Of a DNA stretch of 64,000 nt, positions 1-64,000 are shown one piece after another. Location: NCBI RefSeq assembly GCF_030230605.1, contig NZ_JASPDO010000006.1:1-64000 (forward strand), given 5' to 3'. Both the position numbers and the translations under genes were made by a program. The notes beneath the pieces are model-generated. The model was not told where the DNA came from, ran no database searches, and was given only the letters and a program-made list of their open reading frames with translations. The first letter of the stretch is position 1. The number at the start of each line of letters is the position of its first letter. This DNA comes from Brevibacterium sp. UMB1308A (GTDB taxonomy: Bacteria; Actinomycetota; Actinomycetes; Actinomycetales; Brevibacteriaceae).

Positions 1-358
1 CGACACTGGCCACTGTGGCCACCTCACCCGTAGGCAACACCACACACGCCACCACATCATCCACACCCACAGACCCAAAAGCGGTCGGGGCTGCACTTGA
101 ACTTACTCCCGCGGCCTCGTTTGTTGCTCCGCCTGTGACGAGTGGGCCAGCCCCGGGATTAGAGGTAAACACTGCGTGTAAACCATGAGTGAACTCATCT
201 ACTGGGGTGATGTGGGCGCTAATCACAGCAGCTACGGCTTCGGCTTGTTTCACACTCGCTTCGTCCATCATCCGTGTGGTGTTTTTGACTGTTTCGAATA
301 GTTCAGCAGCCGGGCCGTCGTGCATGTCGTTGCGCGTATCCGCGTGTGTTGTGGTCAT
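1..358 (-). CDS. Unidentified protein, N-terminal part (runs off the window)
   Basis: An open reverse frame of 119 codons starts at ATG 358-356 and leaves the window without a stop. The start is set by a strong Shine-Dalgarno (AAGGAGGTG) 7 bases upstream. The product begins MTTTHADTRNDMHD and is soluble-looking, rich in Ala, Val and Thr; no domain can be named from this fragment. The upstream SOS-like box suggests a DNA-damage-inducible gene. LexA-controlled DUF222/HNH (13E12-type) proteins are common in actinobacteria and are one possibility, but this is only inference from the promoter. Confidence 0.7.
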   Translation of the reverse strand, partial: MTTTHADTRNDMHDGPAAELFETVKNTTRMMDEASVKQAEAVAAVISAHITPVDEFTHGLHAVFTSNPGAGPLVTGGATNEAAGVSSSAAPTAFGSVGVDDVVACVVLPTGEVATVASV

Positions 359-384
359 GTGGGTTCACCTCCTTGATTTCTTCT

Positions 385-413
385 ATTCTATTTGCGTTCG
401 ATTGGCGGGTCAA
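385..413 (-). promoter_or_regulatory. Sigma-70-type promoter of the first gene
   Basis: On the reverse strand TTGACC (413-408) and TAGAAT (390-385) are separated by exactly 17 bases, 27 bases ahead of the ATG at 358. The spacer carries a TCGAAC half-site. Confidence 0.7.
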
Positions 414-443
414 GAGTTTCAGTCGTTTTGTTTCTATTTGTGT

Positions 444-459
444 TCGAACGAGCGTTCAG
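444..459. promoter_or_regulatory. LexA-like SOS box
   Basis: TCGAAC GAGC GTTCAG matches the Gram-positive SOS consensus CGAAC-N4-GTTC (13 of 14 positions of CGAACRNRYGTTYC). It lies upstream of the -35 box of the reverse gene that starts at 358. The 17-mer at 431-447 overlapping it is repeated with two mismatches at 385-401. Confidence 0.55.
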
Positions 460-956
460 TCGCACACACATCCGAACGGGGCTTTCAGAACGGAGGTAAC
501 AGTGCTGAATAAGAGGAGACGCGGACGCCTGCAAACGGACACCAACAGAGGTTTTGAAGGTGTGAAGGCAACAACGCTTTACTTCGCACGCCAGAACAAC
601 CTCGGCAGCGTCACTTCACTGGCGCGAGATTGCGCTTAGCGGCTAGGCAAGCTGGGCGCCCGGACAAGAAACAGCCCCAACCAGACGAAACGGCGCAAAG
701 CGAACAAAACTGCGCAATATAACGCGCCGTATCGCTCGCTTGGCGCCCTTTGGTCATGAAAGATATGCCAAGCACAGAAGCCCCCTGCGAACAGGAATCC
801 TGCAATCTGGCAATGAAATAACACGGCAACCCGCCCTCCGCACATAGCGTGACCGAACCCGTGTGGCTAAACAAGCACACACTTAACACCTTCTGACACT
901 CCAGAAGTGAGAGCGTAAAAACAACGAACTCTTAACGAAGTGGAGCACAAACGAAA
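460..956. other. Gene-poor stretch
   Basis: Short frames exist on both strands but none has a credible ribosome binding site, codon pattern or recognisable product. No tRNA, strong terminator or repeat was seen. It separates a reverse gene from the forward gene at 957. Confidence 0.5.
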
Positions 957-1469
957 ATGAAAACATTCAAGTGGATCGGAATTGGCTGTCTGATCGTATC
1001 CATCGCAGCCGGAATCATTGCGTGCACGTTTCATCTGACAACATGGACCGGGCCAATAGGCACCCCACTGCGTCTGCTTGACGACATCAACGCGCTTACG
1101 GTCCTGATCCTTATCGTCCTCTTTGTGCTCCCTGCCAGCGGGACCCTCGTAGCGCTCATTTACAAAAAACCGCTTACCCCAGCCATTCTCGCTGCAACAA
1201 GCGCTCTGCTCTTGCTAATAGGAACACTGACTTTGGCAGATGTGGTGACCTCAGGCGTTCTGATGTGGGACGGCCAAGCACCGGACGGCAGACCAATCGG
1301 TGGCACGGAAACAACACGGCCAGCTACAGGGTACTTCGCGCTGGTATGCGCGAGTATCCTCCAGCTGGCCGCGACTGTGTTCCTCTTAGTGCAGGTCAGG
1401 GTTGAGAGAAACGCCCGAGGTGCGAGGAAGGGCCTCGACGACACCGGACTCGGAGTTTCGGCGCAGTAG
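957..1469 (+). CDS. Small four-helix membrane protein, function unknown
   Basis: A 170-residue protein with four hydrophobic segments at about residues 5-25, 45-67, 75-98 and 125-147, joined by short loops, so an integral membrane protein. The polar linker between helices 3 and 4 (about 103-122) holds the sequence [13 protein letters not shown]. The C-terminus is basic and polar. I do not recognise a family. The last 84 bases overlap the 3' end of convergent dapD, which shares the space without disturbing its conserved C-terminus. The ATG has only a weak GGAG upstream. Confidence 0.6.
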
Positions 1470-2318
1470 CATATCGCTCTGACCAGACAGCTCCGACGCC
1501 TTTACGACGGTTCCGTCCTCCAGAGTGACGCGGGTACCTGCAGTCACGTACAGGCCGGCTTCAACAACGCAGTTGTCGCCAAGCGAGATTCCAATACCTG
1601 CGTTGGCGCCCAAAAGGCACTTCTCACCAATTGTGATCTTGGACTTACCGCCACCAGACAGGGTGCCCATAATCGAGGCTCCACCACCAATGTCTGAACC
1701 ATCGCCCACGACGACGCCCTGCGAAATACGCCCCTCAACCATCGCAGCACCCAAGGTGCCCGCGTTGAAGTTGATGAAACCTTCGTGCATGACAGTCGTT
1801 CCGGGGGAGAGGTACGCGCCCATCCGCACACGGTCAGCATCGGCGATGCGCACACCAGACGGCACTACAAAGTCGGTCATGCGCGGGAACTTGTCGATCC
1901 CGTACACCGCTACCGGCCCATTTGCCTGCAAACGCACCCGGGTGGCCTCGAAATTCTCAGGCGAGCAGGCACCTCGGGACGTCCACACAACGTTCTCCAA
2001 CTGCCCGAAAATGCCATCCACATTCACCTCATTAGGGCGAACCAGCCGGTGCGACAGCGCGTGCAGACGCACGTACGCGTCCTCGGCGCCCTGCGGAGCC
2101 TCATCCACCGCAACGGTGACGGTCACGATCTCGGAAGACACACCTCGGACGGGGTCTGTTCCAGTCAAAGGACTCAAGTCCAAATCTTGAACGGCAACCT
2201 CTGCGGCACTTTGGGCTTTTTCTTCCGTGTCTTCAAGCACGGGAGCCGGGTACCACACAGCAAGCGTCGTGTCCTGATACTTGGTCGCCACACCTGTGGC
2301 AGAAATATACGAACTCAT
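1386..2318 (-). CDS. dapD: Tetrahydrodipicolinate N-succinyltransferase, actinobacterial type
   Basis: DapD transfers succinate from succinyl-CoA to tetrahydrodipicolinate in the succinylase branch of lysine/meso-diaminopimelate synthesis. The 310-residue product has a mixed N-terminal domain and a left-handed beta-helix rich in hexapeptide repeats (region [18 protein letters not shown] through [20 protein letters not shown]), as in the actinobacterial DapD family. ATG 2318 (MSSYIS) is preferred over an upstream GTG at 2339 because AAGGTTGG precedes it. It is divergent from dapE, which acts two steps later, with 51 bp between the starts. Confidence 0.95.
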
Positions 2319-2355
2319 AACACCAACCTTAACGGCCACGCGAAAGTCAGGCAGG

Positions 2356-2361
2356 TAGGCT
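2356..2361 (+). promoter_or_regulatory. -10 box of dapE
   Basis: TAGGCT ends 8 bases before the dapE ATG, so the transcript would be leaderless or have a 1-2 base leader. Confidence 0.45.
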
Positions 2362-2369
2362 TAACAAAC

Positions 2370-3461
2370 ATGACTGATGTTTCACGGCTCATCCCACATT
2401 TGGCAGACCCAGTAGGCCTGACGCGCGAACTCATTGACATCGAATCCGTGTCGGGCAACGAAAAACCAATCGCCGACTCTGTTTACGCGGCTGTCGAACA
2501 CATCAGCGACACAGGCGTTGAACTGGAACTCCTGCGTGACGGAGACACCATCGTTGCTCGCACCCACCAAAACCGCGGGCAACGCATCGTCATCGCAGGC
2601 CACCTAGACACCGTCCCCATCGAGAACAACGTCCCCTCCACCCAAAGCGACGACACCATCTACGGACGCGGAGCCTGCGACATGAAGTCCGGAGTCGCCA
2701 TGCAGTTGTGCGTAGCCGCCGCGCTACGCCAACCCGCATACGACGTGACCTGGGTGTTTTATGACCACGAAGAAGTCGACGCCTCACTCAACGGCCTGGG
2801 GCGCGTGGCGCGCAACCACCCCGAATGGCTCCTCGGCGACTTCGCCATTCTGGGCGAACCTTCAAACGCAGGAATCGAAGGTGGCTGCAACGGAACCATC
2901 CGAGTAGAGGTGCGCGCACAAGGCGTGCGCGCCCACTCAGCACGCGCTTTCGTGGGAGTCAACGCGATCCACAAAATCGCCCCTGCACTGGCCAAACTTG
3001 CTGACTTCGAAGCCCCCACCATCACCGTTGACGGGCTGGACTACCGCGAATCCCTTTCGGCCGTTGGGATCACCGGCGGTGTCGCAACCAACGTGATCCC
3101 TGACGAATGCGTCCTCACCGTCAACTACCGCTTCGCCCCATCGAAGTCCGTGGACGAAGCTGAACAGTTCCTGCGCGACTTCTTCGCCGACTACGACGTC
3201 ACCGTCACAGACGTGTCACCGGGCGCTCGTCCCGGCCTGGACCAAGACATGGCCACCGAGTTCGTGAAGACCGTCGGGCAGGAGCCCAAACCCAAGCTGG
3301 GCTGGACCGATGTTGCGCGCTTCTCAGAACTGGGCATTCCCGCGGTCAACTACGGCCCAGGCGACCCGCTGTATGCCCACCGCGCCGATGAGCAGGTGCC
3401 CGTTTCCGATATCATCACGGCAGTTGAAAAACTTCACGCATTTCTTGAGGCTGATGCATGA
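2370..3461 (+). CDS. dapE: Succinyl-diaminopimelate desuccinylase
   Basis: A zinc peptidase-like M20 enzyme that removes succinate from N-succinyl-LL-diaminopimelate, giving LL-DAP for peptidoglycan and lysine. The 363-residue protein shows the metal-ligand motifs GHLDTVP (about 72), YGRGACDMKSG (about 95) and DHEEVD (about 130), and a dimerisation lid with GVRAHSARAFVGVNAIHK. The same frame stays open upstream through antisense dapD, but the ATG at 2370 gives the family's normal N-terminus (MTDVSRLIPHLADPVGLT). It overlaps the next gene by 4 bp (ATGA), implying translational coupling. Confidence 0.95.
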   Translation: MTDVSRLIPHLADPVGLTRELIDIESVSGNEKPIADSVYAAVEHISDTGVELELLRDGDTIVARTHQNRGQRIVIAGHLDTVPIENNVPSTQSDDTIYGRGACDMKSGVAMQLCVAAALRQPAYDVTWVFYDHEEVDASLNGLGRVARNHPEWLLGDFAILGEPSNAGIEGGCNGTIRVEVRAQGVRAHSARAFVGVNAIHKIAPALAKLADFEAPTITVDGLDYRESLSAVGITGGVATNVIPDECVLTVNYRFAPSKSVDEAEQFLRDFFADYDVTVTDVSPGARPGLDQDMATEFVKTVGQEPKPKLGWTDVARFSELGIPAVNYGPGDPLYAHRADEQVPVSDIITAVEKLHAFLEADA

Positions 3462-4204
3462 CCGACCAGAATGTCTACCGCAAGGGGCCCATGTACTTCA
3501 AGGGCCGCCACGTCCCAACCACTACAACGGATCAGCGACTTTTAGCTCCGCAGTCCGAGGTGTCATGGCTTCACGAGGACCCATGGCGCGTGCTGCGCAT
3601 CCAAGCGGAGTTCGTCGAAGGTTTTAGTTCTCTGGCGGAGCTGGGCCCGGCCATTTCGCTGTTTGGCTCGGCTCGTCTGCGTGAAGGCACGCCGGAGTAT
3701 CAGTGCGCACGCGACGTGGCCGCCGGAATTGCGGAGGCCGGGTACGCCGTCATCACGGGCGGTGGCCCGGGGCTCATGGAGGCGGGTAACCGTGGGGCCG
3801 CCGAGGTGGGTGGCACCTCTGTTGGTTTGGGTATCGAGTTGCCGTTCGAGCAGGGCATGAACCAATACGTAGAGATCGGAATGAATTTCCGGTACTTCTT
3901 CGTCCGCAAAACCGTGTTCTTGAAGTACTCGCATGGTTTTGTGGTGCTTCCCGGCGGGTTTGGGACCCTCGACGAACTGTTTGAGGCCCTCACCATGGTG
4001 CAGACCAAGAAGATGATGGCGTTTCCTATTGTGCTCGTGGGCCGATCGTACTGGTCGGGTCTTCTTGAATGGATCCGCGAACAGCTTTTGGCTCACCAGA
4101 CGATCTCACCGAACGACCTTGACTATGTGACGCTGGTGGACACTGCTGAAGAAGCGGTTGCCGCCGTCACGCGTGGGCTCGGCCCGCACTCAAAGGTGAA
4201 CTAA
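3458..4204 (+). CDS. LOG family protein (TIGR00730 Rossmann-fold)
   Basis: LOG proteins are lysine-decarboxylase-fold phosphoribohydrolases that release a free base from nucleoside 5'-monophosphates (cytokinin activation in plants); the physiological substrate in this bacterium is unknown. The 248-residue protein carries the signature GGGPGLMEAGNRGA (about 105) and the catalytic PGGFGTLDELFE (about 168). It overlaps dapE by 4 bp and is followed 2 bases later by the DivIVA-like gene, so the three probably form one operon. This dapE-LOG neighbourhood is common in actinobacteria. Confidence 0.9.
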   Translation: MTDQNVYRKGPMYFKGRHVPTTTTDQRLLAPQSEVSWLHEDPWRVLRIQAEFVEGFSSLAELGPAISLFGSARLREGTPEYQCARDVAAGIAEAGYAVITGGGPGLMEAGNRGAAEVGGTSVGLGIELPFEQGMNQYVEIGMNFRYFFVRKTVFLKYSHGFVVLPGGFGTLDELFEALTMVQTKKMMAFPIVLVGRSYWSGLLEWIREQLLAHQTISPNDLDYVTLVDTAEEAVAAVTRGLGPHSKVN

Positions 4205-4206
4205 TC

Positions 4207-4605
4207 ATGTGGATACTTCTGGGAATCATCGCCGCTCTTGCCGTGCTAGCCGTAGCTGTCGCGGGCTCAATGGGTCTGTTCGACTCGCCCATGACTCAGA
4301 ATCCTGATCAGCTATCTGAACTGGACATCACGGACGAGAATCCTCGTTTCGCCCCTGCGATGTTCGGGTACAGCCGCAATGATGTGGACACGTACGTCAC
4401 TCGGCTCCACGACCGTATTCGCGAGTTGGAAGGTGCGTCGGGGGAGCCGGGGGAAACCAGCGCTCCGGGTGAGCAAGGGGATCCGAAGGAAGGTTCCCCC
4501 GAGGTGGCAAAGGACTCGTCAGAGTCGGCAGAAAGTTCCCCCGAGGCGGCACAGGTTGCCGATGCCACCTCGGCTCGTGTGAAGAATTCGGCACGTGACA
4601 AGTGA
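4207..4605 (+). CDS. Membrane-anchored DivIVA-domain protein
   Basis: 132 residues: an N-terminal hydrophobic segment (about 2-24), then a short DivIVA-like stretch with FGYSRNDVDTYVTRLHDRI (about 56-74), then an acidic, Glu/Ser/Pro-rich tail likely to be disordered. The FGYxxxDVDxYV pattern is typical of DivIVA/DUF domains that bind membranes or polar growth machinery. The start has AAGGTG upstream. Its role is unknown; the operon context gives no specific partner. It overlaps the downstream mannosyltransferase gene by 4 bp (GTGA). Confidence 0.75.
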   Translation: MWILLGIIAALAVLAVAVAGSMGLFDSPMTQNPDQLSELDITDENPRFAPAMFGYSRNDVDTYVTRLHDRIRELEGASGEPGETSAPGEQGDPKEGSPEVAKDSSESAESSPEAAQVADATSARVKNSARDK

Positions 4606-5768
4606 CACGTGACGCTGTGGCCACCCGCCTGATGCGGTCGCCTGTGTGGGCCCAGGCGCTTGTCGTTTATGTCTTGTCGCGGTTGCTTACGCTCATGATC
4701 GTGGCCAGTGCTGCGGGCCACCAAGGCGAAACCCCGTGGAACGGCCCAGGCGGCCCAAGCCTCATTGAGTACCTCAACTTTTGGGACGCAGGCTGGTATG
4801 AACGGATCTGGACCGAAGGGTATCCGGCCCCATTGCCTCTGAGGGAAGATGGCTCCGTAGCCCAAAACGCGTGGGCCTTTTATCCGTTGTACCCGTGGTT
4901 AGTGGGCGCTCTGAGCTCGGCAACGGGACTGGACTTTCAGACCCTGGCTGTTATCACCTCGGTGGTGTGCACGGGCGCGGCATCCGTAGTGATTCTCTAC
5001 CTGTTCAGGAAGTTCGCTGACCCTGCCCAAGCTCTCACCGGGCTCGCGTTCTTCCTGGTGTTCCCGGCGACCGCGACCCTCATGGCAGGCTATGCGGAAG
5101 CCATGGCCATCCTTTTCCTTGCCCTTGCTCTGCTGCTCATCGCCCAGCGCCGCTATCTGCTCGCCATCCCCGTAGTTGTCCTCATGGACATCACCCGCCC
5201 CATCGGTGTGGGCTTTTCATTCTTCATGCTGATCCACTTGCTGTGGCGCTGGCTGGGCCCGGAACCGTACCCCAAGCGTGAAGTCATCACCTCGTGGACG
5301 CTAGGCATTCTCAGCTGTGTTGCGGCCCTACTGCACCCTGCGTTTGCGTGGTGGAAGACCGGCCAGTTTGATGCGTACACATCAACGGAATCTGCATGGA
5401 CCGGGCACTCTGATGTGTTCATCCAGTGGATCGACCGGGCAGACCGCATGGCCGGGCCACTGGGCATCGTCGTGTTCCTAGCGCTCCTGGCCGTAGGAGC
5501 AGTGATCCTGTTTACTGCCCCCGGAAAAGCGATGGGCCACGTCAACCGCCAGTTCGTCCTGGGCTACTCCGTGTACCTCTTGCTTTTTTTCACGCCACAG
5601 ACCTCAACTTTTAGGCTTCTGCTCCCGCTGTTTCCGTTGGCACTGGTGATTGCGCGCCCAGCGTCGTGGACTCTGCGGTGGGTTGTTGTAGTGGCGTCGG
5701 CGCTCTTACAGATCTGGTGGGTGACGTCGCTGTGGAGCTTGGGCGCCTCACCCGGTTCGCCACCATAA
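4602..5768 (+). CDS. PIG-V-like membrane mannosyltransferase
   Basis: A 388-residue polytopic membrane protein with about nine hydrophobic segments. The first extracytoplasmic loop contains WDAGWYERIWTEGYP and WAFYPLYPWLVG, the Asp/Trp-rich signature of bacterial PIG-V (GT-C fold) transferases that use polyprenyl-phosphate-mannose. Such enzymes in actinobacteria mannosylate lipids or glycans of the envelope; the acceptor here cannot be told. The GTG start at 4602 overlaps the previous stop. The C-terminus is Gly/Ser/Pro-rich and short. Confidence 0.75.
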   Translation: MTRDAVATRLMRSPVWAQALVVYVLSRLLTLMIVASAAGHQGETPWNGPGGPSLIEYLNFWDAGWYERIWTEGYPAPLPLREDGSVAQNAWAFYPLYPWLVGALSSATGLDFQTLAVITSVVCTGAASVVILYLFRKFADPAQALTGLAFFLVFPATATLMAGYAEAMAILFLALALLLIAQRRYLLAIPVVVLMDITRPIGVGFSFFMLIHLLWRWLGPEPYPKREVITSWTLGILSCVAALLHPAFAWWKTGQFDAYTSTESAWTGHSDVFIQWIDRADRMAGPLGIVVFLALLAVGAVILFTAPGKAMGHVNRQFVLGYSVYLLLFFTPQTSTFRLLLPLFPLALVIARPASWTLRWVVVVASALLQIWWVTSLWSLGASPGSPP

Positions 5769-5852
5769 ACCTGCGTTCATGACATTGTGTATGCACAACC
5801 TCGCGCGATAGTGGATAATTAGAAGCACAATTCGTGATTGAAAGGATTCTTC

Positions 5853-6023
5853 ATGGCAGCTCAGAAGCCACGCACCGGTGACGGTCCCCTCGAAGTGACG
5901 AAAGAAGGCCGTGGCCTGGTTCTACGTCTCCCCATTGAAGGTGGCGGACGCTTGGTCATTGAGGTCAGTCAGGAAGAAGCACAGGATCTGGCTCAAACCT
6001 TGAATGAAGCTCTCGGGCAGTAA
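5853..6023 (+). CDS. DUF3117 small protein
   Basis: A 56-residue conserved actinobacterial protein (MAAQKPRTGDGPLEVTKEGR at the N-terminus, then LRLPIEGGGRLVIEVS). It matches DUF3117, whose function is unknown, over its full usual length. The ATG at 5853 is chosen because AAAGGA lies 6 bases before it; a TTG 15 bases upstream is in frame but would sit on the ribosome binding site. It is monocistronic, closed by the hairpin terminator at 6049. Confidence 0.9.
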   Translation: MAAQKPRTGDGPLEVTKEGRGLVLRLPIEGGGRLVIEVSQEEAQDLAQTLNEALGQ

Positions 6024-6048
6024 CCGTCAGGCTTGTACGGGCAGAATT

Positions 6049-6074
6049 TCCCGCGGTTCTCCGCGGGATTTTTT
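6049..6074 (+). terminator. Rho-independent terminator of the DUF3117 gene
   Basis: Perfect 8-bp stem TCCCGCGG / CCGCGGGA with a TTCT loop followed by six T residues. Confidence 0.9.
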
Positions 6075-6130
6075 GTGCCCTGGAAGCGCCCCGTTTACCC
6101 CTACTGTCCCAGCGCCCCGGCTTACACCGC

Positions 6131-6763
6131 TCAGTCCGCACGGATGAGCGCCAACAGTCCAGCGTCTACAGGTAACAGGACACGCTCGGTGTTGGGCACC
6201 TCGGATACGTAGGTGAGCATCCTGCGGGTCGCCGAGGTGGTCGCTGAGCGGTCTGCCGGGTTGGCGACCGCACCGGCTGCCATCGCGTTGTTCACCACGA
6301 TCAACCCACCTGCGCGGAGTTTGCTTAACGCCATGGGGAAGATTTCGAGGTGATTGAGCGGCTCGGTGTCTAAAAACACCAGGTCATAAGAGTTCTCAGC
6401 CAGTCGTGACAAAACGTTTTGGGATTGGCCGGTGATCATGCGGGCGCGGTGTCGCGAAATGCCTGCCACGTCAAAAAGTTCGGGCACCACTGCTTGCCGC
6501 TGCGGGTCAGTGTCGATCGTGGTGAGAACCCCGCTGGGCGGCATTGCAGAAAGAATAGTGACCGCTGAAACTCCCGTCCCCGTTCCCACTTCAATCGCCG
6601 AGGTGGGTCGGGCTAGCCGTGTCAGCATCGACAGAACGTGGGTGGACGTGGCTCCCAGCGGGGCGCAGTGGAATTCGGAAGCGAGCGAACGTGCCGCGTC
6701 AATCACTGCGTCACTGTGGTGAAAACGGTCCGCAAACTGTGCAGCGGCTGGCAGATTGCGCAC
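6131..6763 (-). CDS. O-methyltransferase (class I SAM-dependent)
   Basis: A 210-residue methyltransferase of the caffeoyl-CoA/catechol O-methyltransferase type. The SAM-binding glycine loop is AIEVGTGTGVSAVTIL (about 57-72), followed by the acidic IDTDP and the LVFLDTEPL motif. Its substrate is unknown. The GTG start at 6763 is supported by AGGAGG 5 bases upstream; the nearer ATG overlaps that site in another frame. It is divergent from tatB. A homologous methyltransferase next to tatB and mrp is also found in mycobacteria (sigE region), but no sigE lies between them here. Confidence 0.85.
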   Translation of the reverse strand: MRNLPAAAQFADRFHHSDAVIDAARSLASEFHCAPLGATSTHVLSMLTRLARPTSAIEVGTGTGVSAVTILSAMPPSGVLTTIDTDPQRQAVVPELFDVAGISRHRARMITGQSQNVLSRLAENSYDLVFLDTEPLNHLEIFPMALSKLRAGGLIVVNNAMAAGAVANPADRSATTSATRRMLTYVSEVPNTERVLLPVDAGLLALIRAD

Positions 6764-6803
6764 GCATCCCTCCTGTTCTTTTCCGGTTAAGTCTAACGGT
6801 AGA

Positions 6804-6809
6804 TAGAAT
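6804..6809 (+). promoter_or_regulatory. -10 box of tatB
   Basis: TAGAAT ends 7 bases before ATG 6817, placing the transcript start at or next to the start codon. Confidence 0.45.
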
Positions 6810-6816
6810 GGACGGC

Positions 6817-7218
6817 ATGTTTGGCATCAACGGAACAGAGATGATCATTCTGATCGTCTTGGCCCTGATAGTCATAGGGCCATCGCGGATGCCAGAGTAC
6901 GCAAAAAAGTTAGGCGAATTCGTTAAAACCTTTCGCCGGAAAGCCCTGGACGCGCGCCGTGCAGTCCGCGAAGACTTTGGCGACGAATTCGACCTTGATT
7001 GGCAGAAGCTCGATCCACGCCAGTACGACCCCCGGCGCATTGTCCGCGAGGCACTAGCCGAAGAAGACGGCCAACATGCCCAACAGATTCAGCAGGGACA
7101 TCAGAGTCAAGCGGCCACCCAAACAGCAGTCACGGTGAGTCCCATTGAACGCTACATGGAACAGGCCAAGAAACGTGACCGTTCCAAACCGGCCCCCTTC
7201 GATTCTGAAGCCACTTAA
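6817..7218 (+). CDS. tatB: Sec-independent protein translocase subunit TatB
   Basis: TatB forms the twin-arginine substrate receptor together with TatC. The 133-residue product has the family layout: N-terminal transmembrane helix MFGINGTEMIILIVLALIVI, the GPSRMPEYAKKLGEF hinge and amphipathic helix, then a charged helical tail. ATG 6817 gives the standard MFGIN start and fits the leaderless -10 box; an ATG at 6808 lies inside that box. Its stop overlaps the stop of convergent mrp by 4 bp. Confidence 0.9.
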   Translation: MFGINGTEMIILIVLALIVIGPSRMPEYAKKLGEFVKTFRRKALDARRAVREDFGDEFDLDWQKLDPRQYDPRRIVREALAEEDGQHAQQIQQGHQSQAATQTAVTVSPIERYMEQAKKRDRSKPAPFDSEAT

Positions 7219-8312
7219 GACGGGGTGACGCCCAAGGAGCGGCCGGAAAGACCTCGGGAGCGGTGGGACAGCTCATGCGCCATGTCACTGAACACAGTAG
7301 AGGCCACGGACTCCGGGTGCGCAATCACCGCGGGGGTTCCGTCGTCACCACCTATCCGAACCGGCGGGTCTAGGGGAACCTGACCCAAAACGCGCACCGA
7401 GTAATCCAGGGTGTCCGTGAGGTTTTGCGCGACGTCGTCGCCACCTCCGGAGCCAAACACGTCGAGGGTGGAACCGTCGGGCATGGTCATGTGCGACATG
7501 TTTTCAATCACGCCTGCTACTTTTTGGGACGTCTGCACTGCGATTGAGCCCGCGCGTTGCGCCACCTGGGCTGCCGCGTGTTGAGGCGTGGTGACCACCA
7601 GCAGTTCAGACTGGGGGAGCAGCTGGGCTACCGAGATCGCAATGTCCCCGGTCCCTGGTGGCAGGTCCAGAAACAGCACGTCCAAATCGCCCCAGTGAAC
7701 ATCGGTGAGGAACTGTTCAAGCGCGCGGTGCAACATGGGCCCACGCCACACAATCGCCTGGTTGGTTCCAATGAACATACCGATACTCATGACCTTCACG
7801 CCGTGGGCCACACGTGGCAGGATCATGTCGTCAACCCGGGTGGGCTGCCCAGTGATACCGAACATGCCCGGAATCGAGAACCCGTAAATGTCAGCGTCGA
7901 TGACTCCCACTTTGAGGCCCTGTTTGGCCATTGCTGCAGCCAAGTTAGTGGTCACTGACGACTTGCCCACGCCACCTTTTCCAGAAGCAACGGCGTAAAT
8001 GCGGGTCAGGCTGTCCTTAAACGGGTTGGAACGTTTGAGCTTATTGCGCAGTTCGGCCCGCTGTTCGGGTGTCATGGTACCTAAGTGGACTGTCACTTCG
8101 GTGACTCCATCGACGGCCGAAACCGCCTGTTCAGTGTCGCGAGTAATGGTGTCTTTGAGCGGACAACCCGCAATGGTGAGTAGAACAGTCACCTCAACGT
8201 GACCGGAGTCTACTTTGACGGTGTCCACCATTCCCAGCGTGACAATATCCACGCGAAGTTCAGGGTCAATGACGGTGCTCAGAGCCTTCATTACCGCGTC
8301 GCGGTCAACCAC
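7215..8312 (-). CDS. mrp: Mrp/NBP35-family iron-sulfur cluster carrier ATPase
   Basis: 365 residues: an N-terminal MIP18/DUF59 domain (about 1-85, with VIDPELRVDIVTLGMV and IAGCPLKDTI), then a ParA-like P-loop ATPase with the deviant Walker A SGKGGVGKSSVTTN (about 110). Mrp proteins carry and deliver Fe-S clusters. The CxxC pair found in many Mrp proteins near the C-terminus is not visible, as in several actinobacterial homologues. GTG 8312 is chosen because GAGGAGGT lies 5 bases upstream; a GTG at 8339 would be before that site. Confidence 0.88.
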   Translation of the reverse strand: MVDRDAVMKALSTVIDPELRVDIVTLGMVDTVKVDSGHVEVTVLLTIAGCPLKDTITRDTEQAVSAVDGVTEVTVHLGTMTPEQRAELRNKLKRSNPFKDSLTRIYAVASGKGGVGKSSVTTNLAAAMAKQGLKVGVIDADIYGFSIPGMFGITGQPTRVDDMILPRVAHGVKVMSIGMFIGTNQAIVWRGPMLHRALEQFLTDVHWGDLDVLFLDLPPGTGDIAISVAQLLPQSELLVVTTPQHAAAQVAQRAGSIAVQTSQKVAGVIENMSHMTMPDGSTLDVFGSGGGDDVAQNLTDTLDYSVRVLGQVPLDPPVRIGGDDGTPAVIAHPESVASTVFSDMAHELSHRSRGLSGRSLGVTPS

Positions 8313-8416
8313 TACAACCTCCTCATAGGTCTTTTTCACTCTACCGTCTGACTGCGGCTGGCCTCAGTCGGGTGATTTAATCTGCGGGGCAGAACCACCA
8401 TAATGGGAGTATGAGC

Positions 8417-8872
8417 ATGCAACGTAACGTGATGCCCACGGGCGAAATTTTAGGCACTTATCGTAGTCGTGAAGAAGCCCAGGCTACGATCTCGTATCTC
8501 GCTGAGAACGGTTTTAACGTGCGCGCGCTGTCGATTGTGGGATCCGACGTCCGCATCGTAGAGACGGTTATGGGGATCACGTCATGGGCACAAGCAGCCG
8601 GCCGAGGTGCTCTGACAGGCGCGTGGCTGGGTCTTCTGTTCGGTTTGCTCATGTCTTTCTTTTCAGGCGAAGAAACCCTCAGCTCAGGTGGCCTGCTGCC
8701 AGGCGTCATCATTGGTGTAGGACTGGGAATGCTGTGGGGAATTGTCACCCGCGCAATCATGGGACGCAAAAACAAAGTCATCGCCCGCCCGCAGGTGATT
8801 GCAAACGAGTTTCAACTGCTGTGCAACCCCATGCAGGCAAACGAAGCGCGAGCCCTGCTGAGCAAACGCTAA
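8417..8872 (+). CDS. General stress protein 17M-like / YflT-domain membrane protein
   Basis: A 151-residue protein. The N-terminal part (GEILGTYRSREEAQATISYLAENGF) resembles the YflT/general-stress-protein 17M fold that often has a ferredoxin-like shape; a glycine-rich double hydrophobic hairpin follows (about 55-75 and 90-112). The function is unknown. Two ATGs compete, at 8411 and 8417; GGGAG is 7-8 bases from the second but only 1 from the first, so 8417 is preferred. The stop overlaps the convergent peptidase gene by 4 bp. Confidence 0.75.
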   Translation: MQRNVMPTGEILGTYRSREEAQATISYLAENGFNVRALSIVGSDVRIVETVMGITSWAQAAGRGALTGAWLGLLFGLLMSFFSGEETLSSGGLLPGVIIGVGLGMLWGIVTRAIMGRKNKVIARPQVIANEFQLLCNPMQANEARALLSKR

Positions 8873-9924
8873 CTTCTGGCCGACTCCCACGCGGACACCG
8901 TTTCCGGTGCGAACTGACGCACCGCAGGAATAGCCAACGGGCCCCAATCCTCTTGCGCTTGTGCACTCAGAACCGCGTCAATGCACGCCAAACTCATCGC
9001 ATCGGCCGCCGCGGCACCCACATACGTGAGCGCCGGTGACGTGTAATCGTTGAGTTTCGAAGCGTCTGCGTCAGTGGCTGGAACAGACGCAGCGAACACC
9101 GTGTCGCCGTCAAACAGTGTGTGCGACGGGTAGATCGCCCGTGACAAACCTGCGTGTGCACTGGCCGCCACGCGGGTGATCTGCGCGTCCGTTAACGGCG
9201 CATCCGTGAGCAGACACGCAATCGTAGTGTTCGTAGCTGAAGCGCTGAGCGCGCGGGCACGCTCAACCTGTTCATTCAGTACCGCCACGGGTACGGCAGG
9301 CACCTCAATGTCATACTCCGCAAGGATACCTGCAGCGTGCAACCGGCCACGGGCATCAAAAATCGACCCCATCGGATTGGCCGTCACAACAGCTGTCACT
9401 CGCCACCCATCAGAGGTGGACACGGACGCAACGCCTGTGCCGCCTCGGGCGAACCCGCGGCCAGACCACGCACCCAAACCAGCACCCACAGAACCCCGGC
9501 ACGCCCCGTCACTGTTGTGCGCTGCCAGCGTGGCTGCCGCGCCCGTGTCCGCGTCGGGGGCCTGGGAGGCACCTCGGCCGAGGTCGAAAACAGCAGCCGC
9601 GGGAACGATAGGCACGCGGATCCCGGGGAGGGGCTCGCAACCAATCGAGGATGTCGCAAGCGCGTCCTGGACACCTCGGGCCGCACTGAGTCCTAAGGCA
9701 GAACCTCCGGTGAGAACCACGGCGTCAGCCCCATAACCCAAGGTGCCGGGCGCCAAAATATTCGTTTCGTGCGTGGCCGGGCCACCGCCTCGGGAATCAA
9801 CCCCCACAGTGGACCCGGGAGGTAGCAACAGCACCGTGGTGCCTGACAGACCCCCAGGAACCTCGGCGCACCCCATCCGCACGCCAGCGGGCAGGCTGAG
9901 CGAAAAGTCAGCCGCGAGCGCCAC
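8869..9924 (-). CDS. P1-family (DmpA-like) peptidase
   Basis: A 351-residue protein of the self-processing P1 family (L-aminopeptidase D-Ala-esterase/amidase and the mycobacterial Rv1333-type hydrolases). Family features include the N-terminal GVRMGCAEVPGGLSGTTV, the VVLTGGSALGL segment and the NTTIACLLTD segment about two thirds along, where I infer autocleavage exposes the nucleophile. GTG 9924 has GAGGAG 8 bases upstream and overlaps the end of the aminopeptidase P gene by 17 bp, so the two peptidases are co-transcribed. Confidence 0.8.
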   Translation of the reverse strand: MALAADFSLSLPAGVRMGCAEVPGGLSGTTVLLLPPGSTVGVDSRGGGPATHETNILAPGTLGYGADAVVLTGGSALGLSAARGVQDALATSSIGCEPLPGIRVPIVPAAAVFDLGRGASQAPDADTGAAATLAAHNSDGACRGSVGAGLGAWSGRGFARGGTGVASVSTSDGWRVTAVVTANPMGSIFDARGRLHAAGILAEYDIEVPAVPVAVLNEQVERARALSASATNTTIACLLTDAPLTDAQITRVAASAHAGLSRAIYPSHTLFDGDTVFAASVPATDADASKLNDYTSPALTYVGAAAADAMSLACIDAVLSAQAQEDWGPLAIPAVRQFAPETVSAWESARS

Positions 9925-11431
9925 GGATCCACTCCTCGATTTCAGCACGTGTGCGTGGGAAGTTCGCTGACAGGTTTTCAACACCGTCTTCGGTTACCAG
10001 AATGTCGTCCTCAATGCGCACACCAATCCCACGGAACTCTTCAGGGATCAGCAGGTCCTCGTCCTTAAAGTACAAGCCCGGTTCAATCGTGAACACCATG
10101 CCTGGCTCCAGGTGCGCGTCGGTGTACATCTCAGCGCGTGCCTGGGCGCAGTCGTGCACATCCAAGCCTAAGTGGTGGCTGGTTCCGTGCACCATCCACC
10201 GGCGGTGTTGCTGCCCTTCTGGACTCAAAGCTTCCTCGGCCGAAACCGGGAGCACCCCAAACTCTTCGAGCTTGTGGGCAATCACGTGCATGGCAGCGTC
10301 GTGGACCTCGGAGAACTTTACCGGGCGCTGGACGTGCTCGCCAGCCTTGGCGAACGCAGCCTCGCAGGCCTCGAGGACAGCGTCATAGATCTTCGCCTGG
10401 ACCTCTGTGAACGTTCCGTTAGCTGGGAGTGTGCGAGTGATGTCGGCCGTGTAGAGTGTGTCCACTTCAGCACCCGCGTCTACCAGCACCAGGTCGCCGT
10501 CACGCACCTGACCTGTGTTCTTAATCCAGTGAAGCGTACACGCGTGGTTTCCGGACGCTGCGATCGTGTCATAGCCGACCCCGTTGCCGTCGGTACGGGC
10601 AGCCAGTTCAAATGCCGTTTCGATGACGCGTTCACCGCGTGCGTGCTCAATGGCGCGGGGGAGGGACTGCACAACGTGATCAAACCCGGCGCGGGTGACA
10701 TCAACCGCGTGGCGAATCTGGCCGATCTCGAAATCGTCCTTGATCAGGCGCATTTCTGAAAGCGTCTGGGCGAGTTCGTCGTCACCGACTGTGGACACAT
10801 CAGAGTCGGCACCCACCTGCGCCCTGGCCTGGTCGATCTGCGCATCGATAGTGGTGTCTGCGCCACGGACAACACGCACTGAGATGGACCCCAGATCTTT
10901 GGTGAACGCGTCGGAAGCAACCGCGATGTTGTCACACGCAATTCCGGTTTTGGTTGCCATAGTTTCAAGGTCCTCACGTGGACCTACCCAGAACTCGCCG
11001 TAGCGGGAGTCTGAAAAGTATTCCTCGGTGTCCGCACCAGCGCGGGGACGGAAGTAGAAGGTGACGTCGTGGCCGTCTTCTGTAGGTTCAAAAACCAGGA
11101 CGGAATCTGGTTCTGAGTCCATTTCCAGACCGGTCATGTGGACGAACGCTGAGTGCGCACGGAACCGGTAGTCGGTGTCGTTGGAACGGACTTTCAACCC
11201 ACCCGCCGGGATGACCAGGCGTTCCCCGGGGAAGGCCCGAGACAAGGCTTCGCGGCGTTGCAGCGCGTAGGGGGCAACTTCCATGGGTTGAGCTGGAACA
11301 GGTGTGCGGTCCCACCCGCTTGCAACAAATTCGCGGAACGCCTTGGTTGCTGGCCTGCGCGAACGGTTGTTGACGCGGTCTGACAAAGGCTGGTCGTTAG
11401 ATGCGGTCGAAGAAGCGGTATCTTTTGTCAT
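9908..11431 (-). CDS. pepP: Xaa-Pro aminopeptidase (M24B)
   Basis: A 507-residue metallopeptidase that removes N-terminal residues preceding proline. The N-terminal creatinase-like domain (about 40-220) is followed by the pita-bread catalytic domain with metal ligands in VDAGAEVDTLYTADITRT, MVHGTSHHLGLDVHD, TIEPGLYF and GVRIEDDILVTEDG. Length and motif order are normal for bacterial aminopeptidase P. The ATG is preceded by a -10 box at leaderless distance. It is followed by the P1 peptidase gene and divergent from the PHP gene. Confidence 0.93.
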   Translation of the reverse strand: MTKDTASSTASNDQPLSDRVNNRSRRPATKAFREFVASGWDRTPVPAQPMEVAPYALQRREALSRAFPGERLVIPAGGLKVRSNDTDYRFRAHSAFVHMTGLEMDSEPDSVLVFEPTEDGHDVTFYFRPRAGADTEEYFSDSRYGEFWVGPREDLETMATKTGIACDNIAVASDAFTKDLGSISVRVVRGADTTIDAQIDQARAQVGADSDVSTVGDDELAQTLSEMRLIKDDFEIGQIRHAVDVTRAGFDHVVQSLPRAIEHARGERVIETAFELAARTDGNGVGYDTIAASGNHACTLHWIKNTGQVRDGDLVLVDAGAEVDTLYTADITRTLPANGTFTEVQAKIYDAVLEACEAAFAKAGEHVQRPVKFSEVHDAAMHVIAHKLEEFGVLPVSAEEALSPEGQQHRRWMVHGTSHHLGLDVHDCAQARAEMYTDAHLEPGMVFTIEPGLYFKDEDLLIPEEFRGIGVRIEDDILVTEDGVENLSANFPRTRAEIEEWIRGARG

Positions 11432-11437
11432 ACGGCC

Positions 11438-11443
11438 AGTCTA
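11438..11443 (-). promoter_or_regulatory. -10 box of pepP
   Basis: TAGACT on the reverse strand, 6 bases before the ATG at 11431, a leaderless arrangement. Confidence 0.55.
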
Positions 11444-11497
11444 TGCACTAAGCCCATATGAGGCACGAAGACCATATAAGTGTCCACACGTGGGCAC

Positions 11498-11503
11498 TAG
11501 ACT
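11498..11503 (+). promoter_or_regulatory. -10 box of the PHP gene
   Basis: TAGACT, 6 bases before ATG 11510, back to back with the pepP promoter. Confidence 0.55.
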
Positions 11504-11509
11504 TTGAGC

Positions 11510-12349
11510 ATGATCGATCTGCACACTCACTCAGCGTTCTCTGACGGCACCCAGACACCTGAGGAGCTGCTCGCACAAGCGTCTGATGCAGGGGTGACGA
11601 CGCTGGGGCTTACCGACCACGACACGGTCGCTGGATGGAGCGAAGCGGTGCAGGCAGCGCGCATCCACGGCGTTCAGCTGGTCCGTGGCATGGAAGTGTC
11701 GTGCCGTTTTCAAGGTGTGAGCGTGCACATGCTCAGCTATCTGCACAACCCTGACGGCGCTCGCCTGACAGATCAGACGGAAGAGATCCGCAAAGCCAGA
11801 GTCACCAGAACACGCAAGATTGTTGACCTGCTCAGCGCAGATTTCCCTATCGCCTGGGAACACGTATGTGAGCACGTGGGAGAAGGCGCAACCGTTGGCC
11901 GTCCGCACATTGCTGACGCCTTGGTCCACCAGGGGATTACGCGTGATCGCTCAGAAGCCTTTGCCACACTCCTTCACCGCGACAGCCCCTACTACGTTTC
12001 CATGCCGGTCATTTCGCCCATTGAAGCCATCGACATGATCCATGAAGCAGGGGGTGTGGCAGTGTTCGCGCACCCGGCGGCCAGTTCGCGCGGGCAGGTC
12101 GTCACTGATGCCGGCATGCGCACCATCATCGAAGCTGGCCTCGACGGACTCGAAATCGATCACCGTGACAACCCGCTAGCTGAACGTCAGAAGCTTCGCG
12201 AACTCGCACAGGAATACGGACTCATCATCACCGGTTCGAGTGACTACCACGGGGCAGGGAAACCCAACCAGTTAGCTGAAAACACCACCAGTCCACACAT
12301 GCTTGAGCGCATCCTTGAACGTGCGCACGGTGTAGATCTGGTGGTGTAA
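11510..12349 (+). CDS. PHP-domain phosphoesterase (RNase AM/TrpH-like)
   Basis: A 279-residue PHP hydrolase. Metal-binding motifs are visible in order: MIDLHTHSAFSDGT (1-14), LGLTDHDTVAGW (about 35), the RGMEVSC glutamate (about 64), AVFAHPAA (about 185) and TGSSDYHG (about 244). TrpH-type relatives hydrolyse 3',5'-bisphosphates or 5' ends of short RNA. The start codon follows a -10 box at leaderless distance, and ATG 11510 is preferred to TTG 11504, which lacks a ribosome binding site. Confidence 0.85.
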   Translation: MIDLHTHSAFSDGTQTPEELLAQASDAGVTTLGLTDHDTVAGWSEAVQAARIHGVQLVRGMEVSCRFQGVSVHMLSYLHNPDGARLTDQTEEIRKARVTRTRKIVDLLSADFPIAWEHVCEHVGEGATVGRPHIADALVHQGITRDRSEAFATLLHRDSPYYVSMPVISPIEAIDMIHEAGGVAVFAHPAASSRGQVVTDAGMRTIIEAGLDGLEIDHRDNPLAERQKLRELAQEYGLIITGSSDYHGAGKPNQLAENTTSPHMLERILERAHGVDLVV

Positions 12350-12366
12350 AAGAAGCGCTTGCGCGC

Positions 12367-13740
12367 TTAGTTGTCAGCCTGGGAGCGCTGGGTACGCTGG
12401 GTGGGCTTGCCACCTCGGGTCCGGCGCCGAGGTCGTTTCTGCGCCCGCGGTTTCCGCTGAGGTGCGTTGCCCCGAGCCGAACGGCCCTTAGCAGGCGCTT
12501 TCGAGCGGGACTGTGCGTCGTCCGCGTCCTTGGCGCGTGGCATGCGACCCTTTGTGCCCTTAGCGATGTTGAGATCGCTAAACAGGTGAGGTGACGTGGA
12601 GTACGTCTCCTCCGGGTCGTCAAAGTCGAGCCCCAGTGTGCGGTTGATGAGCTTCCACTTAGCGACGTCTTCCCAGTCGATCAGGGTGACAGCGATACCT
12701 GTGTTACCTGCTCGCCCGGTGCGTCCAATGCGGTGCACATACGTCTTGTCGTCTTCTGGGCACTGGTAGTTGATGACGTGCGTAACGTCGTCGATGTCGA
12801 TTCCGCGGGCAGCAACGTCGGTTGCGACCAGCACGTCAGTGGTGCCGTCGCGGAACCGCTTGAGCGCCTTTTCACGCATGTGCTGGTTGAGATCCCCGTG
12901 GAGTGCTTGTGCCTGGAACCCGCGATCCTTGAGTTCGTCCGTCAGACGGTCGGCTGTGCGCTTGGTGCGCGCGAAGATAATGGTGCGTCCGCGGCCTTCG
13001 GCCCGCAGGATCCGCCCCACAAGTTCGGTCTTGTCCATTGAGTGTGCGCGGTAGACGAACTGTTTGGTATTGACCGAGGTCGTAGAAGTGTCCGACGCTT
13101 GCGTGGCACGGATGTGGGTGGGTTGCGACATGTAACGGCGAGCAAGCGCGATCACCTGACCCGGCATGGTTGCTGAGAACAGCATGGTCTGACGCTTCGC
13201 TGGCAGGGCAGCCACGATCTTTTCGACATCAGGGAGGAACCCTAAGTCGAGCATTTCATCGGCCTCGTCAAAGACCGCGGTAGAGATCTGTGAAAAGTTG
13301 AGCACTCGACGCCCATACAGATCCAGGAGACGCCCGGGAGTACCCACAACGACATCGGCGCCGTCCTTCAGAGCACGAATCTGCGGCTCAAAGTCCTTAC
13401 CGCCGTAAATGGTGACGATCGAAGGTGAGAACGTGCGCGAAGCCACGCGCAGGTCATCAGCGACCTGGTGGGCAAGTTCACGCGTAGGCACCACGACGAG
13501 GGCTCGCGGAGCACGACCCTGCTCGCGGGACTGCTCACCCAAAATGCGCTGCAAAAGCGGGATTCCAAAACCCAGGGTCTTTCCGGTTCCGGTTTTAGCC
13601 TGACCAATAATGTCAGCACCCGTGAGCGCTACCGGAAGGGTCAAAGCCTGAATGGGGAACGGGTGCGTAATGCCGGCGTTCGTCAGCGACTCGACGATGG
13701 GCGCTTCAACACCCAGATCAGCAAAGGTTTCTTGTGTCAC
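12367..13740 (-). CDS. DEAD-box ATP-dependent RNA helicase
   Basis: A 457-residue superfamily 2 helicase with Q-motif (PFPIQALTLP), motif I AKTGTGKT, Ia PTRELAHQ, motif II DEAD, motif III SAT, and C-terminal motifs ARGIDIDDVTHVINY and HRIGRTGRAG. A basic tail (about 400-457, rich in Arg, Lys, Gly) probably binds RNA. Likely roles are ribosome assembly or RNA unwinding. GTG 13740 follows a GAGGAC-like site. It is divergent from the ferritin-like gene, an arrangement shared by many actinobacteria. Confidence 0.93.
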   Translation of the reverse strand: MTQETFADLGVEAPIVESLTNAGITHPFPIQALTLPVALTGADIIGQAKTGTGKTLGFGIPLLQRILGEQSREQGRAPRALVVVPTRELAHQVADDLRVASRTFSPSIVTIYGGKDFEPQIRALKDGADVVVGTPGRLLDLYGRRVLNFSQISTAVFDEADEMLDLGFLPDVEKIVAALPAKRQTMLFSATMPGQVIALARRYMSQPTHIRATQASDTSTTSVNTKQFVYRAHSMDKTELVGRILRAEGRGRTIIFARTKRTADRLTDELKDRGFQAQALHGDLNQHMREKALKRFRDGTTDVLVATDVAARGIDIDDVTHVINYQCPEDDKTYVHRIGRTGRAGNTGIAVTLIDWEDVAKWKLINRTLGLDFDDPEETYSTSPHLFSDLNIAKGTKGRMPRAKDADDAQSRSKAPAKGRSARGNAPQRKPRAQKRPRRRTRGGKPTQRTQRSQADN

Positions 13741-13784
13741 AAAAGTCCTCGTTGTTGTGTGTACCAGGGGATTTACTGTGCGGA

Positions 13785-13790
13785 TAGGCT
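13785..13790 (+). promoter_or_regulatory. -10 box of the ferritin-like gene
   Basis: TAGGCT, 6 bases before ATG 13797. The intervening AGGAGC is too close to the ATG to serve as a ribosome binding site. Confidence 0.5.
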
Positions 13791-13796
13791 AGGAGC

Positions 13797-14408
13797 ATGC
13801 ACAACGACGCCCCAACCGCGATCCTGGCCACTTTGGCTCTCTATGAACTGTCCGTCTTCCAAAGCACTGCAACGGATGCGCAGTTCGCTCCTCATGTGCG
13901 AGACACAGTCGAGCTATCTCGCGTCAGCGGCTACGCGCTCAACCACTTTGAAGCGCTCATGGAACGCATTGGACAGTTAGGTGGCGATGCGCTGGCGCTC
14001 ATGGAAGAAAGGGCGCCGTCTTTAACTGCATTCAACGAACGCACGCAACCGAAGGATTGGCACGAGAGTCTCATGAAGTCCTACGTCCACGACGGACTGT
14101 TGCGGGACTATGCCAAAAGCTCTCTTCCGGCACTCGATGCGGACAGTAAAAACGTCATCACCGCCGTACTCGATGATACACGTCGCGAAGAACTGTTGCG
14201 CGCTCGCCTGGGCGAGCTTATTAACGACCAGGATATTTTGGGGTCACGCCTCGCCTTGTGGGGGCGCAAACTCGTTGTCGAAACGGCGAAACGTCTAACA
14301 GAAATTGTCGAACTCACGACCGACCATGAGCACCTGGACGCAAAAGCCTGGCAGAGTGCCCTTACCGGGCACTCGCGACGCATGAGCGCAATTGGCCTAG
14401 TCGCTTAA
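13797..14408 (+). CDS. Ferritin-like fold protein (actinobacterial, MiaE-like)
   Basis: A 203-residue, mostly helical protein that matches the conserved actinobacterial ferritin-like family usually found beside a DEAD helicase and DUF3107. Helix-forming stretches with carboxylates and histidines (for example LSRVSGYALNHFEALMERI and TTDHEHLDAKAWQ) could bind a di-metal centre, but I cannot confirm the exact ligands. Function unknown. The start is leaderless by position. It converges on DUF3107. Confidence 0.7.
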   Translation: MHNDAPTAILATLALYELSVFQSTATDAQFAPHVRDTVELSRVSGYALNHFEALMERIGQLGGDALALMEERAPSLTAFNERTQPKDWHESLMKSYVHDGLLRDYAKSSLPALDADSKNVITAVLDDTRREELLRARLGELINDQDILGSRLALWGRKLVVETAKRLTEIVELTTDHEHLDAKAWQSALTGHSRRMSAIGLVA

Positions 14409-14471
14409 GTTGGCGTAGCTGCGCTAGCTTTCGCTGATGCGTCCTAGCAGTTGTGTACTAGCCGCTGCGTC

Positions 14472-14696
14472 CTAGCCGATTCCGAATCCCACGCGGTGAG
14501 CAGTCTCGGATCCGACTTCGACGTACGCGAGGGCCTGAGCGGGAACCAGGACCGTACGGTTCTTCGCATCCTTAAGCGAAATCACTGTTCCCTGCGAGAT
14601 TGCCTCGTTGACCTGCGCGGTGATGTCTTCAACACTTGCGTCAACATCGAGGGTAAGTTCACGGTTGGACTGGCGAATTCCGATCTTAATTTCCAT
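14472..14696 (-). CDS. DUF3107 protein
   Basis: A 74-residue protein starting MEIKIGIRQSNRELTLDVD and ending in GFGIG, full length for DUF3107, a conserved actinobacterial family of unknown function commonly found between a TetR gene and the ferritin-like gene, as here. It has the beta-rich pattern of a small ubiquitin-like or PII-like fold, which is only a guess. The start codon follows a -10 box with a 7-base gap. Confidence 0.88.
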   Translation of the reverse strand: MEIKIGIRQSNRELTLDVDASVEDITAQVNEAISQGTVISLKDAKNRTVLVPAQALAYVEVGSETAHRVGFGIG

Positions 14697-14703
14697 GTGA
14701 GCT

Positions 14704-14709
14704 AGTCTA
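14704..14709 (-). promoter_or_regulatory. -10 box of the DUF3107 gene
   Basis: TAGACT on the reverse strand 7 bases before the ATG at 14696, leaderless. Confidence 0.55.
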
Positions 14710-14721
14710 GCCGGAATGAAT

Positions 14722-15357
14722 CTAGGATGAGTGCTGGCCCGGGGTAGGCTTGCGAGTCAGCGTGAACTGGGATTTCTCAACACCGGAGAGTCCTTCGAAG
14801 GCCATTTTGGCGGTAAGACGGGCGACTTCTTCAACATCCACGTCGTCGTAATCGATGCACACCTGCGACGCCTGTTCAGCCATGCCAGCGATCGCACGAC
14901 CCATGACATAGGCTTGAACGTCGTCTAAGTTGTTCCTGTCGCGAATAGACTCTGAAATGATCTCAACGTAGGTGTCGACAGCACGGCTCCACCGCGTGCG
15001 CGCATCGCTGAGTTCACTACTGGTCCGCGACATGACGATGAAGGCGCTACGGTTTTCTTTCACGAACTCAAAGTACCCGTAAAAAGACTGGTGTACTCGT
15101 TCTTCGCGGCTGTCCACGGTTTCCAGAGTTGTCGTGAGACGCTCAGCAAGTTCTTCGATCGCACTGTCCATGATTGTGGTGAACAGTTCGTGCTTCGACT
15201 CAAAGTGCTGATAAAGAATGGGTTTGGACACTCCCGCTTCGAGCGCAATGTTGTCCATTGATGTCGCGTGGTACCCCTGACGAGCGAAAACCTCAGTGGA
15301 GACGCTGAGAAGTTGGCTTCGACGTTGTGCCCGGGGCATGCGTTTTTGGGAGGTCAT
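14722..15357 (-). CDS. TetR-family transcriptional regulator
   Basis: A 211-residue repressor with a typical N-terminal helix-turn-helix (AQRRSQLLSVSTEVFARQGY ends in HATSMDNIALEAGVSKPILYQHF, about 8-55) and a helical ligand-binding domain. The ligand is unknown; targets may include its own gene and divergent adnA, 61 bp away. ATG 15357 fits the leaderless -10 box; a TTG 30 bases upstream would include the box in the coding region. Confidence 0.88.
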   Translation of the reverse strand: MTSQKRMPRAQRRSQLLSVSTEVFARQGYHATSMDNIALEAGVSKPILYQHFESKHELFTTIMDSAIEELAERLTTTLETVDSREERVHQSFYGYFEFVKENRSAFIVMSRTSSELSDARTRWSRAVDTYVEIISESIRDRNNLDDVQAYVMGRAIAGMAEQASQVCIDYDDVDVEEVARLTAKMAFEGLSGVEKSQFTLTRKPTPGQHSS

Positions 15358-15364
15358 AGGCGCA

Positions 15365-15370
15365 AGTGTA
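15365..15370 (-). promoter_or_regulatory. -10 box of the tetR gene
   Basis: TACACT on the reverse strand, 7 bases before the ATG at 15357. Confidence 0.45.
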
Positions 15371-15418
15371 ATTGACTCATATGCCAACTGTGTCAGTGCC
15401 TCGTGATGGAATGGCTAC

Positions 15419-18400
15419 ATGAAGGATTTTTTCAGCGTCCGCACCGCCACTGACGCAGTCGTCGACAGCCTGAACCGTGGCGACTCACTCGCTGTTCTGG
15501 GAGTTCCCGGGGCAGGCAAAAGTACTGTCATGAAGAACAGCTTCGCGCGTTTGGCTGCAAGCCGAAACGCCGACTCGGTGCTCGTGCTCACCCCAAACCG
15601 TGAACATGCGGACGTTTTGCGTGACGAATTGAAGTCTCCTGTTCGTTCATCTGCTACAGCGCGTTCAGTTCACTCATATGCGTTTGGAATCGTTGCCGCG
15701 CACACGGCGACTACGACGGGCGTCCCCGCACTGTTTGTTTCTGGTGCCGATCAAGACGTGCGTTTAGCTGAGCAACTTCAAGGGTATTTTGACTCCACGG
15801 TGGCAGGCCCTCAATGGACCAGGTCAATGACGCCTGAACTGGCACGCACAGACGTATTTCGCACTCAGCTGCGTGACTCTATTTCAGAAATCATGGGTCA
15901 CGATTTCTCATATGACCACATTGTCGAGCTCGCGCACACTCATAACCGACCCGAATGGGAAGTTCTCTCATTCATTGGCCGTGAGTACGAGGAACTTCTC
16001 ACCTTTTTAGGAGAAGGTGCCGTTGACACCTCGGCGGTGTTCACAAAAGCGAAGCACATCGTTGAAGAATCACGCGTTGTTCCGGGTAAAGCGTGGGACT
16101 TTGCGCCCGAGGTTCTACCCGCCTGGATACTGTGTGACAGCGTCCAAGACTTTCCGGACTCAGCCTTGGGATTCCTACATGCTCTGTATCAACGGGGTGT
16201 GTGTTTTGCCCTCACGTGTTCACCGGATTCCGCGACTCAGAGTTTCCGAGGTGGAAGCGGTGATGTTTTTGCGGGGCGTCACCAACTTGGGGTACACACG
16301 GACATTGCCCTCGATCCGCTCGATCCTCATATTCGGGGAGCCGGTGCAATCACCCACACGGTAGATTCGCTCATGCGTGACTCAGCCGATCCCGTTCACG
16401 CACTGGGCTATATGGCACCCAAGGGAAGCGCAGAAGGTTCTACTCAAGTGTTCAGCTGTGAGTGTTCATCTGGTTCAAATGCCGCCCGCATGATTGCGTC
16501 CATGATCTACGACCGTCACCAAGATGGCGTTCCATTTGCCGATATCGCGGTTGTGACACGTCGCGCTTCGTCAGCAGCTCAATTGAGTGACGAACTGGCC
16601 GCGTCTGGTATTCCTGTGCGTACGTCGGTTCGTGCCTTGGCGAGCGACCCTGCCACCATGCCACTTCTTCAGATTCTGAGTCTGCCCCCTGATTCCCCCG
16701 AATGGCCGAACGCTGCAACCGCGTGCGTGACTGGCGCCTACGGGGGACTCGATGCCCTCACACTCCGGTCGCTGCAACGTGAACTCACTCAACTGTCAGG
16801 CGTGGAAGGCTCGCTCGAAGCACTTATGGAGTGGGCATTAGAAACAGACACTGAGCTTCCAGCCGCAGTTGAGCGCGCAAAACGCATGGTGAAAGCGGCT
16901 CAGGAGTCCTCGCATGAGCTGGCACAGTACGCAGTGTGGGCGGTGTGGAACGCAGCCCAGGTCGCTGATGAGTGGCAAGAAAACGCGCTACGCAACCCGT
17001 CCGGACACCACTCGTCCTACCTCGACGCAGTGATACGTCTTCTGGCGTTGGCGGAAAAGCTCACTGAAGGCGCCACCAGTCAGGTGACAGGACGCGACTT
17101 CGCAATGAAGGTCATGTCGCAGAAGTTCGCACAGGACTCCTTAGCGCACACAGCGTTGAACGACATCGTGACTGTCACCACGCCTGCGGGTGTCGCGCAC
17201 ACCCACTTTGACACTGTGATCGTGACTGATTTGCAAGAAGGCGTGTGGCCCAACCCCACAGTGCGTGGAACCATTTTCAAGACTCCGCAACTCATGCGGG
17301 TGCTCAAAGATCCGGCATCGCAAGAGGAACTGTCTTCGGAGAACTTTTCACAGCAAGACTTCCTCGCCAGGCGGCGTGAAACTATTCGCGATGAAGGAAA
17401 GCTGTTTATCGCTGCCTTGAGCCGTGCACGTTCACGTGCTGTGGTGGTGGCAGTCAACGGGCACGGTGAGCTTCCCAGCCCTCTGTTCACAGCCGTGAAG
17501 GACATGCCGTGGACGTCCCAGTACTGGGTAGATGAGCCGGATATCCTTCCAAGCACGCTGTCTGAAATTGCTGGTTACGCCCGCTTACAGGTGAACCAAG
17601 CGCTGGAAAGCGCAGATGAGGATGCGGCGAAGCCCTGGGCGCAGTTGCTTCAGACACTGCGTTGTTCGGGTGTGAGCGCAGCCGACCCCAGCACGTGGTG
17701 GCTGAACCCCAGCTCTGAGCTTCCGGCAATGCCCACTGATGAACCGGTACGCATTTCGCCGTCGCAAGTAGAAACGTACGACCAGTGCCCCCTCAAGTGG
17801 TTCTTCAATCAGAACTCGTCACAGACTGTAGATACGTACCCGCAGGCGTTCGGTAATCTCATTCACGAAATCGCGCAGACCTACCCCGGTGGGGATCTTG
17901 CTGACATGCTGAATCACTTTGACGAAAAGTTCGAAGAGTTCACCTTTGAGTCTGAGTGGGAACGCCAGCGCGAATATGCTGACGGGCGCGCCACGGTTGA
18001 AAATCTGAGCGAGTATCTCAAGAACCGTGGGGATAAGACCTTTGTGGCCGCCGAGGTCGTCGTCAGGTCTGATCTCGATGTGCCGTTAGGGCCCGCCAGG
18101 GTCAGTGGCCGGATTGACCGTTTGGAAAAGACTTCGGACGGTGCTGCCTACATTGTCGACTTCAAGACAGGGAAAAACCTTCCTTCTAAACCAAGTGTTC
18201 AAGAGAACCCACAGCTTGCGACGTATCAGGTTGCGATCGAAACAGGCCAGGCCACTTTCATCGACGACGGCGAACTCATTGGAGGGATCACCAAATGTGC
18301 AGGCGGTGAACTGGTGTACCCCCGCAAGGCGGCCGGCCAGGGTAAAGCGCCTTCGAATGTGCGCGAGCAAGGTCCAATCAAGGACACCGAGGTGTATACA

Positions 18401-18544
18401 AAGACACTCGCGACCATCGAAAGCTTGGTTCGTTCAGCTCGTACGCACACGTTTACGGCAACTCCCTCAGATGACGCGTGTCGCACGTGTGCGTTTACTC
18501 AGTCCTGCCCAGCGTTTGCAATGGGTGAAAGTGAGGAATCATGA
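15419..18544 (+). CDS. adnA: AdnA-like helicase-nuclease subunit
   Basis: AdnA pairs with AdnB to resect double-strand DNA ends in actinobacteria. The 1041-residue protein has an N-terminal UvrD-like motor with Walker A GVPGAGKST (about 25-33) and a C-terminal RecB-type nuclease with DFKTGKNLPS and the QLATYQVAI motif. Cysteines in DQCPLKWFF and CRTCAFTQSC suggest the AddB-type 4Fe-4S staple. Length is close to mycobacterial AdnA. Its stop overlaps adnB by 4 bp, so stoichiometric coupled translation is likely. Confidence 0.92.
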   Translation: MKDFFSVRTATDAVVDSLNRGDSLAVLGVPGAGKSTVMKNSFARLAASRNADSVLVLTPNREHADVLRDELKSPVRSSATARSVHSYAFGIVAAHTATTTGVPALFVSGADQDVRLAEQLQGYFDSTVAGPQWTRSMTPELARTDVFRTQLRDSISEIMGHDFSYDHIVELAHTHNRPEWEVLSFIGREYEELLTFLGEGAVDTSAVFTKAKHIVEESRVVPGKAWDFAPEVLPAWILCDSVQDFPDSALGFLHALYQRGVCFALTCSPDSATQSFRGGSGDVFAGRHQLGVHTDIALDPLDPHIRGAGAITHTVDSLMRDSADPVHALGYMAPKGSAEGSTQVFSCECSSGSNAARMIASMIYDRHQDGVPFADIAVVTRRASSAAQLSDELAASGIPVRTSVRALASDPATMPLLQILSLPPDSPEWPNAATACVTGAYGGLDALTLRSLQRELTQLSGVEGSLEALMEWALETDTELPAAVERAKRMVKAAQESSHELAQYAVWAVWNAAQVADEWQENALRNPSGHHSSYLDAVIRLLALAEKLTEGATSQVTGRDFAMKVMSQKFAQDSLAHTALNDIVTVTTPAGVAHTHFDTVIVTDLQEGVWPNPTVRGTIFKTPQLMRVLKDPASQEELSSENFSQQDFLARRRETIRDEGKLFIAALSRARSRAVVVAVNGHGELPSPLFTAVKDMPWTSQYWVDEPDILPSTLSEIAGYARLQVNQALESADEDAAKPWAQLLQTLRCSGVSAADPSTWWLNPSSELPAMPTDEPVRISPSQVETYDQCPLKWFFNQNSSQTVDTYPQAFGNLIHEIAQTYPGGDLADMLNHFDEKFEEFTFESEWERQREYADGRATVENLSEYLKNRGDKTFVAAEVVVRSDLDVPLGPARVSGRIDRLEKTSDGAAYIVDFKTGKNLPSKPSVQENPQLATYQVAIETGQATFIDDGELIGGITKCAGGELVYPRKAAGQGKAPSNVREQGPIKDTEVYTKTLATIESLVRSARTHTFTATPSDDACRTCAFTQSCPAFAMGESEES

Positions 18545-21500
18545 AATACAGTGCCAAGCACATCGCTGAACGCTTGGATTTGCCAGAACCCACGGATGAG
18601 CAGTGCGCCATCATTGAAGCTGACCTCACTCCAGGAATCACGATTGCCGGGGCTGGGTCAGGTAAAACCACGGTGGTGTCTCAGCGCGTGCTCTACTTGG
18701 TTGCCAACGGGCTCGTGGAGCCTCAACAAATTATTGGGCTGACATTTACAAATAAAGCGGCCGGTGAGATGAGCGATAAGATTTCATCTCACTTCGCCAC
18801 ATTCCGCAAAAAAGAGGGCATCACTTCGCCTAGTACCGAGATGCCTACCATTCAGACATACAACTCTTTTGCATCTGGTCTAGTAAGCGAGTACGGAGCC
18901 ACGATTGGGGTTGAGCCCGATACGCAGGTTCTTGACGATGCCAGCGCGATTGAACTTGCAGATCAGATTGTTGCAACAGCTCACCCGGATTTCATCCCAG
19001 CAGGAAAATCACGTTCGAGCCTAGTGAAGGAACTCATTCAACTCGCAGGCCAAGCAAATGAACACCTGCGTACTCCTGAAGACATCATCGCGTACCTCAA
19101 CACGTGCCTTTATGCGTTTCTCAACCGTGAGTTTATTGACGATTGCGTTGCGGCAATCAAACGGAAACGAACCATTGGCCCGCAGGAAAAAGAAGACCAC
19201 ATCAGTCTTTTGCAGGAGTTGACTGCGCCTTATCTCGACGCTCCGGGCAAGCTGTGGCCAGCAGATATCGCGGAACAGGTGTTCACCCACCTTGAGTCGC
19301 TGGAAATCTGTTCCCAGATCGCTGATGTGCGGAACAAAAAACGTCTCGCACACCTTCTGGACACGTTCGCAAGCGTCAAGAATCAAAATCGTGCCATGCA
19401 GTTCTCCGATCAAGTGTCATTCGCCTATCAAGCCATGATGGCGGACCCGAACATTGTCGAGAGCGAACGCGCTAAGTGGAAAGTGGTGTTCCTTGATGAG
19501 TATCAAGACACCTCTGACAGCCAGGTAAAAATGCTCAAGACGCTGTTCGCTGGTCTTCCCATCACCGCAGTGGGTGACCCACGTCAGTCAATTTATGCGT
19601 GGCGTGGAGCGTCTGAACTGAACATCGAAGGGTTCCCACACGATTTTGTGAGTCCGGGTCAGCGAGCTGCGTCGTTCACAATGACCACAAGTTTTCGAAA
19701 CTCGCAGCGAGTACTGGCAATCGCCAACGCGATCGCAGGGCGACTCCCTGAAGACTCAGAGGACACGCGCCTTAAGCCCATCACCACGAATAATGAAGTG
19801 ACCTCACCTCTAGGGGACGTCGAGGTGAGCGTGACACAAGGGAAAACCCACCCCACGTATGTGAGCGACCAACTTGAAAGCCTGGTCGAATGGATGCGGG
19901 GCCGCACGGGCCACCGGGCCGTTCTGGTTCGTAAGCGTATGCACTTCGCTCCCGTGGCTCAGGCCTTGACTGCGGCGGGCTTTGACGTGCAGGTTGTCGG
20001 TGACGCTGGTGGCATGGGTGATCCGTTTGTCGCCGATACTGTCGCTATTCTCAATGTCGCTACTGACCCACACGCGGTGGAACACCTGATGCGGTTGCTC
20101 ACCGGCAGAGTCTGCTCACTAGGAGCACACGATCTCCGGGCGTTTAACACCATTGTTAAGAATGCCAACGCTGAAGCTTCCGCAACTCCACTCACAGCAG
20201 TTGAGTGCGTAGATAGCTTCGCCACGCGCGAGTATTCGGAACTGTCACAGCAGGCCAATGAGCGGTTGCGCAGTTTGGCGTTCAAACTCCGTGAAGTGCG
20301 TAAGAACCACGGGGGAGCCATCCATATGATTCGTACGATCATGCGTGTTTTTGATATGTCGTACGAACTTGCTTCACTGCCGCACGAACGAGCGGAATCT
20401 CACCGAGCAAACATCGATACATTCGTCTCAGCGGTATCCAGCTACGTCGCACGCAACCCTACTGTGAGCATGACGGCAGTCCTGGCCTGGCTTGAACTGG
20501 CCAACGAACACGACGCCATATCGCCTCCACCCGAATCACTCGATGAATCAGCAGTGACCATCATGACCGTGCACGCCTCAAAAGGTTTGGAGTTCGATGC
20601 AGTGGCACTCCCGTTCCTCACAATGGGAGATCTACCTACACAGCCACGGAATTACCAGGCATGGCTCACCCTAGGAGAGCTGCCCTATCCTTTGCGCGGC
20701 GATGCAACAAAACTTCCACACCTGGATTTGGCACAGGAACCACACGTATCAGTGTCCGAAATGAACAAGATGTCTAAACAAACTCAAGCAGACAAAGAGG
20801 ACATCGAAGATTTCATCGACGCTGGGAACATTGACGAGAAGCAGCTCCCCATCAGAGACCAGATTGCGCTGTATCACCGACGCCAAGAAAGGCGCTTGGC
20901 ATATGTGGCAGTCACACGCGCAAAAAAGCACCTGTGGTTAGGCGCGAGCTACTGGGGCCACCGCACAACGGCAAATCAACTTTCACCGTTTCTGCTAGAA
21001 GCAATCGGAGCGCTCAACGCTGCAGGAGCCAATATCGAGATCCCTGAGAGCGAACCTCATAAACCCGAAGGCTTACCTGTTGAAGTTCAATGGCCCCCAG
21101 TGATCTCCGAAGCTGAACAGAAGAAACAGAGCCGTACACGTGACTTTGTTCGTCAACAGGTGCCGTTGGACCTCAACAGTACTGTGAACATTGGCGATGA
21201 AGGTTTTCACCGAGTCGTCGCTCGCGTTCAGAAGATCATGCACGACGCGCGTCCACAACCACCTCGGGTTCCTCAACGCATGTCCACAACAGGCCTGGTG
21301 AAGTACCGTGCCGACGCAGAGGCATACATGCGTGAATTTCAACGGCCAATGCCGCAACAACCCAGTGAATACGCGGCACTGGGAACAGCGTTTCACGCGT
21401 GGGTTGAAAGTCACTTTGGGCAGTCGGCTCTCACCGACATTCACGAAGCTCAGATGCGAAAAGCCCTTCCGGCACATGTGCGCAAACGGTTTGATGAGTT

Positions 21501-21852
21501 GGTTGTCACATTTGAACGATCCGCATACGCCAACCGAGTGCCTCACGCCGTTGAATTGCCATTTGAGTTAGAACTGGGCGGAAGGAAGGTGCCTGGCAAG
21601 ATCGACGCTGTTTTCAAGGATGGTGACCGCGTCACGGTCGTGGACTGGAAGACGGGCAGGAAGCCATCGGCAGACATTCTGGACACCATGGCCACCCAGC
21701 TCGCTATCTATGTTCATGCGGTGCAGAAACTGCCGGAATACGCTGACTGTGAAGTGGGGGCAGAGTTCTACTTTGTGGGAAGTGACGAAACTTTCACACC
21801 AGACACGTTGCCCACTCTCGACATCGCAGGAATCCTTGACGACGCGCCTTAA
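18541..21852 (+). CDS. adnB: AdnB-like helicase-nuclease subunit
   Basis: The second motor-nuclease of AdnAB, 1103 residues. Superfamily 1 helicase motifs are complete: Walker A GAGSGKTTV (about 37-45), DEYQDTSDSQ, GDPRQSIYAWRGA, VTIMTVHASKGLEFDAV and VAVTRAKKHL. The C-terminal RecB-like nuclease has GTAFHAWVESHF, the metal-binding DWKTGRKPS and QLAIYVHAV. It probably is the lead translocase in end resection. The gene starts inside the end of adnA and is followed by a convergent phosphotransferase-like gene. Confidence 0.93.
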   Translation: MKYSAKHIAERLDLPEPTDEQCAIIEADLTPGITIAGAGSGKTTVVSQRVLYLVANGLVEPQQIIGLTFTNKAAGEMSDKISSHFATFRKKEGITSPSTEMPTIQTYNSFASGLVSEYGATIGVEPDTQVLDDASAIELADQIVATAHPDFIPAGKSRSSLVKELIQLAGQANEHLRTPEDIIAYLNTCLYAFLNREFIDDCVAAIKRKRTIGPQEKEDHISLLQELTAPYLDAPGKLWPADIAEQVFTHLESLEICSQIADVRNKKRLAHLLDTFASVKNQNRAMQFSDQVSFAYQAMMADPNIVESERAKWKVVFLDEYQDTSDSQVKMLKTLFAGLPITAVGDPRQSIYAWRGASELNIEGFPHDFVSPGQRAASFTMTTSFRNSQRVLAIANAIAGRLPEDSEDTRLKPITTNNEVTSPLGDVEVSVTQGKTHPTYVSDQLESLVEWMRGRTGHRAVLVRKRMHFAPVAQALTAAGFDVQVVGDAGGMGDPFVADTVAILNVATDPHAVEHLMRLLTGRVCSLGAHDLRAFNTIVKNANAEASATPLTAVECVDSFATREYSELSQQANERLRSLAFKLREVRKNHGGAIHMIRTIMRVFDMSYELASLPHERAESHRANIDTFVSAVSSYVARNPTVSMTAVLAWLELANEHDAISPPPESLDESAVTIMTVHASKGLEFDAVALPFLTMGDLPTQPRNYQAWLTLGELPYPLRGDATKLPHLDLAQEPHVSVSEMNKMSKQTQADKEDIEDFIDAGNIDEKQLPIRDQIALYHRRQERRLAYVAVTRAKKHLWLGASYWGHRTTANQLSPFLLEAIGALNAAGANIEIPESEPHKPEGLPVEVQWPPVISEAEQKKQSRTRDFVRQQVPLDLNSTVNIGDEGFHRVVARVQKIMHDARPQPPRVPQRMSTTGLVKYRADAEAYMREFQRPMPQQPSEYAALGTAFHAWVESHFGQSALTDIHEAQMRKALPAHVRKRFDELVVTFERSAYANRVPHAVELPFELELGGRKVPGKIDAVFKDGDRVTVVDWKTGRKPSADILDTMATQLAIYVHAVQKLPEYADCEVGAEFYFVGSDETFTPDTLPTLDIAGILDDAP

Positions 21853-21881
21853 GCACGCGCGCCTGAAACACTGGAGAACAG

Positions 21882-22973
21882 TTACGTGTCGATCCGGTTG
21901 GTGGGGATAGAGTCCTCGTCATCCGGGTCGAGCGCGGAGTCTTTGGTAGGGATATCGGTGGTGGCAATGTTCTCGGCACTGTCTTCGGTGCCACTGACAG
22001 CGACACCGGCACTTGCGGGACGGAACTTGTCTTCCTCAATGGGTCGGCGGGAAACCTCGTCAGGGGCAACGACCTCGGCGAAATTACGCAACATTTCAGC
22101 CGCCTCATCCACGCTGTGCTTGTCACCACTGTCAACCGCGGTGAGCAAGAGCTCTACCATGACAAACTCGTTCATCAAGTCAATGCGCTGACGCAGCCCC
22201 GGGTCATCAACCTCACGGTGTGTGGCGTAGTGTTCGAGGAACTCCTCAAAACTGTTCGGCGATAGCAGAGCGCTTGCGGCGGCTAAGTCGACGGCTGGGT
22301 CGCCCACGCGAAGCCGGTGAATATCAGTGAGCGCGACAATGTGCTCACCGTCGCACCGCAGCGCGTCAACATCGATCGCGTCGTGGATAGGGGCGGGAAG
22401 GAAGTGCCACGCCGAGGCGGTTTCCAGCACCCGCTCCCACCTTTCCAAAAGCGGGGTAGGAACCTTGCGGGTGCCTGCCGCACGGTCAAGGTTGTCCAAA
22501 AGCTGTTCGCGCGTTTCCTGGGGTTCTTGCGCCACCAGCCCTGAATCCGCAACCGCGCCCGCATCGCAACTGTGCAAAATGGCCAGGGTGCGCGCGAGTG
22601 ACTCGATGAGTGAGGGCTGTTCTGCAAAATCCTGGGTTGAAACGGGAACACCTGGGAGTGGGTCTGCGACCACTAGGGTGCTACGGGCATCAGTGAGCTC
22701 ACCTTTTGCAAATGCCTGCGAAGCGACCGTGCGAGGAACCGTAAAAGGGGCGTCTTTGGGCAGAACTGAGCGCAAAACTGCCGATGCGACATCGCTGGCA
22801 CCTGCGTCAACCGCCTGTTTCTCGTTCCACAGCGAGACCGTGTATGAAGTGTCACCTTGCGACATCAGCAATCGGAGGCCACGGGGGTCGTCCAAGGGCA
22901 TCCACTTGTCAGGTGTGAACTGCTCGAGGATCGAATGGGCCGCTGCGATCATGCGAAGGTATACCGTATCCAC
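21882..22973 (-). CDS. Degenerate APH-fold phosphotransferase-like protein
   Basis: A 363-residue protein with an aminoglycoside/macrolide phosphotransferase fold, of the kind that sits between AdnB and NudC in many actinobacteria. The catalytic loop HGDxxxxN reads HDAIDVDA here, so both the catalytic Asp and the Asn are replaced, while the later LTDIHRLRVGDPAVDLA is kept. It is therefore probably not a kinase. The last 75 residues are acidic and disordered-looking. GTG 22973 lies 6 bases after a TACATT box; ATG 22952 is an alternative. Confidence 0.75.
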   Translation of the reverse strand: MDTVYLRMIAAAHSILEQFTPDKWMPLDDPRGLRLLMSQGDTSYTVSLWNEKQAVDAGASDVASAVLRSVLPKDAPFTVPRTVASQAFAKGELTDARSTLVVADPLPGVPVSTQDFAEQPSLIESLARTLAILHSCDAGAVADSGLVAQEPQETREQLLDNLDRAAGTRKVPTPLLERWERVLETASAWHFLPAPIHDAIDVDALRCDGEHIVALTDIHRLRVGDPAVDLAAASALLSPNSFEEFLEHYATHREVDDPGLRQRIDLMNEFVMVELLLTAVDSGDKHSVDEAAEMLRNFAEVVAPDEVSRRPIEEDKFRPASAGVAVSGTEDSAENIATTDIPTKDSALDPDDEDSIPTNRIDT

Positions 22974-22979
22974 TCTTCC

Positions 22980-22985
22980 AATGTA
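22980..22985 (-). promoter_or_regulatory. -10 box of the phosphotransferase-like gene
   Basis: TACATT on the reverse strand, 6 bases before GTG 22973. Confidence 0.35.
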
Positions 22986-23099
22986 CCCGCACCTGCAAAC
23001 GATCACGCTGTGGAGAAAAGGTGTGTCAGACCCTTTCGCTAGGGTTGATCACAACGGACGCTGACGCGTGGATAAGGAACTTCCTGAAAGGGGCGCACC

Positions 23100-24080
23100 A
23101 TGAAGAACTCGTACACGATCACACCAGCGAGTCTTGCGCGCTCAGACGTGTGGCGGAACCACCGTGCGCGTGGTTCAGACGGCTCCCTGACCGAGGTGCT
23201 GGCCCGGTCTGGTACGCGCATTGTGTGCTCCCACCATGGCTATCTGCTGGTGTCCTCAGGTGGCCTTCACCGGTTTTCGGTGTCTGATGTCGAGAAGCTC
23301 GCGATGACCGGGACCCGCATCTACTTGGGTGAAACAGATGCCGGTGACGTTGTTGGGATTGACATTGACGACGAAACTAAAGCGCGCATCGACAACCATG
23401 TGAACCGGCCGGGAGCATCAGCCGAGGACTACCTCGACGCGCCAGCCCAGAGCATCCACGTGAGCGATCCTGTGTGGTTTGACTTACGGACCATCGCTTT
23501 AGACCTTTCAGTCACAGATACCGGACTGGCCACAGCCCTTGTCGCGGTAGGCAATTGGCACCGCACCCACACTCACTCACCGCGCAATGGGAAGCCCACA
23601 ACGGCCTCGGCGGGGGGATGGGTGCGCACCGACACCAGCACGGGCAGCGAACACTTCCCCCGGACCGACCCTGCCGTCATCATGGCGGTCATTCATACAG
23701 ACCCTGACGGTACTGAACGTATTTTGCTGGGGAACAACGTCATGTGGCCGCAGGGGCGGTACTCTCTGCTGGCAGGATTCGTCGAACCAGGTGAAACGCT
23801 CGAAGCTGCGGTGGTACGCGAAGTCCGCGAAGAAGCTGGCGTGATTTGTGAAGATCCGCAGTACGTTGGTTCGCAGCCGTGGCCGTTTCCGTGTTCGCTC
23901 ATGTTGGGGTTCTTTGCTCGGGCCCAGTCACGGGAGGCGTGCGCTGACTTTGATGAAATGCGGACGGTTCGTTGGTTTACGCGAAGCGAGCTTGAGCAAG
24001 AGATCGAGGCAGGCACCGTTTCTATTCCTGGACAGGTATCGATTGCGGGGCAGATGCTGGACAGGTGGATGAGTGCGTGA
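23100..24080 (+). CDS. nudC: NAD+ diphosphatase / NAD-decapping Nudix hydrolase, lacking the zinc-ribbon cysteines
   Basis: NudC cleaves NADH/NAD+ (and NAD caps of RNA) to NMN plus AMP. The 326-residue protein has an N-terminal NudC domain, then a Nudix domain with the box GFVEPGETLEAAVVREV ending REEAGV (about 223-245) and the diagnostic SQPWPFP (about 258). The usual four-cysteine zinc ribbon before the PRTDPAVI segment is replaced by WHRTHTHSPRNGKPT with no cysteines. Start has AAGGGG upstream. Overlaps uvrD2 by 4 bp. Confidence 0.9.
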   Translation: MKNSYTITPASLARSDVWRNHRARGSDGSLTEVLARSGTRIVCSHHGYLLVSSGGLHRFSVSDVEKLAMTGTRIYLGETDAGDVVGIDIDDETKARIDNHVNRPGASAEDYLDAPAQSIHVSDPVWFDLRTIALDLSVTDTGLATALVAVGNWHRTHTHSPRNGKPTTASAGGWVRTDTSTGSEHFPRTDPAVIMAVIHTDPDGTERILLGNNVMWPQGRYSLLAGFVEPGETLEAAVVREVREEAGVICEDPQYVGSQPWPFPCSLMLGFFARAQSREACADFDEMRTVRWFTRSELEQEIEAGTVSIPGQVSIAGQMLDRWMSA

Positions 24081-26113
24081 ACGAACTACTCGATAACCTC
24101 GACCCCGAACAGCGTGAAGTCGTCACCCACGAAGGTGGCCCACTCGTTGTGCTCGCGGGAGCTGGAACAGGTAAGACGCGCGCCATCACCCATAGGATCG
24201 CTTACGGAGCACACACTGGACACCTCCCTTCTCACCATGTGCTCGCTCTGACCTTCACCGCGAAGGCGGCAGGGGAGATGCGTTCCCGGCTTCGCGGACT
24301 GGGTGTTCCTCAGGTTCAAGCGCGCACATTTCACTCCGCTGCTTTGAGGCAGTTGAGATACTTCTGGAAAGACTTTGCGCAAGGCCCGTTTCCGGAACTC
24401 ATGGACGGCAAGCACCGTCCGTTGGGTCGAATCCTGTCAGGGCTAGGCATTGAACCGGAACGCGAAACCATTCGCGATATCTCAGCGGAGCTGGAATACG
24501 CTGCAGTGAATCTTGTCGGGATCGACGACTATCCGCAGTTTGCGCAGTCCCGTGAACTACCACCCGGGATTGATACCACTGCCATGGTTGAGATCATGCG
24601 CGCCTACGCAGAGTACAAGACCACTAACCGGCTCATTGATTACCAGGATGTGCTGTTGATCCTGTCCGGAGTCATGGCCAGCACACCCCACATCGCAGCC
24701 CAAATTCACCAACAGTACCGGCACTTCGTTGTGGACGAATTCCAAGACGTTTCACCTATCCAGTACGAACTGCTGAAGAACTGGTTGGGCCAGCGCGACA
24801 GCTTGTGTGTCGTGGGGGATCCGGCTCAGACCATTTACACGTTCGCTGGAGCTCGGGACAGCTACCTCATGAACTTAGGCAACGTGTTGCCTCAAGCCAG
24901 AACGATTTCGCTTGTACGTAATTACCGGTCAACGCCACCCATCGTTGAAGCAGCAAACCGGGTGCTTGCCCACACCGGACGAAACCGGATGGTTTTGCAA
25001 CCTCAGAGAACCGGGGGAGTGCCGCCCTCGTTCCATGAGTACCCTGATGACGCGTCAGAGGCAGCCGGGGTGGCTCAACGTATTGCGGCTCAGATCAGCA
25101 GCGGTGTGCCTGCAAGCGACATTGCGATTCTTTTTCGGACCAACGGGCAAAGTCCCGCTTTTGAACACGCGCTCGATGAGCACGGCATCCACTATCTGGT
25201 GCGTGGCGGAGAACAGTTCTTTGCACGCCCGGAAGTTCGACAGGCTGGCGCGCTCTTACGCGCCAACATGTCACAAGGAAAGACAGGAAAACTCGATACG
25301 GTCGTGTCGGATCTGTTGACGACTCTGGGGTGGCAAGAAGTGGGTCCGCGCGTCCACGGGGCTGTGCGAGCGCGCTGGGAATCCCTCAACGCCCTGGTGA
25401 ACCTCGCAGCTGACATGCAACAGGAAAGCGAACTTCCGGTACCGCTCAGTGAGTTTGTCGCTGAACTTGAACAACGAGCAGAAGCCCAACATGCGCCAAG
25501 CGTTCAGGGAGTGACCTTGGCGAGCGTACACGCCGCTAAAGGCCTGGAGTGGCCACACGTGTATCTGGTGGGAATGTCAGAAGGGCTCATGCCCATTTCA
25601 TATGCGTCAACACCTCTGGAAATCGCTGAAGAACGGCGACTGTTTTACGTTGCGGTGACGCGGGCACAAGATTCGCTGACCGTGAGCTGGTCACAAGCAC
25701 GCCAAGCGAGTTCGCAGTCAACCCGGAAACCCTCGCGGTTCATCAGCGAAATGCGTGGACATACTCCCACCCACCGCGAACGTCGGGGACACACTCGCAG
25801 ATCGTCAGCGCGCACATGTGGGTGTGGAAATCCACTTGTCAGTGCGCAAGAACGTCGCGACAAGGTATGCCACGAATGTAGCCAGGCAGTCGACGAAAAC
25901 CTGGTGAACACGTTAAAAGAATGGCGTACACAGACCGCGCGTGAACTCAGCGTCCCCGCTTATATGGTGCTCACCACGGCGACTTTACTGGCGATCGCGC
26001 AAGCGCGTCCGCACACGCTTGATGATCTGGGACAGATTTCGGGGATTGGTCCGGTGAAGCTGGGGCAGTTTGGTCAAGACATACTTGAGGTCGTGAGGTC
26101 TTCAAGCACTTGA
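24077..26113 (+). CDS. uvrD2: UvrD2-type superfamily 1 DNA helicase with tetracysteine and HRDC domains
   Basis: A 678-residue 3'-5' helicase. Motifs: Walker A AGAGTGKTRA (about 28), VDEFQDVSPIQ, GDPAQTIYTFAGA, SVHAAKGLEWPHVYLVG and FYVAVTRAQDSL. As in mycobacterial UvrD2, the C-terminus has a tetracysteine element (RTCGCGNP ... VCHEC, about 575-600) and an HRDC domain (about 608-678) with ISGIGPVKLGQFG. GTG 24077 overlaps the nudC stop, better than an ATG at 24065 inside nudC. Its 3' end overlaps the convergent ThiF-like gene by 40 bp. Confidence 0.92.
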   Translation: MNELLDNLDPEQREVVTHEGGPLVVLAGAGTGKTRAITHRIAYGAHTGHLPSHHVLALTFTAKAAGEMRSRLRGLGVPQVQARTFHSAALRQLRYFWKDFAQGPFPELMDGKHRPLGRILSGLGIEPERETIRDISAELEYAAVNLVGIDDYPQFAQSRELPPGIDTTAMVEIMRAYAEYKTTNRLIDYQDVLLILSGVMASTPHIAAQIHQQYRHFVVDEFQDVSPIQYELLKNWLGQRDSLCVVGDPAQTIYTFAGARDSYLMNLGNVLPQARTISLVRNYRSTPPIVEAANRVLAHTGRNRMVLQPQRTGGVPPSFHEYPDDASEAAGVAQRIAAQISSGVPASDIAILFRTNGQSPAFEHALDEHGIHYLVRGGEQFFARPEVRQAGALLRANMSQGKTGKLDTVVSDLLTTLGWQEVGPRVHGAVRARWESLNALVNLAADMQQESELPVPLSEFVAELEQRAEAQHAPSVQGVTLASVHAAKGLEWPHVYLVGMSEGLMPISYASTPLEIAEERRLFYVAVTRAQDSLTVSWSQARQASSQSTRKPSRFISEMRGHTPTHRERRGHTRRSSARTCGCGNPLVSAQERRDKVCHECSQAVDENLVNTLKEWRTQTARELSVPAYMVLTTATLLAIAQARPHTLDDLGQISGIGPVKLGQFGQDILEVVRSSST

Positions 26114-26970
26114 GCCATACGGCAGTCACACGCGGTATGGAATTGCGCCACCTCGGAAGTCGTTTCGCCGGCGAGCCCTACCCGGTGGGTTTGCGGGACG
26201 GTGAAATCTTCCAGCACGTGCTCGCGAAGCACACGCGCACAGGTGACGAGTGACGACCACGCAAGCAAGGGGTCTACGCGCTGGGCTGAAGGTGCTTGTT
26301 CGCGTATGCCTCGCCACCCAGTCATCCATTCGTCATCGACATCGATCACATAGTGGGTCAGACAGGCAAGACACGGAGTGAGACTGGGGCGAACCACATG
26401 GGTGACAGTGGCCTGTGCCTGTTGCACGCACACGCTGACATGCTGCGTCCCAGAATCCTGCAGGGAACGGGCGCCCATGAGATCGGGAACCCACACTGAA
26501 GTGACAACGACGATCGCACCATCTCTGATTGTCGCCTGAAGAACGGACATGGCAGACGTGACGCTAAACCCACACGCTGAAAGCAGTTTGGCAAGCTCAG
26601 GTGCAAGAGGCCCCACGCACACGACTCTCTGGTTCTTCAGCGCCACAAGTAACTCACTGGGGTTCGCCCCGCGCGAATGTGCCACTGCGTCAACCTGGTG
26701 AGTCACCGGCGTGGTGTGTAACTGTACGCGGGGAACCAAAGCCTGCGACTCTTCCAACAAACTCAGCAGTGAGGCTGTGCGCTCATGTGTGAGACCTAGC
26801 TGCGACGCTTTATCGGCTAGAACTTCAGGCGATATCCCCATCTTGATGAGCTCGATCAGCTCGCGGTCGGCCACACTCAAACCATCGATAAGAACCGGGT
26901 CGTCAATTCCGATTTGTAAACACGAGGACGAACGCCACACCAGTGGCACCGATCTGTTGAACATCAGCAT
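26074..26970 (-). CDS. ThiF/E1-like protein of the conserved UvrD2 neighbourhood
   Basis: A 298-residue protein. The N-terminal third looks like a small helical/winged domain, the middle has a Rossmann-like NQRVVCVGPLAPELAKLLSA (about 130-150), and the C-terminal part has PSLTPCLACLTHYVIDVDD, matching the PCLxCL signature of actinobacterial ThiF-family proteins found beside uvrD2. The ATP-binding glycine-rich loop of true E1 enzymes is poorly conserved, so activity is doubtful. ATG 26970 follows AGGAGGTG at 7-8 bases; the frame's upstream extension is rejected. Confidence 0.65.
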   Translation of the reverse strand: MLMFNRSVPLVWRSSSCLQIGIDDPVLIDGLSVADRELIELIKMGISPEVLADKASQLGLTHERTASLLSLLEESQALVPRVQLHTTPVTHQVDAVAHSRGANPSELLVALKNQRVVCVGPLAPELAKLLSACGFSVTSAMSVLQATIRDGAIVVVTSVWVPDLMGARSLQDSGTQHVSVCVQQAQATVTHVVRPSLTPCLACLTHYVIDVDDEWMTGWRGIREQAPSAQRVDPLLAWSSLVTCARVLREHVLEDFTVPQTHRVGLAGETTSEVAQFHTACDCRMAQVLEDLTTSSMS

Positions 26971-27033
26971 TCGTCTCACCTCCTCTTTTAGCGTAGGAAG
27001 ACGCACGCTCGAAAAGAAGAGGGCCAAGAAAAA

Positions 27034-27042
27034 TGTGGATAA
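27034..27042 (-). promoter_or_regulatory. DnaA box 1
   Basis: TTATCCACA on the reverse strand, perfect match to the DnaA consensus. Confidence 0.7.
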
Positions 27043-27067
27043 CCTGTTGATATTTCGCGTAAACACG

Positions 27068-27134
27068 CGAACGAGGAGACGTTCTAACTGGGTTATCCAC
27101 AGGGAAATACCCAGATGAACAGTCTCCTCGTTCG
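27068..27134. repeat. Cruciform with a DnaA box in its loop
   Basis: Left arm 27068-27084 pairs with right arm 27117-27134 over 17 bp with one bulged A (27121). Inside, CTGGGT (27088-27093) pairs with ACCCAG (27109-27114). The 15-base apical loop plus one stem base contains TTATCCACA (27093-27101). No T-run follows, so it is not an ordinary terminator. Confidence 0.8.
27093..27101 (+). promoter_or_regulatory. DnaA box 2
   Basis: TTATCCACA, perfect, at the tip of the cruciform. Confidence 0.7.
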
Positions 27135-27155
27135 TGGAGTCTCGCAGCCGCGCGC

Positions 27156-27189
27156 GGACTTCATAGACCTTCCCCTTGCCATGAAGTCC
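27156..27189. repeat. Inverted repeat, 9-bp arms
   Basis: GGACTTCAT (27156-27164) and ATGAAGTCC (27181-27189) form a perfect hairpin with a 16-base loop. Confidence 0.7.
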
Positions 27190-27248
27190 GGGTTTTCCGC
27201 GAGTCTGAGATAAAAACTTAGACCTTTATGACTCCGTGATCAATTTCG

Positions 27249-27257
27249 TTATCCACA
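27249..27257 (+). promoter_or_regulatory. DnaA box 3
   Basis: TTATCCACA, perfect. Confidence 0.7.
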
Positions 27258-27304
27258 GATGATGTGGAATGTTCGGGTTCTGTTGTGTACGTATGTGCGT
27301 AATC

Positions 27305-27313
27305 TGTGGACAA
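27305..27313 (-). promoter_or_regulatory. DnaA box 4
   Basis: TTGTCCACA on the reverse strand, the form preferred in high-GC actinobacteria. A further one-mismatch box TCATCCACA lies at 27436-27428. Confidence 0.7.
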
Positions 27314-27489
27314 CAGTGTGCGTAACGACAGAAAAATGTGCCTTTCCACGTGGGTCTCACCAACCTAAATCCCCGGTAAGTGGCCTAAAAGCCTGGCTTC
27401 CATCCATGTTCCACACGTTGCAAACCATGTGGATGAAAAAACTTTTTGTGCAACGGCGTGTTGAATGTCATCTGATACAACTGATTGCT

Positions 27490-28038
27490 ATGGGGAACAG
27501 CTTCACTGCACAAGACGTAGCTCGCATGCTCGAAACTGGCGAACTGAATATCAAGCACTCAGCACGCCGAAAAAAGACCGTGACACTCAAGCGAAGTGGT
27601 GGTCGGTGGGAACTAGCTGCCCCCGTACATTACGACCCTCGGAACGACCTCGGGCAGATCGCTCAGTTGCTCACTCGGGTGAGCGCCAAAAGCGGTCGCG
27701 AATCTTCAGACGAGGACCTTCTGTCCCGCGCCCGCGAACTTAACACCACGTACTTCAACGACGGAATTGAACCGGAGTCGGTGAAGTGGGTCGAAAATCA
27801 GAACTCCCGCTGGGCTTCCTGTTCCACGGTCACGCATAGCATTCGCGTGTCCCATCGCCTCCAAGCCGTGCCCGAGTGGGTGCTTGACGCGGTGCTCATC
27901 CACGAACTTGCGCATTTACGTGAAAGCGACCACGGGCCACGCTTCCGTGAACTTACAGACCGGTATGCGCGGTCCCGTGACGCTGATATCTTCCTCGAAG
28001 GTTTCAGCCGAGGTATTGATTACGGGTCGAACGAATAA
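27490..28038 (+). CDS. YgjP/DUF45-type M48 metallopeptidase
   Basis: A 182-residue SprT-like zinc metallopeptidase. The C-terminal half carries NSRWASCSTVTHSIRVSHRL and the zinc motif HELAHLRESDHGPRF, standard for the YgjP (DUF45) family that usually neighbours uvrD2 in actinobacteria. Substrate unknown. The frame is open far upstream into the DnaA-box region, but no good ribosome binding site is seen; ATG 27490 (MGNSFTAQDVARML) is the most economical start and is uncertain. The 3' end overlaps the convergent Nudix gene by 35 bp. Confidence 0.8.
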   Translation: MGNSFTAQDVARMLETGELNIKHSARRKKTVTLKRSGGRWELAAPVHYDPRNDLGQIAQLLTRVSAKSGRESSDEDLLSRARELNTTYFNDGIEPESVKWVENQNSRWASCSTVTHSIRVSHRLQAVPEWVLDAVLIHELAHLRESDHGPRFRELTDRYARSRDADIFLEGFSRGIDYGSNE

Positions 28039-28555
28039 GGCCAGGCAGGCGTTGGGGCAGATCGTCAACGACCGTATCTGGTAGTTCATCAACCGGGAAC
28101 CACTTCACATCGAGTGACTCGTCTGAAACGTGCGTGTGCGCATCAGGGCTGAGAATCGCCCCGTACACCACATCGTGATGCGTAGCGCACTTTCCGAACG
28201 CTCCAGGCAAGTCATGGGAGTGCACGTCAATGGGGTGCGCAGAGAGCCAGAGGAAATCCTGCACACCGGATTCTTCGCGTGCTTCGCGAAGAGCCGCCTC
28301 CCGCACAGTCGCGTCATCCGGTTCCACATGCCCACCGAACTGCACCCAAAACCGTCCCTTCGCGTGATGCGTCAGGAGCACATGGGTGAAGTCGGGGGAG
28401 AAGACCACGCAGCTAGCAGTCACGTGAGCAGGGCCCCCGGAGCGGTCCAGCGGGCGGGGGTTGCTGGACACAAATTCGGTGACGGAAAGCGCCGAGGTTG
28501 TTGCCACCTCGGCGAGGGCGCGCACCGTGTGCGCGGCGCGAGGGTCAGCTGTCAC
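28004..28555 (-). CDS. Nudix hydrolase
   Basis: 183 residues. The Nudix box reads GGHVEPDDATVREAALREA followed by REESGV (about 74-97), with Glu residues positioned for metal binding. The preceding VVFSPDFTHVLLTHHAKGRFW is a typical Nudix beta-hairpin; substrate unknown. GTG 28555 overlaps the stop of the upstream DUF2342 gene by 4 bp, so the two are co-translated. Its 3' end runs 35 bp into the convergent metallopeptidase gene. Confidence 0.88.
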   Translation of the reverse strand: MTADPRAAHTVRALAEVATTSALSVTEFVSSNPRPLDRSGGPAHVTASCVVFSPDFTHVLLTHHAKGRFWVQFGGHVEPDDATVREAALREAREESGVQDFLWLSAHPIDVHSHDLPGAFGKCATHHDVVYGAILSPDAHTHVSDESLDVKWFPVDELPDTVVDDLPQRLPGLIRSTRNQYLG

Positions 28556-29862
28556 GACTCTTCTTCAAGGAGGCGGCGCAGAGCTTCGTCCATGTCGTCC
28601 TCCGTTTGGGCCTGTTCTGTGTGGCGTTCAGAGTAGCCCAAGGGGTCGTCGAGGTCAGCGGTGGTGGGCAGCGCGTCGGGGTGAGAGAACACCGCGTCCC
28701 GTGCCTGTGCGCCTTCCGAGGATTCCAGGTAGGTGAAAAGTGCGGCCGCGTCTCGCAGACGAGTAGGCGTGAGATCCAAGCCGATCAGTTGGCTCAGAGC
28801 GTCTTCCGAATCGGACGTCATCGTGGTGCGGCGCCGGAGTGCTTCACGGATTTCGTCGCGCTGTTCCAGGGGTTCGCACGCGTTGTACGCCACGACGTCA
28901 GCCCACCCAGCGACTGTGGATACGATTCGGGTGAGCGACTCTTTTGCCTGCTCGCCTTCTTCGGTGGACACCGGTTTGAACATTCCGTTGCGCAGCTCTT
29001 CAGTTGCCGCTTGGAGGTTCTGGGGGTCGATATTGCCCATCATGTCGTGAATGCTGGAAGAGTCGACTTCGACATTCGAAGCGTACTTGGCAAACGCGGT
29101 CCTGATGTGACCAGCCAACCACGGAGTCGAAGCGAACAGGGCACGCTTGGCCAACTCAACACAGGCCACGAAAATGCGCAGCTGCGTGTGGTCCAGATCC
29201 AGTTCAGCTGACGCTCCGGCAATGTTGGATTCGATCAGCGCGGGCGCGTCAAGAATTGGGAGGTTGTAGTCCGTTCCGGTGAGGACGCTTCCAGACAGAG
29301 TTCCCAGCGCTTCGCCGATCTGTGCCCCGAAAAGTGATGCAGACATGTTTGTCATCATCGACGACATTGACGACATGAACGGGCGCATTTCTTCAGGAAT
29401 CTGATCGGACAGCGAGTCGGTGAACGTGTGCGACATATTGGCCTGAATGGGCTGCGCGAGCTCGACCCAACCGTCAACAGAACCCGTTGCCCAAGCTTTA
29501 CGTGTCAAACTCTGAGGCTCGTTCGTTGTGGTGAATTCGGTGACCCGTTCAAGCCACAGTTCAGCCAAACGGAAGGCATCGTGAGTGGCGCGCGAAACCT
29601 CGTCTGTCACGCTGGGGTCCGGGGTGGGAACTTTGCTGGCAGCAGTCTGACGCGCCACATCACCGGCGCTTCCTGACTGTCCCATGAGTCCCTGGATCTG
29701 ACCGAGGAAGGACGACAGCATGTTTCCGTCGATCGGGATTCCCCCTGCAGGGAACTGTCCCTGGGCACCTCCCTGAGCACCTCCGAGGCCAAAAAGCATG
29801 CCAAACAGGTTGTTCAGTGGGTCGTCGCCCGGTGAATCTTTGTCGCGATCCTTGTCGCTCAT
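28552..29862 (-). CDS. DUF2342 (zinc-metalloprotease-like) protein
   Basis: A 436-residue member of the actinobacterial DUF2342 family, often annotated as zinc-dependent metalloprotease. A Gly/Gln-rich N-terminus (about 20-45) precedes a helical domain with a conserved ASTPWLAGHIRTAF region. The helix that carries the putative zinc motif in relatives reads FVACVELAKRALF here, so a classical HExxH is absent and proteolysis is doubtful. ATG has GGGAG 5 bases upstream. Acidic C-terminus ends in EEES. Confidence 0.82.
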   Translation of the reverse strand: MSDKDRDKDSPGDDPLNNLFGMLFGLGGAQGGAQGQFPAGGIPIDGNMLSSFLGQIQGLMGQSGSAGDVARQTAASKVPTPDPSVTDEVSRATHDAFRLAELWLERVTEFTTTNEPQSLTRKAWATGSVDGWVELAQPIQANMSHTFTDSLSDQIPEEMRPFMSSMSSMMTNMSASLFGAQIGEALGTLSGSVLTGTDYNLPILDAPALIESNIAGASAELDLDHTQLRIFVACVELAKRALFASTPWLAGHIRTAFAKYASNVEVDSSSIHDMMGNIDPQNLQAATEELRNGMFKPVSTEEGEQAKESLTRIVSTVAGWADVVAYNACEPLEQRDEIREALRRRTTMTSDSEDALSQLIGLDLTPTRLRDAAALFTYLESSEGAQARDAVFSHPDALPTTADLDDPLGYSERHTEQAQTEDDMDEALRRLLEEES

Positions 29863-29917
29863 CGTTTCTCCCTTAGTTTGCTTGTCTAAAAGCGTAACGA
29901 TCTAAATTGAAAAAGCC

Positions 29918-29929
29918 TTCCACGTGGAA
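29918..29929. promoter_or_regulatory. 12-bp palindrome, possible operator
   Basis: TTCCACGTGGAA is a perfect palindrome in the 183-bp divergent gap between the DUF2342 gene and the YlbL-like protease gene. A near copy (TTCCACGTGG) lies at about 27355. Confidence 0.35.
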
Positions 29930-30010
29930 CCCGCGTCTGAGTGTTTTTCGTTCTGAGCGAACGTGGTGAGGGGAGGCATCTTTCGATGTCGGGAGTTATG
30001 TGTGTATCGG

Positions 30011-30016
30011 CTAGAC
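30011..30016 (+). promoter_or_regulatory. -10 box of the YlbL-like gene
   Basis: TAGACT about 29 bases before GTG 30046; this gene has a normal leader with GAAAGGA. Confidence 0.5.
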
Positions 30017-30045
30017 TAGTTGTGCTTTAAAGAAAGGACCGTCGC

Positions 30046-31122
30046 GTGACAACGAGTGCCCAGGCTAATACGCCTAAAAAGCGACTCCACGTGACAACTA
30101 TCTCCACTCTCGTTACATACGCGCTCGTCATCATCGGGGCAATCATCCCTGTTCCGTACATGGTTGAAATGCCCGGCCCTGTTTTTAACACGTTGGGTAA
30201 GCATGAAGGGGCCGAGGTGGTGACCATCTCGGGAGCGAAAACCTACCCCACCTCGGGAACCTTAGATATGCTCACCGTCGCCGTGGCCGGAGGGCCCGGC
30301 CGGAAGGTGTACCCTTCGCAGGCCTTCTGGTCGGTCGTCAAAAAGCAGGACACTGTCGTGCCCAGTGAGGCGTACTACCCGCTGACTACCACGCGTGACC
30401 AGGTCACGCAGGAAAACAACGCGCAAATGGCCACGTCGCAAGACTTTGCGGTGGCGGCCGCTCTGAACCACCTCGGCAAGAAATACGAAACGCGCTTAGG
30501 CATTGGAAGCGTGGCGGCAGGCGCGGCCGTTGAAGGAGTCGTGGAGCCAGGTGACATCATCACCAAGCTCAACGGCGAGAAAATCAACGGGAGTGCGGAA
30601 GACATTGCCCGCGTACAGGACACTGTTGCTAAGGGTGACCCGGTTGAACTGGATATCGAGCGCGACGGCAAGAAGCTACACGAAAAGATCACGCCTAAGG
30701 GCACGGCTGACGGTCCCAAGCTGGGTGTTGTTCTGGCTCCCACGTACGACTTTCCCATTGACGTGAAATTCAACCTGGAAGATGTGGGTGGGCCCAGTGC
30801 CGGATTGGTGTTTGCACTCACCATTATTGACAAGCTGGAGCCGGGTGACATGACCGGTGGGAAGCGGATAGCGGGCACCGGTCAGATCGCAGAAGACGGG
30901 ACGGTGAGTCCCATTGGTGGCGCTCGGCAAAAAGTCGTGGCAGCCAACGAGGCAGGAGTCGAGTATTTTTTGAGTCCAGCCGGAAACTGCGCTGAAGCAG
31001 CTCAGGCCGCAAAAGGACTCGACATGAAAGTGGTTCGCGTCGACACCTTGGACACGGCAGTCAACGCAATCGACGCAATGACAAACGATGACATCGGCAC
31101 AGTCACTCTGTGCTCTGGTTAG
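30046..31122 (+). CDS. YlbL-like membrane protease (PDZ plus Lon/S16 domain)
   Basis: A 358-residue protein with one N-terminal transmembrane helix (about 18-40), a PDZ-like domain (about 150-225, with GVVEPGDIITKLNG) and a Lon-type protease domain whose catalytic Ser lies in GGPSAGLVFAL and catalytic Lys in GGARQKVVAA. The protease domain is predicted outside the cytoplasm. Family members influence division or membrane-protein quality control. GTG start supported by GAAAGGA. It probably forms an operon with the UPF0182 gene 12 bases downstream. Confidence 0.9.
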   Translation: MTTSAQANTPKKRLHVTTISTLVTYALVIIGAIIPVPYMVEMPGPVFNTLGKHEGAEVVTISGAKTYPTSGTLDMLTVAVAGGPGRKVYPSQAFWSVVKKQDTVVPSEAYYPLTTTRDQVTQENNAQMATSQDFAVAAALNHLGKKYETRLGIGSVAAGAAVEGVVEPGDIITKLNGEKINGSAEDIARVQDTVAKGDPVELDIERDGKKLHEKITPKGTADGPKLGVVLAPTYDFPIDVKFNLEDVGGPSAGLVFALTIIDKLEPGDMTGGKRIAGTGQIAEDGTVSPIGGARQKVVAANEAGVEYFLSPAGNCAEAAQAAKGLDMKVVRVDTLDTAVNAIDAMTNDDIGTVTLCSG

Positions 31123-31134
31123 CGAGGAGAACGG

Positions 31135-34119
31135 TTGAGTACACCAAGCCAAAAAACGAAGAAGCCTTCACCGCTTTTGCTCACTCTTGGAGCAGTAGCT
31201 GTACTTCTGGTTTTGTTCGTGGTGTTCGCGCAAGTTTTCACGGAAGCCTTGTGGTTCCAACAACTTGGATTCCTGCAGGTCTTCACCACGGAGTGGATCG
31301 CTAAGATCATTCTCTTTTTTGTTGGTGTGATCATCATGGGAGGAGCCATTTGGTTCCCGTTGATGCTCGCGCATAAGAAGCGCCCGGTGTACGCCCCAAC
31401 GTCTCCGCGCCAAGAAAACCTCGACCGGTACCGTGAAGCGATTGAGCCCTTGCGTCGCGTTGTCACCCTTGTTGTTCCAGCCGTTATTGGTGTCATGGGT
31501 GGAATCGCGTTGTCAGCTGCATGGCAACAAGCCCTTCTTTTTGTCAACGCGAGTGAGTTTGGACAGAAAGATCCTCAGTTCAACATGGATCTGGGCTTCT
31601 ACATGTTCCACTTCCCGTTGCTCCGCACGGTCGCAGACTACGTTGCCATGGCATTGTTGCTGTCCCTCATCGCGGCCGTTATCGCGCACTACCTCATGGG
31701 AGGTATCCGCCCAGGCGATGACTCCAAACTGACCGTGTCGAAAACAGCGCGCTACCACCTCGCGATTTCAGCTGGTCTGCTCATCCTGGTGCAGGGTGTT
31801 CGCATGTTCCTCCAGCGGTACTCTGTCCTGACGTCGACGGGCGGTCTGATGACGGGTGCGTCGTACAAAGACGTGAACATTACGCTTCCTGCGATGTTGA
31901 TCGTAGCGATCGCAGCTGTCGTGGTTGCGCTGATCATGGCGGCTAACGCGTTCCGTAACGTGTGGAAACTGTCGATCGTGTCTGTTCTGATGTTGTTGAT
32001 TCTGGGCGCGGTGTCGATCATTGCGCTTCCCGCAACGGTGCAGCAGTTGCAGGTGCAACCGTCAGAACAGAGCTTGGAAAAGGAATACCTTCAGCGCAAC
32101 ATTGATGCCACGCGTCACGCGTATGGAATTGACGATGTTGAAGTCATTCCGTACACGCCTTCAACGGACGGTAAATCGGGTGCCTTGCGTAAGGACGCTC
32201 AAACAGCGGCATCGATTCGCCTGCTGGATCCGAACCTTGTGTCGGATACTTTTCGTCAGATCCAGCAGCAACGCCCGTTCTATTCGTTCCCGGAACAGCT
32301 CGACGTTGATCGCTACAGCATTAACGATGAAATGCAGGACACGGTGATCGCGGTCCGCGAACTCAACCCCGCATCACAAGCCGATTCGTCGTGGCTGAAT
32401 CAGGCCGTTGTCTATACACACGGCTTTGGTGTGGTTGCCGCATATGGTAACCGTCAAGGTGGCGATGGACAGCCCGCGTTCTTGGAAGCGAACATTCCAC
32501 CTACCGGTGAGCTGGGGGAGTACGAGCCACGTATTTACTTTGGTGAGCGGTCACCTCGGTACTCAATTGTGGGTGCCCCTGAAGGTGCAGATCCACGCGA
32601 AATTGACTACCCCGCCGACAACGAAGACGGTGGTGCCCAGGTGTACAACACCTTCAAGGGTGACGGCGGGCCCAGCGTGGGCAACTTCTTTAACCGTTTG
32701 CTGTTTGCCATTAAGTTCCAAGACGAACAGATTGTTCTGTCGGATGCGCTGAACTCAGAGTCACAGATTCTGTTTAACCGCTCGCCTCGTGAGCGTGCGC
32801 AGAAGGCTGCGCCATTCTTGCAGATCGACGGTGATCCGTATCCCGCGGTGGTTGACGGCCGTGTGCAGTGGATTATGGATGGGTACACCACGTCGAAGGA
32901 ATACCCATATTCCACGCCGCAGGTTCTTGAGGACGCTACGCAGGACTCGAACACGCAGCGTTCAGGCACTACGGCGGCCCTGCCTCCCCAGCAGGTGAAC
33001 TATATTCGTAACTCGGTCAAGGTCACTGTTGACGCGTATGACGGATCAGTCAACCTGTACAAGTGGGATGATGACGATCCTGTGCTTAAAACATGGTCCA
33101 AGATCTTCCCTGGCATGGTGAAGCCCATGTCAGAGATGAGCGGGGATCTCATGAGCCACGTGCGGTACCCAGAAGACCTGTTTAAGGTGCAGCGTTCCTT
33201 GCTGACGCGTTACCACGTGGATGATTCGAACTCGTTCTACACGGGGCAGGACTTCTGGACAACCCCGACCGACCCTACGGTGAATCAAGAGTCGCGTCTG
33301 ATGCAGCCGCCGTTCTACTTGACGTTGCAGATGCCGAATCAGGAGTCGCCAGCGTTCTCGCTGACGTCGTCGTTCATTCCGCGACCCACTGAAGGTCAGA
33401 CGCGTAACAACTTGACTGGCTTCTTAGCGGCCAATGCGGACGCAGGTGGCGAGAAGGGTGTTAAGAACGAAGACTATGGAAAGTTGCGTCTGCTTCAACT
33501 TCCGCGTAACACGACGTTCCCTGGTCCGGGACAGGCGCAGAACAACTTCAACACTGAACCCAATGTGCAGTCGAGCTTGAACCTGCTGCGTCAGGGTGAG
33601 TCGAAGGTGCAGAACGGTAACTTGCTGACGCTGCCCGTTGCTGGTGGTCTATTGTACATCCAGCCGGTGTATGTGCGTTCGGCTGGTGAAACTTCGTACC
33701 CTGTGCTTCAGCGTGTGCTTGTGGCGTTCGGTGAGCAGATTGGATTCGCGCCGACTCTTGACGAAGCGCTTGACCAGGTATTCGGGGGAGACTCCGGTGC
33801 GCGTGCCGGTGACGCTGACTCTTCTGGTGAAGCCAGCGAAGGCGAGAAGGGCGGTGCCGACGCCGGCGAAGAGAAGGGCAAGCCTGCGCGTGAACCTAAT
33901 CTTCAGAAAGCGCTTGAAGACGCTCGTAACGCCATGAAGGAATCTGATGATGCGCTGAAGGATGGCGACTGGAACAAGTACGGTGAAGCCCAGGAGCGCC
34001 TACGTAAGGCACTCGACGAAGCAGGAAAGCTCCAGGACCAACAGTCCGGTGGTGGTCAGGGTAACCAGGGTGGCGAAGGCCAGGGCGATGGCCAGGGTGG
34101 CGAAGGCCAGGACGGCTAG
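31135..34119 (+). CDS. UPF0182 family large membrane protein
   Basis: 994 residues. About seven transmembrane helices in the first 310 residues, then a large extracytoplasmic domain with the family's characteristic WVVYTHGFG-like region (VVYTHGFGVVAAYGN) and PxIYFGE motif (RIYFGERSPRYSIV). The last 130 residues are charged and coiled-coil-like and end in Gly/Gln repeats (GGQGNQGGEGQGDGQGG). Function unknown. TTG start 31135 has GCGAGGAG 6-7 bases upstream, and the gene follows the YlbL-like protease, as in many actinobacteria. Confidence 0.92.
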   Translation: MSTPSQKTKKPSPLLLTLGAVAVLLVLFVVFAQVFTEALWFQQLGFLQVFTTEWIAKIILFFVGVIIMGGAIWFPLMLAHKKRPVYAPTSPRQENLDRYREAIEPLRRVVTLVVPAVIGVMGGIALSAAWQQALLFVNASEFGQKDPQFNMDLGFYMFHFPLLRTVADYVAMALLLSLIAAVIAHYLMGGIRPGDDSKLTVSKTARYHLAISAGLLILVQGVRMFLQRYSVLTSTGGLMTGASYKDVNITLPAMLIVAIAAVVVALIMAANAFRNVWKLSIVSVLMLLILGAVSIIALPATVQQLQVQPSEQSLEKEYLQRNIDATRHAYGIDDVEVIPYTPSTDGKSGALRKDAQTAASIRLLDPNLVSDTFRQIQQQRPFYSFPEQLDVDRYSINDEMQDTVIAVRELNPASQADSSWLNQAVVYTHGFGVVAAYGNRQGGDGQPAFLEANIPPTGELGEYEPRIYFGERSPRYSIVGAPEGADPREIDYPADNEDGGAQVYNTFKGDGGPSVGNFFNRLLFAIKFQDEQIVLSDALNSESQILFNRSPRERAQKAAPFLQIDGDPYPAVVDGRVQWIMDGYTTSKEYPYSTPQVLEDATQDSNTQRSGTTAALPPQQVNYIRNSVKVTVDAYDGSVNLYKWDDDDPVLKTWSKIFPGMVKPMSEMSGDLMSHVRYPEDLFKVQRSLLTRYHVDDSNSFYTGQDFWTTPTDPTVNQESRLMQPPFYLTLQMPNQESPAFSLTSSFIPRPTEGQTRNNLTGFLAANADAGGEKGVKNEDYGKLRLLQLPRNTTFPGPGQAQNNFNTEPNVQSSLNLLRQGESKVQNGNLLTLPVAGGLLYIQPVYVRSAGETSYPVLQRVLVAFGEQIGFAPTLDEALDQVFGGDSGARAGDADSSGEASEGEKGGADAGEEKGKPAREPNLQKALEDARNAMKESDDALKDGDWNKYGEAQERLRKALDEAGKLQDQQSGGGQGNQGGEGQGDGQGGEGQDG

Positions 34120-34128
34120 AACTGGCAG

Positions 34129-34167
34129 CGTGTTCGTCAACCGGTGATGAACCAGTTGGCAAACACG
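34129..34167 (+). terminator. Imperfect hairpin after the UPF0182 gene
   Basis: CGTGTT C GTCAAC pairs with GTTGGC A AACACG (one mismatch, one G-U) around a 13-base loop. No T-run follows, so terminator function is uncertain. Confidence 0.35.
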
Positions 34168-34202
34168 CGCCCGCCTTGTGGTGAGGATCACGTGCTGTTT
34201 GT

Positions 34203-34231
34203 TTGGTGGTTACGCATTCTTAACGTATAGT
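34203..34231 (+). promoter_or_regulatory. Promoter of tRNA-fMet
   Basis: TTGGTG (34203-34208) and TATAGT (34226-34231) with a 17-base spacer, 11 bases before the tRNA. Confidence 0.6.
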
Positions 34232-34242
34232 TGTATGTGCGC

Positions 34243-34319
34243 CGCGGGGTGGAGCAGCTAGGTAGCTCGCCGGGCTCATAACCCGGAGGTCGGAGGTTCG
34301 AATCCTTCCCCCGCCACCA
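34243..34319 (+). tRNA. Initiator tRNA-fMet (CAT)
   Basis: A 77-nt tRNA with CCA encoded. Acceptor 5' CGCGGGG pairs with CCCCGC from position 2, leaving a 1:72 mismatch (C-C), the initiator hallmark. The anticodon arm CCGGG CTCATAA CCCGG has the three G-C pairs of initiators, and the T-loop is TTCGAAT. A strong terminator follows at once. Confidence 0.95.
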
Positions 34320-34323
34320 AGAC

Positions 34324-34359
34324 AAAGCCCGCTTTACCAAATCTGGTAAAGCGGGCTTT
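34324..34359 (+). terminator. tRNA-fMet terminator
   Basis: Perfect 16-bp inverted repeat AAAGCCCGCTTTACCA / TGGTAAAGCGGGCTTT with an AATC loop. The 3' arm overlaps the left copy of the island repeat. Confidence 0.85.
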
Positions 34360-34364
34360 CGCGT
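34351..34364 (+). repeat. Left 14-bp direct repeat of the hsd island (attL-like)
   Basis: GCGGGCTTTCGCGT, identical to 41132-41145. It covers the 3' arm of the tRNA terminator and the next bases. Confidence 0.7.
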
Positions 34365-34370
34365 GACCTG

Positions 34371-34388
34371 CGAAAACCCGAGTTTTCG
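34371..34388. promoter_or_regulatory. Inverted repeat upstream of hsdM
   Basis: CGAAAAC CCGA GTTTTCG, perfect 7-bp arms, about 100 bp before hsdM; possible operator. A GATAAT -10-like box lies at 34462. Confidence 0.3.
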
Positions 34389-34490
34389 GCCTATAGTCCG
34401 AGCTTGTGGCGTGGCAAACGAGCTGTCGACTTCGACTGTGAGAAGCTCAAAGTGTTTCGTGGATAATCTCGTAGAAATAAGGGCGCCTCT

Positions 34491-36491
34491 ATGTCTGACA
34501 CTTCAGAAATTCTCGACTCGATTACCCCGAAGCAGACTGCCAAAGTCAACAGTCTCAACGCCGCAATCTGGCAAACTGCTGACGACTACTTGCGTCTGAT
34601 CGTCCCGGCTGAAAACTACGGTGACTACATCATCCCGTTCACTGTACTTCGTCGTCTCGAAGGTCGACTGGCACCCACCAAACAGGCTGTGCTGAATCTT
34701 GTCGAACGTGAAAACGCTCAGGGAACCGACCCCGCGATCGTGGGGCTCAAGATTGAGAACATGTTCAAGCTCCGCTTTTGGAACACGTCTGAACTGTCTC
34801 TTGAACGTCTCGCGAACTCCGACGATGCACTTAAACCAGGGTTGAAACAGTACCTCAACACGTTCTCTCCCAACATTTTGGAGATCTGGAATGCGTTCGA
34901 GTTCGACAAGTTGATCGATCTTTTGGACCGTAACAATCAGCTGTGGAACGTCGTTCAGCACTTCGCTTCTATCGACATGTCTGATGAAGCGCTTCAAGAT
35001 CAAACCATGGGCGACATCTTCGAGAACCTGATGTATCGCTCGTTTGCGCGAAAGGGTAAGGACGCTGGTGAGTTTTACACCCCGCGTGATGCGATTCGTC
35101 TGATGACCTCCATATTGTTCACGTCTGATGACACCGAACTTGAAGAAGACGGCATCATCCGGTCTGTGTACGATCCCACCGCTGGGACATGCGGGATGCT
35201 CATTGCAGCTCGTGACGCGCTTCGCGCGATCAACCCCGGTATCGAGGTGGTTGTTGCCGGACAAGAGTTGAAGGAGTCTTCCTTCGCGATGGGGAAGTCT
35301 GACCTGCTGATGCAGGGGTTCAAAGACCCGGAAGTGCTCAAGTTCGGCAACTCACTGACCAATGATCAGTACCAAGGTGACACGTTCGACTACATCATGG
35401 CGAACCCGCCGTATGGCTCATCCTGGAAAGCGTTCCAGAAAGATGTAAAGGAACTCCAAGAACAGGGCGATCCTCGTTTCTCCGAGGGGCTTCCTGCTGT
35501 CAGCGACGGACAAATGCTGTTCCTGATGCATATCGCGCACAAACTTGCTCCTGCTGATGGAGCCACCAAGGGCGGGCGCGCTGCTGTGGTTACGAATGGC
35601 TCCCCACTGTTTACCGGAGATGCCGAAAGCGGTCCGGACGGTATCCGTAAATACTTGATGGGTGCACAAGGTGGCACCGAAGTGCTGGATACAATCATTG
35701 CGCTGCCGAATGACATGTTCTACAACACCGGCATCGCCACCTACATCTGGATTTTGGACCAGAACAAGGAACCCCGTCGCCGTGGGAAAATCCAGTTCAT
35801 CGACGCGACTGAGATTTGCGCGCCAATGCGCAAGAACATGGGACAAAAGCGCGCTGAGTTTACGGAAGACAACATCCGAGAGATCACGAAGATCTACAAG
35901 GATTTTGAAGAGACTGACCGCTCCATCATCGTCACTGCGAACGATCTCACCTACCGCGACGTGCCAATGTTTAAGTTGGCGCACTACGCAGTCAGTGTGA
36001 CTGATGAAACCGTGGCGGAAGCCATGAAGCACAAGTCCGCGTTCCCGGAACATGAAGCGGTCATCCGCGAGATGCGGGGACGCGATTACAACGATCTTCC
36101 CAAAGCGCTGAAGGCTTCTGCGAAGGAACACGGGGTGAAAATGGGCGCTCCACTGCTTCGCCACATCATGAAGGCGTTGGCTGTGGAAGACGAGAACGCG
36201 CCCGCTTCACTGGACGAGAAGGGGAATCCTGTTGTGGATGCATCCTCAAAGGTGATTGAGCGCGTGCCGTACCTAGAGGACGTGTCTGAGCACATGGAAC
36301 GAGAAGTGCTCCCGTTCGTTCCGGATATGCAGTGGGATGAGTCTTTGGCGAAAGTGGGAACGGAACTGCCGTTGACGCGCCTGTTCTACAAGCCGGAGGA
36401 GTCCCGCTCCCTGGAGGAACTGGATGCGGATATCGCTAGTTCCCTGGATCGTATCTACGCCATGTTCCGGAAAGTGCGTGAAGATGACTAG
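34491..36491 (+). CDS. hsdM: Type I restriction-modification DNA methyltransferase subunit HsdM
   Basis: 666 residues. An N-terminal HsdM helical domain (about 15-150) is followed by the adenine N6-methyltransferase: FYTPRDAIRLM, SAM motif I DPTAGTCGMLI (about 222) and catalytic NPPYGSSW (about 303). With HsdS it methylates adenines in the recognition sequence, protecting host DNA. The first gene of a compact hsdM-hsdS-hsdR cassette; it overlaps hsdS by 8 bp. It sits just behind tRNA-fMet and no integrase accompanies it. Confidence 0.95.
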   Translation: MSDTSEILDSITPKQTAKVNSLNAAIWQTADDYLRLIVPAENYGDYIIPFTVLRRLEGRLAPTKQAVLNLVERENAQGTDPAIVGLKIENMFKLRFWNTSELSLERLANSDDALKPGLKQYLNTFSPNILEIWNAFEFDKLIDLLDRNNQLWNVVQHFASIDMSDEALQDQTMGDIFENLMYRSFARKGKDAGEFYTPRDAIRLMTSILFTSDDTELEEDGIIRSVYDPTAGTCGMLIAARDALRAINPGIEVVVAGQELKESSFAMGKSDLLMQGFKDPEVLKFGNSLTNDQYQGDTFDYIMANPPYGSSWKAFQKDVKELQEQGDPRFSEGLPAVSDGQMLFLMHIAHKLAPADGATKGGRAAVVTNGSPLFTGDAESGPDGIRKYLMGAQGGTEVLDTIIALPNDMFYNTGIATYIWILDQNKEPRRRGKIQFIDATEICAPMRKNMGQKRAEFTEDNIREITKIYKDFEETDRSIIVTANDLTYRDVPMFKLAHYAVSVTDETVAEAMKHKSAFPEHEAVIREMRGRDYNDLPKALKASAKEHGVKMGAPLLRHIMKALAVEDENAPASLDEKGNPVVDASSKVIERVPYLEDVSEHMEREVLPFVPDMQWDESLAKVGTELPLTRLFYKPEESRSLEELDADIASSLDRIYAMFRKVREDD

Positions 36492-37584
36492 ATGGCAAAG
36501 TGTTCCGTTCCATACGCTTTTCCGTAGAGTTCCGAAACGTACTGGTTTCCCTGCTGAGGAACTTCTTTCCGTTTACAGAGAATACGGGGTCATCCGCAAA
36601 AGCGACCGGGACGACAATTTCAACCGTCCGGGAAACTTAAATGATTACCAGTTAGTGAAGACTGGCGACTTAGTGCTCAACAAGATGAAGGCTTGGCAGG
36701 GAGCGCTAGGTATCTCACCCCACACTGGCATTGTTTCTCCTGCATACTTTGTCTACACACCTGTTTCTGACAACGATGAAAGCTTCCTTCATTACGCGCT
36801 TCGATGCCGGGACGCAATTGATTACTACGCAGCTCACTCCACCGGGATAAGGGTAAACCAGTGGGACGTCAGCCCTGAACGGTTGGACGCAATGCCGGTC
36901 CCCGTACCTGATCTCGCAACACAGCGCCGGATCGCTGATTACCTCGATAAGGAAATCAGCGAGATGGATGCACTGATCGAAGAGTTTGAAGGGCTGGTTG
37001 CCAGCTTGGAATCCCGCCAGAGAGTATTTGCAACGAAGCTTGTTCAAAACTGCGATTATCCTCTCGTTCCACTTTCGACCCTCGTGTCTGTGGTTTCAGG
37101 AGACTCGATCGAATCTGACTTCATAAAGGCTGAAGGCAAATTTCCCGTCTACGGGGGTAACGGAATACGTGGCTACACAGATTCGTCCAACTGCGATGTT
37201 GAGCGCATTCTAGTGGGCAGGCAAGGAGCGTTGTGCGGAAACGTCCACCTAGCCAAGCCAGATTTCTTTGCTACTGAACATGCGCTGATTGTAAAACCGC
37301 GACAGGAAGTCGATCTCGTTTGGTTGGAACACACGTTGCGCGAGCTGAACCTCGGGGAGCTATCAACATCTGTCGCACAGCCTGGGATCACTGCTACAAA
37401 GGTGTTGCTTCAGCGGGTCAAGCTGCCTCCAATAAGAGAGCAGAGAAGGATTGGCCGAATACTTCAAGACGAGACAGCGCGCATGGACTCGCTCATTGAG
37501 GAGTCCACGCGCCTTATCGAAAACCTGAAAGCACGCAAAACCGCACTTATCACTGAAGTCGTTACCGGGCGGAAAGAGGTCTGA
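36484..37584 (+). CDS. hsdS: Type I restriction-modification specificity subunit HsdS
   Basis: 366 residues with the two-target-domain layout: TRD1 (about 1-145), a central conserved helix after PDLATQRRIADYLDKEI (about 146-190), TRD2 (about 195-315, with FPVYGGNGIRGY and PGITATKVLL), and a second conserved helix after IREQRRIGRIL. The two TRDs differ, as expected for a bipartite asymmetric target, which cannot be predicted here. ATG 36484 overlaps the hsdM stop. The next gene starts 1 base after the stop. Confidence 0.92.
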   Translation: MTRWQSVPFHTLFRRVPKRTGFPAEELLSVYREYGVIRKSDRDDNFNRPGNLNDYQLVKTGDLVLNKMKAWQGALGISPHTGIVSPAYFVYTPVSDNDESFLHYALRCRDAIDYYAAHSTGIRVNQWDVSPERLDAMPVPVPDLATQRRIADYLDKEISEMDALIEEFEGLVASLESRQRVFATKLVQNCDYPLVPLSTLVSVVSGDSIESDFIKAEGKFPVYGGNGIRGYTDSSNCDVERILVGRQGALCGNVHLAKPDFFATEHALIVKPRQEVDLVWLEHTLRELNLGELSTSVAQPGITATKVLLQRVKLPPIREQRRIGRILQDETARMDSLIEESTRLIENLKARKTALITEVVTGRKEV

Positions 37585-37585
37585 A

Positions 37586-40500
37586 ATGGTCAATCCGATT
37601 CTTGAGGAAGCGATGGAGCTAACCATTTGCCGGTCCCTCAACTCTCAAGGCTGGATTTGGAACGAAGGCGCTAATGACGTTGGGTTCGACCCTGAGCTGG
37701 GGCTGTTCCCAGAAGATGTGTTGCACTGGTTGAAAACGCAGCACCCAGAGCAATACGAACGCGCAATTCCACCCACTGCCAATGACACCGAACGCCAGTC
37801 CCGTGAACGAAAACTCCTCACCCGTCTGACAAAAGAACTCGACTACACGCCGATCCTTGACGGCATCACCAAAAAGGTCAACGGCGGACTCTTGGGCACT
37901 CTGCGCGACGGTTTCTCGTTTACCCAAGCCGACCTCGGCACCGTGAACTTCCCAGACATGGCAGGGTTCTTTCCATACGATCCCGCGAAAACAGATGTGA
38001 TCGAGAAAGCCACACACAACCGCTTACGTGTGCTCCAACAAGTCCACTTCGAAAAAGGTGACGGGGGCGAAATTGACCTGGTTCTCCTGGTTAACGGTAT
38101 CCCCGTCATCACAATGGAACTGAAAACGGACAACACTCAGTCCATTGAAGATGCAGTCCTCCAATACAAACACGACCGCAAGCCGCACCGATCCAAACGC
38201 CCACTACTCAACCCCGGACGCTGCCTTGTCCACTTTGCCGTGTCCTCCCGCGAAGTCATGATGACCACGGAACTCAACGGTGCCAACACCGTATTCCTTC
38301 CGTTTAACCAAGGAACCGAAGACGGGCGAGCTGGTAACCCAGACAACCCCAACGGTTACAACGTGTCCTACCTGTGGGAATGGGTGTGCTCACCGGACCT
38401 GCTCTTGCGCATCCTCAAGGACTACGCCCTGTGGGAACCCTCAACTAAAGGTAACGAAGGACGCCTGATCTTCCCCCGCTTTCACCAACTGCGCTCCGTG
38501 GAGCGAGTCACCAGCGACGTTGCAGTCAACGGCACCGGCAGGCGCTACCTCATCCAGCACTCGGCCGGATCCGGCAAGACCAAAACGATTGCGTGGTTGG
38601 CACACCGTGCCAACAAGATGATCCATAGTGACGGCACGAAACTGTTTGACTGCGTCATCGTGGTCACCGACCGTACCGTGCTCGACAAAAACGTGGCAGA
38701 CGGGCTTTCACTACTTCAAGCATCTGAAGGCATGGTCATCAATATCACCAACGATGACACCTCCAAGTCCGAAAACCTGAACCACTACCTCACCCAAGGC
38801 AAACGCATTCTGTCCTGCACGCTTCAGACCTTCCCCGCACTGGCACAAACGATCGACCGTTCGCCAAAACTACGAAACCGTCGCTGGCTTGTCATCATCG
38901 ACGAAGCACACTCCTCACAGCACGGCAAGGCCTCACGCACACTGCTGGAAACACTTTCAGATACGCCTGATGAAATCGCAGAAGCAGCATCACGCGCGGC
39001 TGCTGACATAGAAGGCGGGAAAGATACCGACGGAGGGGAGGAGACGCACAACGAAACACTGACCACCACCTCGGCAGCAAGACTCACTCGCGCTGATAAA
39101 GACCGCTTGCAACAGCAGCGTGACTCCGCTGTAGCGCGCTCATCCAACGTCACTATTGTGGCTCTGACCGCCACCCCCAAAGCGAAGACCCTTGCCGTGT
39201 TCGGAGAACGCTCACCGGACAACCCGGAAACACGAGTGGCGTTTGACCTGTATTCCATGGCGCAGGCTATTGATGAGAAGTTCATCCTAGATGTGCTTCA
39301 GAACTACATATCACTCTCGCTCTACGCAAAAATTGAGGACAAACTTGGTCGAGAAGATGAAGTGGTCCTTGGGGAAGCAAAATCTGCACTCAAAAAGTTT
39401 GTCCGCTCACATGAAAAAACGATCCATTCAAAAGCTGAAGTAGCCGTTGAGCACTTTAACAACAACGTACGCAACCTGCTTGGTTCAACAGCGAAAGCAA
39501 TGGTGGTCTGTGACGACCGAATGAGTGCCTACACCTGGTTTAGAGCGGTCCAGGATGTGATTAAGTCCAACGCCACGTACCAAGGATTAGAAGCACTCGT
39601 GGCGTTTTCTGGCTCACTCGATGTGTCCAAGGATGAAGATGTCGAAGAGATTGTCACAGAATCTTCCCTGAATAACGAGAACGCGCCTGATGGTAAGCGC
39701 CGGATGGAAACCACCAAGATGTTTGACGGAGCTTCGTACAAGTTCCTCATCGTGGCAAACAAGTACCAAACCGGTTTCGATGAGCCTCGGCTGTCTGCCA
39801 TGTATGTGGACAAACCACTTTCCGGTGTTTTAGCGGTGCAGACGCTTTCACGCTTAAACAGGACCATGTCGTCCAAAAACAAGTCCAAAACATTCGTGGT
39901 CGACTTTATTAACGACCCCGAATCGATCCTGCATGCGTTCCAACCGTACTACTCGCAGGCGTCGATCGACACCGATGTGGACCCGGACGTGCTCACTGAT
40001 CTCGCGCGAGTACTGGACACGTCTCAGTTCTACGACATTGAAGAGATGGAAGCCCTAGCCAACGTGGTCATGGACCCGGACGTAGACGTGAAGAAAAAAG
40101 ACTCCTTGATCCGGGCCGGGATTGACCCAATTGTCACCCGCTGGGCCGACTTCTACACCGAAGGAGTGGTGAGTGGAAATAAGGACAACGAGGTCGTAGC
40201 GACGGACTTCCGCACGAACCTAAAAAAGTATGTCCACGCGTGGGACTTCCTCAGCCAGTTCATCGACTTCCAGGACGTGACCCTACACAAGCGAGCCGTT
40301 TTTGCGGACGTCCTGGTGCGCAACCTCAAACTTGGTAAGAAAACGCGCGAAGAGGATTACATCACCGGCGTTGACGTGGTGAAATCTGCAGTCACAGGTG
40401 ATGTGGAAAAAGGGACGAAACTCGAGCTGAACATCGAAGACGCGCAGACTCCGCTACCTGTTCCCGGCTTTGACGGGCGCATCTCATCAGGTGGCGCCTC

Positions 40501-41125
40501 CGATCCCTTGCAAGGAGCATTCCGCAAAGCAGTAGAGGAAGTCAACGAGTTGTTTTCTGCAGCGGGAATTGACATGTCGAACTCCGCGAACACCCGCATG
40601 GTCCACGCAGTGTGGGAAGCACTGGCAAATGACGAAGAAGTGGAGATGCTCGCAACTAAGAACCCACAAGACACCCTGGCAAAGTCTTCGAGACTGCGTG
40701 AAAAAGTACTATCCGCAATTCTTGGGGCGGGCACTCAGCATGAGAAGTTCACTAACCTCATGCTCGGAGGCGACGATGCACTGAACGTGCTGACTGCTGC
40801 CATGTCACGCTTAGCCGTGGCCGCAATGGAAGACAAAGTACGCGGGATCAAAGTTCCTGACAACGCTCTGATCAATGACACTGAGGAACGCTCAGAAGAG
40901 TCACCAGCTACGCGTCGTGTCGAAGAACTACTCGATGTGATGCGCATGCATGCCGGAAGCAACCGCGTTGAAGCACACTTAGCGCGAGTGCTGGATGACG
41001 CGCTGGTGAAGCGTGGAAACTCCAACGTGTTCGAGACTCTACGCGCCGAGTTCTTGAAACATTCACTACCTGTGGACGGGGAGCTTTACCAAGGTGTCGT
41101 GATGTACGCGGTTAAGCGCTATTAA
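37586..41125 (+). CDS. hsdR: Type I restriction endonuclease subunit HsdR
   Basis: 1179 residues. The N-terminal PD-(D/E)xK nuclease has GEIDLVLLVNGIPVITMELK (about 155-175). The superfamily 2 translocase has Walker A SAGSGKTKTIAW (about 330), DEAHSSQHG (about 437) and ALTATPK. A C-terminal helical region (about 850-1179) would contact HsdM/HsdS. It cuts unmodified DNA far from the recognition site after ATP-driven translocation. The reading frame is intact. It ends 6 bases before the right 14-bp island repeat. Confidence 0.95.
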   Translation: MVNPILEEAMELTICRSLNSQGWIWNEGANDVGFDPELGLFPEDVLHWLKTQHPEQYERAIPPTANDTERQSRERKLLTRLTKELDYTPILDGITKKVNGGLLGTLRDGFSFTQADLGTVNFPDMAGFFPYDPAKTDVIEKATHNRLRVLQQVHFEKGDGGEIDLVLLVNGIPVITMELKTDNTQSIEDAVLQYKHDRKPHRSKRPLLNPGRCLVHFAVSSREVMMTTELNGANTVFLPFNQGTEDGRAGNPDNPNGYNVSYLWEWVCSPDLLLRILKDYALWEPSTKGNEGRLIFPRFHQLRSVERVTSDVAVNGTGRRYLIQHSAGSGKTKTIAWLAHRANKMIHSDGTKLFDCVIVVTDRTVLDKNVADGLSLLQASEGMVINITNDDTSKSENLNHYLTQGKRILSCTLQTFPALAQTIDRSPKLRNRRWLVIIDEAHSSQHGKASRTLLETLSDTPDEIAEAASRAAADIEGGKDTDGGEETHNETLTTTSAARLTRADKDRLQQQRDSAVARSSNVTIVALTATPKAKTLAVFGERSPDNPETRVAFDLYSMAQAIDEKFILDVLQNYISLSLYAKIEDKLGREDEVVLGEAKSALKKFVRSHEKTIHSKAEVAVEHFNNNVRNLLGSTAKAMVVCDDRMSAYTWFRAVQDVIKSNATYQGLEALVAFSGSLDVSKDEDVEEIVTESSLNNENAPDGKRRMETTKMFDGASYKFLIVANKYQTGFDEPRLSAMYVDKPLSGVLAVQTLSRLNRTMSSKNKSKTFVVDFINDPESILHAFQPYYSQASIDTDVDPDVLTDLARVLDTSQFYDIEEMEALANVVMDPDVDVKKKDSLIRAGIDPIVTRWADFYTEGVVSGNKDNEVVATDFRTNLKKYVHAWDFLSQFIDFQDVTLHKRAVFADVLVRNLKLGKKTREEDYITGVDVVKSAVTGDVEKGTKLELNIEDAQTPLPVPGFDGRISSGGASDPLQGAFRKAVEEVNELFSAAGIDMSNSANTRMVHAVWEALANDEEVEMLATKNPQDTLAKSSRLREKVLSAILGAGTQHEKFTNLMLGGDDALNVLTAAMSRLAVAAMEDKVRGIKVPDNALINDTEERSEESPATRRVEELLDVMRMHAGSNRVEAHLARVLDDALVKRGNSNVFETLRAEFLKHSLPVDGELYQGVVMYAVKRY

Positions 41126-41131
41126 GAAGTT

Positions 41132-41145
41132 GCGGGCTTTCGCGT
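41132..41145 (+). repeat. Right 14-bp direct repeat of the hsd island (attR-like)
   Basis: GCGGGCTTTCGCGT, identical to 34351-34364, starting 6 bases after the hsdR stop codon. Confidence 0.7.
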
Positions 41146-41194
41146 TCCCGTGAAGACTACAGACGCACCCATCGAGAATCCCCCGGGAGTTAAC

Positions 41195-41671
41195 ATGGCT
41201 CAAGCTCACTCCATAGTCCGCGTGACACCGGATGATTGGTCCCGTGTGCGTGCAATTCGCCTCGCATCGCTCAAAGACGCCCCGGCAGCTTTTAGCGGAT
41301 CATATGAGCGCGAATCTCAGGTAGACGAAGCAAAATGGCGGCAACGCCTCCAAACGCTCACCATCTTCATGTGTGTAAAGCAGGGACACGACATTGGATT
41401 CGCAACCTTCACGGTCAGGGACGGTTACGCCGACCTCGGCGGCACGTGGGTACACCCTGCACACCGTGGCCACGGTGCCGTAGACGCACTAACGAACGCG
41501 GTCTTCACAGAAGCCCAGCGCGCGGGATACACGGAAATCCAACTACGAGTTTTTGAAGAAAACCAGCGGGCAATTGGCGCATACCTCCGTTCAGGTTTCC
41601 GCATGACCGGCGAGATCGACCGCCTACCCGACGGTCGTGAAGCCGCATACATGGTCCGGAAGTTTGCCTAA
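41195..41671 (+). CDS. GNAT family N-acetyltransferase
   Basis: 158 residues with the GNAT fold: the acetyl-CoA-binding region GGTWVHPAHRGHGAVDALTN (about 80-100, with the R/Q-x-x-G-x-G/A loop as RGHGAV), and the C-terminal RAIGAYLRSGFRMTGE. Substrate unknown. ATG 41195 is supported by GGGAG at 5-6 bases; a GTG at 41150 lies just outside the island repeat and is less likely. This is the first host gene after the hsd island. Confidence 0.88.
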   Translation: MAQAHSIVRVTPDDWSRVRAIRLASLKDAPAAFSGSYERESQVDEAKWRQRLQTLTIFMCVKQGHDIGFATFTVRDGYADLGGTWVHPAHRGHGAVDALTNAVFTEAQRAGYTEIQLRVFEENQRAIGAYLRSGFRMTGEIDRLPDGREAAYMVRKFA

Positions 41672-41694
41672 ATTCCTTTACTGAAATAAACGAC

Positions 41695-41700
41695 TATTGT
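41695..41700 (+). promoter_or_regulatory. -10 box of the class V aminotransferase gene
   Basis: TATTGT, 7 bases before ATG 41708. Confidence 0.45.
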
Positions 41701-41707
41701 GAATGTC

Positions 41708-42841
41708 ATGACTGCTAATGAACTGCCTCGCCCAGATGTCGACCCCGGTGGCCTTCTCGAATACTCGGTCGTGTTCACCGACCGGTCGCTAAACCACATG
41801 TCCAAACGCTTTGTGAACGTCATGCAGGAAACCCTGCAGATCCTGCGTTCGACGTATAACGCTCACACGGCAACTGTGGTCCCTGGCGGTGGTTCATATG
41901 CCATGGAATCTGTAGCCCGCCAGTTCGCCAATGACAAAAACGTTTTGGTTGTGCGAAACGGGCTCTTTTCCTACCGCTGGTCACAGATTTTTGATGCCGG
42001 CAAGATCCCTGCGGGTCATGATGTCCTCAAAGCCCAGCACGTGGGCAACCACCAGTTCGCGCCAGCACCCATCGACCAGGTGGTGGCTCACTTTCAAGAC
42101 ACAGCACCCGACCTGGTATTTGCACCCCACGTGGAAACCGCCGCAGGCATGGTCCTGCCTGATGACTACGTGCGTGCCCTGGCCGACGCAACGCACAGCG
42201 TAGGCGGACTGTTTGTTCTTGACTGCGTAGCCTCCGGTCCACTGTGGATCAACATGGAAGAATCAGGCGTAGACATCCTGGTCAGCGCACCCCAAAAAGG
42301 GTGGAGCGGCTCTCCTGCATGCGGGTATGTCATGTTCTCAGAGGCGGCACGCGAACGCCTCGACTCCACCGAAACCTCGAGCTTCGCACTGGACCTGAAA
42401 AAGTGGACCAACATCTGTGACGGCTATGTCACCGGCGCACACGGCTACCACGCCACCATGCCCACCGACACCATCCAACACAACCTGGGCCTCATGAAAG
42501 AAGCCCTAGACGCCGGACTGGACGTGCTGCGCGAACGCCAGAACGACCTCGGGACGCGGATCCGTGAAGCACTCACCGAACGCGGTTTCACCTCCGTTGC
42601 TGCACCCGGGTTCGAATCCCCAACCGTCGTTGTTGTCAACACCGACCGCGACGACATTGTGCCTGCTTTTGCACGCGCCGGTGTGCAGGTCGCCGGGGGA
42701 GTACCACTCCAGGTGGACGAACCAGCGGACATGAAGACGTTCCGGATTGGCCTGTTCGGCCTAGACAAGTGGGCTGACGTCGACGCGGCAGTAGAACGTT
42801 TCACTACAGCACTCGACGCTGTGCTGGACGAAAACCAGTAA
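41708..42841 (+). CDS. Class V aminotransferase (alanine/serine-glyoxylate aminotransferase-like)
   Basis: A 377-residue fold-type I PLP enzyme. The pyridine-binding Asp lies in LFVLDCVASGPL and the Schiff-base Lys in VSAPQKGWSGSP (about 195). The N-terminal TATVVPGGGSYAMESVARQF is the phosphate-side region of this family. It may act on alanine, serine or a related amino acid with glyoxylate or another oxo acid. ATG 41708 is favoured by the -10 spacing over GTG 41699. It is followed by convergent aminotransferase and phosphatase genes. Confidence 0.85.
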   Translation: MTANELPRPDVDPGGLLEYSVVFTDRSLNHMSKRFVNVMQETLQILRSTYNAHTATVVPGGGSYAMESVARQFANDKNVLVVRNGLFSYRWSQIFDAGKIPAGHDVLKAQHVGNHQFAPAPIDQVVAHFQDTAPDLVFAPHVETAAGMVLPDDYVRALADATHSVGGLFVLDCVASGPLWINMEESGVDILVSAPQKGWSGSPACGYVMFSEAARERLDSTETSSFALDLKKWTNICDGYVTGAHGYHATMPTDTIQHNLGLMKEALDAGLDVLRERQNDLGTRIREALTERGFTSVAAPGFESPTVVVVNTDRDDIVPAFARAGVQVAGGVPLQVDEPADMKTFRIGLFGLDKWADVDAAVERFTTALDAVLDENQ

Positions 42842-42929
42842 CCACAACGAAAGCGGGGGCGGGTTCGGCCTCGACCGGTGTAACCAGCCTCAGCCGGGGT
42901 AACACCCCAACCACGGCCTGCCCCGCCAC

Positions 42930-44156
42930 CTACTTCAACGTGTCCATGTTCTGCGCGAGGCGGTCAATGCGAGTGGCCACCTCGCGCATTTCGTCTTCCG
43001 TTTTACAAAACGACAAACGCAACGCGTGCTCCAAACGCTGTGCCACCGGGGAGCCCGCCCGGCACAAACGGTTCACCGGAATCCCCGTGAACCCAAACTC
43101 GGTGGTGAGAAGCTCATTCAGCGCGTGCGAATCACGCGTGGTGACCTCAGCAAAATCCACCACAGTGAAATAACCGGCAGCCGGGACATTGAACGTAATC
43201 CCTGGCACGCGCTCCAAAGACTCCATGAGCACATCCCGGCACCGCTTCAACCCGGCACGGTTCTGCTGGGCGAAATCCTCATGCTCGCCCAGCGCCCGTG
43301 CGATTGCCGGCTGAAGTGGGGTGCCCGACGTGTACGAAAAGAACTGCTTAAGCGCCTGAAGGTGCTGCCGAACCTGCGGGTGCGCTACGAGCCAGCCGAT
43401 CTTCCACCCAGTCACATTGAACGTTTTACCAGCAGACGACACCGTGACAATCCGGTGCGAATCCGGGAACAGCGCTGCCACCGACACGTGCTCAGCTGGG
43501 TCAAACACCAGGTATTCGTACACTTCGTCGGTAATGAGCCACGCGTCTGCGTCCTCACACGCCTGAAACACCCGGACTATGTCGTTTCGGCCCAACACCA
43601 TTCCCGTGGGGTTGTGAGGGGTGTTCAGCAACACCGCATCGGCAGAGCTCACCGCAGCCTCAAATGCGTCCCAGTCCGGCTGCCACACCGCCCCGTCAAA
43701 GACCAGCGGTACGGTCACCAACCGCGCCCCGGCCATCTCGCAGGCCGCCGCGTAGGAGTCGTAGAACGGTTCAAAGGTCAGCAAAACTCCGCCAGCGGGC
43801 ACCAGGGCCATAATCGCTGAGGTGAGAGCCTCCGTGGCGCCCACCGTCACCAATACATGGTCCCGGGTGACAGTGTGGTTGTACCGGCGGGAACGCTGAG
43901 CCACGATCGCGTCAAGCAGTTCCGGCACCCCGGTTGGCGGTGCGTACTGGTTCATGCCAGCTCGCATGAAGTGAGCGACGTCGTCGATGAGGAAGTCAGG
44001 GGTAGGGCTCGACGGTGCCCCTTGCCCCAGGTTAATCGCACCGTGCTGCGCGGCCAATGTGCTCATCTCGCCAAACACCGTGCCGCGGATATTGCCCTGG
44101 GCATCCAGAAGCCCCGCTGCTTCACTCACCCGGTAAGGCAGAGTCTGTTCGTTCAC
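42930..44156 (-). CDS. Class I/II aminotransferase (kynurenine/methionine aminotransferase-like or DapC-like)
   Basis: A 408-residue PLP aminotransferase. Features: NLGQGAPSSPTPDFL near the N-terminus, the Asn of NTPHNPTG, Asp/Tyr in LITDEVYEYLVF and the Schiff-base Lys in SSAGKTFNVTGWKIGW, typical of the kynurenine/glutamine transaminase group; some actinobacterial relatives serve as DapC. Specificity cannot be set from sequence alone. GTG 44156 overlaps the upstream hisN stop by 4 bp, so it is the second gene of that operon. Confidence 0.88.
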   Translation of the reverse strand: MNEQTLPYRVSEAAGLLDAQGNIRGTVFGEMSTLAAQHGAINLGQGAPSSPTPDFLIDDVAHFMRAGMNQYAPPTGVPELLDAIVAQRSRRYNHTVTRDHVLVTVGATEALTSAIMALVPAGGVLLTFEPFYDSYAAACEMAGARLVTVPLVFDGAVWQPDWDAFEAAVSSADAVLLNTPHNPTGMVLGRNDIVRVFQACEDADAWLITDEVYEYLVFDPAEHVSVAALFPDSHRIVTVSSAGKTFNVTGWKIGWLVAHPQVRQHLQALKQFFSYTSGTPLQPAIARALGEHEDFAQQNRAGLKRCRDVLMESLERVPGITFNVPAAGYFTVVDFAEVTTRDSHALNELLTTEFGFTGIPVNRLCRAGSPVAQRLEHALRLSFCKTEDEMREVATRIDRLAQNMDTLK

Positions 44157-44926
44157 GAAAGCAACTCCAGTGCGCTACTGTGCACGAGCCCGTTGGAGGC
44201 GAGCGCATTGCCGTCAAACGGGCCAGTCTTTCCGTTGAGGCTGGTGAATGTGCCACCGGCCTCGGTCACAATGGGAACCAGGGCGCCCATGTCATAGATT
44301 TCCAGTTCCGGTTCAGCAGCGATGTCTACCGCGCCTTCAGCGACCAACATATATGACCAGAAGTCCCCGTAGGCGCGGGTTCGCCACACTGTGTCACACA
44401 GTTCAAGCAGGGCGTCACGTTTGCCCAGGTCTTTCCACCCGCCCAGGGATGCGTAGGAAAACGACGCGTCTTCCAGCTTTGACACGTGCGACACGTGAAT
44501 CTGTACGGGAGCCGGGTCGTGTGCCACCGTGGTCCAGGCGCCTTCGCCCTTACTTGCCCACCATCTGCGGTTCATCGCCGGGGCGCTCACAACTCCAAGC
44601 AGGGGAGTTTCACCGTCATAAAGTGAGATCAGGGTCGCGTACACGGGCACGCCTCGCACAAAGTTCTTCGTCCCGTCGATTGGGTCAATAATCCACTGGC
44701 GGGTGCCTGTGCCGGTGGTGGGTTCGAACTCTTCGCCCACGATCGCATCGTCAGGAGCGTGCAGGGCGAGCAACTCACGGAGCTTTTCTTCAACCGCCCG
44801 GTCCACTGTGGTCACCGGTGTCATATCGGGTTTTGTGTCCACGGTGAAGTCGCGGTTATAAAACGAATCAAGTGTCAGGTGATCTGCCGCGTCGGCAAGA
44901 GCGATCGCAAGATCAAGATCTTTCAC
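44153..44926 (-). CDS. hisN: Histidinol-phosphatase of the inositol-monophosphatase family
   Basis: A 257-residue Mg-dependent phosphatase with metal motifs VGEEFE (about 64), DPIDGTKNFVRG (about 82-93) and AEPELEIYDMGALVPIV (about 205). The sequence resembles actinobacterial HisN more than SuhB, with PVYATLISLYDGETPLLGVV. It would finish histidine synthesis at histidinol phosphate. GTG 44926 has GGAGGA 5-6 bases upstream. The last 4 bp overlap the aminotransferase gene; upstream lies rsgA. Confidence 0.82.
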   Translation of the reverse strand: MKDLDLAIALADAADHLTLDSFYNRDFTVDTKPDMTPVTTVDRAVEEKLRELLALHAPDDAIVGEEFEPTTGTGTRQWIIDPIDGTKNFVRGVPVYATLISLYDGETPLLGVVSAPAMNRRWWASKGEGAWTTVAHDPAPVQIHVSHVSKLEDASFSYASLGGWKDLGKRDALLELCDTVWRTRAYGDFWSYMLVAEGAVDIAAEPELEIYDMGALVPIVTEAGGTFTSLNGKTGPFDGNALASNGLVHSSALELLS

Positions 44927-44997
44927 GGGTCCTCCACGTGGTGCGGTGGCCTCAACACCGAAGCCAGCATCGAGCTAGCACAGCGCCAACACAACAG

Positions 44998-46014
44998 TCA
45001 GTACTGTGGTGCAGAAGCCAGGTTTGTCAGTAGCCGTCTGAGCGAGTTGAGCCGGTCGGGGCCAGCATCTCCAGCTTTACCATTTGTAACCCATGCGTCG
45101 AGCGCGCAACCGGGGGAGTCCTCAGTGTGAGAACAGCCACGGGGGCAGTCAGCGGTTGCAGGGACCAGCTCTTCGAACGCGCTCAGAACAGTTTCTGGGG
45201 TGACGTGTGCGAGACCAAAACTGCGCACACCAGGGGTGTCAATGAGCCAGCCACCGTCAGGAAGTTCGACTCCCAAGGCCGATGAAGACGTGTGCCGCCC
45301 CCTACCCGTCACTTCGTTCACCGACCCAGTGGCGCGACTCACATGGGGAATAAGCGCGTTCATCAACGTTGACTTTCCAACCCCTGAGTGCCCCACCAGC
45401 ACACTGACGTGACCGTCCAAAAGCCCGCGTAGCTGATCCACACGAGGCTGCCCATGATCGTCAAATCCGCACTCAACGATCTGCACGCCACTGTGAGCGA
45501 AGCGTTCGCGCAACGTGTCAGCCGGCTTCAAATCAAGTTTGGTAATCGCCAGAATGGGCCTGATTCCTGCGTCAAAGGCGGCAATGAGTGTGCGGTCGAT
45601 GAGCCCTTCCGACGGGTCCGGGTCCGCAGTCGCCGTCACGATCACCAGTTGATCGGCGTTGGCTACCAAGACCCGCTCGGTGAGGTCGGTGTCATCGGCT
45701 GTGCGTCGCAAAACCGTAGAGCGGGGTTCAATCTCCACAATCCTTGCTAAGGTTCCTTCCGCGCCCGAGGTGTCACCCACCACCCGTACCCTGTCACCGG
45801 GGACTATGGGCCGGCGACGGAGGTGGGAGGCTCGCACTCCTGTTACGCGGGTGCCGTCTGGCAGGGCGAGGCGGTAACGACCTCGGTCGACAGAAAATAC
45901 GAACCCCACCTGGGCGTCAGAGTAATCTGGCCGGTCCTTAGTGCGGGGCCGGGACCCACGACGGTTGGGGCGCGGCCGGTAGTCCTCTTCTGTGAAGTGA
46001 GAGTACCGACTCAC
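44998..46014 (-). CDS. rsgA: Ribosome small-subunit-dependent GTPase A
   Basis: RsgA is a circularly permuted GTPase that helps mature the 30S subunit. The 338-residue protein has an OB-fold (about 35-100), permuted G-motifs ITKLDL (G4), GHSGVGKST (G1), the switch GRGRHTSSSALGVELPDGG and DTPGVRSF (G3), and a C-terminal zinc site DCPRGCSHTEDSPGCAL. A basic, low-complexity N-terminus (RPRPNRRGSRPRTKDRP) may aid rRNA binding. The GTG start overlaps the aroA stop by 4 bp, so the two are coupled. Confidence 0.94.
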   Translation of the reverse strand: MSRYSHFTEEDYRPRPNRRGSRPRTKDRPDYSDAQVGFVFSVDRGRYRLALPDGTRVTGVRASHLRRRPIVPGDRVRVVGDTSGAEGTLARIVEIEPRSTVLRRTADDTDLTERVLVANADQLVIVTATADPDPSEGLIDRTLIAAFDAGIRPILAITKLDLKPADTLRERFAHSGVQIVECGFDDHGQPRVDQLRGLLDGHVSVLVGHSGVGKSTLMNALIPHVSRATGSVNEVTGRGRHTSSSALGVELPDGGWLIDTPGVRSFGLAHVTPETVLSAFEELVPATADCPRGCSHTEDSPGCALDAWVTNGKAGDAGPDRLNSLRRLLTNLASAPQY

Positions 46015-47288
46015 GTACTCACCACACGCTCGAACATGTCAGTGAACTGGGGCAGGGTCTTGGCCACAGTGTCGGGGTCTTCGATGGTGACATCTTGTGT
46101 GAGTCCCACAAGGGCGCCCGCCATGACCATGCGGTGATCGGCGTAGCTGCTCCACGTACAGCCCGTGGAAACCGGTGAGGTGATGGTGAGGTAGTCGGGT
46201 CCTTCTTCCACCTGCGCTCCGGCCTTGGTGAGTTCGGTTGCCAGGGCGGTGAGGCGGTCGGTTTCGTGGCCGCGCAAGTGCCCGATTCCACGCAGGTGCG
46301 ACGTACCGTGCGCGTGTGCGGCAATGGCAGCGACCACAGGGGTAAGTTCACCTACTTGGGAAAGGTCAAGGTCAACCGGTTGCACGGCGCCTGAGCCTGT
46401 GACGGTAAGACCTGCGGGGGTGAGCTCCGAGGTGCCACCAAACGCCCGCGCAATGTCCATAAACGCGTGTCCGGCTTGATCCGTGCGCTCCGGCCAGTGC
46501 GGAACCGTGACAGAACCGCCCGCAATAAGCGGCACACCCAAGAACGTGGCCGCGTTAGACAGGTCTGGCTCCACGGTGACATCGGTAGCCTGAATGGCCC
46601 CGGGTTCCACAATCCAGGTTGTGGGATCAGGCTGTGTGACCTCTACGCCGTACTGCTTGAGTGTGGCGATCGTCATGTCGATATGTGGCTTTGAGGGAAC
46701 TGACTCGCCGAGGTGCTTAACAGTGAGCCCGTCCGGGAACCGGGCCGCGGATAGTAAGAGCCCTGAGACGAACTGGGAAGATTGGGAGGCATCGATGGTG
46801 ACAGTGTTGCCTACGTGGTCACCGGTCGTGATCGAAAACGGAAGGAAACCGTCTTCCGAATCCACCGTGGCACCCAGGTCCGCGAGTGCATCGAGGATAG
46901 TCTGCATAGGGCGCACGCGCGCTTGAGGGTCGCCGTCAAAGTGAGCGCGGGCGCCTGTTGCCAAAACAACTGGGGGCACAAAGCGCATCACCGTGCCAGC
47001 TAGACCGCAGTCGATCGTGGCAGCACTGCCGCTGTTGTCACCACCCATGATGGGTTCGACGCTTATATCGTTGCCGTGTGGCGTGAAAGTTGCCCCCAGC
47101 GCGTCAAGCGCGCGCATCATGAGTTCGGTGTCTCGCGAAACCAAAGGCGCGCGCACAATGGACGGAGCATCAGCAAGGGCCGCAAGCACAAAGTAACGGT
47201 TCGTCAGCGACTTGGACCCAGGTACATCGCAGGTGGCCCGCACCGGTGCAGTCGCACGCGGAACGGGCCAGTGAGTGCGGTTTACCAC
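46011..47288 (-). CDS. aroA: 3-phosphoshikimate 1-carboxyvinyltransferase (EPSP synthase)
   Basis: AroA makes 5-enolpyruvylshikimate 3-phosphate in the shikimate pathway. The 425-residue protein has DVPGSKSLTNRYFVLAALAD (about 18-37), GLAGTVMRF, SSQFVSGLLLSA, DLSNAATFLG and the late YADHRMVMAGAL. GTG 47288 is set 5 bases after the DoxX stop, so it likely relies on translational coupling, as no clear ribosome binding site is seen. It overlaps rsgA at its end. Confidence 0.93.
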   Translation of the reverse strand: MVNRTHWPVPRATAPVRATCDVPGSKSLTNRYFVLAALADAPSIVRAPLVSRDTELMMRALDALGATFTPHGNDISVEPIMGGDNSGSAATIDCGLAGTVMRFVPPVVLATGARAHFDGDPQARVRPMQTILDALADLGATVDSEDGFLPFSITTGDHVGNTVTIDASQSSQFVSGLLLSAARFPDGLTVKHLGESVPSKPHIDMTIATLKQYGVEVTQPDPTTWIVEPGAIQATDVTVEPDLSNAATFLGVPLIAGGSVTVPHWPERTDQAGHAFMDIARAFGGTSELTPAGLTVTGSGAVQPVDLDLSQVGELTPVVAAIAAHAHGTSHLRGIGHLRGHETDRLTALATELTKAGAQVEEGPDYLTITSPVSTGCTWSSYADHRMVMAGALVGLTQDVTIEDPDTVAKTLPQFTDMFERVVST

Positions 47289-47293
47289 CGCTA

Positions 47294-47767
47294 TCAGTTG
47301 GGGGAAACTGCGTCGACAGCCTTCGCCGAGGTGCGTTCGACTTCGCGCCACAGGTCTTCGGCTGCGTGCTGTGCGCGCCATGCGAGGCCTGGCTTACCGG
47401 CGGTATCGACCGAGGCGAGGAGGGCACCACCAAGAATCGCGGTCTTTGCCAAAAGGCCGTCAGTGGAGCGGGTTTCTTTGTTGAGTTGCTGTCCGACGAC
47501 CTCGACCAGGTATGTGGTCACGAGGATGCTGGAGGACAGGCGTGGGAATTTGCCGATCGCTAGAAGAGAACCGGCGGTCACCTGTGCAACCCCAGTCGCG
47601 CGGGCAATGAGTGCGGGGTCGACGTCAACGTCAAGCTTTTTCTTGGCAAGTGCTGAAATGGGCTGAACAGAGCTTGCAGCTACGTCGGGGTTTTTTACGC
47701 GGACGAGTCCGTTGGCGATGTATGCGGAAGCCAACATTGGGCGAGCAATCAACCTTACAAGTGACAC
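47294..47767 (-). CDS. DoxX family membrane protein
   Basis: 157 residues starting MSLVRLIARPMLASAYIANG, typical for DoxX-family proteins, with four predicted hydrophobic segments (about 3-22, 60-82, 88-105 and 115-135). Related proteins link to thiol/redox stress, which suits the neighbouring sigR locus. GTG 47767 has AAAGG 8 bases upstream; the frame runs further upstream without a site. aroA follows at 5 bases. Confidence 0.82.
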   Translation of the reverse strand: MSLVRLIARPMLASAYIANGLVRVKNPDVAASSVQPISALAKKKLDVDVDPALIARATGVAQVTAGSLLAIGKFPRLSSSILVTTYLVEVVGQQLNKETRSTDGLLAKTAILGGALLASVDTAGKPGLAWRAQHAAEDLWREVERTSAKAVDAVSPN

Positions 47768-47813
47768 AGAAACAACCTTTCCGATTGGAATCGCTACGTT
47801 CAGCATAGCGCGG

Positions 47814-47839
47814 GGAATAACCAGGAAAGCAAAACGGTT
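47814..47839 (+). promoter_or_regulatory. Sigma-R (SigR/SigH)-type promoter
   Basis: GGAAT (47814-47818), 18 bases, then GTT (47837-47839), an exact match to the actinobacterial sigma-R consensus GGAAT-N18-GTT. It points at the sigma factor gene, so autoregulation is expected. Confidence 0.8.
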
Positions 47840-47917
47840 GTAACAGATACGTACAAAGCGTCGGACAAACCCATACGCGGGATACTCCAAGCGAGGTGAC
47901 AGTGACGGCGACCTTAG

Positions 47918-47923
47918 TAGACT
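47918..47923 (+). promoter_or_regulatory. Second, housekeeping -10 box of the sigma gene
   Basis: TAGACT lies 8 bases before ATG 47932 and within the N-terminal extension region of the sigma gene. Confidence 0.4.
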
Positions 47924-47946
47924 GGGAGCTGATGGAGAAAAATACT

Positions 47947-48561
47947 ATGAGTGCTCCCAGCGACAACGACGTTGATCTCACAACGGAAACGGAAGACGAA
48001 CGTCGTGCGCGTTTTGAAAACGAGGCACTTGAATACGTCAATCAGCTCTACGCCGCTGCCCTGCGGATGACGCGTAACCCGGCAGATGCTGAAGATTTGG
48101 TTCAAGAGGCGTATCTCAAAGCGTATGCCGCGTTTCACCAGTACCAGCCGGGAACCAACCTCAAAGCCTGGCTGTACCGCATCTTGACGAACACCTTTAT
48201 TAATTCGTATCGAAAGAAGCAGCGTCAGCCTCAAGAATCCAGTGGAGACACCATCGAGGACTGGCAGATCGCCCGGGCTGCGAACCACACGTCTTCTGAA
48301 GGTAAGTCAGCTGAGATTGAGGCGCTTGAGCGGATCCCAGACTCTGATATTAAAGAAGCGTTGCAAGCACTTCCGGACGACTTCCGCATGGTTGTGTACT
48401 ACGCGGATGTGGAAGGTCTCCCGTACAAGGAGATCTCCCAGATTATGGACACACCCATGGGGACTGTGATGTCGCGCCTGCACCGAGGTCGTCGCCAGTT
48501 GCGCGAAATGCTGGCTGATTACGCTGCTGAACGAGGATTTGGAGAGGGGGTAGGTTCATGA
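47947..48561 (+). CDS. sigR: ECF sigma factor of the SigR/SigH redox-stress group
   Basis: A 204-residue ECF sigma factor from this start. Region 2 has [20 protein letters not shown] then [17 protein letters not shown]; region 4 has [20 protein letters not shown] and [15 protein letters not shown], a signature of the SigR/SigH group that controls thioredoxin and mycothiol genes. Three in-frame starts compete: GTG 47902 (with GAGG), ATG 47932 and ATG 47947 (GGAG 9 bases upstream). Two promoters could select between them. It overlaps rsrA by 4 bp. Confidence 0.88.
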
Positions 48562-48833
48562 CACGCGAAACGTCCTGGTCGCAAAGCCGACTAGAGTCGC
48601 TTGAACGGATCTACGCGTTTCTCGACGGTGAGGCGAACGACGAAGCGATCCTCGCCATAAAAGAGCACTTACAGTGTTGCCCGGAATGTGAACGTGAATA
48701 CAAGATCGAAGCGCTCATGAAGGAGCTTGTGCGCCGGTCGTGTTGCCAAGAACAAGCGCCGCAGGATCTTGCTGAACGAATTCGTGCTCGTATCACGGTA
48801 GAACGCACGCGCATTACGTATCACCGCGAGTAA
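48558..48833 (+). CDS. rsrA: Zinc-binding anti-sigma factor, RsrA type
   Basis: A 91-residue anti-sigma factor with the HxxxCxxC zinc site EHLQCCPEC (about 36-44) and a vicinal cysteine pair [10 protein letters not shown] (about 60). Oxidation of such cysteines releases zinc and the sigma factor, so the pair senses disulfide stress. An extra cysteine sits next to the first zinc ligand (CC). Its ATG overlaps the sigma stop, ensuring balanced synthesis. A strong bidirectional terminator follows. Confidence 0.88.
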
Positions 48834-48857
48834 CCGGAGCGCGCCAAGCCGCGAACA

Positions 48858-48895
48858 AAAGGATGGGGCAGGTGTTTCAACCTGCCCCATCCTTT
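48858..48895. terminator. Bidirectional terminator between rsrA and bL37
   Basis: Perfect 16-bp stem AAAGGATGGGGCAGGT / ACCTGCCCCATCCTTT with loop GTTTCA. It serves the convergent genes on both sides. Confidence 0.85.
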
Positions 48896-48901
48896 ATGTC
48901 T

Positions 48902-48976
48902 TTATGCGTTTGGACGCTTGCCGTGGTTCGCCTTGTTGCGCTTACGGTCGCGACGCTTGCGTGCACGCTTGCTCAT
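48902..48976 (-). CDS. Ribosomal protein bL37
   Basis: A 24-residue, very basic protein (MSKRARKRRDRKRNKANHGK then RPNA). It is nearly identical to the actinobacterial large-subunit protein bL37, known from mycobacterial ribosome structures, including the conserved KANHGKRPNA tail. The ribosome binding site AAGGAGA lies 6 bases upstream of the ATG. It is easily missed because of its size. Confidence 0.93.
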   Translation of the reverse strand: MSKRARKRRDRKRNKANHGKRPNA

Positions 48977-49061
48977 CTATCTCTCCTTTACTAGACCACC
49001 CTATTTTTCCATAGAGGGGACACCACTTCAACAATCCTGGATGGACGCACGGCAGTGTGGG

Positions 49062-49670
49062 CTAGCCTTCCATGACGTTGTGAACGCCCAACCAGTCAAA
49101 CCATCCACGGTTGAGCACAAGCCACGCGATGAGCCCATAACCCTCTTGTGCGGGAAGCTCGCGGGAGCTGGAAGCAAGATCACGCTGCCACACCGGATGG
49201 GATTTCAACGGAGAAAAACAATCGACGTACGGAACTGCACGGCGGTGAGCCACATCGGCAAATCCCGTAGACAACTGCGCGACCTTTTCATTCCGGCTCT
49301 CACTGCGGCCAGGAGTGGGGCCCACGACAAAGGTTGACACCTCGGCGGCAAGAGCCTCATCCAACACATTGGCAAGATTCAAACGCGACCGAGCCGTCGA
49401 AAGCCCCGCATCCACATCACGTGAGCCGGGAGCGAGAACCAAACGGTTAATCCCACCGTCGCTAAACCGAAGCGAAGCTTCCGCAAAAGCTCGCTGCGCG
49501 AAAGCACCCGTGTCTTCCTGCGGAACAGCAAGAGTATAAAACTCAGCGTTGGCCAAAGACGGGTGCGTGCGCACGGCGACCCTTCCGGCCCACCCAAGAC
49601 TCCGAGCATCGCCGTGGCCGGCGACAAGTTCGTCACCGGCCACGACAATAGTAGTTTTCTTCAACGTCAC
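49062..49670 (-). CDS. SGNH/GDSL-like protein without the usual nucleophile
   Basis: A 202-residue protein with the SGNH hydrolase fold pattern (VVAGDELVAGHGDARSLGWAG at the N-terminus, GGINRLVLAPGSRDV in the middle, HP near the C-terminus). The catalytic serine of block I (GDSL) is Glu here (GDEL), so ordinary esterase activity is doubtful. GTG 49670 directly abuts the stop of kgd, so it is translated as the distal gene of that transcript. Confidence 0.75.
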   Translation of the reverse strand: MTLKKTTIVVAGDELVAGHGDARSLGWAGRVAVRTHPSLANAEFYTLAVPQEDTGAFAQRAFAEASLRFSDGGINRLVLAPGSRDVDAGLSTARSRLNLANVLDEALAAEVSTFVVGPTPGRSESRNEKVAQLSTGFADVAHRRAVPYVDCFSPLKSHPVWQRDLASSSRELPAQEGYGLIAWLVLNRGWFDWLGVHNVMEG

Positions 49671-52600
49671 TTACTTGAAAGTCCGTTCGATCACATCAGC
49701 CTGTTCAACGTCGTGCTGCTTCTTCAGACCAGTTGAAGGTGAGGCAGACGCCTTACGGCACACAACCTCGACCTTGCGGTCTGACAACAGCTGCGAGAAC
49801 TTGTAGTGCATGAACGGCCAAGCACCCTGGTTTTCAGGTTCTTCCTGAGCCCAGACCAGTTGCGCGTCCTCAGGGTACATGCCCAAAACTTCGTTGAGCG
49901 CGTCAACTTCGAGCGGGTACAGCTGTTCGACGCGCACCAAAGCAGTGGTGGTGTCTTCCAGCTTCTGACGCTTGGCCAACAGGTCCCAGTACAGCTTTCC
50001 AGCAACCAACACGACACGCTTGACGTTCTTCGCGTCGACTGACGTGTCCGGAATGATCGGTTCGAAGCCACCGGAGGTGAACTGCTCAACATCCGTAGCC
50101 GCAGCCTTGAGACGAAGCATCGACTTAGGCGTGAAGACCACGAGAGGACGCTTGACTTCAGCGTGTGCGTGGCGACGCAACAGGTGGAAGTACGAAGCAC
50201 CGTTGGACGGGTACGCAACTGTCATGTTGGCTTCAGCGCACAGCTGCAAGAAACGCTCAATACGCGCTGACGAGTGGTCAGGTCCCTGGCCTTCGTAACC
50301 GTGAGGGAGAAGCAGGACAATGCCGGAAGTCTGTCCCCACTTCTGTTCCGAACTCGAGATGAACTCGTCAATGACCGACTGAGCGCCCTGTGCGAAGTCA
50401 CCGAACTGGGCCTCCCACAGCACCAGAGCGTTGGCGCGTTCCACGGCGTAACCGTACTCGAAGCCCATCGCCGCGTATTCGGACAGGAGCGAGTTGAACA
50501 CCCAGAACTTGGCCTGGTTGTCGGTGAGGTTAGCCAGCGGAGTCCACTCGTTGTCGTTTTCGTGGTCGATGAGGACCGCTTGACGCTGCGTGAAGGTTCC
50601 ACGACGTGAGTCCTGACCTGCCAGGCGAACCGGAACGTCTTCCATCAGAAGCGAACCGAATGCCAACAGTTCGGCAAAGCCCCAGTCGATGCCACCTGAA
50701 CGCGACATTTCCTTGCGCTTTTCCAGAAGGCTACGGAGCTTCTTGTGCACATTGAAGCCTTCGGGAACTTCAGTGTGAGCATCACCGATGCGCTCCAGCA
50801 CTGACGCTGGGACAGCAGTTTCGAACGTGGAGTCGGACTCAAGGTCGTCTGGGCGCTCCCACGGTTTGGTCACGCCGAGGTTGTCGGAAGCTCCCTTCTC
50901 AGCTTCCTTGGTCTCAGCGAACGCTGCCTCGAGCTTGTTCTGGTAGTCCTTAACTACCTCGGCGGCTTCTTCCGTGGAGATGCAACCGCGTCCCACCAGC
51001 GAGTCTGTGTAGAGCTTACGTACCGACATCTTCTTTTCGATCAGCGAGTACATGACCGGCTGGGTCATCGATGGGTCGTCACCTTCGTTGTGACCGCGGC
51101 GACGGTAGCACACGAGGTCGATCACGATGTCGCGGTTGAATTCCTGGCGGTAGTCAAATGCGAGCTGCGCTGCGTGGTACACCGCTTCAGGGTCATCACC
51201 GTTGACGTGGATGACAGGTGCCGAAATCGCCTTGGCAACGTCGGTGCAGTAGTACGACGAACGCGACGAAGCCGGAGGCGTGGTGAACCCAACCTGGTTG
51301 TTGATGACCACGTGAATGGTTCCACCCGTGGTATATCCACGCAGTTCGGACAGGTTCAGGGTTTCGTACACAACGCCCTGGCCGGCGAATGCGGCGTCAC
51401 CGTGGACCAACACCGGCAGGATCGAGAAGTCCTGAGTGTCACCGGACGACACGTCCTGCTTAGCGCGGGTGATTCCTTCAAGAACCGGGTTGACGGTCTC
51501 GAGGTGGCTGGGGTTAGCAGCCACGGACACCTTGGTGGTGTTGCCGTCAGGCGAAGTGAAAGAGCCTTCCATGCCCAAGTGGTACTTCACGTCACCGGAG
51601 CCCTGGAAGGAATCAGGTGACTGAGTTCCGTCGAACTCGCGGAAGATCTGAGTGTAGCTCTTTCCAGCGATGTTGGTCAGAACGTTCAGGCGACCACGGT
51701 GGGCCATACCGATCGTGACTTCCTGCATGCCGGAGTCAGCTGCACGGTTGAGAACCTCGTCGAGGAACACGATGGTGGATTCGCCACCTTCGAGCGAGAA
51801 GCGCTTCTGACCGATGTACTTGGTCTGCAGGAACGTTTCGAACGCCTCAGATGCGTTGAGGCGACCCAGGATGTGGCCCTGTTCAGCACGGCTGAGTTCC
51901 TGCAGTGGAACTTCGAGCCTCTTCTGGAACCAACGGCGCTGTTCAGGGTCAGCGATGTGCATGTATTCGTAGCCGGTTGTACGGCAGTACGAGTCACGCA
52001 GGATACCCAGAATGTCGCGCAAGCGCATCTGTGAACCATCGCCAAGTCCACCTGTGGAGAACTTACGTTCCAAGTCCCACAGGGTGAGGTCGTGGTTGTT
52101 GATGTCGAGGTCTGGGTGGCTACGCTGGCGGTACACCAGTGGGTCGGTGTTGGCCATGAGGTGACCGCGGGTGCGGTAGGCATCGATCAGTTCGATGACG
52201 CGTGAAGCCTTCGAAACGTCGTCTTGGTCGCCGGTGTGAACGTCAGGCTGCCAGCGAACTGGTTCGTATGGCAGGCGCAGTGACTCAAAGACTTCGTCGT
52301 AGAAGCCGTCGGCTCCCAAGAGGTATTCGTGGACGAGTTTGAGGAACTCACCGGAACCTGCACCCTGAATCACGCGGTGGTCGTAGGTGGAGGTGAGGTG
52401 CATGACCTTGGAAACACCCAAGCGGTCAATGGTCTCTTGGCTCGCACCCTGGAATTCTGCTGGGTAGGTCATAGCACCAACACCAATGATGCAGCCCTGA
52501 CCCTTGGTCAGACGTGGAACCGAGTGAACGGTTCCGATGCCACCGGGGTTTGTGAGTGAAACTGTGGTGCCCGCGAAGTCGTCAGCCGTGAGCTTTCCGG

Positions 52601-53399
52601 AACGAGCGCGGTTGACGAGGTCGTCATAAGCGTCCACGAACTGCTTAAACGTGAGAGTTTCGGCCTTCTTGACGTTGGGCACCAGAAGCGTACGGGTGCC
52701 GTCCTTCTTGGGAATGTCAATGGCTAGACCAAAGTTCACGTGAGCTGGCTGAACCATGACGGGCTTGCCGTCCTGGATTTCGTAGTACACGTTCTGGGTT
52801 GGGAAAGCCTTGAGCGCACGGATGACCGCGAAACCGATGAGGTGAGTAAAGGACACCTTGCCACCACGGGTGCGACGCAGGTGGGAGTTGATGACGATGC
52901 GGTTGTCAATGAGTGCCTTGGCGGGAAGGGCGCGCACCGAGGTGGCGGTCGGAACTTCGAGGGAGGCATCCATGTTTTCTGCGATGAGCTTGGCGGGCCC
53001 GCGCAGTTTAGTGACAACGTCCTCGGCCTCTTCGTCGCTGGCCTTAGGAGCCGACTGGGTGGGGGAGGACTTCTTCTGCGAAGCGACCTTGGACTCAGCC
53101 TTAGTGGTTTCCGCTTCGTTGACCGATGGTTCAACGCCCTTGGTTTTTGCTTCTGCCTTAGGTTGGGCTTCTTTGGAGTCCTTCTCGCTAGTCTTGCTGT
53201 TCGCAGAAGCCTGCGACTGTGACTTTGGTTTGGAGGCTGTTGAGGTGCTTGCCGGCGCGCCCTCATACTTCTCAAAGAAGGGCCACCATTCCTTGTCGAC
53301 TGAGTTCTTATCGTTCTTGTACTTTTCGTACAGTTCTTCGACCAGCCATTCGTTGGAACCGAAGTCTCCAGCGAGATCAGTAGGTGTTGTTTCGGACAC
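49671..53399 (-). CDS. kgd: Multifunctional 2-oxoglutarate decarboxylase/dehydrogenase E1o with E2-like domain
   Basis: A 1242-residue actinobacterial KGD/OdhA-type enzyme of the TCA cycle. Order: N-terminal helix (FGSNEWLVEELY), Ala/Lys/Glu-rich linker (about 45-125), acyltransferase-like domain with STYDHRVIQGAGSGEF, then the ThDP-dependent E1 with GMAHRGRLNVL, INNQVGFTT and RRGHNEGDDPS. The fused E2-like domain replaces part of the separate succinyltransferase. GTG 53399 matches the family N-terminus; the linker lacks an OdhI-type phosphorylation check by eye. Probably regulated by a GarA/OdhI FHA protein, not in the window. Confidence 0.95.
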   Translation of the reverse strand: MSETTPTDLAGDFGSNEWLVEELYEKYKNDKNSVDKEWWPFFEKYEGAPASTSTASKPKSQSQASANSKTSEKDSKEAQPKAEAKTKGVEPSVNEAETTKAESKVASQKKSSPTQSAPKASDEEAEDVVTKLRGPAKLIAENMDASLEVPTATSVRALPAKALIDNRIVINSHLRRTRGGKVSFTHLIGFAVIRALKAFPTQNVYYEIQDGKPVMVQPAHVNFGLAIDIPKKDGTRTLLVPNVKKAETLTFKQFVDAYDDLVNRARSGKLTADDFAGTTVSLTNPGGIGTVHSVPRLTKGQGCIIGVGAMTYPAEFQGASQETIDRLGVSKVMHLTSTYDHRVIQGAGSGEFLKLVHEYLLGADGFYDEVFESLRLPYEPVRWQPDVHTGDQDDVSKASRVIELIDAYRTRGHLMANTDPLVYRQRSHPDLDINNHDLTLWDLERKFSTGGLGDGSQMRLRDILGILRDSYCRTTGYEYMHIADPEQRRWFQKRLEVPLQELSRAEQGHILGRLNASEAFETFLQTKYIGQKRFSLEGGESTIVFLDEVLNRAADSGMQEVTIGMAHRGRLNVLTNIAGKSYTQIFREFDGTQSPDSFQGSGDVKYHLGMEGSFTSPDGNTTKVSVAANPSHLETVNPVLEGITRAKQDVSSGDTQDFSILPVLVHGDAAFAGQGVVYETLNLSELRGYTTGGTIHVVINNQVGFTTPPASSRSSYYCTDVAKAISAPVIHVNGDDPEAVYHAAQLAFDYRQEFNRDIVIDLVCYRRRGHNEGDDPSMTQPVMYSLIEKKMSVRKLYTDSLVGRGCISTEEAAEVVKDYQNKLEAAFAETKEAEKGASDNLGVTKPWERPDDLESDSTFETAVPASVLERIGDAHTEVPEGFNVHKKLRSLLEKRKEMSRSGGIDWGFAELLAFGSLLMEDVPVRLAGQDSRRGTFTQRQAVLIDHENDNEWTPLANLTDNQAKFWVFNSLLSEYAAMGFEYGYAVERANALVLWEAQFGDFAQGAQSVIDEFISSSEQKWGQTSGIVLLLPHGYEGQGPDHSSARIERFLQLCAEANMTVAYPSNGASYFHLLRRHAHAEVKRPLVVFTPKSMLRLKAAATDVEQFTSGGFEPIIPDTSVDAKNVKRVVLVAGKLYWDLLAKRQKLEDTTTALVRVEQLYPLEVDALNEVLGMYPEDAQLVWAQEEPENQGAWPFMHYKFSQLLSDRKVEVVCRKASASPSTGLKKQHDVEQADVIERTFK

Positions 53400-53485
53400 G
53401 GCGCGAATCGCCCTCTTCCTCAACTCGTAGCAATGTTCAATCAGAGCAATTTTAACCCTACACGGCAAACTTCTTTGTTGTTTGA

Positions 53486-54955
<1,470 letters not shown>

Positions 54956-54966
54956 ACTCAAGGTCT

Positions 54967-55062
54967 ATGACGAGTGACAGTCCCGGCCGGCGTGAGGCCG
55001 GCATCCGAACGTTTCGGCATACTGCCGTCTTTTCCTTTCTCCAATTCGGAACTGTGCAATAA
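54967..55062 (+). other. Possible leader ORF before the CNNM gene
   Basis: A 31-codon frame (starts MTSDSPGRREAG) ends TAA directly against ATG 55063. A TAAACT box lies 8 bases upstream of its ATG. The RNA can fold GCCGGC GTGAG GCCGGC. It may be a regulatory leader; no riboswitch class is recognised. Confidence 0.3.
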
Positions 55063-56370
55063 ATGGAGTGGCTCTATCTTGCTTTGGCGCTCCTCCTCAT
55101 CGTAGGCACAGGAGTTTTTGTTGCGGCTGAGTTCGCGCTTCTGACTCTTGACAAGCACACTGTCGATGAAGCTGTGCGGAACGGGCAGCCAGGTGCTAAA
55201 TATCTAGAAAAAGGTCTCCATCATCTTTCGACGCAGCTGTCTGCTGCGCAAGTAGGTATCACGATCACCACTCTGCTCACCGGTTACCTAATGCAACCGT
55301 CTCTCGGCGCTCTTCTTATCCCGGTGGTTGAGGGTCTTGGGGCCAGTGAAGGCGTATCGAGCGCTGTGTCCTTGACGGTGGCTCTGATCATTTCCACCAT
55401 TTTGTCAATGGTTGTTGGTGAGCTAGTTCCTAAAAACCTTGCAATTTCTGCACCCATGAAGGCCGGTAGTTTCGCGGTACCTGTGCAGTACATGTTTTCG
55501 ATTGTGTTCCGTCCTGTCATTGCGTTGCTCAATGGGACTGCTAATAAGGCTCTCGTGGCTATGGGGATCGAACCCCAGGAGGAAAGCTCCGCGGGCCGCT
55601 CAGCTGAGGAACTGACCAGCCTTGTCCGCCACTCGGCAGACGAGGGAACCATGGACGTCCAAACCGCCGATCTTTTGGCACGTACCCTCAGCATTTCTGA
55701 GCGCACAGCGGAAGATGTCATGACACCTCGGACGCGGATGGCCACGGTCGACAAGGACACCACCGCCGCGCAGATCACCGAACTTGCCCGCCAAACCGGT
55801 TTCTCCCGATTCCCTGTCGTGGGGGATTCGCGCGACGACATTGTGGGTGTCGTGCATGTTAAGCAAGCAGTGGCAGTGCCGTTGGCTAACCGCGAGGACG
55901 CGTTTGCGGCAGGGCTCATGACAGAAGTATCCGAGGTACCCGAGACAATGCCGGTGGACCACTTATTAGTGGTGTTACGCAGCCGCGGTAACCAGATGGT
56001 GCTGGTGATCGACGAGTACGGCGGAACGGCTGGCGTTGCGACCCTGGAAGACGTTGTTGAAGAGCTTGTTGGTGAAGTCGTTGACGAACACGACCGGTTA
56101 AGTGTGCAAGTCCGCCCAGCGCGGGATGGTTCTTGGCTAGTCCCCGGGAGCTTGCGCCCAGACAATGTCACAGAGGCGACTGGAGTGGAGATCCCGGAAG
56201 ACGTGGACTACGAAACGATGGCCGGGTTCGTCATGTTTGCCTTAGGCAAGATCCCCAAAGTCGGAGACTCCGTGCAGGTGAAGGACGCTTCACTCGTGGT
56301 TGAACGCATGCACGGGCACAGGATTGAAAGACTGCGCCTCGTTCCCGACTATCTGGGAGGTGCAGCGTGA
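55063..56370 (+). CDS. CNNM/CorC-like membrane protein (hemolysin family) 1
   Basis: 435 residues: a DUF21 (CNNM) transmembrane domain (about 1-190), tandem CBS domains (about 205-330, with VIDEYGGTAGVATLEDVVEE) and a C-terminal CorC_HlyC domain. Relatives affect Mg2+/Co2+ transport or efflux; the hemolysin name is historical. The first ATG directly follows a short leader frame. The next gene, a shorter paralogue, overlaps its stop by 4 bp (GTGA), so the two may form a heterodimer. Confidence 0.9.
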   Translation: MEWLYLALALLLIVGTGVFVAAEFALLTLDKHTVDEAVRNGQPGAKYLEKGLHHLSTQLSAAQVGITITTLLTGYLMQPSLGALLIPVVEGLGASEGVSSAVSLTVALIISTILSMVVGELVPKNLAISAPMKAGSFAVPVQYMFSIVFRPVIALLNGTANKALVAMGIEPQEESSAGRSAEELTSLVRHSADEGTMDVQTADLLARTLSISERTAEDVMTPRTRMATVDKDTTAAQITELARQTGFSRFPVVGDSRDDIVGVVHVKQAVAVPLANREDAFAAGLMTEVSEVPETMPVDHLLVVLRSRGNQMVLVIDEYGGTAGVATLEDVVEELVGEVVDEHDRLSVQVRPARDGSWLVPGSLRPDNVTEATGVEIPEDVDYETMAGFVMFALGKIPKVGDSVQVKDASLVVERMHGHRIERLRLVPDYLGGAA

Positions 56371-57425
56371 GCGACTGGATAGGGCTAGTCTGGCTTGTTT
56401 TCCTGCTAGCCGGAAACGCTTTTTTCGTTGCGGCCGAATTCGCTGTCGTATCCGCTAAACGAGCCCAGATCGAACCGTTGGCAGAAGAAGGTCGCAAAAC
56501 GGCGAAAACCACGCTGTACGCAATGGAGCATGTGTCGCTCATGCTGGCGATCTGTCAGTTGGGTATCACGGTGTGCTCACTGCTCATCGGTAACCTCTCA
56601 GAACCGGCAATTCACCACCTTTTGATAGGGCCACTCAACTATCTGTCGATTCCGGAGCAGGCCTCAGGCGTTATCAGCTTTGTTCTTGCGTTAGGAATCG
56701 TCACTTACCTCCATGTTGTGGTAGGTGAAATGATTCCGAAGAACATTGCTTTGGCGACCTCTCGTACTTCCGCTCTGTTGCTCGCGCCGCCTCTCGTTTT
56801 CTTGGCTAAGATTTTTGGGTTCGTGATTCGCCCGTTGAACTGGTTTGCCAACTTTTTGCTGAGACTGGTGGGCGTGACGCCTCGTAATGACGTGAACGCG
56901 GCGTACACCGTTGAAGAAGTCCAGCAGATCGTTGCCGAATCTAAGCGTGAAGGATTGCTCAATGACGAAACGGACTTGTTGAAGGGTGCGCTTGAGTTCT
57001 CAGACAAGTCTGTCGGTGACGTCATGGTGGGATTGAGTTCTGTTGTCATGATTGATGACGATGCAACGCCTGAATATATTGAGCACTTGGTGGGTCGAAC
57101 AGGGTATTCGCGTTATATCCTCATCGACAGCGATGGGCGCCCCGACAGTTATATTCACGTGAAAGACGTTCTGTACGCCGACACTCCAGAAACGTACACC
57201 GAACCTGTTCCAGCCAAGCGCTTCCGATCCATGGTCTCTGTGTCAGTTACAGATGAGATCGAAGAAGCGCTCGCCACGATGCAGCACGCGGGTAACCACG
57301 TGGGTCGCGTAATTGACGGTGACGGGAAGGTCGTAGGTGTGTTGTTTTTGGAAGATGTTCTAGAAGAGTTGGTGGGTGAAGTGCATGACGCGATGCAACG
57401 AAACCAGCCACGGACCCCTCGTTAA
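56367..57425 (+). CDS. CNNM/CorC-like membrane protein (hemolysin family) 2
   Basis: 352 residues: DUF21 transmembrane domain (about 1-185) with VVGEMIPKNIALA, tandem CBS domains (about 200-345, with VGVLFLEDVLEELVGEVHDA) and no C-terminal CorC_HlyC domain, unlike its upstream partner. Translationally coupled to it. The pair arrangement, one long and one short, is common in actinobacteria. Substrate ion uncertain. Confidence 0.9.
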   Translation: MSDWIGLVWLVFLLAGNAFFVAAEFAVVSAKRAQIEPLAEEGRKTAKTTLYAMEHVSLMLAICQLGITVCSLLIGNLSEPAIHHLLIGPLNYLSIPEQASGVISFVLALGIVTYLHVVVGEMIPKNIALATSRTSALLLAPPLVFLAKIFGFVIRPLNWFANFLLRLVGVTPRNDVNAAYTVEEVQQIVAESKREGLLNDETDLLKGALEFSDKSVGDVMVGLSSVVMIDDDATPEYIEHLVGRTGYSRYILIDSDGRPDSYIHVKDVLYADTPETYTEPVPAKRFRSMVSVSVTDEIEEALATMQHAGNHVGRVIDGDGKVVGVLFLEDVLEELVGEVHDAMQRNQPRTPR

Positions 57426-57554
57426 ATTGCGATGTGTAACACGTGTGTTCAAAGTGTGTTGTACGCGCACATGGCGTGTGACCTGCACTTTTGAACGGAC
57501 CTGTGAGGTGTGGCACAATGAACGAAGCTTGAATGTCACAAAGTTATGACTTAT

Positions 57555-57570
57555 CGTTACATTTCGTTAC
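57555..57570 (+). promoter_or_regulatory. Candidate MtrA-type direct repeat
   Basis: CGTTAC ATTT CGTTAC, two GTTAC units with a 10-bp period, about 60 bp upstream of a cell-wall peptidase gene. Direct GTTAC repeats spaced this way resemble MtrA boxes that control peptidoglycan hydrolases. Confidence 0.4.
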
Positions 57571-57627
57571 TATGTTGTGACATGGGCGCAACGCCACATG
57601 TGTAGTCAAAGATGTGAGGAGAAGTAG

Positions 57628-58527
57628 GTGGAGAACGAAACCACGCCAACTGCTGTACGGCGGCGAGACCTTCGCCGTGCACGCAAAGCGCAGTCTCGCA
57701 AGTTCCCCACTTTTGCGAAGTTCACTTCCCTCTCCGCAACACCCCAGACAACCTCGGTTGCCCCAGCTGTGCGCGGTTCGAACGGTGCCGCTTTGCGCGC
57801 TCTGCGTCGCAAGCGCAACGTGACCCTCTCCGCAGTTGGAGCCTTCGCGGTAGCAGGTGCTGCAATGACTGCCACTCTTCTTTCTGGCGTAGGAGCTAGC
57901 TCTTCTGGGCAAGTCACAACCGAAGCAGCTGCGAGCTCACACGCGGTGTCCAGCGAAAGCGTTTCCGGTGGAGCAAACGGCGACGACGACATCCTGGCAG
58001 GACAAAACGGTGCTGTCGGTGGCGTTAAGGCCGACTCGAAGGGCGACCCGCGTGCATCCTCGCTTTCCGTCAAGCGCACTGCTCTTCCTGGCTGCGAAGG
58101 TAAGGTCCCAGAAGGTGAAGCACAAAACGGGCAGTTGCCAGAAGAATGGTTATGCAACCTGGGTATCGGTGACCACAAGTTGCGCCAGGATGCCGCTGTT
58201 GCATTCGCAAAAATGAACGCAGCGTACAAGGCCGACACTGGAAAAGACTTCGAACTCACTGACACATACCGCACCCTGGACGCACAGGTGAGCGTTGCAG
58301 GCCGCAAACCAGGGCTGGCTGCAAAGCCAGGAACGTCCCTGCACGGAATGGGTCTAGCAATCGACTTTGGTGGCGGTGCCGCGCAAGCAAGCGGACCGCT
58401 GTATGACTGGCTCGTGAAGCACGGACACGAATACGGCTGGGAGAACCCAGACTGGGCTAAGTCCTCCAAGTACGAACCATGGCACTGGGAGTATGTACCT
58501 GGTCGTCAAGACGTCAAGGGATACTGA
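57628..58527 (+). CDS. M15 D-Ala-D-Ala carboxypeptidase-like secreted protein
   Basis: 299 residues. A basic N-terminal tail (about 1-65), one hydrophobic helix (about 66-87), a low-complexity linker, then an M15/VanY domain with zinc motifs SLHGMGLAIDFGG (about 233) and EPWHWEYV (about 287). It likely trims peptidoglycan peptides outside the membrane. GTG 57628 has AGGAG 6 bases upstream. A candidate MtrA-type repeat lies in the promoter region. Confidence 0.85.
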   Translation: MENETTPTAVRRRDLRRARKAQSRKFPTFAKFTSLSATPQTTSVAPAVRGSNGAALRALRRKRNVTLSAVGAFAVAGAAMTATLLSGVGASSSGQVTTEAAASSHAVSSESVSGGANGDDDILAGQNGAVGGVKADSKGDPRASSLSVKRTALPGCEGKVPEGEAQNGQLPEEWLCNLGIGDHKLRQDAAVAFAKMNAAYKADTGKDFELTDTYRTLDAQVSVAGRKPGLAAKPGTSLHGMGLAIDFGGGAAQASGPLYDWLVKHGHEYGWENPDWAKSSKYEPWHWEYVPGRQDVKGY

Positions 58528-58611
58528 GCTTAATCCTCCCGTTTAACCAGGGGATCGAGGCGTTGCGCAGTTGCAGGTGCATATGACCCTTTGTATTTGA
58601 GCCTCCAGTGG

Positions 58612-58617
58612 TACACT
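58612..58617 (+). promoter_or_regulatory. -10 box of tRNA-Arg
   Basis: TACACT, 13 bases upstream of the tRNA, with a weak TTGTAT-like -35 at 58591. Confidence 0.4.
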
Positions 58618-58630
58618 TGTCGAGGTTCCC

Positions 58631-58703
58631 GCCCGCGTAGCTCAGTGGATAGAGCGTCTGCCTCCGGAGCAGAAGGTCGTAGGTTCGAATCCTGTCGCGG
58701 GCA
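58631..58703 (+). tRNA. tRNA-Arg (CCG)
   Basis: A 73-nt tRNA without encoded CCA. Acceptor GCCCGCG pairs with CGCGGGC, discriminator A. Anticodon arm TCTGC CTCCGGA GCAGA gives anticodon CCG. T-loop TTCGAAT. Confidence 0.93.
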
Positions 58704-58759
58704 CCGTGTGATCAGTCGGGACATCGTTGACATTGTCAGTCGCCTTGATCGAGTGAAAA

Positions 58760-59554
58760 TCAATAGTTGTACTGCGAGATATCGATGTCGAAGTACATGA
58801 TGAGCGCCATGCCCCATGTGCCAATCAAGGTAAAGAAACCCAGGAACCGCAAGTACCCAACGGTTGTCTTGTCGTGGGACCCCTTGCGCTTTGCTTGAGC
58901 GGCAAGAACCCACGCTGTGACAGCGCCTCCCACAGAGAGCACCACGGCGGCTAGTGCGACAAACATGCGTGGCAACATCGCAACTGGTTGCGCCCACAGC
59001 ACGCCCACCACAATCACAACGATGAAGAACAGTATCCACCCAAAAATACTGAGGATAGGGCGTGCGAGCGTCCAACGGGCTGGAGCCGCAAGAACGACCG
59101 CAAAGAACACGACGAACGCTGCAATGGTGAACAAGAAACCTGCAGTGAGCGGGGTGGACTGCGTGCCCTCACGGAACATCAACCCGGTGAGCGCGCCTGT
59201 CCAGAAACCCAGCAGCAACACAAACACCAAGCTGATTCCACCAAGGTGAACGGGATTGCCAATGCGCTTGCCCAGGGACATGACTGACTCATTTTTAAGC
59301 GCCTCACTTTCCGAGGCGGCAAAGACAGCTTCAGGATTCCTCGCGATCATGTCGGCAAAGTGATAGGGGTCGCCCAGAGTCTGCGGCAAGGGCGAACCGC
59401 CTGATGACGCGACGACGCGGTGAAGGTGGTCAACCGTCCGGTTTATCGTGCCATGATCCACCCCGTTGTGATTCAGCCGGTGGACAACAGCCCACGCCCA
59501 CTGCGCGTCTGCTCCTTGAAGATTGCCAATGGGGCGGTGCGGTGAGTGAGACAT
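58760..59554 (-). CDS. Membrane protein with an N-terminal soluble domain, unknown
   Basis: 264 residues. The first 100 residues are soluble-looking (HRLNHNGVDHGTINRTVDHL, then a Pro/Gly patch), followed by about five transmembrane helices (about 106-128, 137-155, 165-187, 192-214, 232-252). It ends DIDISQYNY. I do not recognise a family. The start codon follows TATAGT at leaderless distance. It is downstream of the protease gene on the same strand, separated by a strong terminator, so it is expressed on its own. Confidence 0.7.
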   Translation of the reverse strand: MSHSPHRPIGNLQGADAQWAWAVVHRLNHNGVDHGTINRTVDHLHRVVASSGGSPLPQTLGDPYHFADMIARNPEAVFAASESEALKNESVMSLGKRIGNPVHLGGISLVFVLLLGFWTGALTGLMFREGTQSTPLTAGFLFTIAAFVVFFAVVLAAPARWTLARPILSIFGWILFFIVVIVVGVLWAQPVAMLPRMFVALAAVVLSVGGAVTAWVLAAQAKRKGSHDKTTVGYLRFLGFFTLIGTWGMALIMYFDIDISQYNY

Positions 59555-59560
59555 GCTTCG

Positions 59561-59566
59561 ACTATA
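59561..59566 (-). promoter_or_regulatory. -10 box of the 58760 membrane protein gene
   Basis: TATAGT on the reverse strand, 6 bases before the ATG at 59554. Confidence 0.55.
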
Positions 59567-59598
59567 ACCAGTGTGTCGAGACCTACCGGTGCAAGAAC

Positions 59599-59630
59599 GT
59601 AGCCCCTCGCTACTGTGAGCGAGGGGCTAC
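59599..59630 (-). terminator. Terminator of the secreted protease gene
   Basis: Perfect 13-bp stem GTAGCCCCTCGCT / AGCGAGGGGCTAC with a 6-base loop, about 30 bases past the stop codon. Confidence 0.75.
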
Positions 59631-59660
59631 TCATGGGTGGTGGAGTTGAGGGAACGTGTC

Positions 59661-60884
59661 CTATCCGAAGGTCAGGCCATAGTAGTTCAGGGCGTCGGTG
59701 ACGGGCTGGAAGTACGACTGGCCGTCAACATAGCCACCGTTGAAACCACAGCGCTGCGCTGCCGGTCCACCGGAAGTCATACCTACTGCGTAACCTCCTG
59801 AGGTGTATGCCCCTCCGGAGTCACCGGCTGCCGTGCACACGGTGGAGGTTCCCAGCCCAGAAACCTGAGCGACGGATTGTCCATACTCGTCGGAGTAGGT
59901 CACGGATGCGTTGTATCCAGTCACCTGTCCACATGTGACACCCGAGGTTGCTCCGGTCCGGCATAGGTCTGTTCCTACGGGTGCTTTCCAGTCACCTCGG
60001 GACGAGTCCGAAATGCCCGCATTGGAACCATATGTGTTGACGTCAGTGGACAGATCGGAGCCTTGCGCCAGAACTACGTAACCGATGTCGTAATCCGGTT
60101 GGCCATCATATGACGTGAACGCAGTGTCACCGTGCGTTGCGAACAAGCTACCATTTGCATAGAACGACTGCTGGTTTTCAACGCAGTGTCCAGCCCACAC
60201 CATGGCCTTTTGACCATCACGCGTGGTTGCTGGGAAGCCGGCGGAGCAGTATCCGCCCGATTCCATGCTGATTTTGTCCCCGCCGGCTGCGCTGGCGTGA
60301 ATTTCGTTGCGCTTACCTTGGGTGAACTCGACAGCGGAGCCAAACTTCTTGGCCTTCTTTACCAAGCTGGAGTTGGCGTTCTTTTCTGTCACAGTGATGA
60401 CCACACGGTCTTTGCGAATGTCCGGGGCTACTGATGCGACATCGTCCCCATTCTTCAACTCTTTATTGAGTGATTCAACGATCGAGTTGAGTTTGCTCTC
60501 GCCGTTTTTGACGTGGCGAACCTTGAGGCCTTTCTTTTTGGCTGCTTTCTCTGCCTTGCTTCCCTGTGGCGCCTGCACAACGAGTTTGTTGTCCTTATCA
60601 AAGAACGCTCCATCGTAGGAGTAGCCGTCCTTCTTGAGGTCGTACAGGTTGTTGTTTTGGCTGGCCTGCTTTTCCAAGTGGGCTCGCTGTGCTGCTTCAG
60701 AGCGGCCCGACGATTTGGCCATGATTTTGACCTGCTCGTCGCTAAACGACGGGTTGATGTGTTTGACCTCTGGTGATGGTTTCACCGCCTGAGGTCCGGC
60801 GTGGACAGCGGTTGGTTGTGTGACCGCCAGTCCGGAAAGTGCGAACGCTCCAGCCAGTGCGGTGTATAGGATTTTTCTCTTCAC
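59661..60884 (-). CDS. Secreted S1 serine protease with prodomain (alpha-lytic/streptogrisin-like)
   Basis: 407 residues. A Sec signal peptide (VKRKILYTALAGAFALSG..., cleavage near AVHA), an alpha-lytic-type prodomain (about 30-205), and a chymotrypsin-fold protease with His in VWAGHCV, Asp in DYDIGYVVL and Ser in AAGDSGGAYTSGG. Three cysteine pairs are likely in the mature part. GTG 60884 follows AAGGAG at 7 bases. It is divergent from a small secreted peptide and a two-component system, which may control it. Confidence 0.9.
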   Translation of the reverse strand: MKRKILYTALAGAFALSGLAVTQPTAVHAGPQAVKPSPEVKHINPSFSDEQVKIMAKSSGRSEAAQRAHLEKQASQNNNLYDLKKDGYSYDGAFFDKDNKLVVQAPQGSKAEKAAKKKGLKVRHVKNGESKLNSIVESLNKELKNGDDVASVAPDIRKDRVVITVTEKNANSSLVKKAKKFGSAVEFTQGKRNEIHASAAGGDKISMESGGYCSAGFPATTRDGQKAMVWAGHCVENQQSFYANGSLFATHGDTAFTSYDGQPDYDIGYVVLAQGSDLSTDVNTYGSNAGISDSSRGDWKAPVGTDLCRTGATSGVTCGQVTGYNASVTYSDEYGQSVAQVSGLGTSTVCTAAGDSGGAYTSGGYAVGMTSGGPAAQRCGFNGGYVDGQSYFQPVTDALNYYGLTFG

Positions 60885-60979
60885 TGAGTTCTCCTTTGTC
60901 GAATGGGAACACTTCCACTTTTTCGTAATGTGAGGTTGGTCACCATTGCGCAAAAGTCAGCTTCGAGAAGAATTTCGAC

Positions 60980-60991
60980 AGGGGCGCCCCT
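60980..60991. promoter_or_regulatory. 12-bp palindrome in the protease/peptide divergent region
   Basis: AGGGGCGCCCCT, perfect, 96 bp upstream of the protease start and 70 bp upstream of the peptide start. Candidate operator, possibly for the nearby response regulator. Confidence 0.35.
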
Positions 60992-61060
60992 GACCTTAGT
61001 GGGGGAGCTATGACGAAAGTAGTATTGCCTGGGTCACACTTTGCCTAGCACTATTGGAGT

Positions 61061-61213
61061 ATGAAAAAGCTCACATATGCAGTGTTGTCAGGTCTTTTAG
61101 TTCTAGGAGTTAGTGCCCCCGCTCCTGCGGTCGCTAGCGAAGATCCCACGATTCCGTGGTTCTGCTATAGCCGTCCAATTATGGGTATTTGCCCTGCTGA
61201 ACTGCTCAAATAG
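61061..61213 (+). CDS. Small secreted two-cysteine peptide
   Basis: A 50-residue frame with a textbook signal peptide: KK at the N-terminus, hydrophobic core (TYAVLSGLLVLGVSA), and AVA|S cleavage. The predicted mature part is about 25 residues with a CYSRPIMGIC loop (C-x8-C) and several prolines. The start is 1 base after GGAG, so it is probably leaderless (CACTAT box 6 bases upstream, TTGCCT 18 bases before that). It lies between a secreted protease gene and a histidine kinase gene. Function unknown: a signal, a protease inhibitor or a toxin-like peptide are all possible. The existence of the gene is inferred from signal-peptide character and position. Confidence 0.6.
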   Translation: MKKLTYAVLSGLLVLGVSAPAPAVASEDPTIPWFCYSRPIMGICPAELLK

Positions 61214-61260
61214 CTCGTCTCTAGCGTGAAATAAAACGTAATCTACGTCACTATGTGTTG

Positions 61261-61266
61261 TATGAT
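61261..61266 (+). promoter_or_regulatory. -10 box of the histidine kinase gene
   Basis: TATGAT, 6 bases before ATG 61273. Confidence 0.5.
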
Positions 61267-61272
61267 CATGCA

Positions 61273-62481
61273 ATGCGCAGAATGGGTCGCGTCGTCAGGG
61301 ATGATACGCAAACAGTCGGAAGCAGCATCATTCCACTGACCCTCGCAGGTCTTTTCGCACTCGCAAGTCTGCTTGATCAATCCACGTACGCACTTGGCCT
61401 TGCCGCAGTGGTCATTGTTCTAGTGATTAGCGTCGGAATTGCGCTCATGGTGGTGACTCCGTGGATCGCGGTAGGTGTCTGTGCGCTGATGGTCGTTGTA
61501 TCGGTCATTGTTGACGTCACCTTCTTTGGCGTTGCGGCCCTGTTGCTACCCGTGACTGCGGGTTACATGGTTGTCCGCGGTAACAAATGGGCCGGGTACG
61601 CATTCATGATCACCGTGGCAGTGTTGTTGAGCGGGGCTGTTATGACGTCCGAGGTGTCGCACGCAGTTCTCGTGTCGTCCGTAGTGTTCTGGGTGATAGT
61701 GGGAGCGATTGCTCTGGGTGGAGGTCACTTAGTGCGATACCTGCTGATGCGTGAAGCACGATTAAAAGAACATGCGCGGCTCTCTCTAGACGAATTGCGT
61801 ACTGAACTTTCTCGCGATCTCCACGATTCGATCGGTGGAGTTCTTACCCGTGTTTCACTTCTTGCCCAGCAGGCACGCATGTCTGAACCTGCAAAAGTGA
61901 CTGCGAACCTGGATCAGATCGTGAACGAGGCTCATTCGGCGACCGGTGAAGTTCGCGTTCTTATTAGCCGGCTGCGGACACTTGACGACAAAATCCACGG
62001 TGCTCGACCACCTCGGGACGCCGAACTAACGCGCGGCGACAACAGCGATGAAGCAAGCGCAACCGCTGAAGCGGACGTGAAACGCGCCATTCAACGTTTT
62101 TCAGAACAGCTGGACGCCTTCGGGTTTGAGGTGAATGTGTATACGACACCGGGCGGGATCTACGCTTTGCAAAACTACACAGGCGTGGTGAGCCGGCTCC
62201 TTCACGAAGCATTACTCAATACGGTGAAATATGCCGACCCTCAATGGCCCGTGAGCTTCATCGTCGGGCTCAATGACCACGTGAGCCTCGTCTTCTCTAA
62301 TACGATTCGCGAAGACGCCTCGGGTGTGGACAGTTCTGGTTTTGGACTGGAGTCTTTGACGCGGGACTTGGGGGCGCACGGTGGATCGCTTACAACCAGG
62401 CGGGACCGCCTCTGTGAGGGCAAGGAACAATGGGTTTTGGAGATTCGGTTGCCTGGTGCACACCAAAGGACAGTGTCATGA
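61273..62481 (+). CDS. NarL-type sensor histidine kinase
   Basis: 402 residues. Five or six transmembrane helices in the first 165 residues with almost no extracellular loops, then a HisKA_3 dimerisation helix with the phospho-His in LSRDLHDSIGGVLTRVSLL (about 183-201), and an HATPase domain with N-box LLHEALLNTVKYAD (about 310) and FGLESLTRDLGAHGG. The short loops suggest it senses something in or near the membrane. ATG 61273 fits the -10 spacing. It overlaps the regulator gene by 4 bp. Confidence 0.88.
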   Translation: MRRMGRVVRDDTQTVGSSIIPLTLAGLFALASLLDQSTYALGLAAVVIVLVISVGIALMVVTPWIAVGVCALMVVVSVIVDVTFFGVAALLLPVTAGYMVVRGNKWAGYAFMITVAVLLSGAVMTSEVSHAVLVSSVVFWVIVGAIALGGGHLVRYLLMREARLKEHARLSLDELRTELSRDLHDSIGGVLTRVSLLAQQARMSEPAKVTANLDQIVNEAHSATGEVRVLISRLRTLDDKIHGARPPRDAELTRGDNSDEASATAEADVKRAIQRFSEQLDAFGFEVNVYTTPGGIYALQNYTGVVSRLLHEALLNTVKYADPQWPVSFIVGLNDHVSLVFSNTIREDASGVDSSGFGLESLTRDLGAHGGSLTTRRDRLCEGKEQWVLEIRLPGAHQRTVS

Positions 62482-63164
62482 ATGTTCCCGTAACGCGTGT
62501 GAGTGTCGTTGACGATGACCCGTTCGCGCGCAAAATCATTTGCGAACTGCTCAATGCGCAGAGCGATCTTACCGTGGTGAGCTCGTATGACGACGGCCAG
62601 GCGCTTATCGACGACATCGACAGTGACATTGCGCCACCTACAGACGTGTACCTGTGTGATATTTCAATGCCAAAGCTGGACGGCATCGAGACGACAAAAG
62701 CTGTACGCGAACGGGGAAACACCACCCCGATCATGCTTCTCACCTCGTATGACGTGGAAGAACGTTTCGCGCAAGGGATGCAAGCGGGAGCAAACGGATA
62801 CCTCATTAAGACTTCGGATATCAGTCAGATCAGGGCAGCAATTCTCTCAGTTGCCGCTGGCGCCGCCGTTTTCTCGCCAGATGCAGCCGGGTTTTCTCGT
62901 ACGGTTGCGGTACACGAAACGACCGGGCAAACACCGGCGGACCTTTACGGATTAACAGAACGGGAAGAAGCAATTCTTACGCAGCTGTGTCGCGGGCAGT
63001 CCAACTACGAAATTGCGCGCTTCCTAGGGATCAGTGAAGGCACGGTTAAAGTCCACATCACGTCGATCATGAAGAAGGCCAATGTACGGTCGCGCTTGGA
63101 GCTTGTGGTTCAGGCGTTTAATTCGGGGGCCGTGGAACCTATGAGCGCTGACCGGCACCGCTGA
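62478..63164 (+). CDS. NarL/LuxR-type response regulator
   Basis: 228 residues. A receiver domain (DDDPFARKI at the start, phospho-acceptor Asp in LCDISMPKLDG at about 54, Lys in YLIKTSD) and a LuxR-type DNA-binding domain (LTEREEAILTQLCRGQSNYE, then ISEGTVKVHITSIMKKANV). It is the cognate partner of the overlapping kinase. A plausible target is the divergent protease/peptide region. ATG 62478 overlaps the kinase stop (ATGA). Confidence 0.92.
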   Translation: MNVPVTRVSVVDDDPFARKIICELLNAQSDLTVVSSYDDGQALIDDIDSDIAPPTDVYLCDISMPKLDGIETTKAVRERGNTTPIMLLTSYDVEERFAQGMQAGANGYLIKTSDISQIRAAILSVAAGAAVFSPDAAGFSRTVAVHETTGQTPADLYGLTEREEAILTQLCRGQSNYEIARFLGISEGTVKVHITSIMKKANVRSRLELVVQAFNSGAVEPMSADRHR

Positions 63165-63220
63165 GTGCAAACCTTGTTCATAAAACGCCATCCAGTTGTG
63201 TGCGCCTGACATGCACCGAT

Positions 63221-63226
63221 TAGGCT
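63221..63226 (+). promoter_or_regulatory. -10 box of argS
   Basis: TAGGCT, 7 bases before GTG 63234. Confidence 0.5.
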
Positions 63227-63233
63227 AGTGCAT

Positions 63234-64000
63234 GTGACACCCGAAGAACTCAAACTCGCTATTGAACAGGCCATCTCCGCGTACAACGAAACGCACGGAA
63301 CGAACGTGGAGGTTCCCGCCAAACTTGTTGTCGAACGCCCAAAGAATCGCGACCACGGTGACTGGGCAACCAACGTGGCTTTGCAGACCGCTAAGAAGGC
63401 TGGGTTGCAACCGCGTGAGCTGGCAACCGGCCTGGCTCAAATTCTGAGCGGTGTGGAAGGGATTGAGAAGGCCGAGGTGGCCGGCCCTGGCTTCTTAAAC
63501 ATCACCTTGGCAGCGGGCGCGGCTGGCAAGCTTGCAGCCGACATCGTTTCGGCTGGTCGTGAGTACGGCCGTGGGGAATTACTCAAAGACTCCACCATTA
63601 ACTTGGAATTCGTGTCGGCAAACCCAACAGGACCACTGCACATTGGACACACGCGTTGGGCGGCCTTAGGGGACGCCATTGGTCGCGTGCTCAAAGCTGC
63701 CGGTGCCACTGTGACCACTGAGTATTACATCAACGATGCCGGCTCACAGATGGATACGTTCGCCAACTCAGTACTTGCGCGCATGCGTGGAAAGGACGTA
63801 CCCGAAGGTGGGTACCCCGGTCAGTACATCGCCGATATCGCGCGCGAACTGCTCAGTCGCCACCCAGAGTGGAACGACGCGAAAGACGAAGACATCTTTG
63901 AGCAGGTCAAAGACGAAGCGTACAAAGCACAGCTGAAAGACATTTCGGACACCCTGGAGTCCTTTGGTGTGCACTTTGACACGTGGTTCTCCGAACGCAC
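63234..64000 (+). CDS. argS: Arginyl-tRNA synthetase, N-terminal part (runs off the window)
   Basis: The first 255 codons of class I ArgRS, which charges tRNA-Arg. The N-terminal additional domain is followed by FVSANPTGPLHIGHTRWAAL, containing the HIGH signature and the ArgRS-specific SANPTGPLH, and by YINDAGSQMDTFA. The GTG start is placed by the -10 box; an ATG two bases before it runs straight into a stop. No T-box or other leader RNA can be present if the transcript is leaderless. Confidence 0.93.
   Translation, partial: MTPEELKLAIEQAISAYNETHGTNVEVPAKLVVERPKNRDHGDWATNVALQTAKKAGLQPRELATGLAQILSGVEGIEKAEVAGPGFLNITLAAGAAGKLAADIVSAGREYGRGELLKDSTINLEFVSANPTGPLHIGHTRWAALGDAIGRVLKAAGATVTTEYYINDAGSQMDTFANSVLARMRGKDVPEGGYPGQYIADIARELLSRHPEWNDAKDEDIFEQVKDEAYKAQLKDISDTLESFGVHFDTWFSER

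Follow-up and report, generated by a model that had tools for sequence, protein, structure and literature searches.

A candidate peptide-signalling locus in Brevibacterium combining a secreted protease, a two-cysteine peptide and a sensor-regulator pair

Closest described systems and how the locus compares

The best-known cases of peptide signalling by way of two-component kinases come from Firmicutes. In the agr system a short-loop kinase reads a ring peptide, with positive feedback and an exoprotease output, and in ComQXPA the ComA regulator has a LuxR-type output domain. In a ComQXPA census, the ComP kinase carries HisKA_3 (PF07730), the ComX precursor has a Trp within 5-10 residues of its C-terminus, and no locus was found outside Firmicutes (PMC4008528). 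According to a second study, exoproteases induced by ComX degrade ComX (PMC5799266), which gives a parallel for the protease of the module described here. For Actinobacteria, passages of a third source name mainly butyrolactones as signals, and peptides only in general terms (PMC4748050).

The locus lies in a 64,000-nucleotide stretch of Brevibacterium DNA (the window) and is a four-gene unit found in few Brevibacterium species: a secreted protease, a tiny two-cysteine secreted peptide, and a sensor-regulator pair. It resembles ComQXPA in its HisKA_3 kinase (PF07730), in a regulator with a receiver and LuxR-type output (Pfam Response_reg and GerE), in the pre-peptide gene before the kinase, and in the variability of signal and sensor. 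It differs in the Sec signal and two cysteines of the peptide and in a shorter kinase sensor of about five segments. The only Trp of the peptide is residue 33 of 50, unlike the Trp near the C-terminus of ComX, and neither a ComQ prenyl transferase nor a ComX domain turned up in a Pfam scan of seven neighbouring products. The likeness to agr consists of a ring-shaped peptide (here a disulfide is proposed), a short-loop kinase and, as proposed below, positive feedback and an exoprotease output. However, the regulator of the module has GerE rather than LytTR and the kinase is of the HisKA_3 type, and the Pfam matches of the neighbours include neither AgrB nor a LytTR regulator. The kinase profile also matches the phosphorylation domains of DesK and YocF in solved structures, but the match is confined to that domain, and a private secreted peptide and a protease adjoin this pair. 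A literature search by titles, abstract openings and term counts, with preprints and most subscription journals outside its scope, recognised no account of this locus.

We propose, with a probability of roughly 0.6, that the locus encodes an autoinducing peptide, exported by Sec and looped by a disulfide, together with the ComP/DesK-type kinase that reads it; the peptide would feed back on its own promoter, with the protease as output or processor. The small gene would give a Sec-exported pre-peptide whose C-terminal loop would form outside the cell through a disulfide. Based on the co-variation described below, this loop may be the ligand of the membrane sensor in the adjoining HisKA_3 kinase. 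HisKA_3 kinases phosphorylate NarL-type regulators, and the kinase would act likewise on its partner. The regulator is predicted to bind an inverted repeat (the box) 5' of the peptide start and to raise peptide transcription, a positive feedback. The divergent protease, which is co-inherited and has the intergenic region in common with the peptide, would most likely be the output, and could trim or destroy the signal as well. If true, this would be a minimal system with no modification enzyme or dedicated exporter, and its signal would be short enough to synthesise, making Brevibacterium peptide communication directly testable. The species series of peptide-sensor pairs would also let one study peptide recognition by a kinase through its membrane helices.

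Genes and features of the module

An earlier note on this DNA described a cluster of a secreted S1 protease, a 50-residue peptide and a NarL-type kinase-regulator pair, and a kinase with almost no extracellular loops. Both descriptions were borne out by Pfam domains, the sequence itself and Kyte-Doolittle analysis. The protease gene (59661..60884, minus strand) encodes a secreted serine protease with an alpha-lytic prodomain (Pfam PF02983) that aligns with solved S1 protease chains in PDB; His233, Asp264/266 and Ser356 are invariant in the protease alignment. By prodomain and catalytic residues it is an ordinary alpha-lytic/streptogrisin S1 member. An inverted repeat 3' of this gene, GTAGCCCCTCGC...GCGAGGGGCTAC (59599..59630, no strand assigned), was read from the sequence and is missing from the terminator-scan output.

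The kinase gene (61273..62481, plus strand) encodes a membrane sensor with five hydrophobic segments and short loops by Kyte-Doolittle. It starts at ATG 61273 or at GTG 61255, 59 or 41 nt from the peptide stop. A -10-like TATGAT (61261..61266, plus strand), noted by eye 6 nt 5' of the kinase ATG, is possibly a leaderless promoter of its own for kinase and regulator. The response regulator (62478..63164, plus strand) has its ATG at 62478, overlapping the kinase stop codon, and its best NCBIfam match is NarL, under the cutoff of that model.

The peptide gene (61061..61213, plus strand) encodes a 50-aa secreted pre-peptide with a lysine-rich start, a hydrophobic core, an AxA site and a C-X8-C motif; the loop codons for CYSRPIMGIC are at 61163..61192 (plus strand). 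By eye, a -10-like CACTAT (61049..61054, plus strand) lies 6 nt 5' of the peptide ATG and would fit a leaderless start; it is absent from the list of the sigma-70 scan. Longer starts were rejected for the five database entries that open further upstream (P0001, P0002, P0004, P0020 and P0024), because the added stretch reads through the box (TKVVL in 5/5 entries) and B. luteolum and B. gallinarum have TAC at the upstream ATG of the window. A further entry, P0022, starts four residues earlier than the adopted start, downstream of the box. The peptide has no Pfam match, NCBIfam and PHROGs gave no match for peptide or protease, and viral contigs gave nothing.

The peptide frame is kept in B. mcbrellneri (dN 0.23, dS 1.17), and dN/dS is about 0.2 in two species pairs. 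The frame is a gene conserved by purifying selection rather than a chance ORF. That it is untranslated, or arises as a by-product of promoter conservation, is hardly credible: the upstream box alone could keep the DNA conserved, but dN/dS is low in both pairs, the signal, Cys pair and position are kept across clades, and Brevibacterium records annotate the peptide as a hypothetical protein. The earlier note had asked whether relatives with the kinase keep the frame and the cysteines. The frame is present in all three kinase genomes checked, and both cysteines are constant across clades. The remainder of the mature part varies by clade (FCYSRPIMGIC in the window, ICWVWKVAQLC in B. gallinarum), and the loops compared were CYSRPIMGIC, CYMGRPIIGIC, CWVWKVAQLC and CLVWKVKMLC.

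Divergence, inheritance and relatives

Between B. luteolum and B. gallinarum the fastest-changing parts are the peptide (41/52 identical residues, 79%) and the kinase sensor (142/171, 83%). The kinase core (248/263, 94%), the regulator (230/235, 98%), the two proteases (397/413 and 394/411, 96%) and the sensors of two control kinases (187/199, 94%, and 306/312, 98%) are more conserved; identity counts were compared by Fisher test. In the window clade the peptide is kept and the sensor is kept too, with 96% in the sensor vs 62% in the catalytic domain for P0007. Peptide and sensor thus appear to vary in step in both comparisons, although pairs are few: the co-variation covers five kinase-peptide pairs from two clades, compared by identity, with the P0001-P0007 pairing presumed.

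The co-variation and the box suit either sign of regulation and would also fit a peptide that acts on the kinase as negative feedback or accessory, damping a kinase that senses some other cue such as envelope state, nutrients or protease products. We consider this unlikely, as pheromones are the more typical case of a mature part that switches from clade to clade. We rate as equally improbable that the peptide is a bacteriocin-like small effector, or one directed at a host or a surface, made under control of the two-component system in response to another stimulus, with the protease as a second effector. A small, cationic-ended, two-Cys secreted peptide with a variable loop in a regulated locus would suit such a role, but the neighbours read hold no immunity or dedicated export gene, and an effector would not need a sensor that shifts in step with it.

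The kinase occurs in 3/57 Brevibacterium genomes, the peptide adjoins it in 3/3 and also in the window, and the protease is confined to the same three. In a close relative (G025) the protease, the peptide, the kinase and nearly the whole regulator are gone, leaving a scar whose left edge is the left half of the inverted repeat at 59599..59630. The module appears to be inherited and lost as a unit, which would support the signal reading; against this, a single deletion takes out neighbours whether they cooperate or not.

Two genomes of a second bacterial family (G115 and G242) have a comparable gene set. Their peptides were found by reading, one among the listed ORFs and the other in a translation of the DNA, after an earlier small-ORF rule (<=75 aa) had missed both and flagged only noise in that family. 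The rule used here (a short secreted ORF carrying, close to its C-terminus, two Cys at a spacing of 7-11 residues) was written after both had been seen, so its matches there are no blind test. Across 18 sources with 208,590 bases it gave 9 matches, with this peptide as the single match within the 64-kb window. The background in those bases is 3 further matches, all in L001-L003 and away from the module, and there were zero in 75,175 additional bases. When the G115 regulator was the query, the Brevibacterium module regulator ranked 6th in G001, 1st in G002 and 2nd in G003; with the G115 kinase, the module kinase ranked 4th, 1st and 3rd, respectively. The best matches in G242 were its own module genes. 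The second-family kinases and regulators are at most candidate orthologues of those in Brevibacterium, which counts against the signal reading.

The protease of the module shares its prodomain and catalytic residues with alpha-lytic and streptogrisin proteases, but among its control relatives, at 9 places spread over G507 and six larger genomes, the rule finds no peptide (0/9), and the one NarL pair among them (1/9) is unrelated and belongs to an ABC-transporter operon. At 5/12 protease places (the second copy of G115, and G362, G304, G119 and G321) there is no NarL regulator within 8 kb and no peptide by the rule.

These places bear on the second of two hypotheses in the earlier note, which took the peptide either for a signal read by the kinase or for a loop peptide, closed by a disulfide, that inhibits the divergent S1 protease. 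Adjacency and a protease common to the same 3/57 genomes favour inhibition, and loop peptides are able to inhibit S1 proteases. However, the proteases are 96% identical where the peptide is 79%, the loop type differs from clade to clade at about 60% identity of the proteases, the loops contain no Bowman-Birk-type motif (C-T-P1-S-x-P-P-x-C in the reactive loop), and the 5/12 places above lack a peptide by the rule. The conservation contrast weakens the inhibitor reading, which we give a slim chance, slimmer than that of an effector. The signal reading gains, strengthened by a sensor that tracks the peptide, a box that precedes it, joint inheritance and loss, and the comparable set in the second family. 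At even odds, we would extend it to a new family of autoinducing peptides in Actinomycetota, Sec-exported and unmodified apart from the disulfide loop. Each would be paired with a HisKA_3 kinase of short loops, a regulator of the NarL type and a co-inherited S1 protease, with separate pherotypes among Brevibacterium species and a like set in the second family.

The conserved box

The box, TATGACGAAAGTAGTATTG (61009..61027, plus strand), is a 19-bp inverted repeat about 45 bp 5' of the peptide start and a candidate regulator-binding site. It is the best-conserved stretch of the intergenic alignment (top 19-mer in alignment A3), with 17/19 columns invariant across 4 species. Allowing one mismatch, there were 6 matches in 5/57 genomes vs 5 in 4 for the reversed control. 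As these counts are not above the control, the specificity of the box rests on exact copies and location. A wider regulon may be hinted at in G002, where a second exact 15-mer of the box lies 5' of a gene for a small membrane protein (L009) and an aminotransferase-like frame (L008) has a weaker copy within its start; neither of these extra copies occurs in G003. Half-sites TACGAC were noticed by eye far 5' of the second protease copies.

The peptide gene and its variants

Four genes sit between the membrane-protein gene and argS in the window: the S1 protease (59661-60884, leftwards), a 50-aa secreted frame (61061-61213, rightwards), a HisKA_3 kinase (61273-62481, rightwards) and a NarL-type regulator (62478-63164, rightwards). 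The earlier note's description of a protease facing away from a small secreted frame, followed by a kinase/regulator pair, is borne out in the points checked. The window source, a Brevibacterium, is close to B. mcbrellneri ATCC 49030 (98% identity in an ArgS fragment, 93% in the pre-module membrane protein). To the left of the module (57628-59554) lie a VanY-type carboxypeptidase gene (Pfam PF02557), tRNA-Arg and the membrane protein, which has no Pfam match. Farther away, behind a tRNA-Met gene (34243-41125), are HsdM-, HsdS- and HsdR-like frames, which we take to resemble a type I restriction-modification set.

Sequence comparisons indicate that the 50-aa frame is a gene whose product has an export signal and paired cysteines. 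A search of related genomes, as the earlier note advised, located the frame in B. mcbrellneri at the equivalent position, and B. luteolum and B. gallinarum also have a peptide at the corresponding spot. Protein searches returned four relatives of the window peptide and six of the luteolum/gallinarum type; B. luteolum and B. otitidis are among the record names. Rough dN/dS values from these short sequences are 0.23/1.17 for the window and mcbrellneri peptides and 0.16/0.91 for those of gallinarum and luteolum. The luteolum and gallinarum peptides were not linked to the window peptide by tblastn at E 1, and the mature part switches type between clades (compared parts: window WFCYSRPIMGICPAELLK, mcbrellneri WFCYMGRPIIGICPAEMLK, gallinarum NICWVWKVAQLCSNVKG, luteolum NICLVWKVKMLCSNVKPNG). 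Kept across the two types are the signal peptide, the position, a lysine near the end and the two cysteines, whose conservation had been raised as a check. The loop spans eight residues in the window, gallinarum and luteolum and nine in mcbrellneri, and is altered in further variants, for example CLVWKVAQLC and CLIWKVSGLC.

A conserved box before the peptide gene

NarL-type regulators recognise spaced inverted heptamers. An inverted repeat, TAYGACGAAAGTNGTATTG (61009-61027), lies about 45 bp ahead of the start of the peptide. No other 19 bases in the alignment of intergenic region and peptide gene are better conserved, 17 of the 19 columns being invariant in four sequences. Allowing ≤2 mismatches, its 18-mer occurs once each in genomes G001 and G003 and three times in G002 (B. 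luteolum); the reversed control has zero occurrences in these three. With ≤1 mismatch, the 15-mer has 6 matches in 5 of 57 genomes and its reversed control 5 in 4 of 57. Because these counts are similar, the case for the box rests on place and exact 15-mer copies, of which there are three, confined to G002 and G003. Five of the database peptides start farther upstream and have TKVVL at the box, the residues that its translation would give. A second exact 15-mer in B. luteolum (L009 1500-1600; G002:C15:131421), not found in G003, precedes a frame for a membrane protein of 158 aa, which in turn lies upstream of an isoleucyl-tRNA-synthetase-like frame. By eye, -10-like CACTAT and TATGAT lie 6 nt before the peptide and kinase ATGs, respectively, at leaderless-transcript spacing; the promoter scan lists neither.

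Co-inheritance, and probable co-variation of sensor and peptide

Judged from genome searches, the module is co-inherited. The kinase (1e-15) was found in 3 of 57 Brevibacterium genomes and the protease (1e-30) in the same three (p 3e-5 when shared ancestry is left out of account). Among 396 genomes of the order, a kinase profile at 1e-25, with at most four candidates scored per genome, recovered only those three. The close relative G025 (ArgS 96%, VanY 92% identity) had no kinase or protease match at these thresholds in the 57-genome searches and no peptide match within the 14 kb fetched. Its VanY-type gene, tRNA-Arg and membrane-protein gene are kept, as they are beside the module in mcbrellneri. 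Between the membrane-protein gene and argS, G025 carries a deletion scar (L087 3750-3960; G025:C1:270000-284000) in which the repeat downstream of the protease gene is reduced to its left half, followed by the regulator's last 28 codons (75% identical). In luteolum and gallinarum, vanY adjoins argS without the module between; the module has another location, close to a gene for an ABC-transporter ATPase, and is accompanied by a second protease. The gallinarum copies are in tandem beside the module, separated by a short run of N (L003 6502-9457), and the second luteolum copy is at a contig end.

Comparison of five kinase-peptide pairs from two clades suggests that the sensor (the stretch of the kinase ahead of its phosphorylation motif) varies in step with the peptide. 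When luteolum is compared with gallinarum, identity is 142/171 in the module sensor and 248/263 in the remaining core, 230/235 in the regulator, 397/413 and 394/411 in the proteases and 41/52 in the peptide. Three control region pairs were fetched and one, without a kinase recognised by motif, was dropped; for the two orthologous kinases kept as controls, the figures are 187/199 and 306/312 (sensor) and 214/239 and 234/236 (rest). With the reservation that sites are not independent, Fisher p is 2.6e-4 for module sensor against module core, 3.5e-8 against pooled control sensors, and 1.0 for module core against control cores. Database kinases compared with the luteolum type match this trend, the sensor being less conserved than the catalytic domain (P0016 74%/98%, P0017 72%/96%, P0018 90%/98%). 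Within the window clade the pattern is reversed in cases where the peptide is kept: kinase P0007 has a sensor 96% identical and a catalytic domain 62% identical, and peptide P0001, presumed its partner solely since each contig measures 9591, is 98% identical. Kinase P0011 (82% sensor, 70% catalytic domain) is almost identical to the kinase of B. mcbrellneri, a species whose peptide has an altered loop.

In the mechanism proposed as most likely, the peptide loop would be closed by a disulfide and recognised by the kinase sensor; phosphorylation, binding of the conserved box and activation would follow, with the protease as a putative output or processor. The nearest analogue is ComX-ComP-ComA (PMC4008528, PMC5799266), but the Brevibacterium module does not belong to that system because ComQ and ComX features are missing from the neighbouring products scanned with Pfam. 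For Streptomyces, a passage of a 2026 review (PMC13220807) names butyrolactones.

A second family

Of the 396 genomes searched from the order, 9 gave protease matches at 1e-35, at 12 places in all. G115, G242 and G362 belong to one other family. In G115 and G242, a HisKA_3 kinase and NarL-type regulator are followed by the protease, and a small secreted protein divergent from the kinase has a C-terminal two-cysteine loop (VGVFCRQAYAWGICKPGTRK and SDFICTLVAPELPYLCKKKKK). A rule for short secreted frames with two cysteines 7-11 residues apart near the C-terminus, written after both of these peptides had been seen, gave 9 matches in 208,590 bases from 18 sources, 6 beside these kinases and 3 elsewhere, and no match in the 75,175 bases surrounding 9 control proteases. 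The two families' signalling pairs may have been assembled in parallel rather than inherited from a common ancestor. Behind the second-family protease of G115 (L034 5609-7483) are frames of 175 and 200 aa for two more secreted-looking proteins, possibly extra members of that locus.
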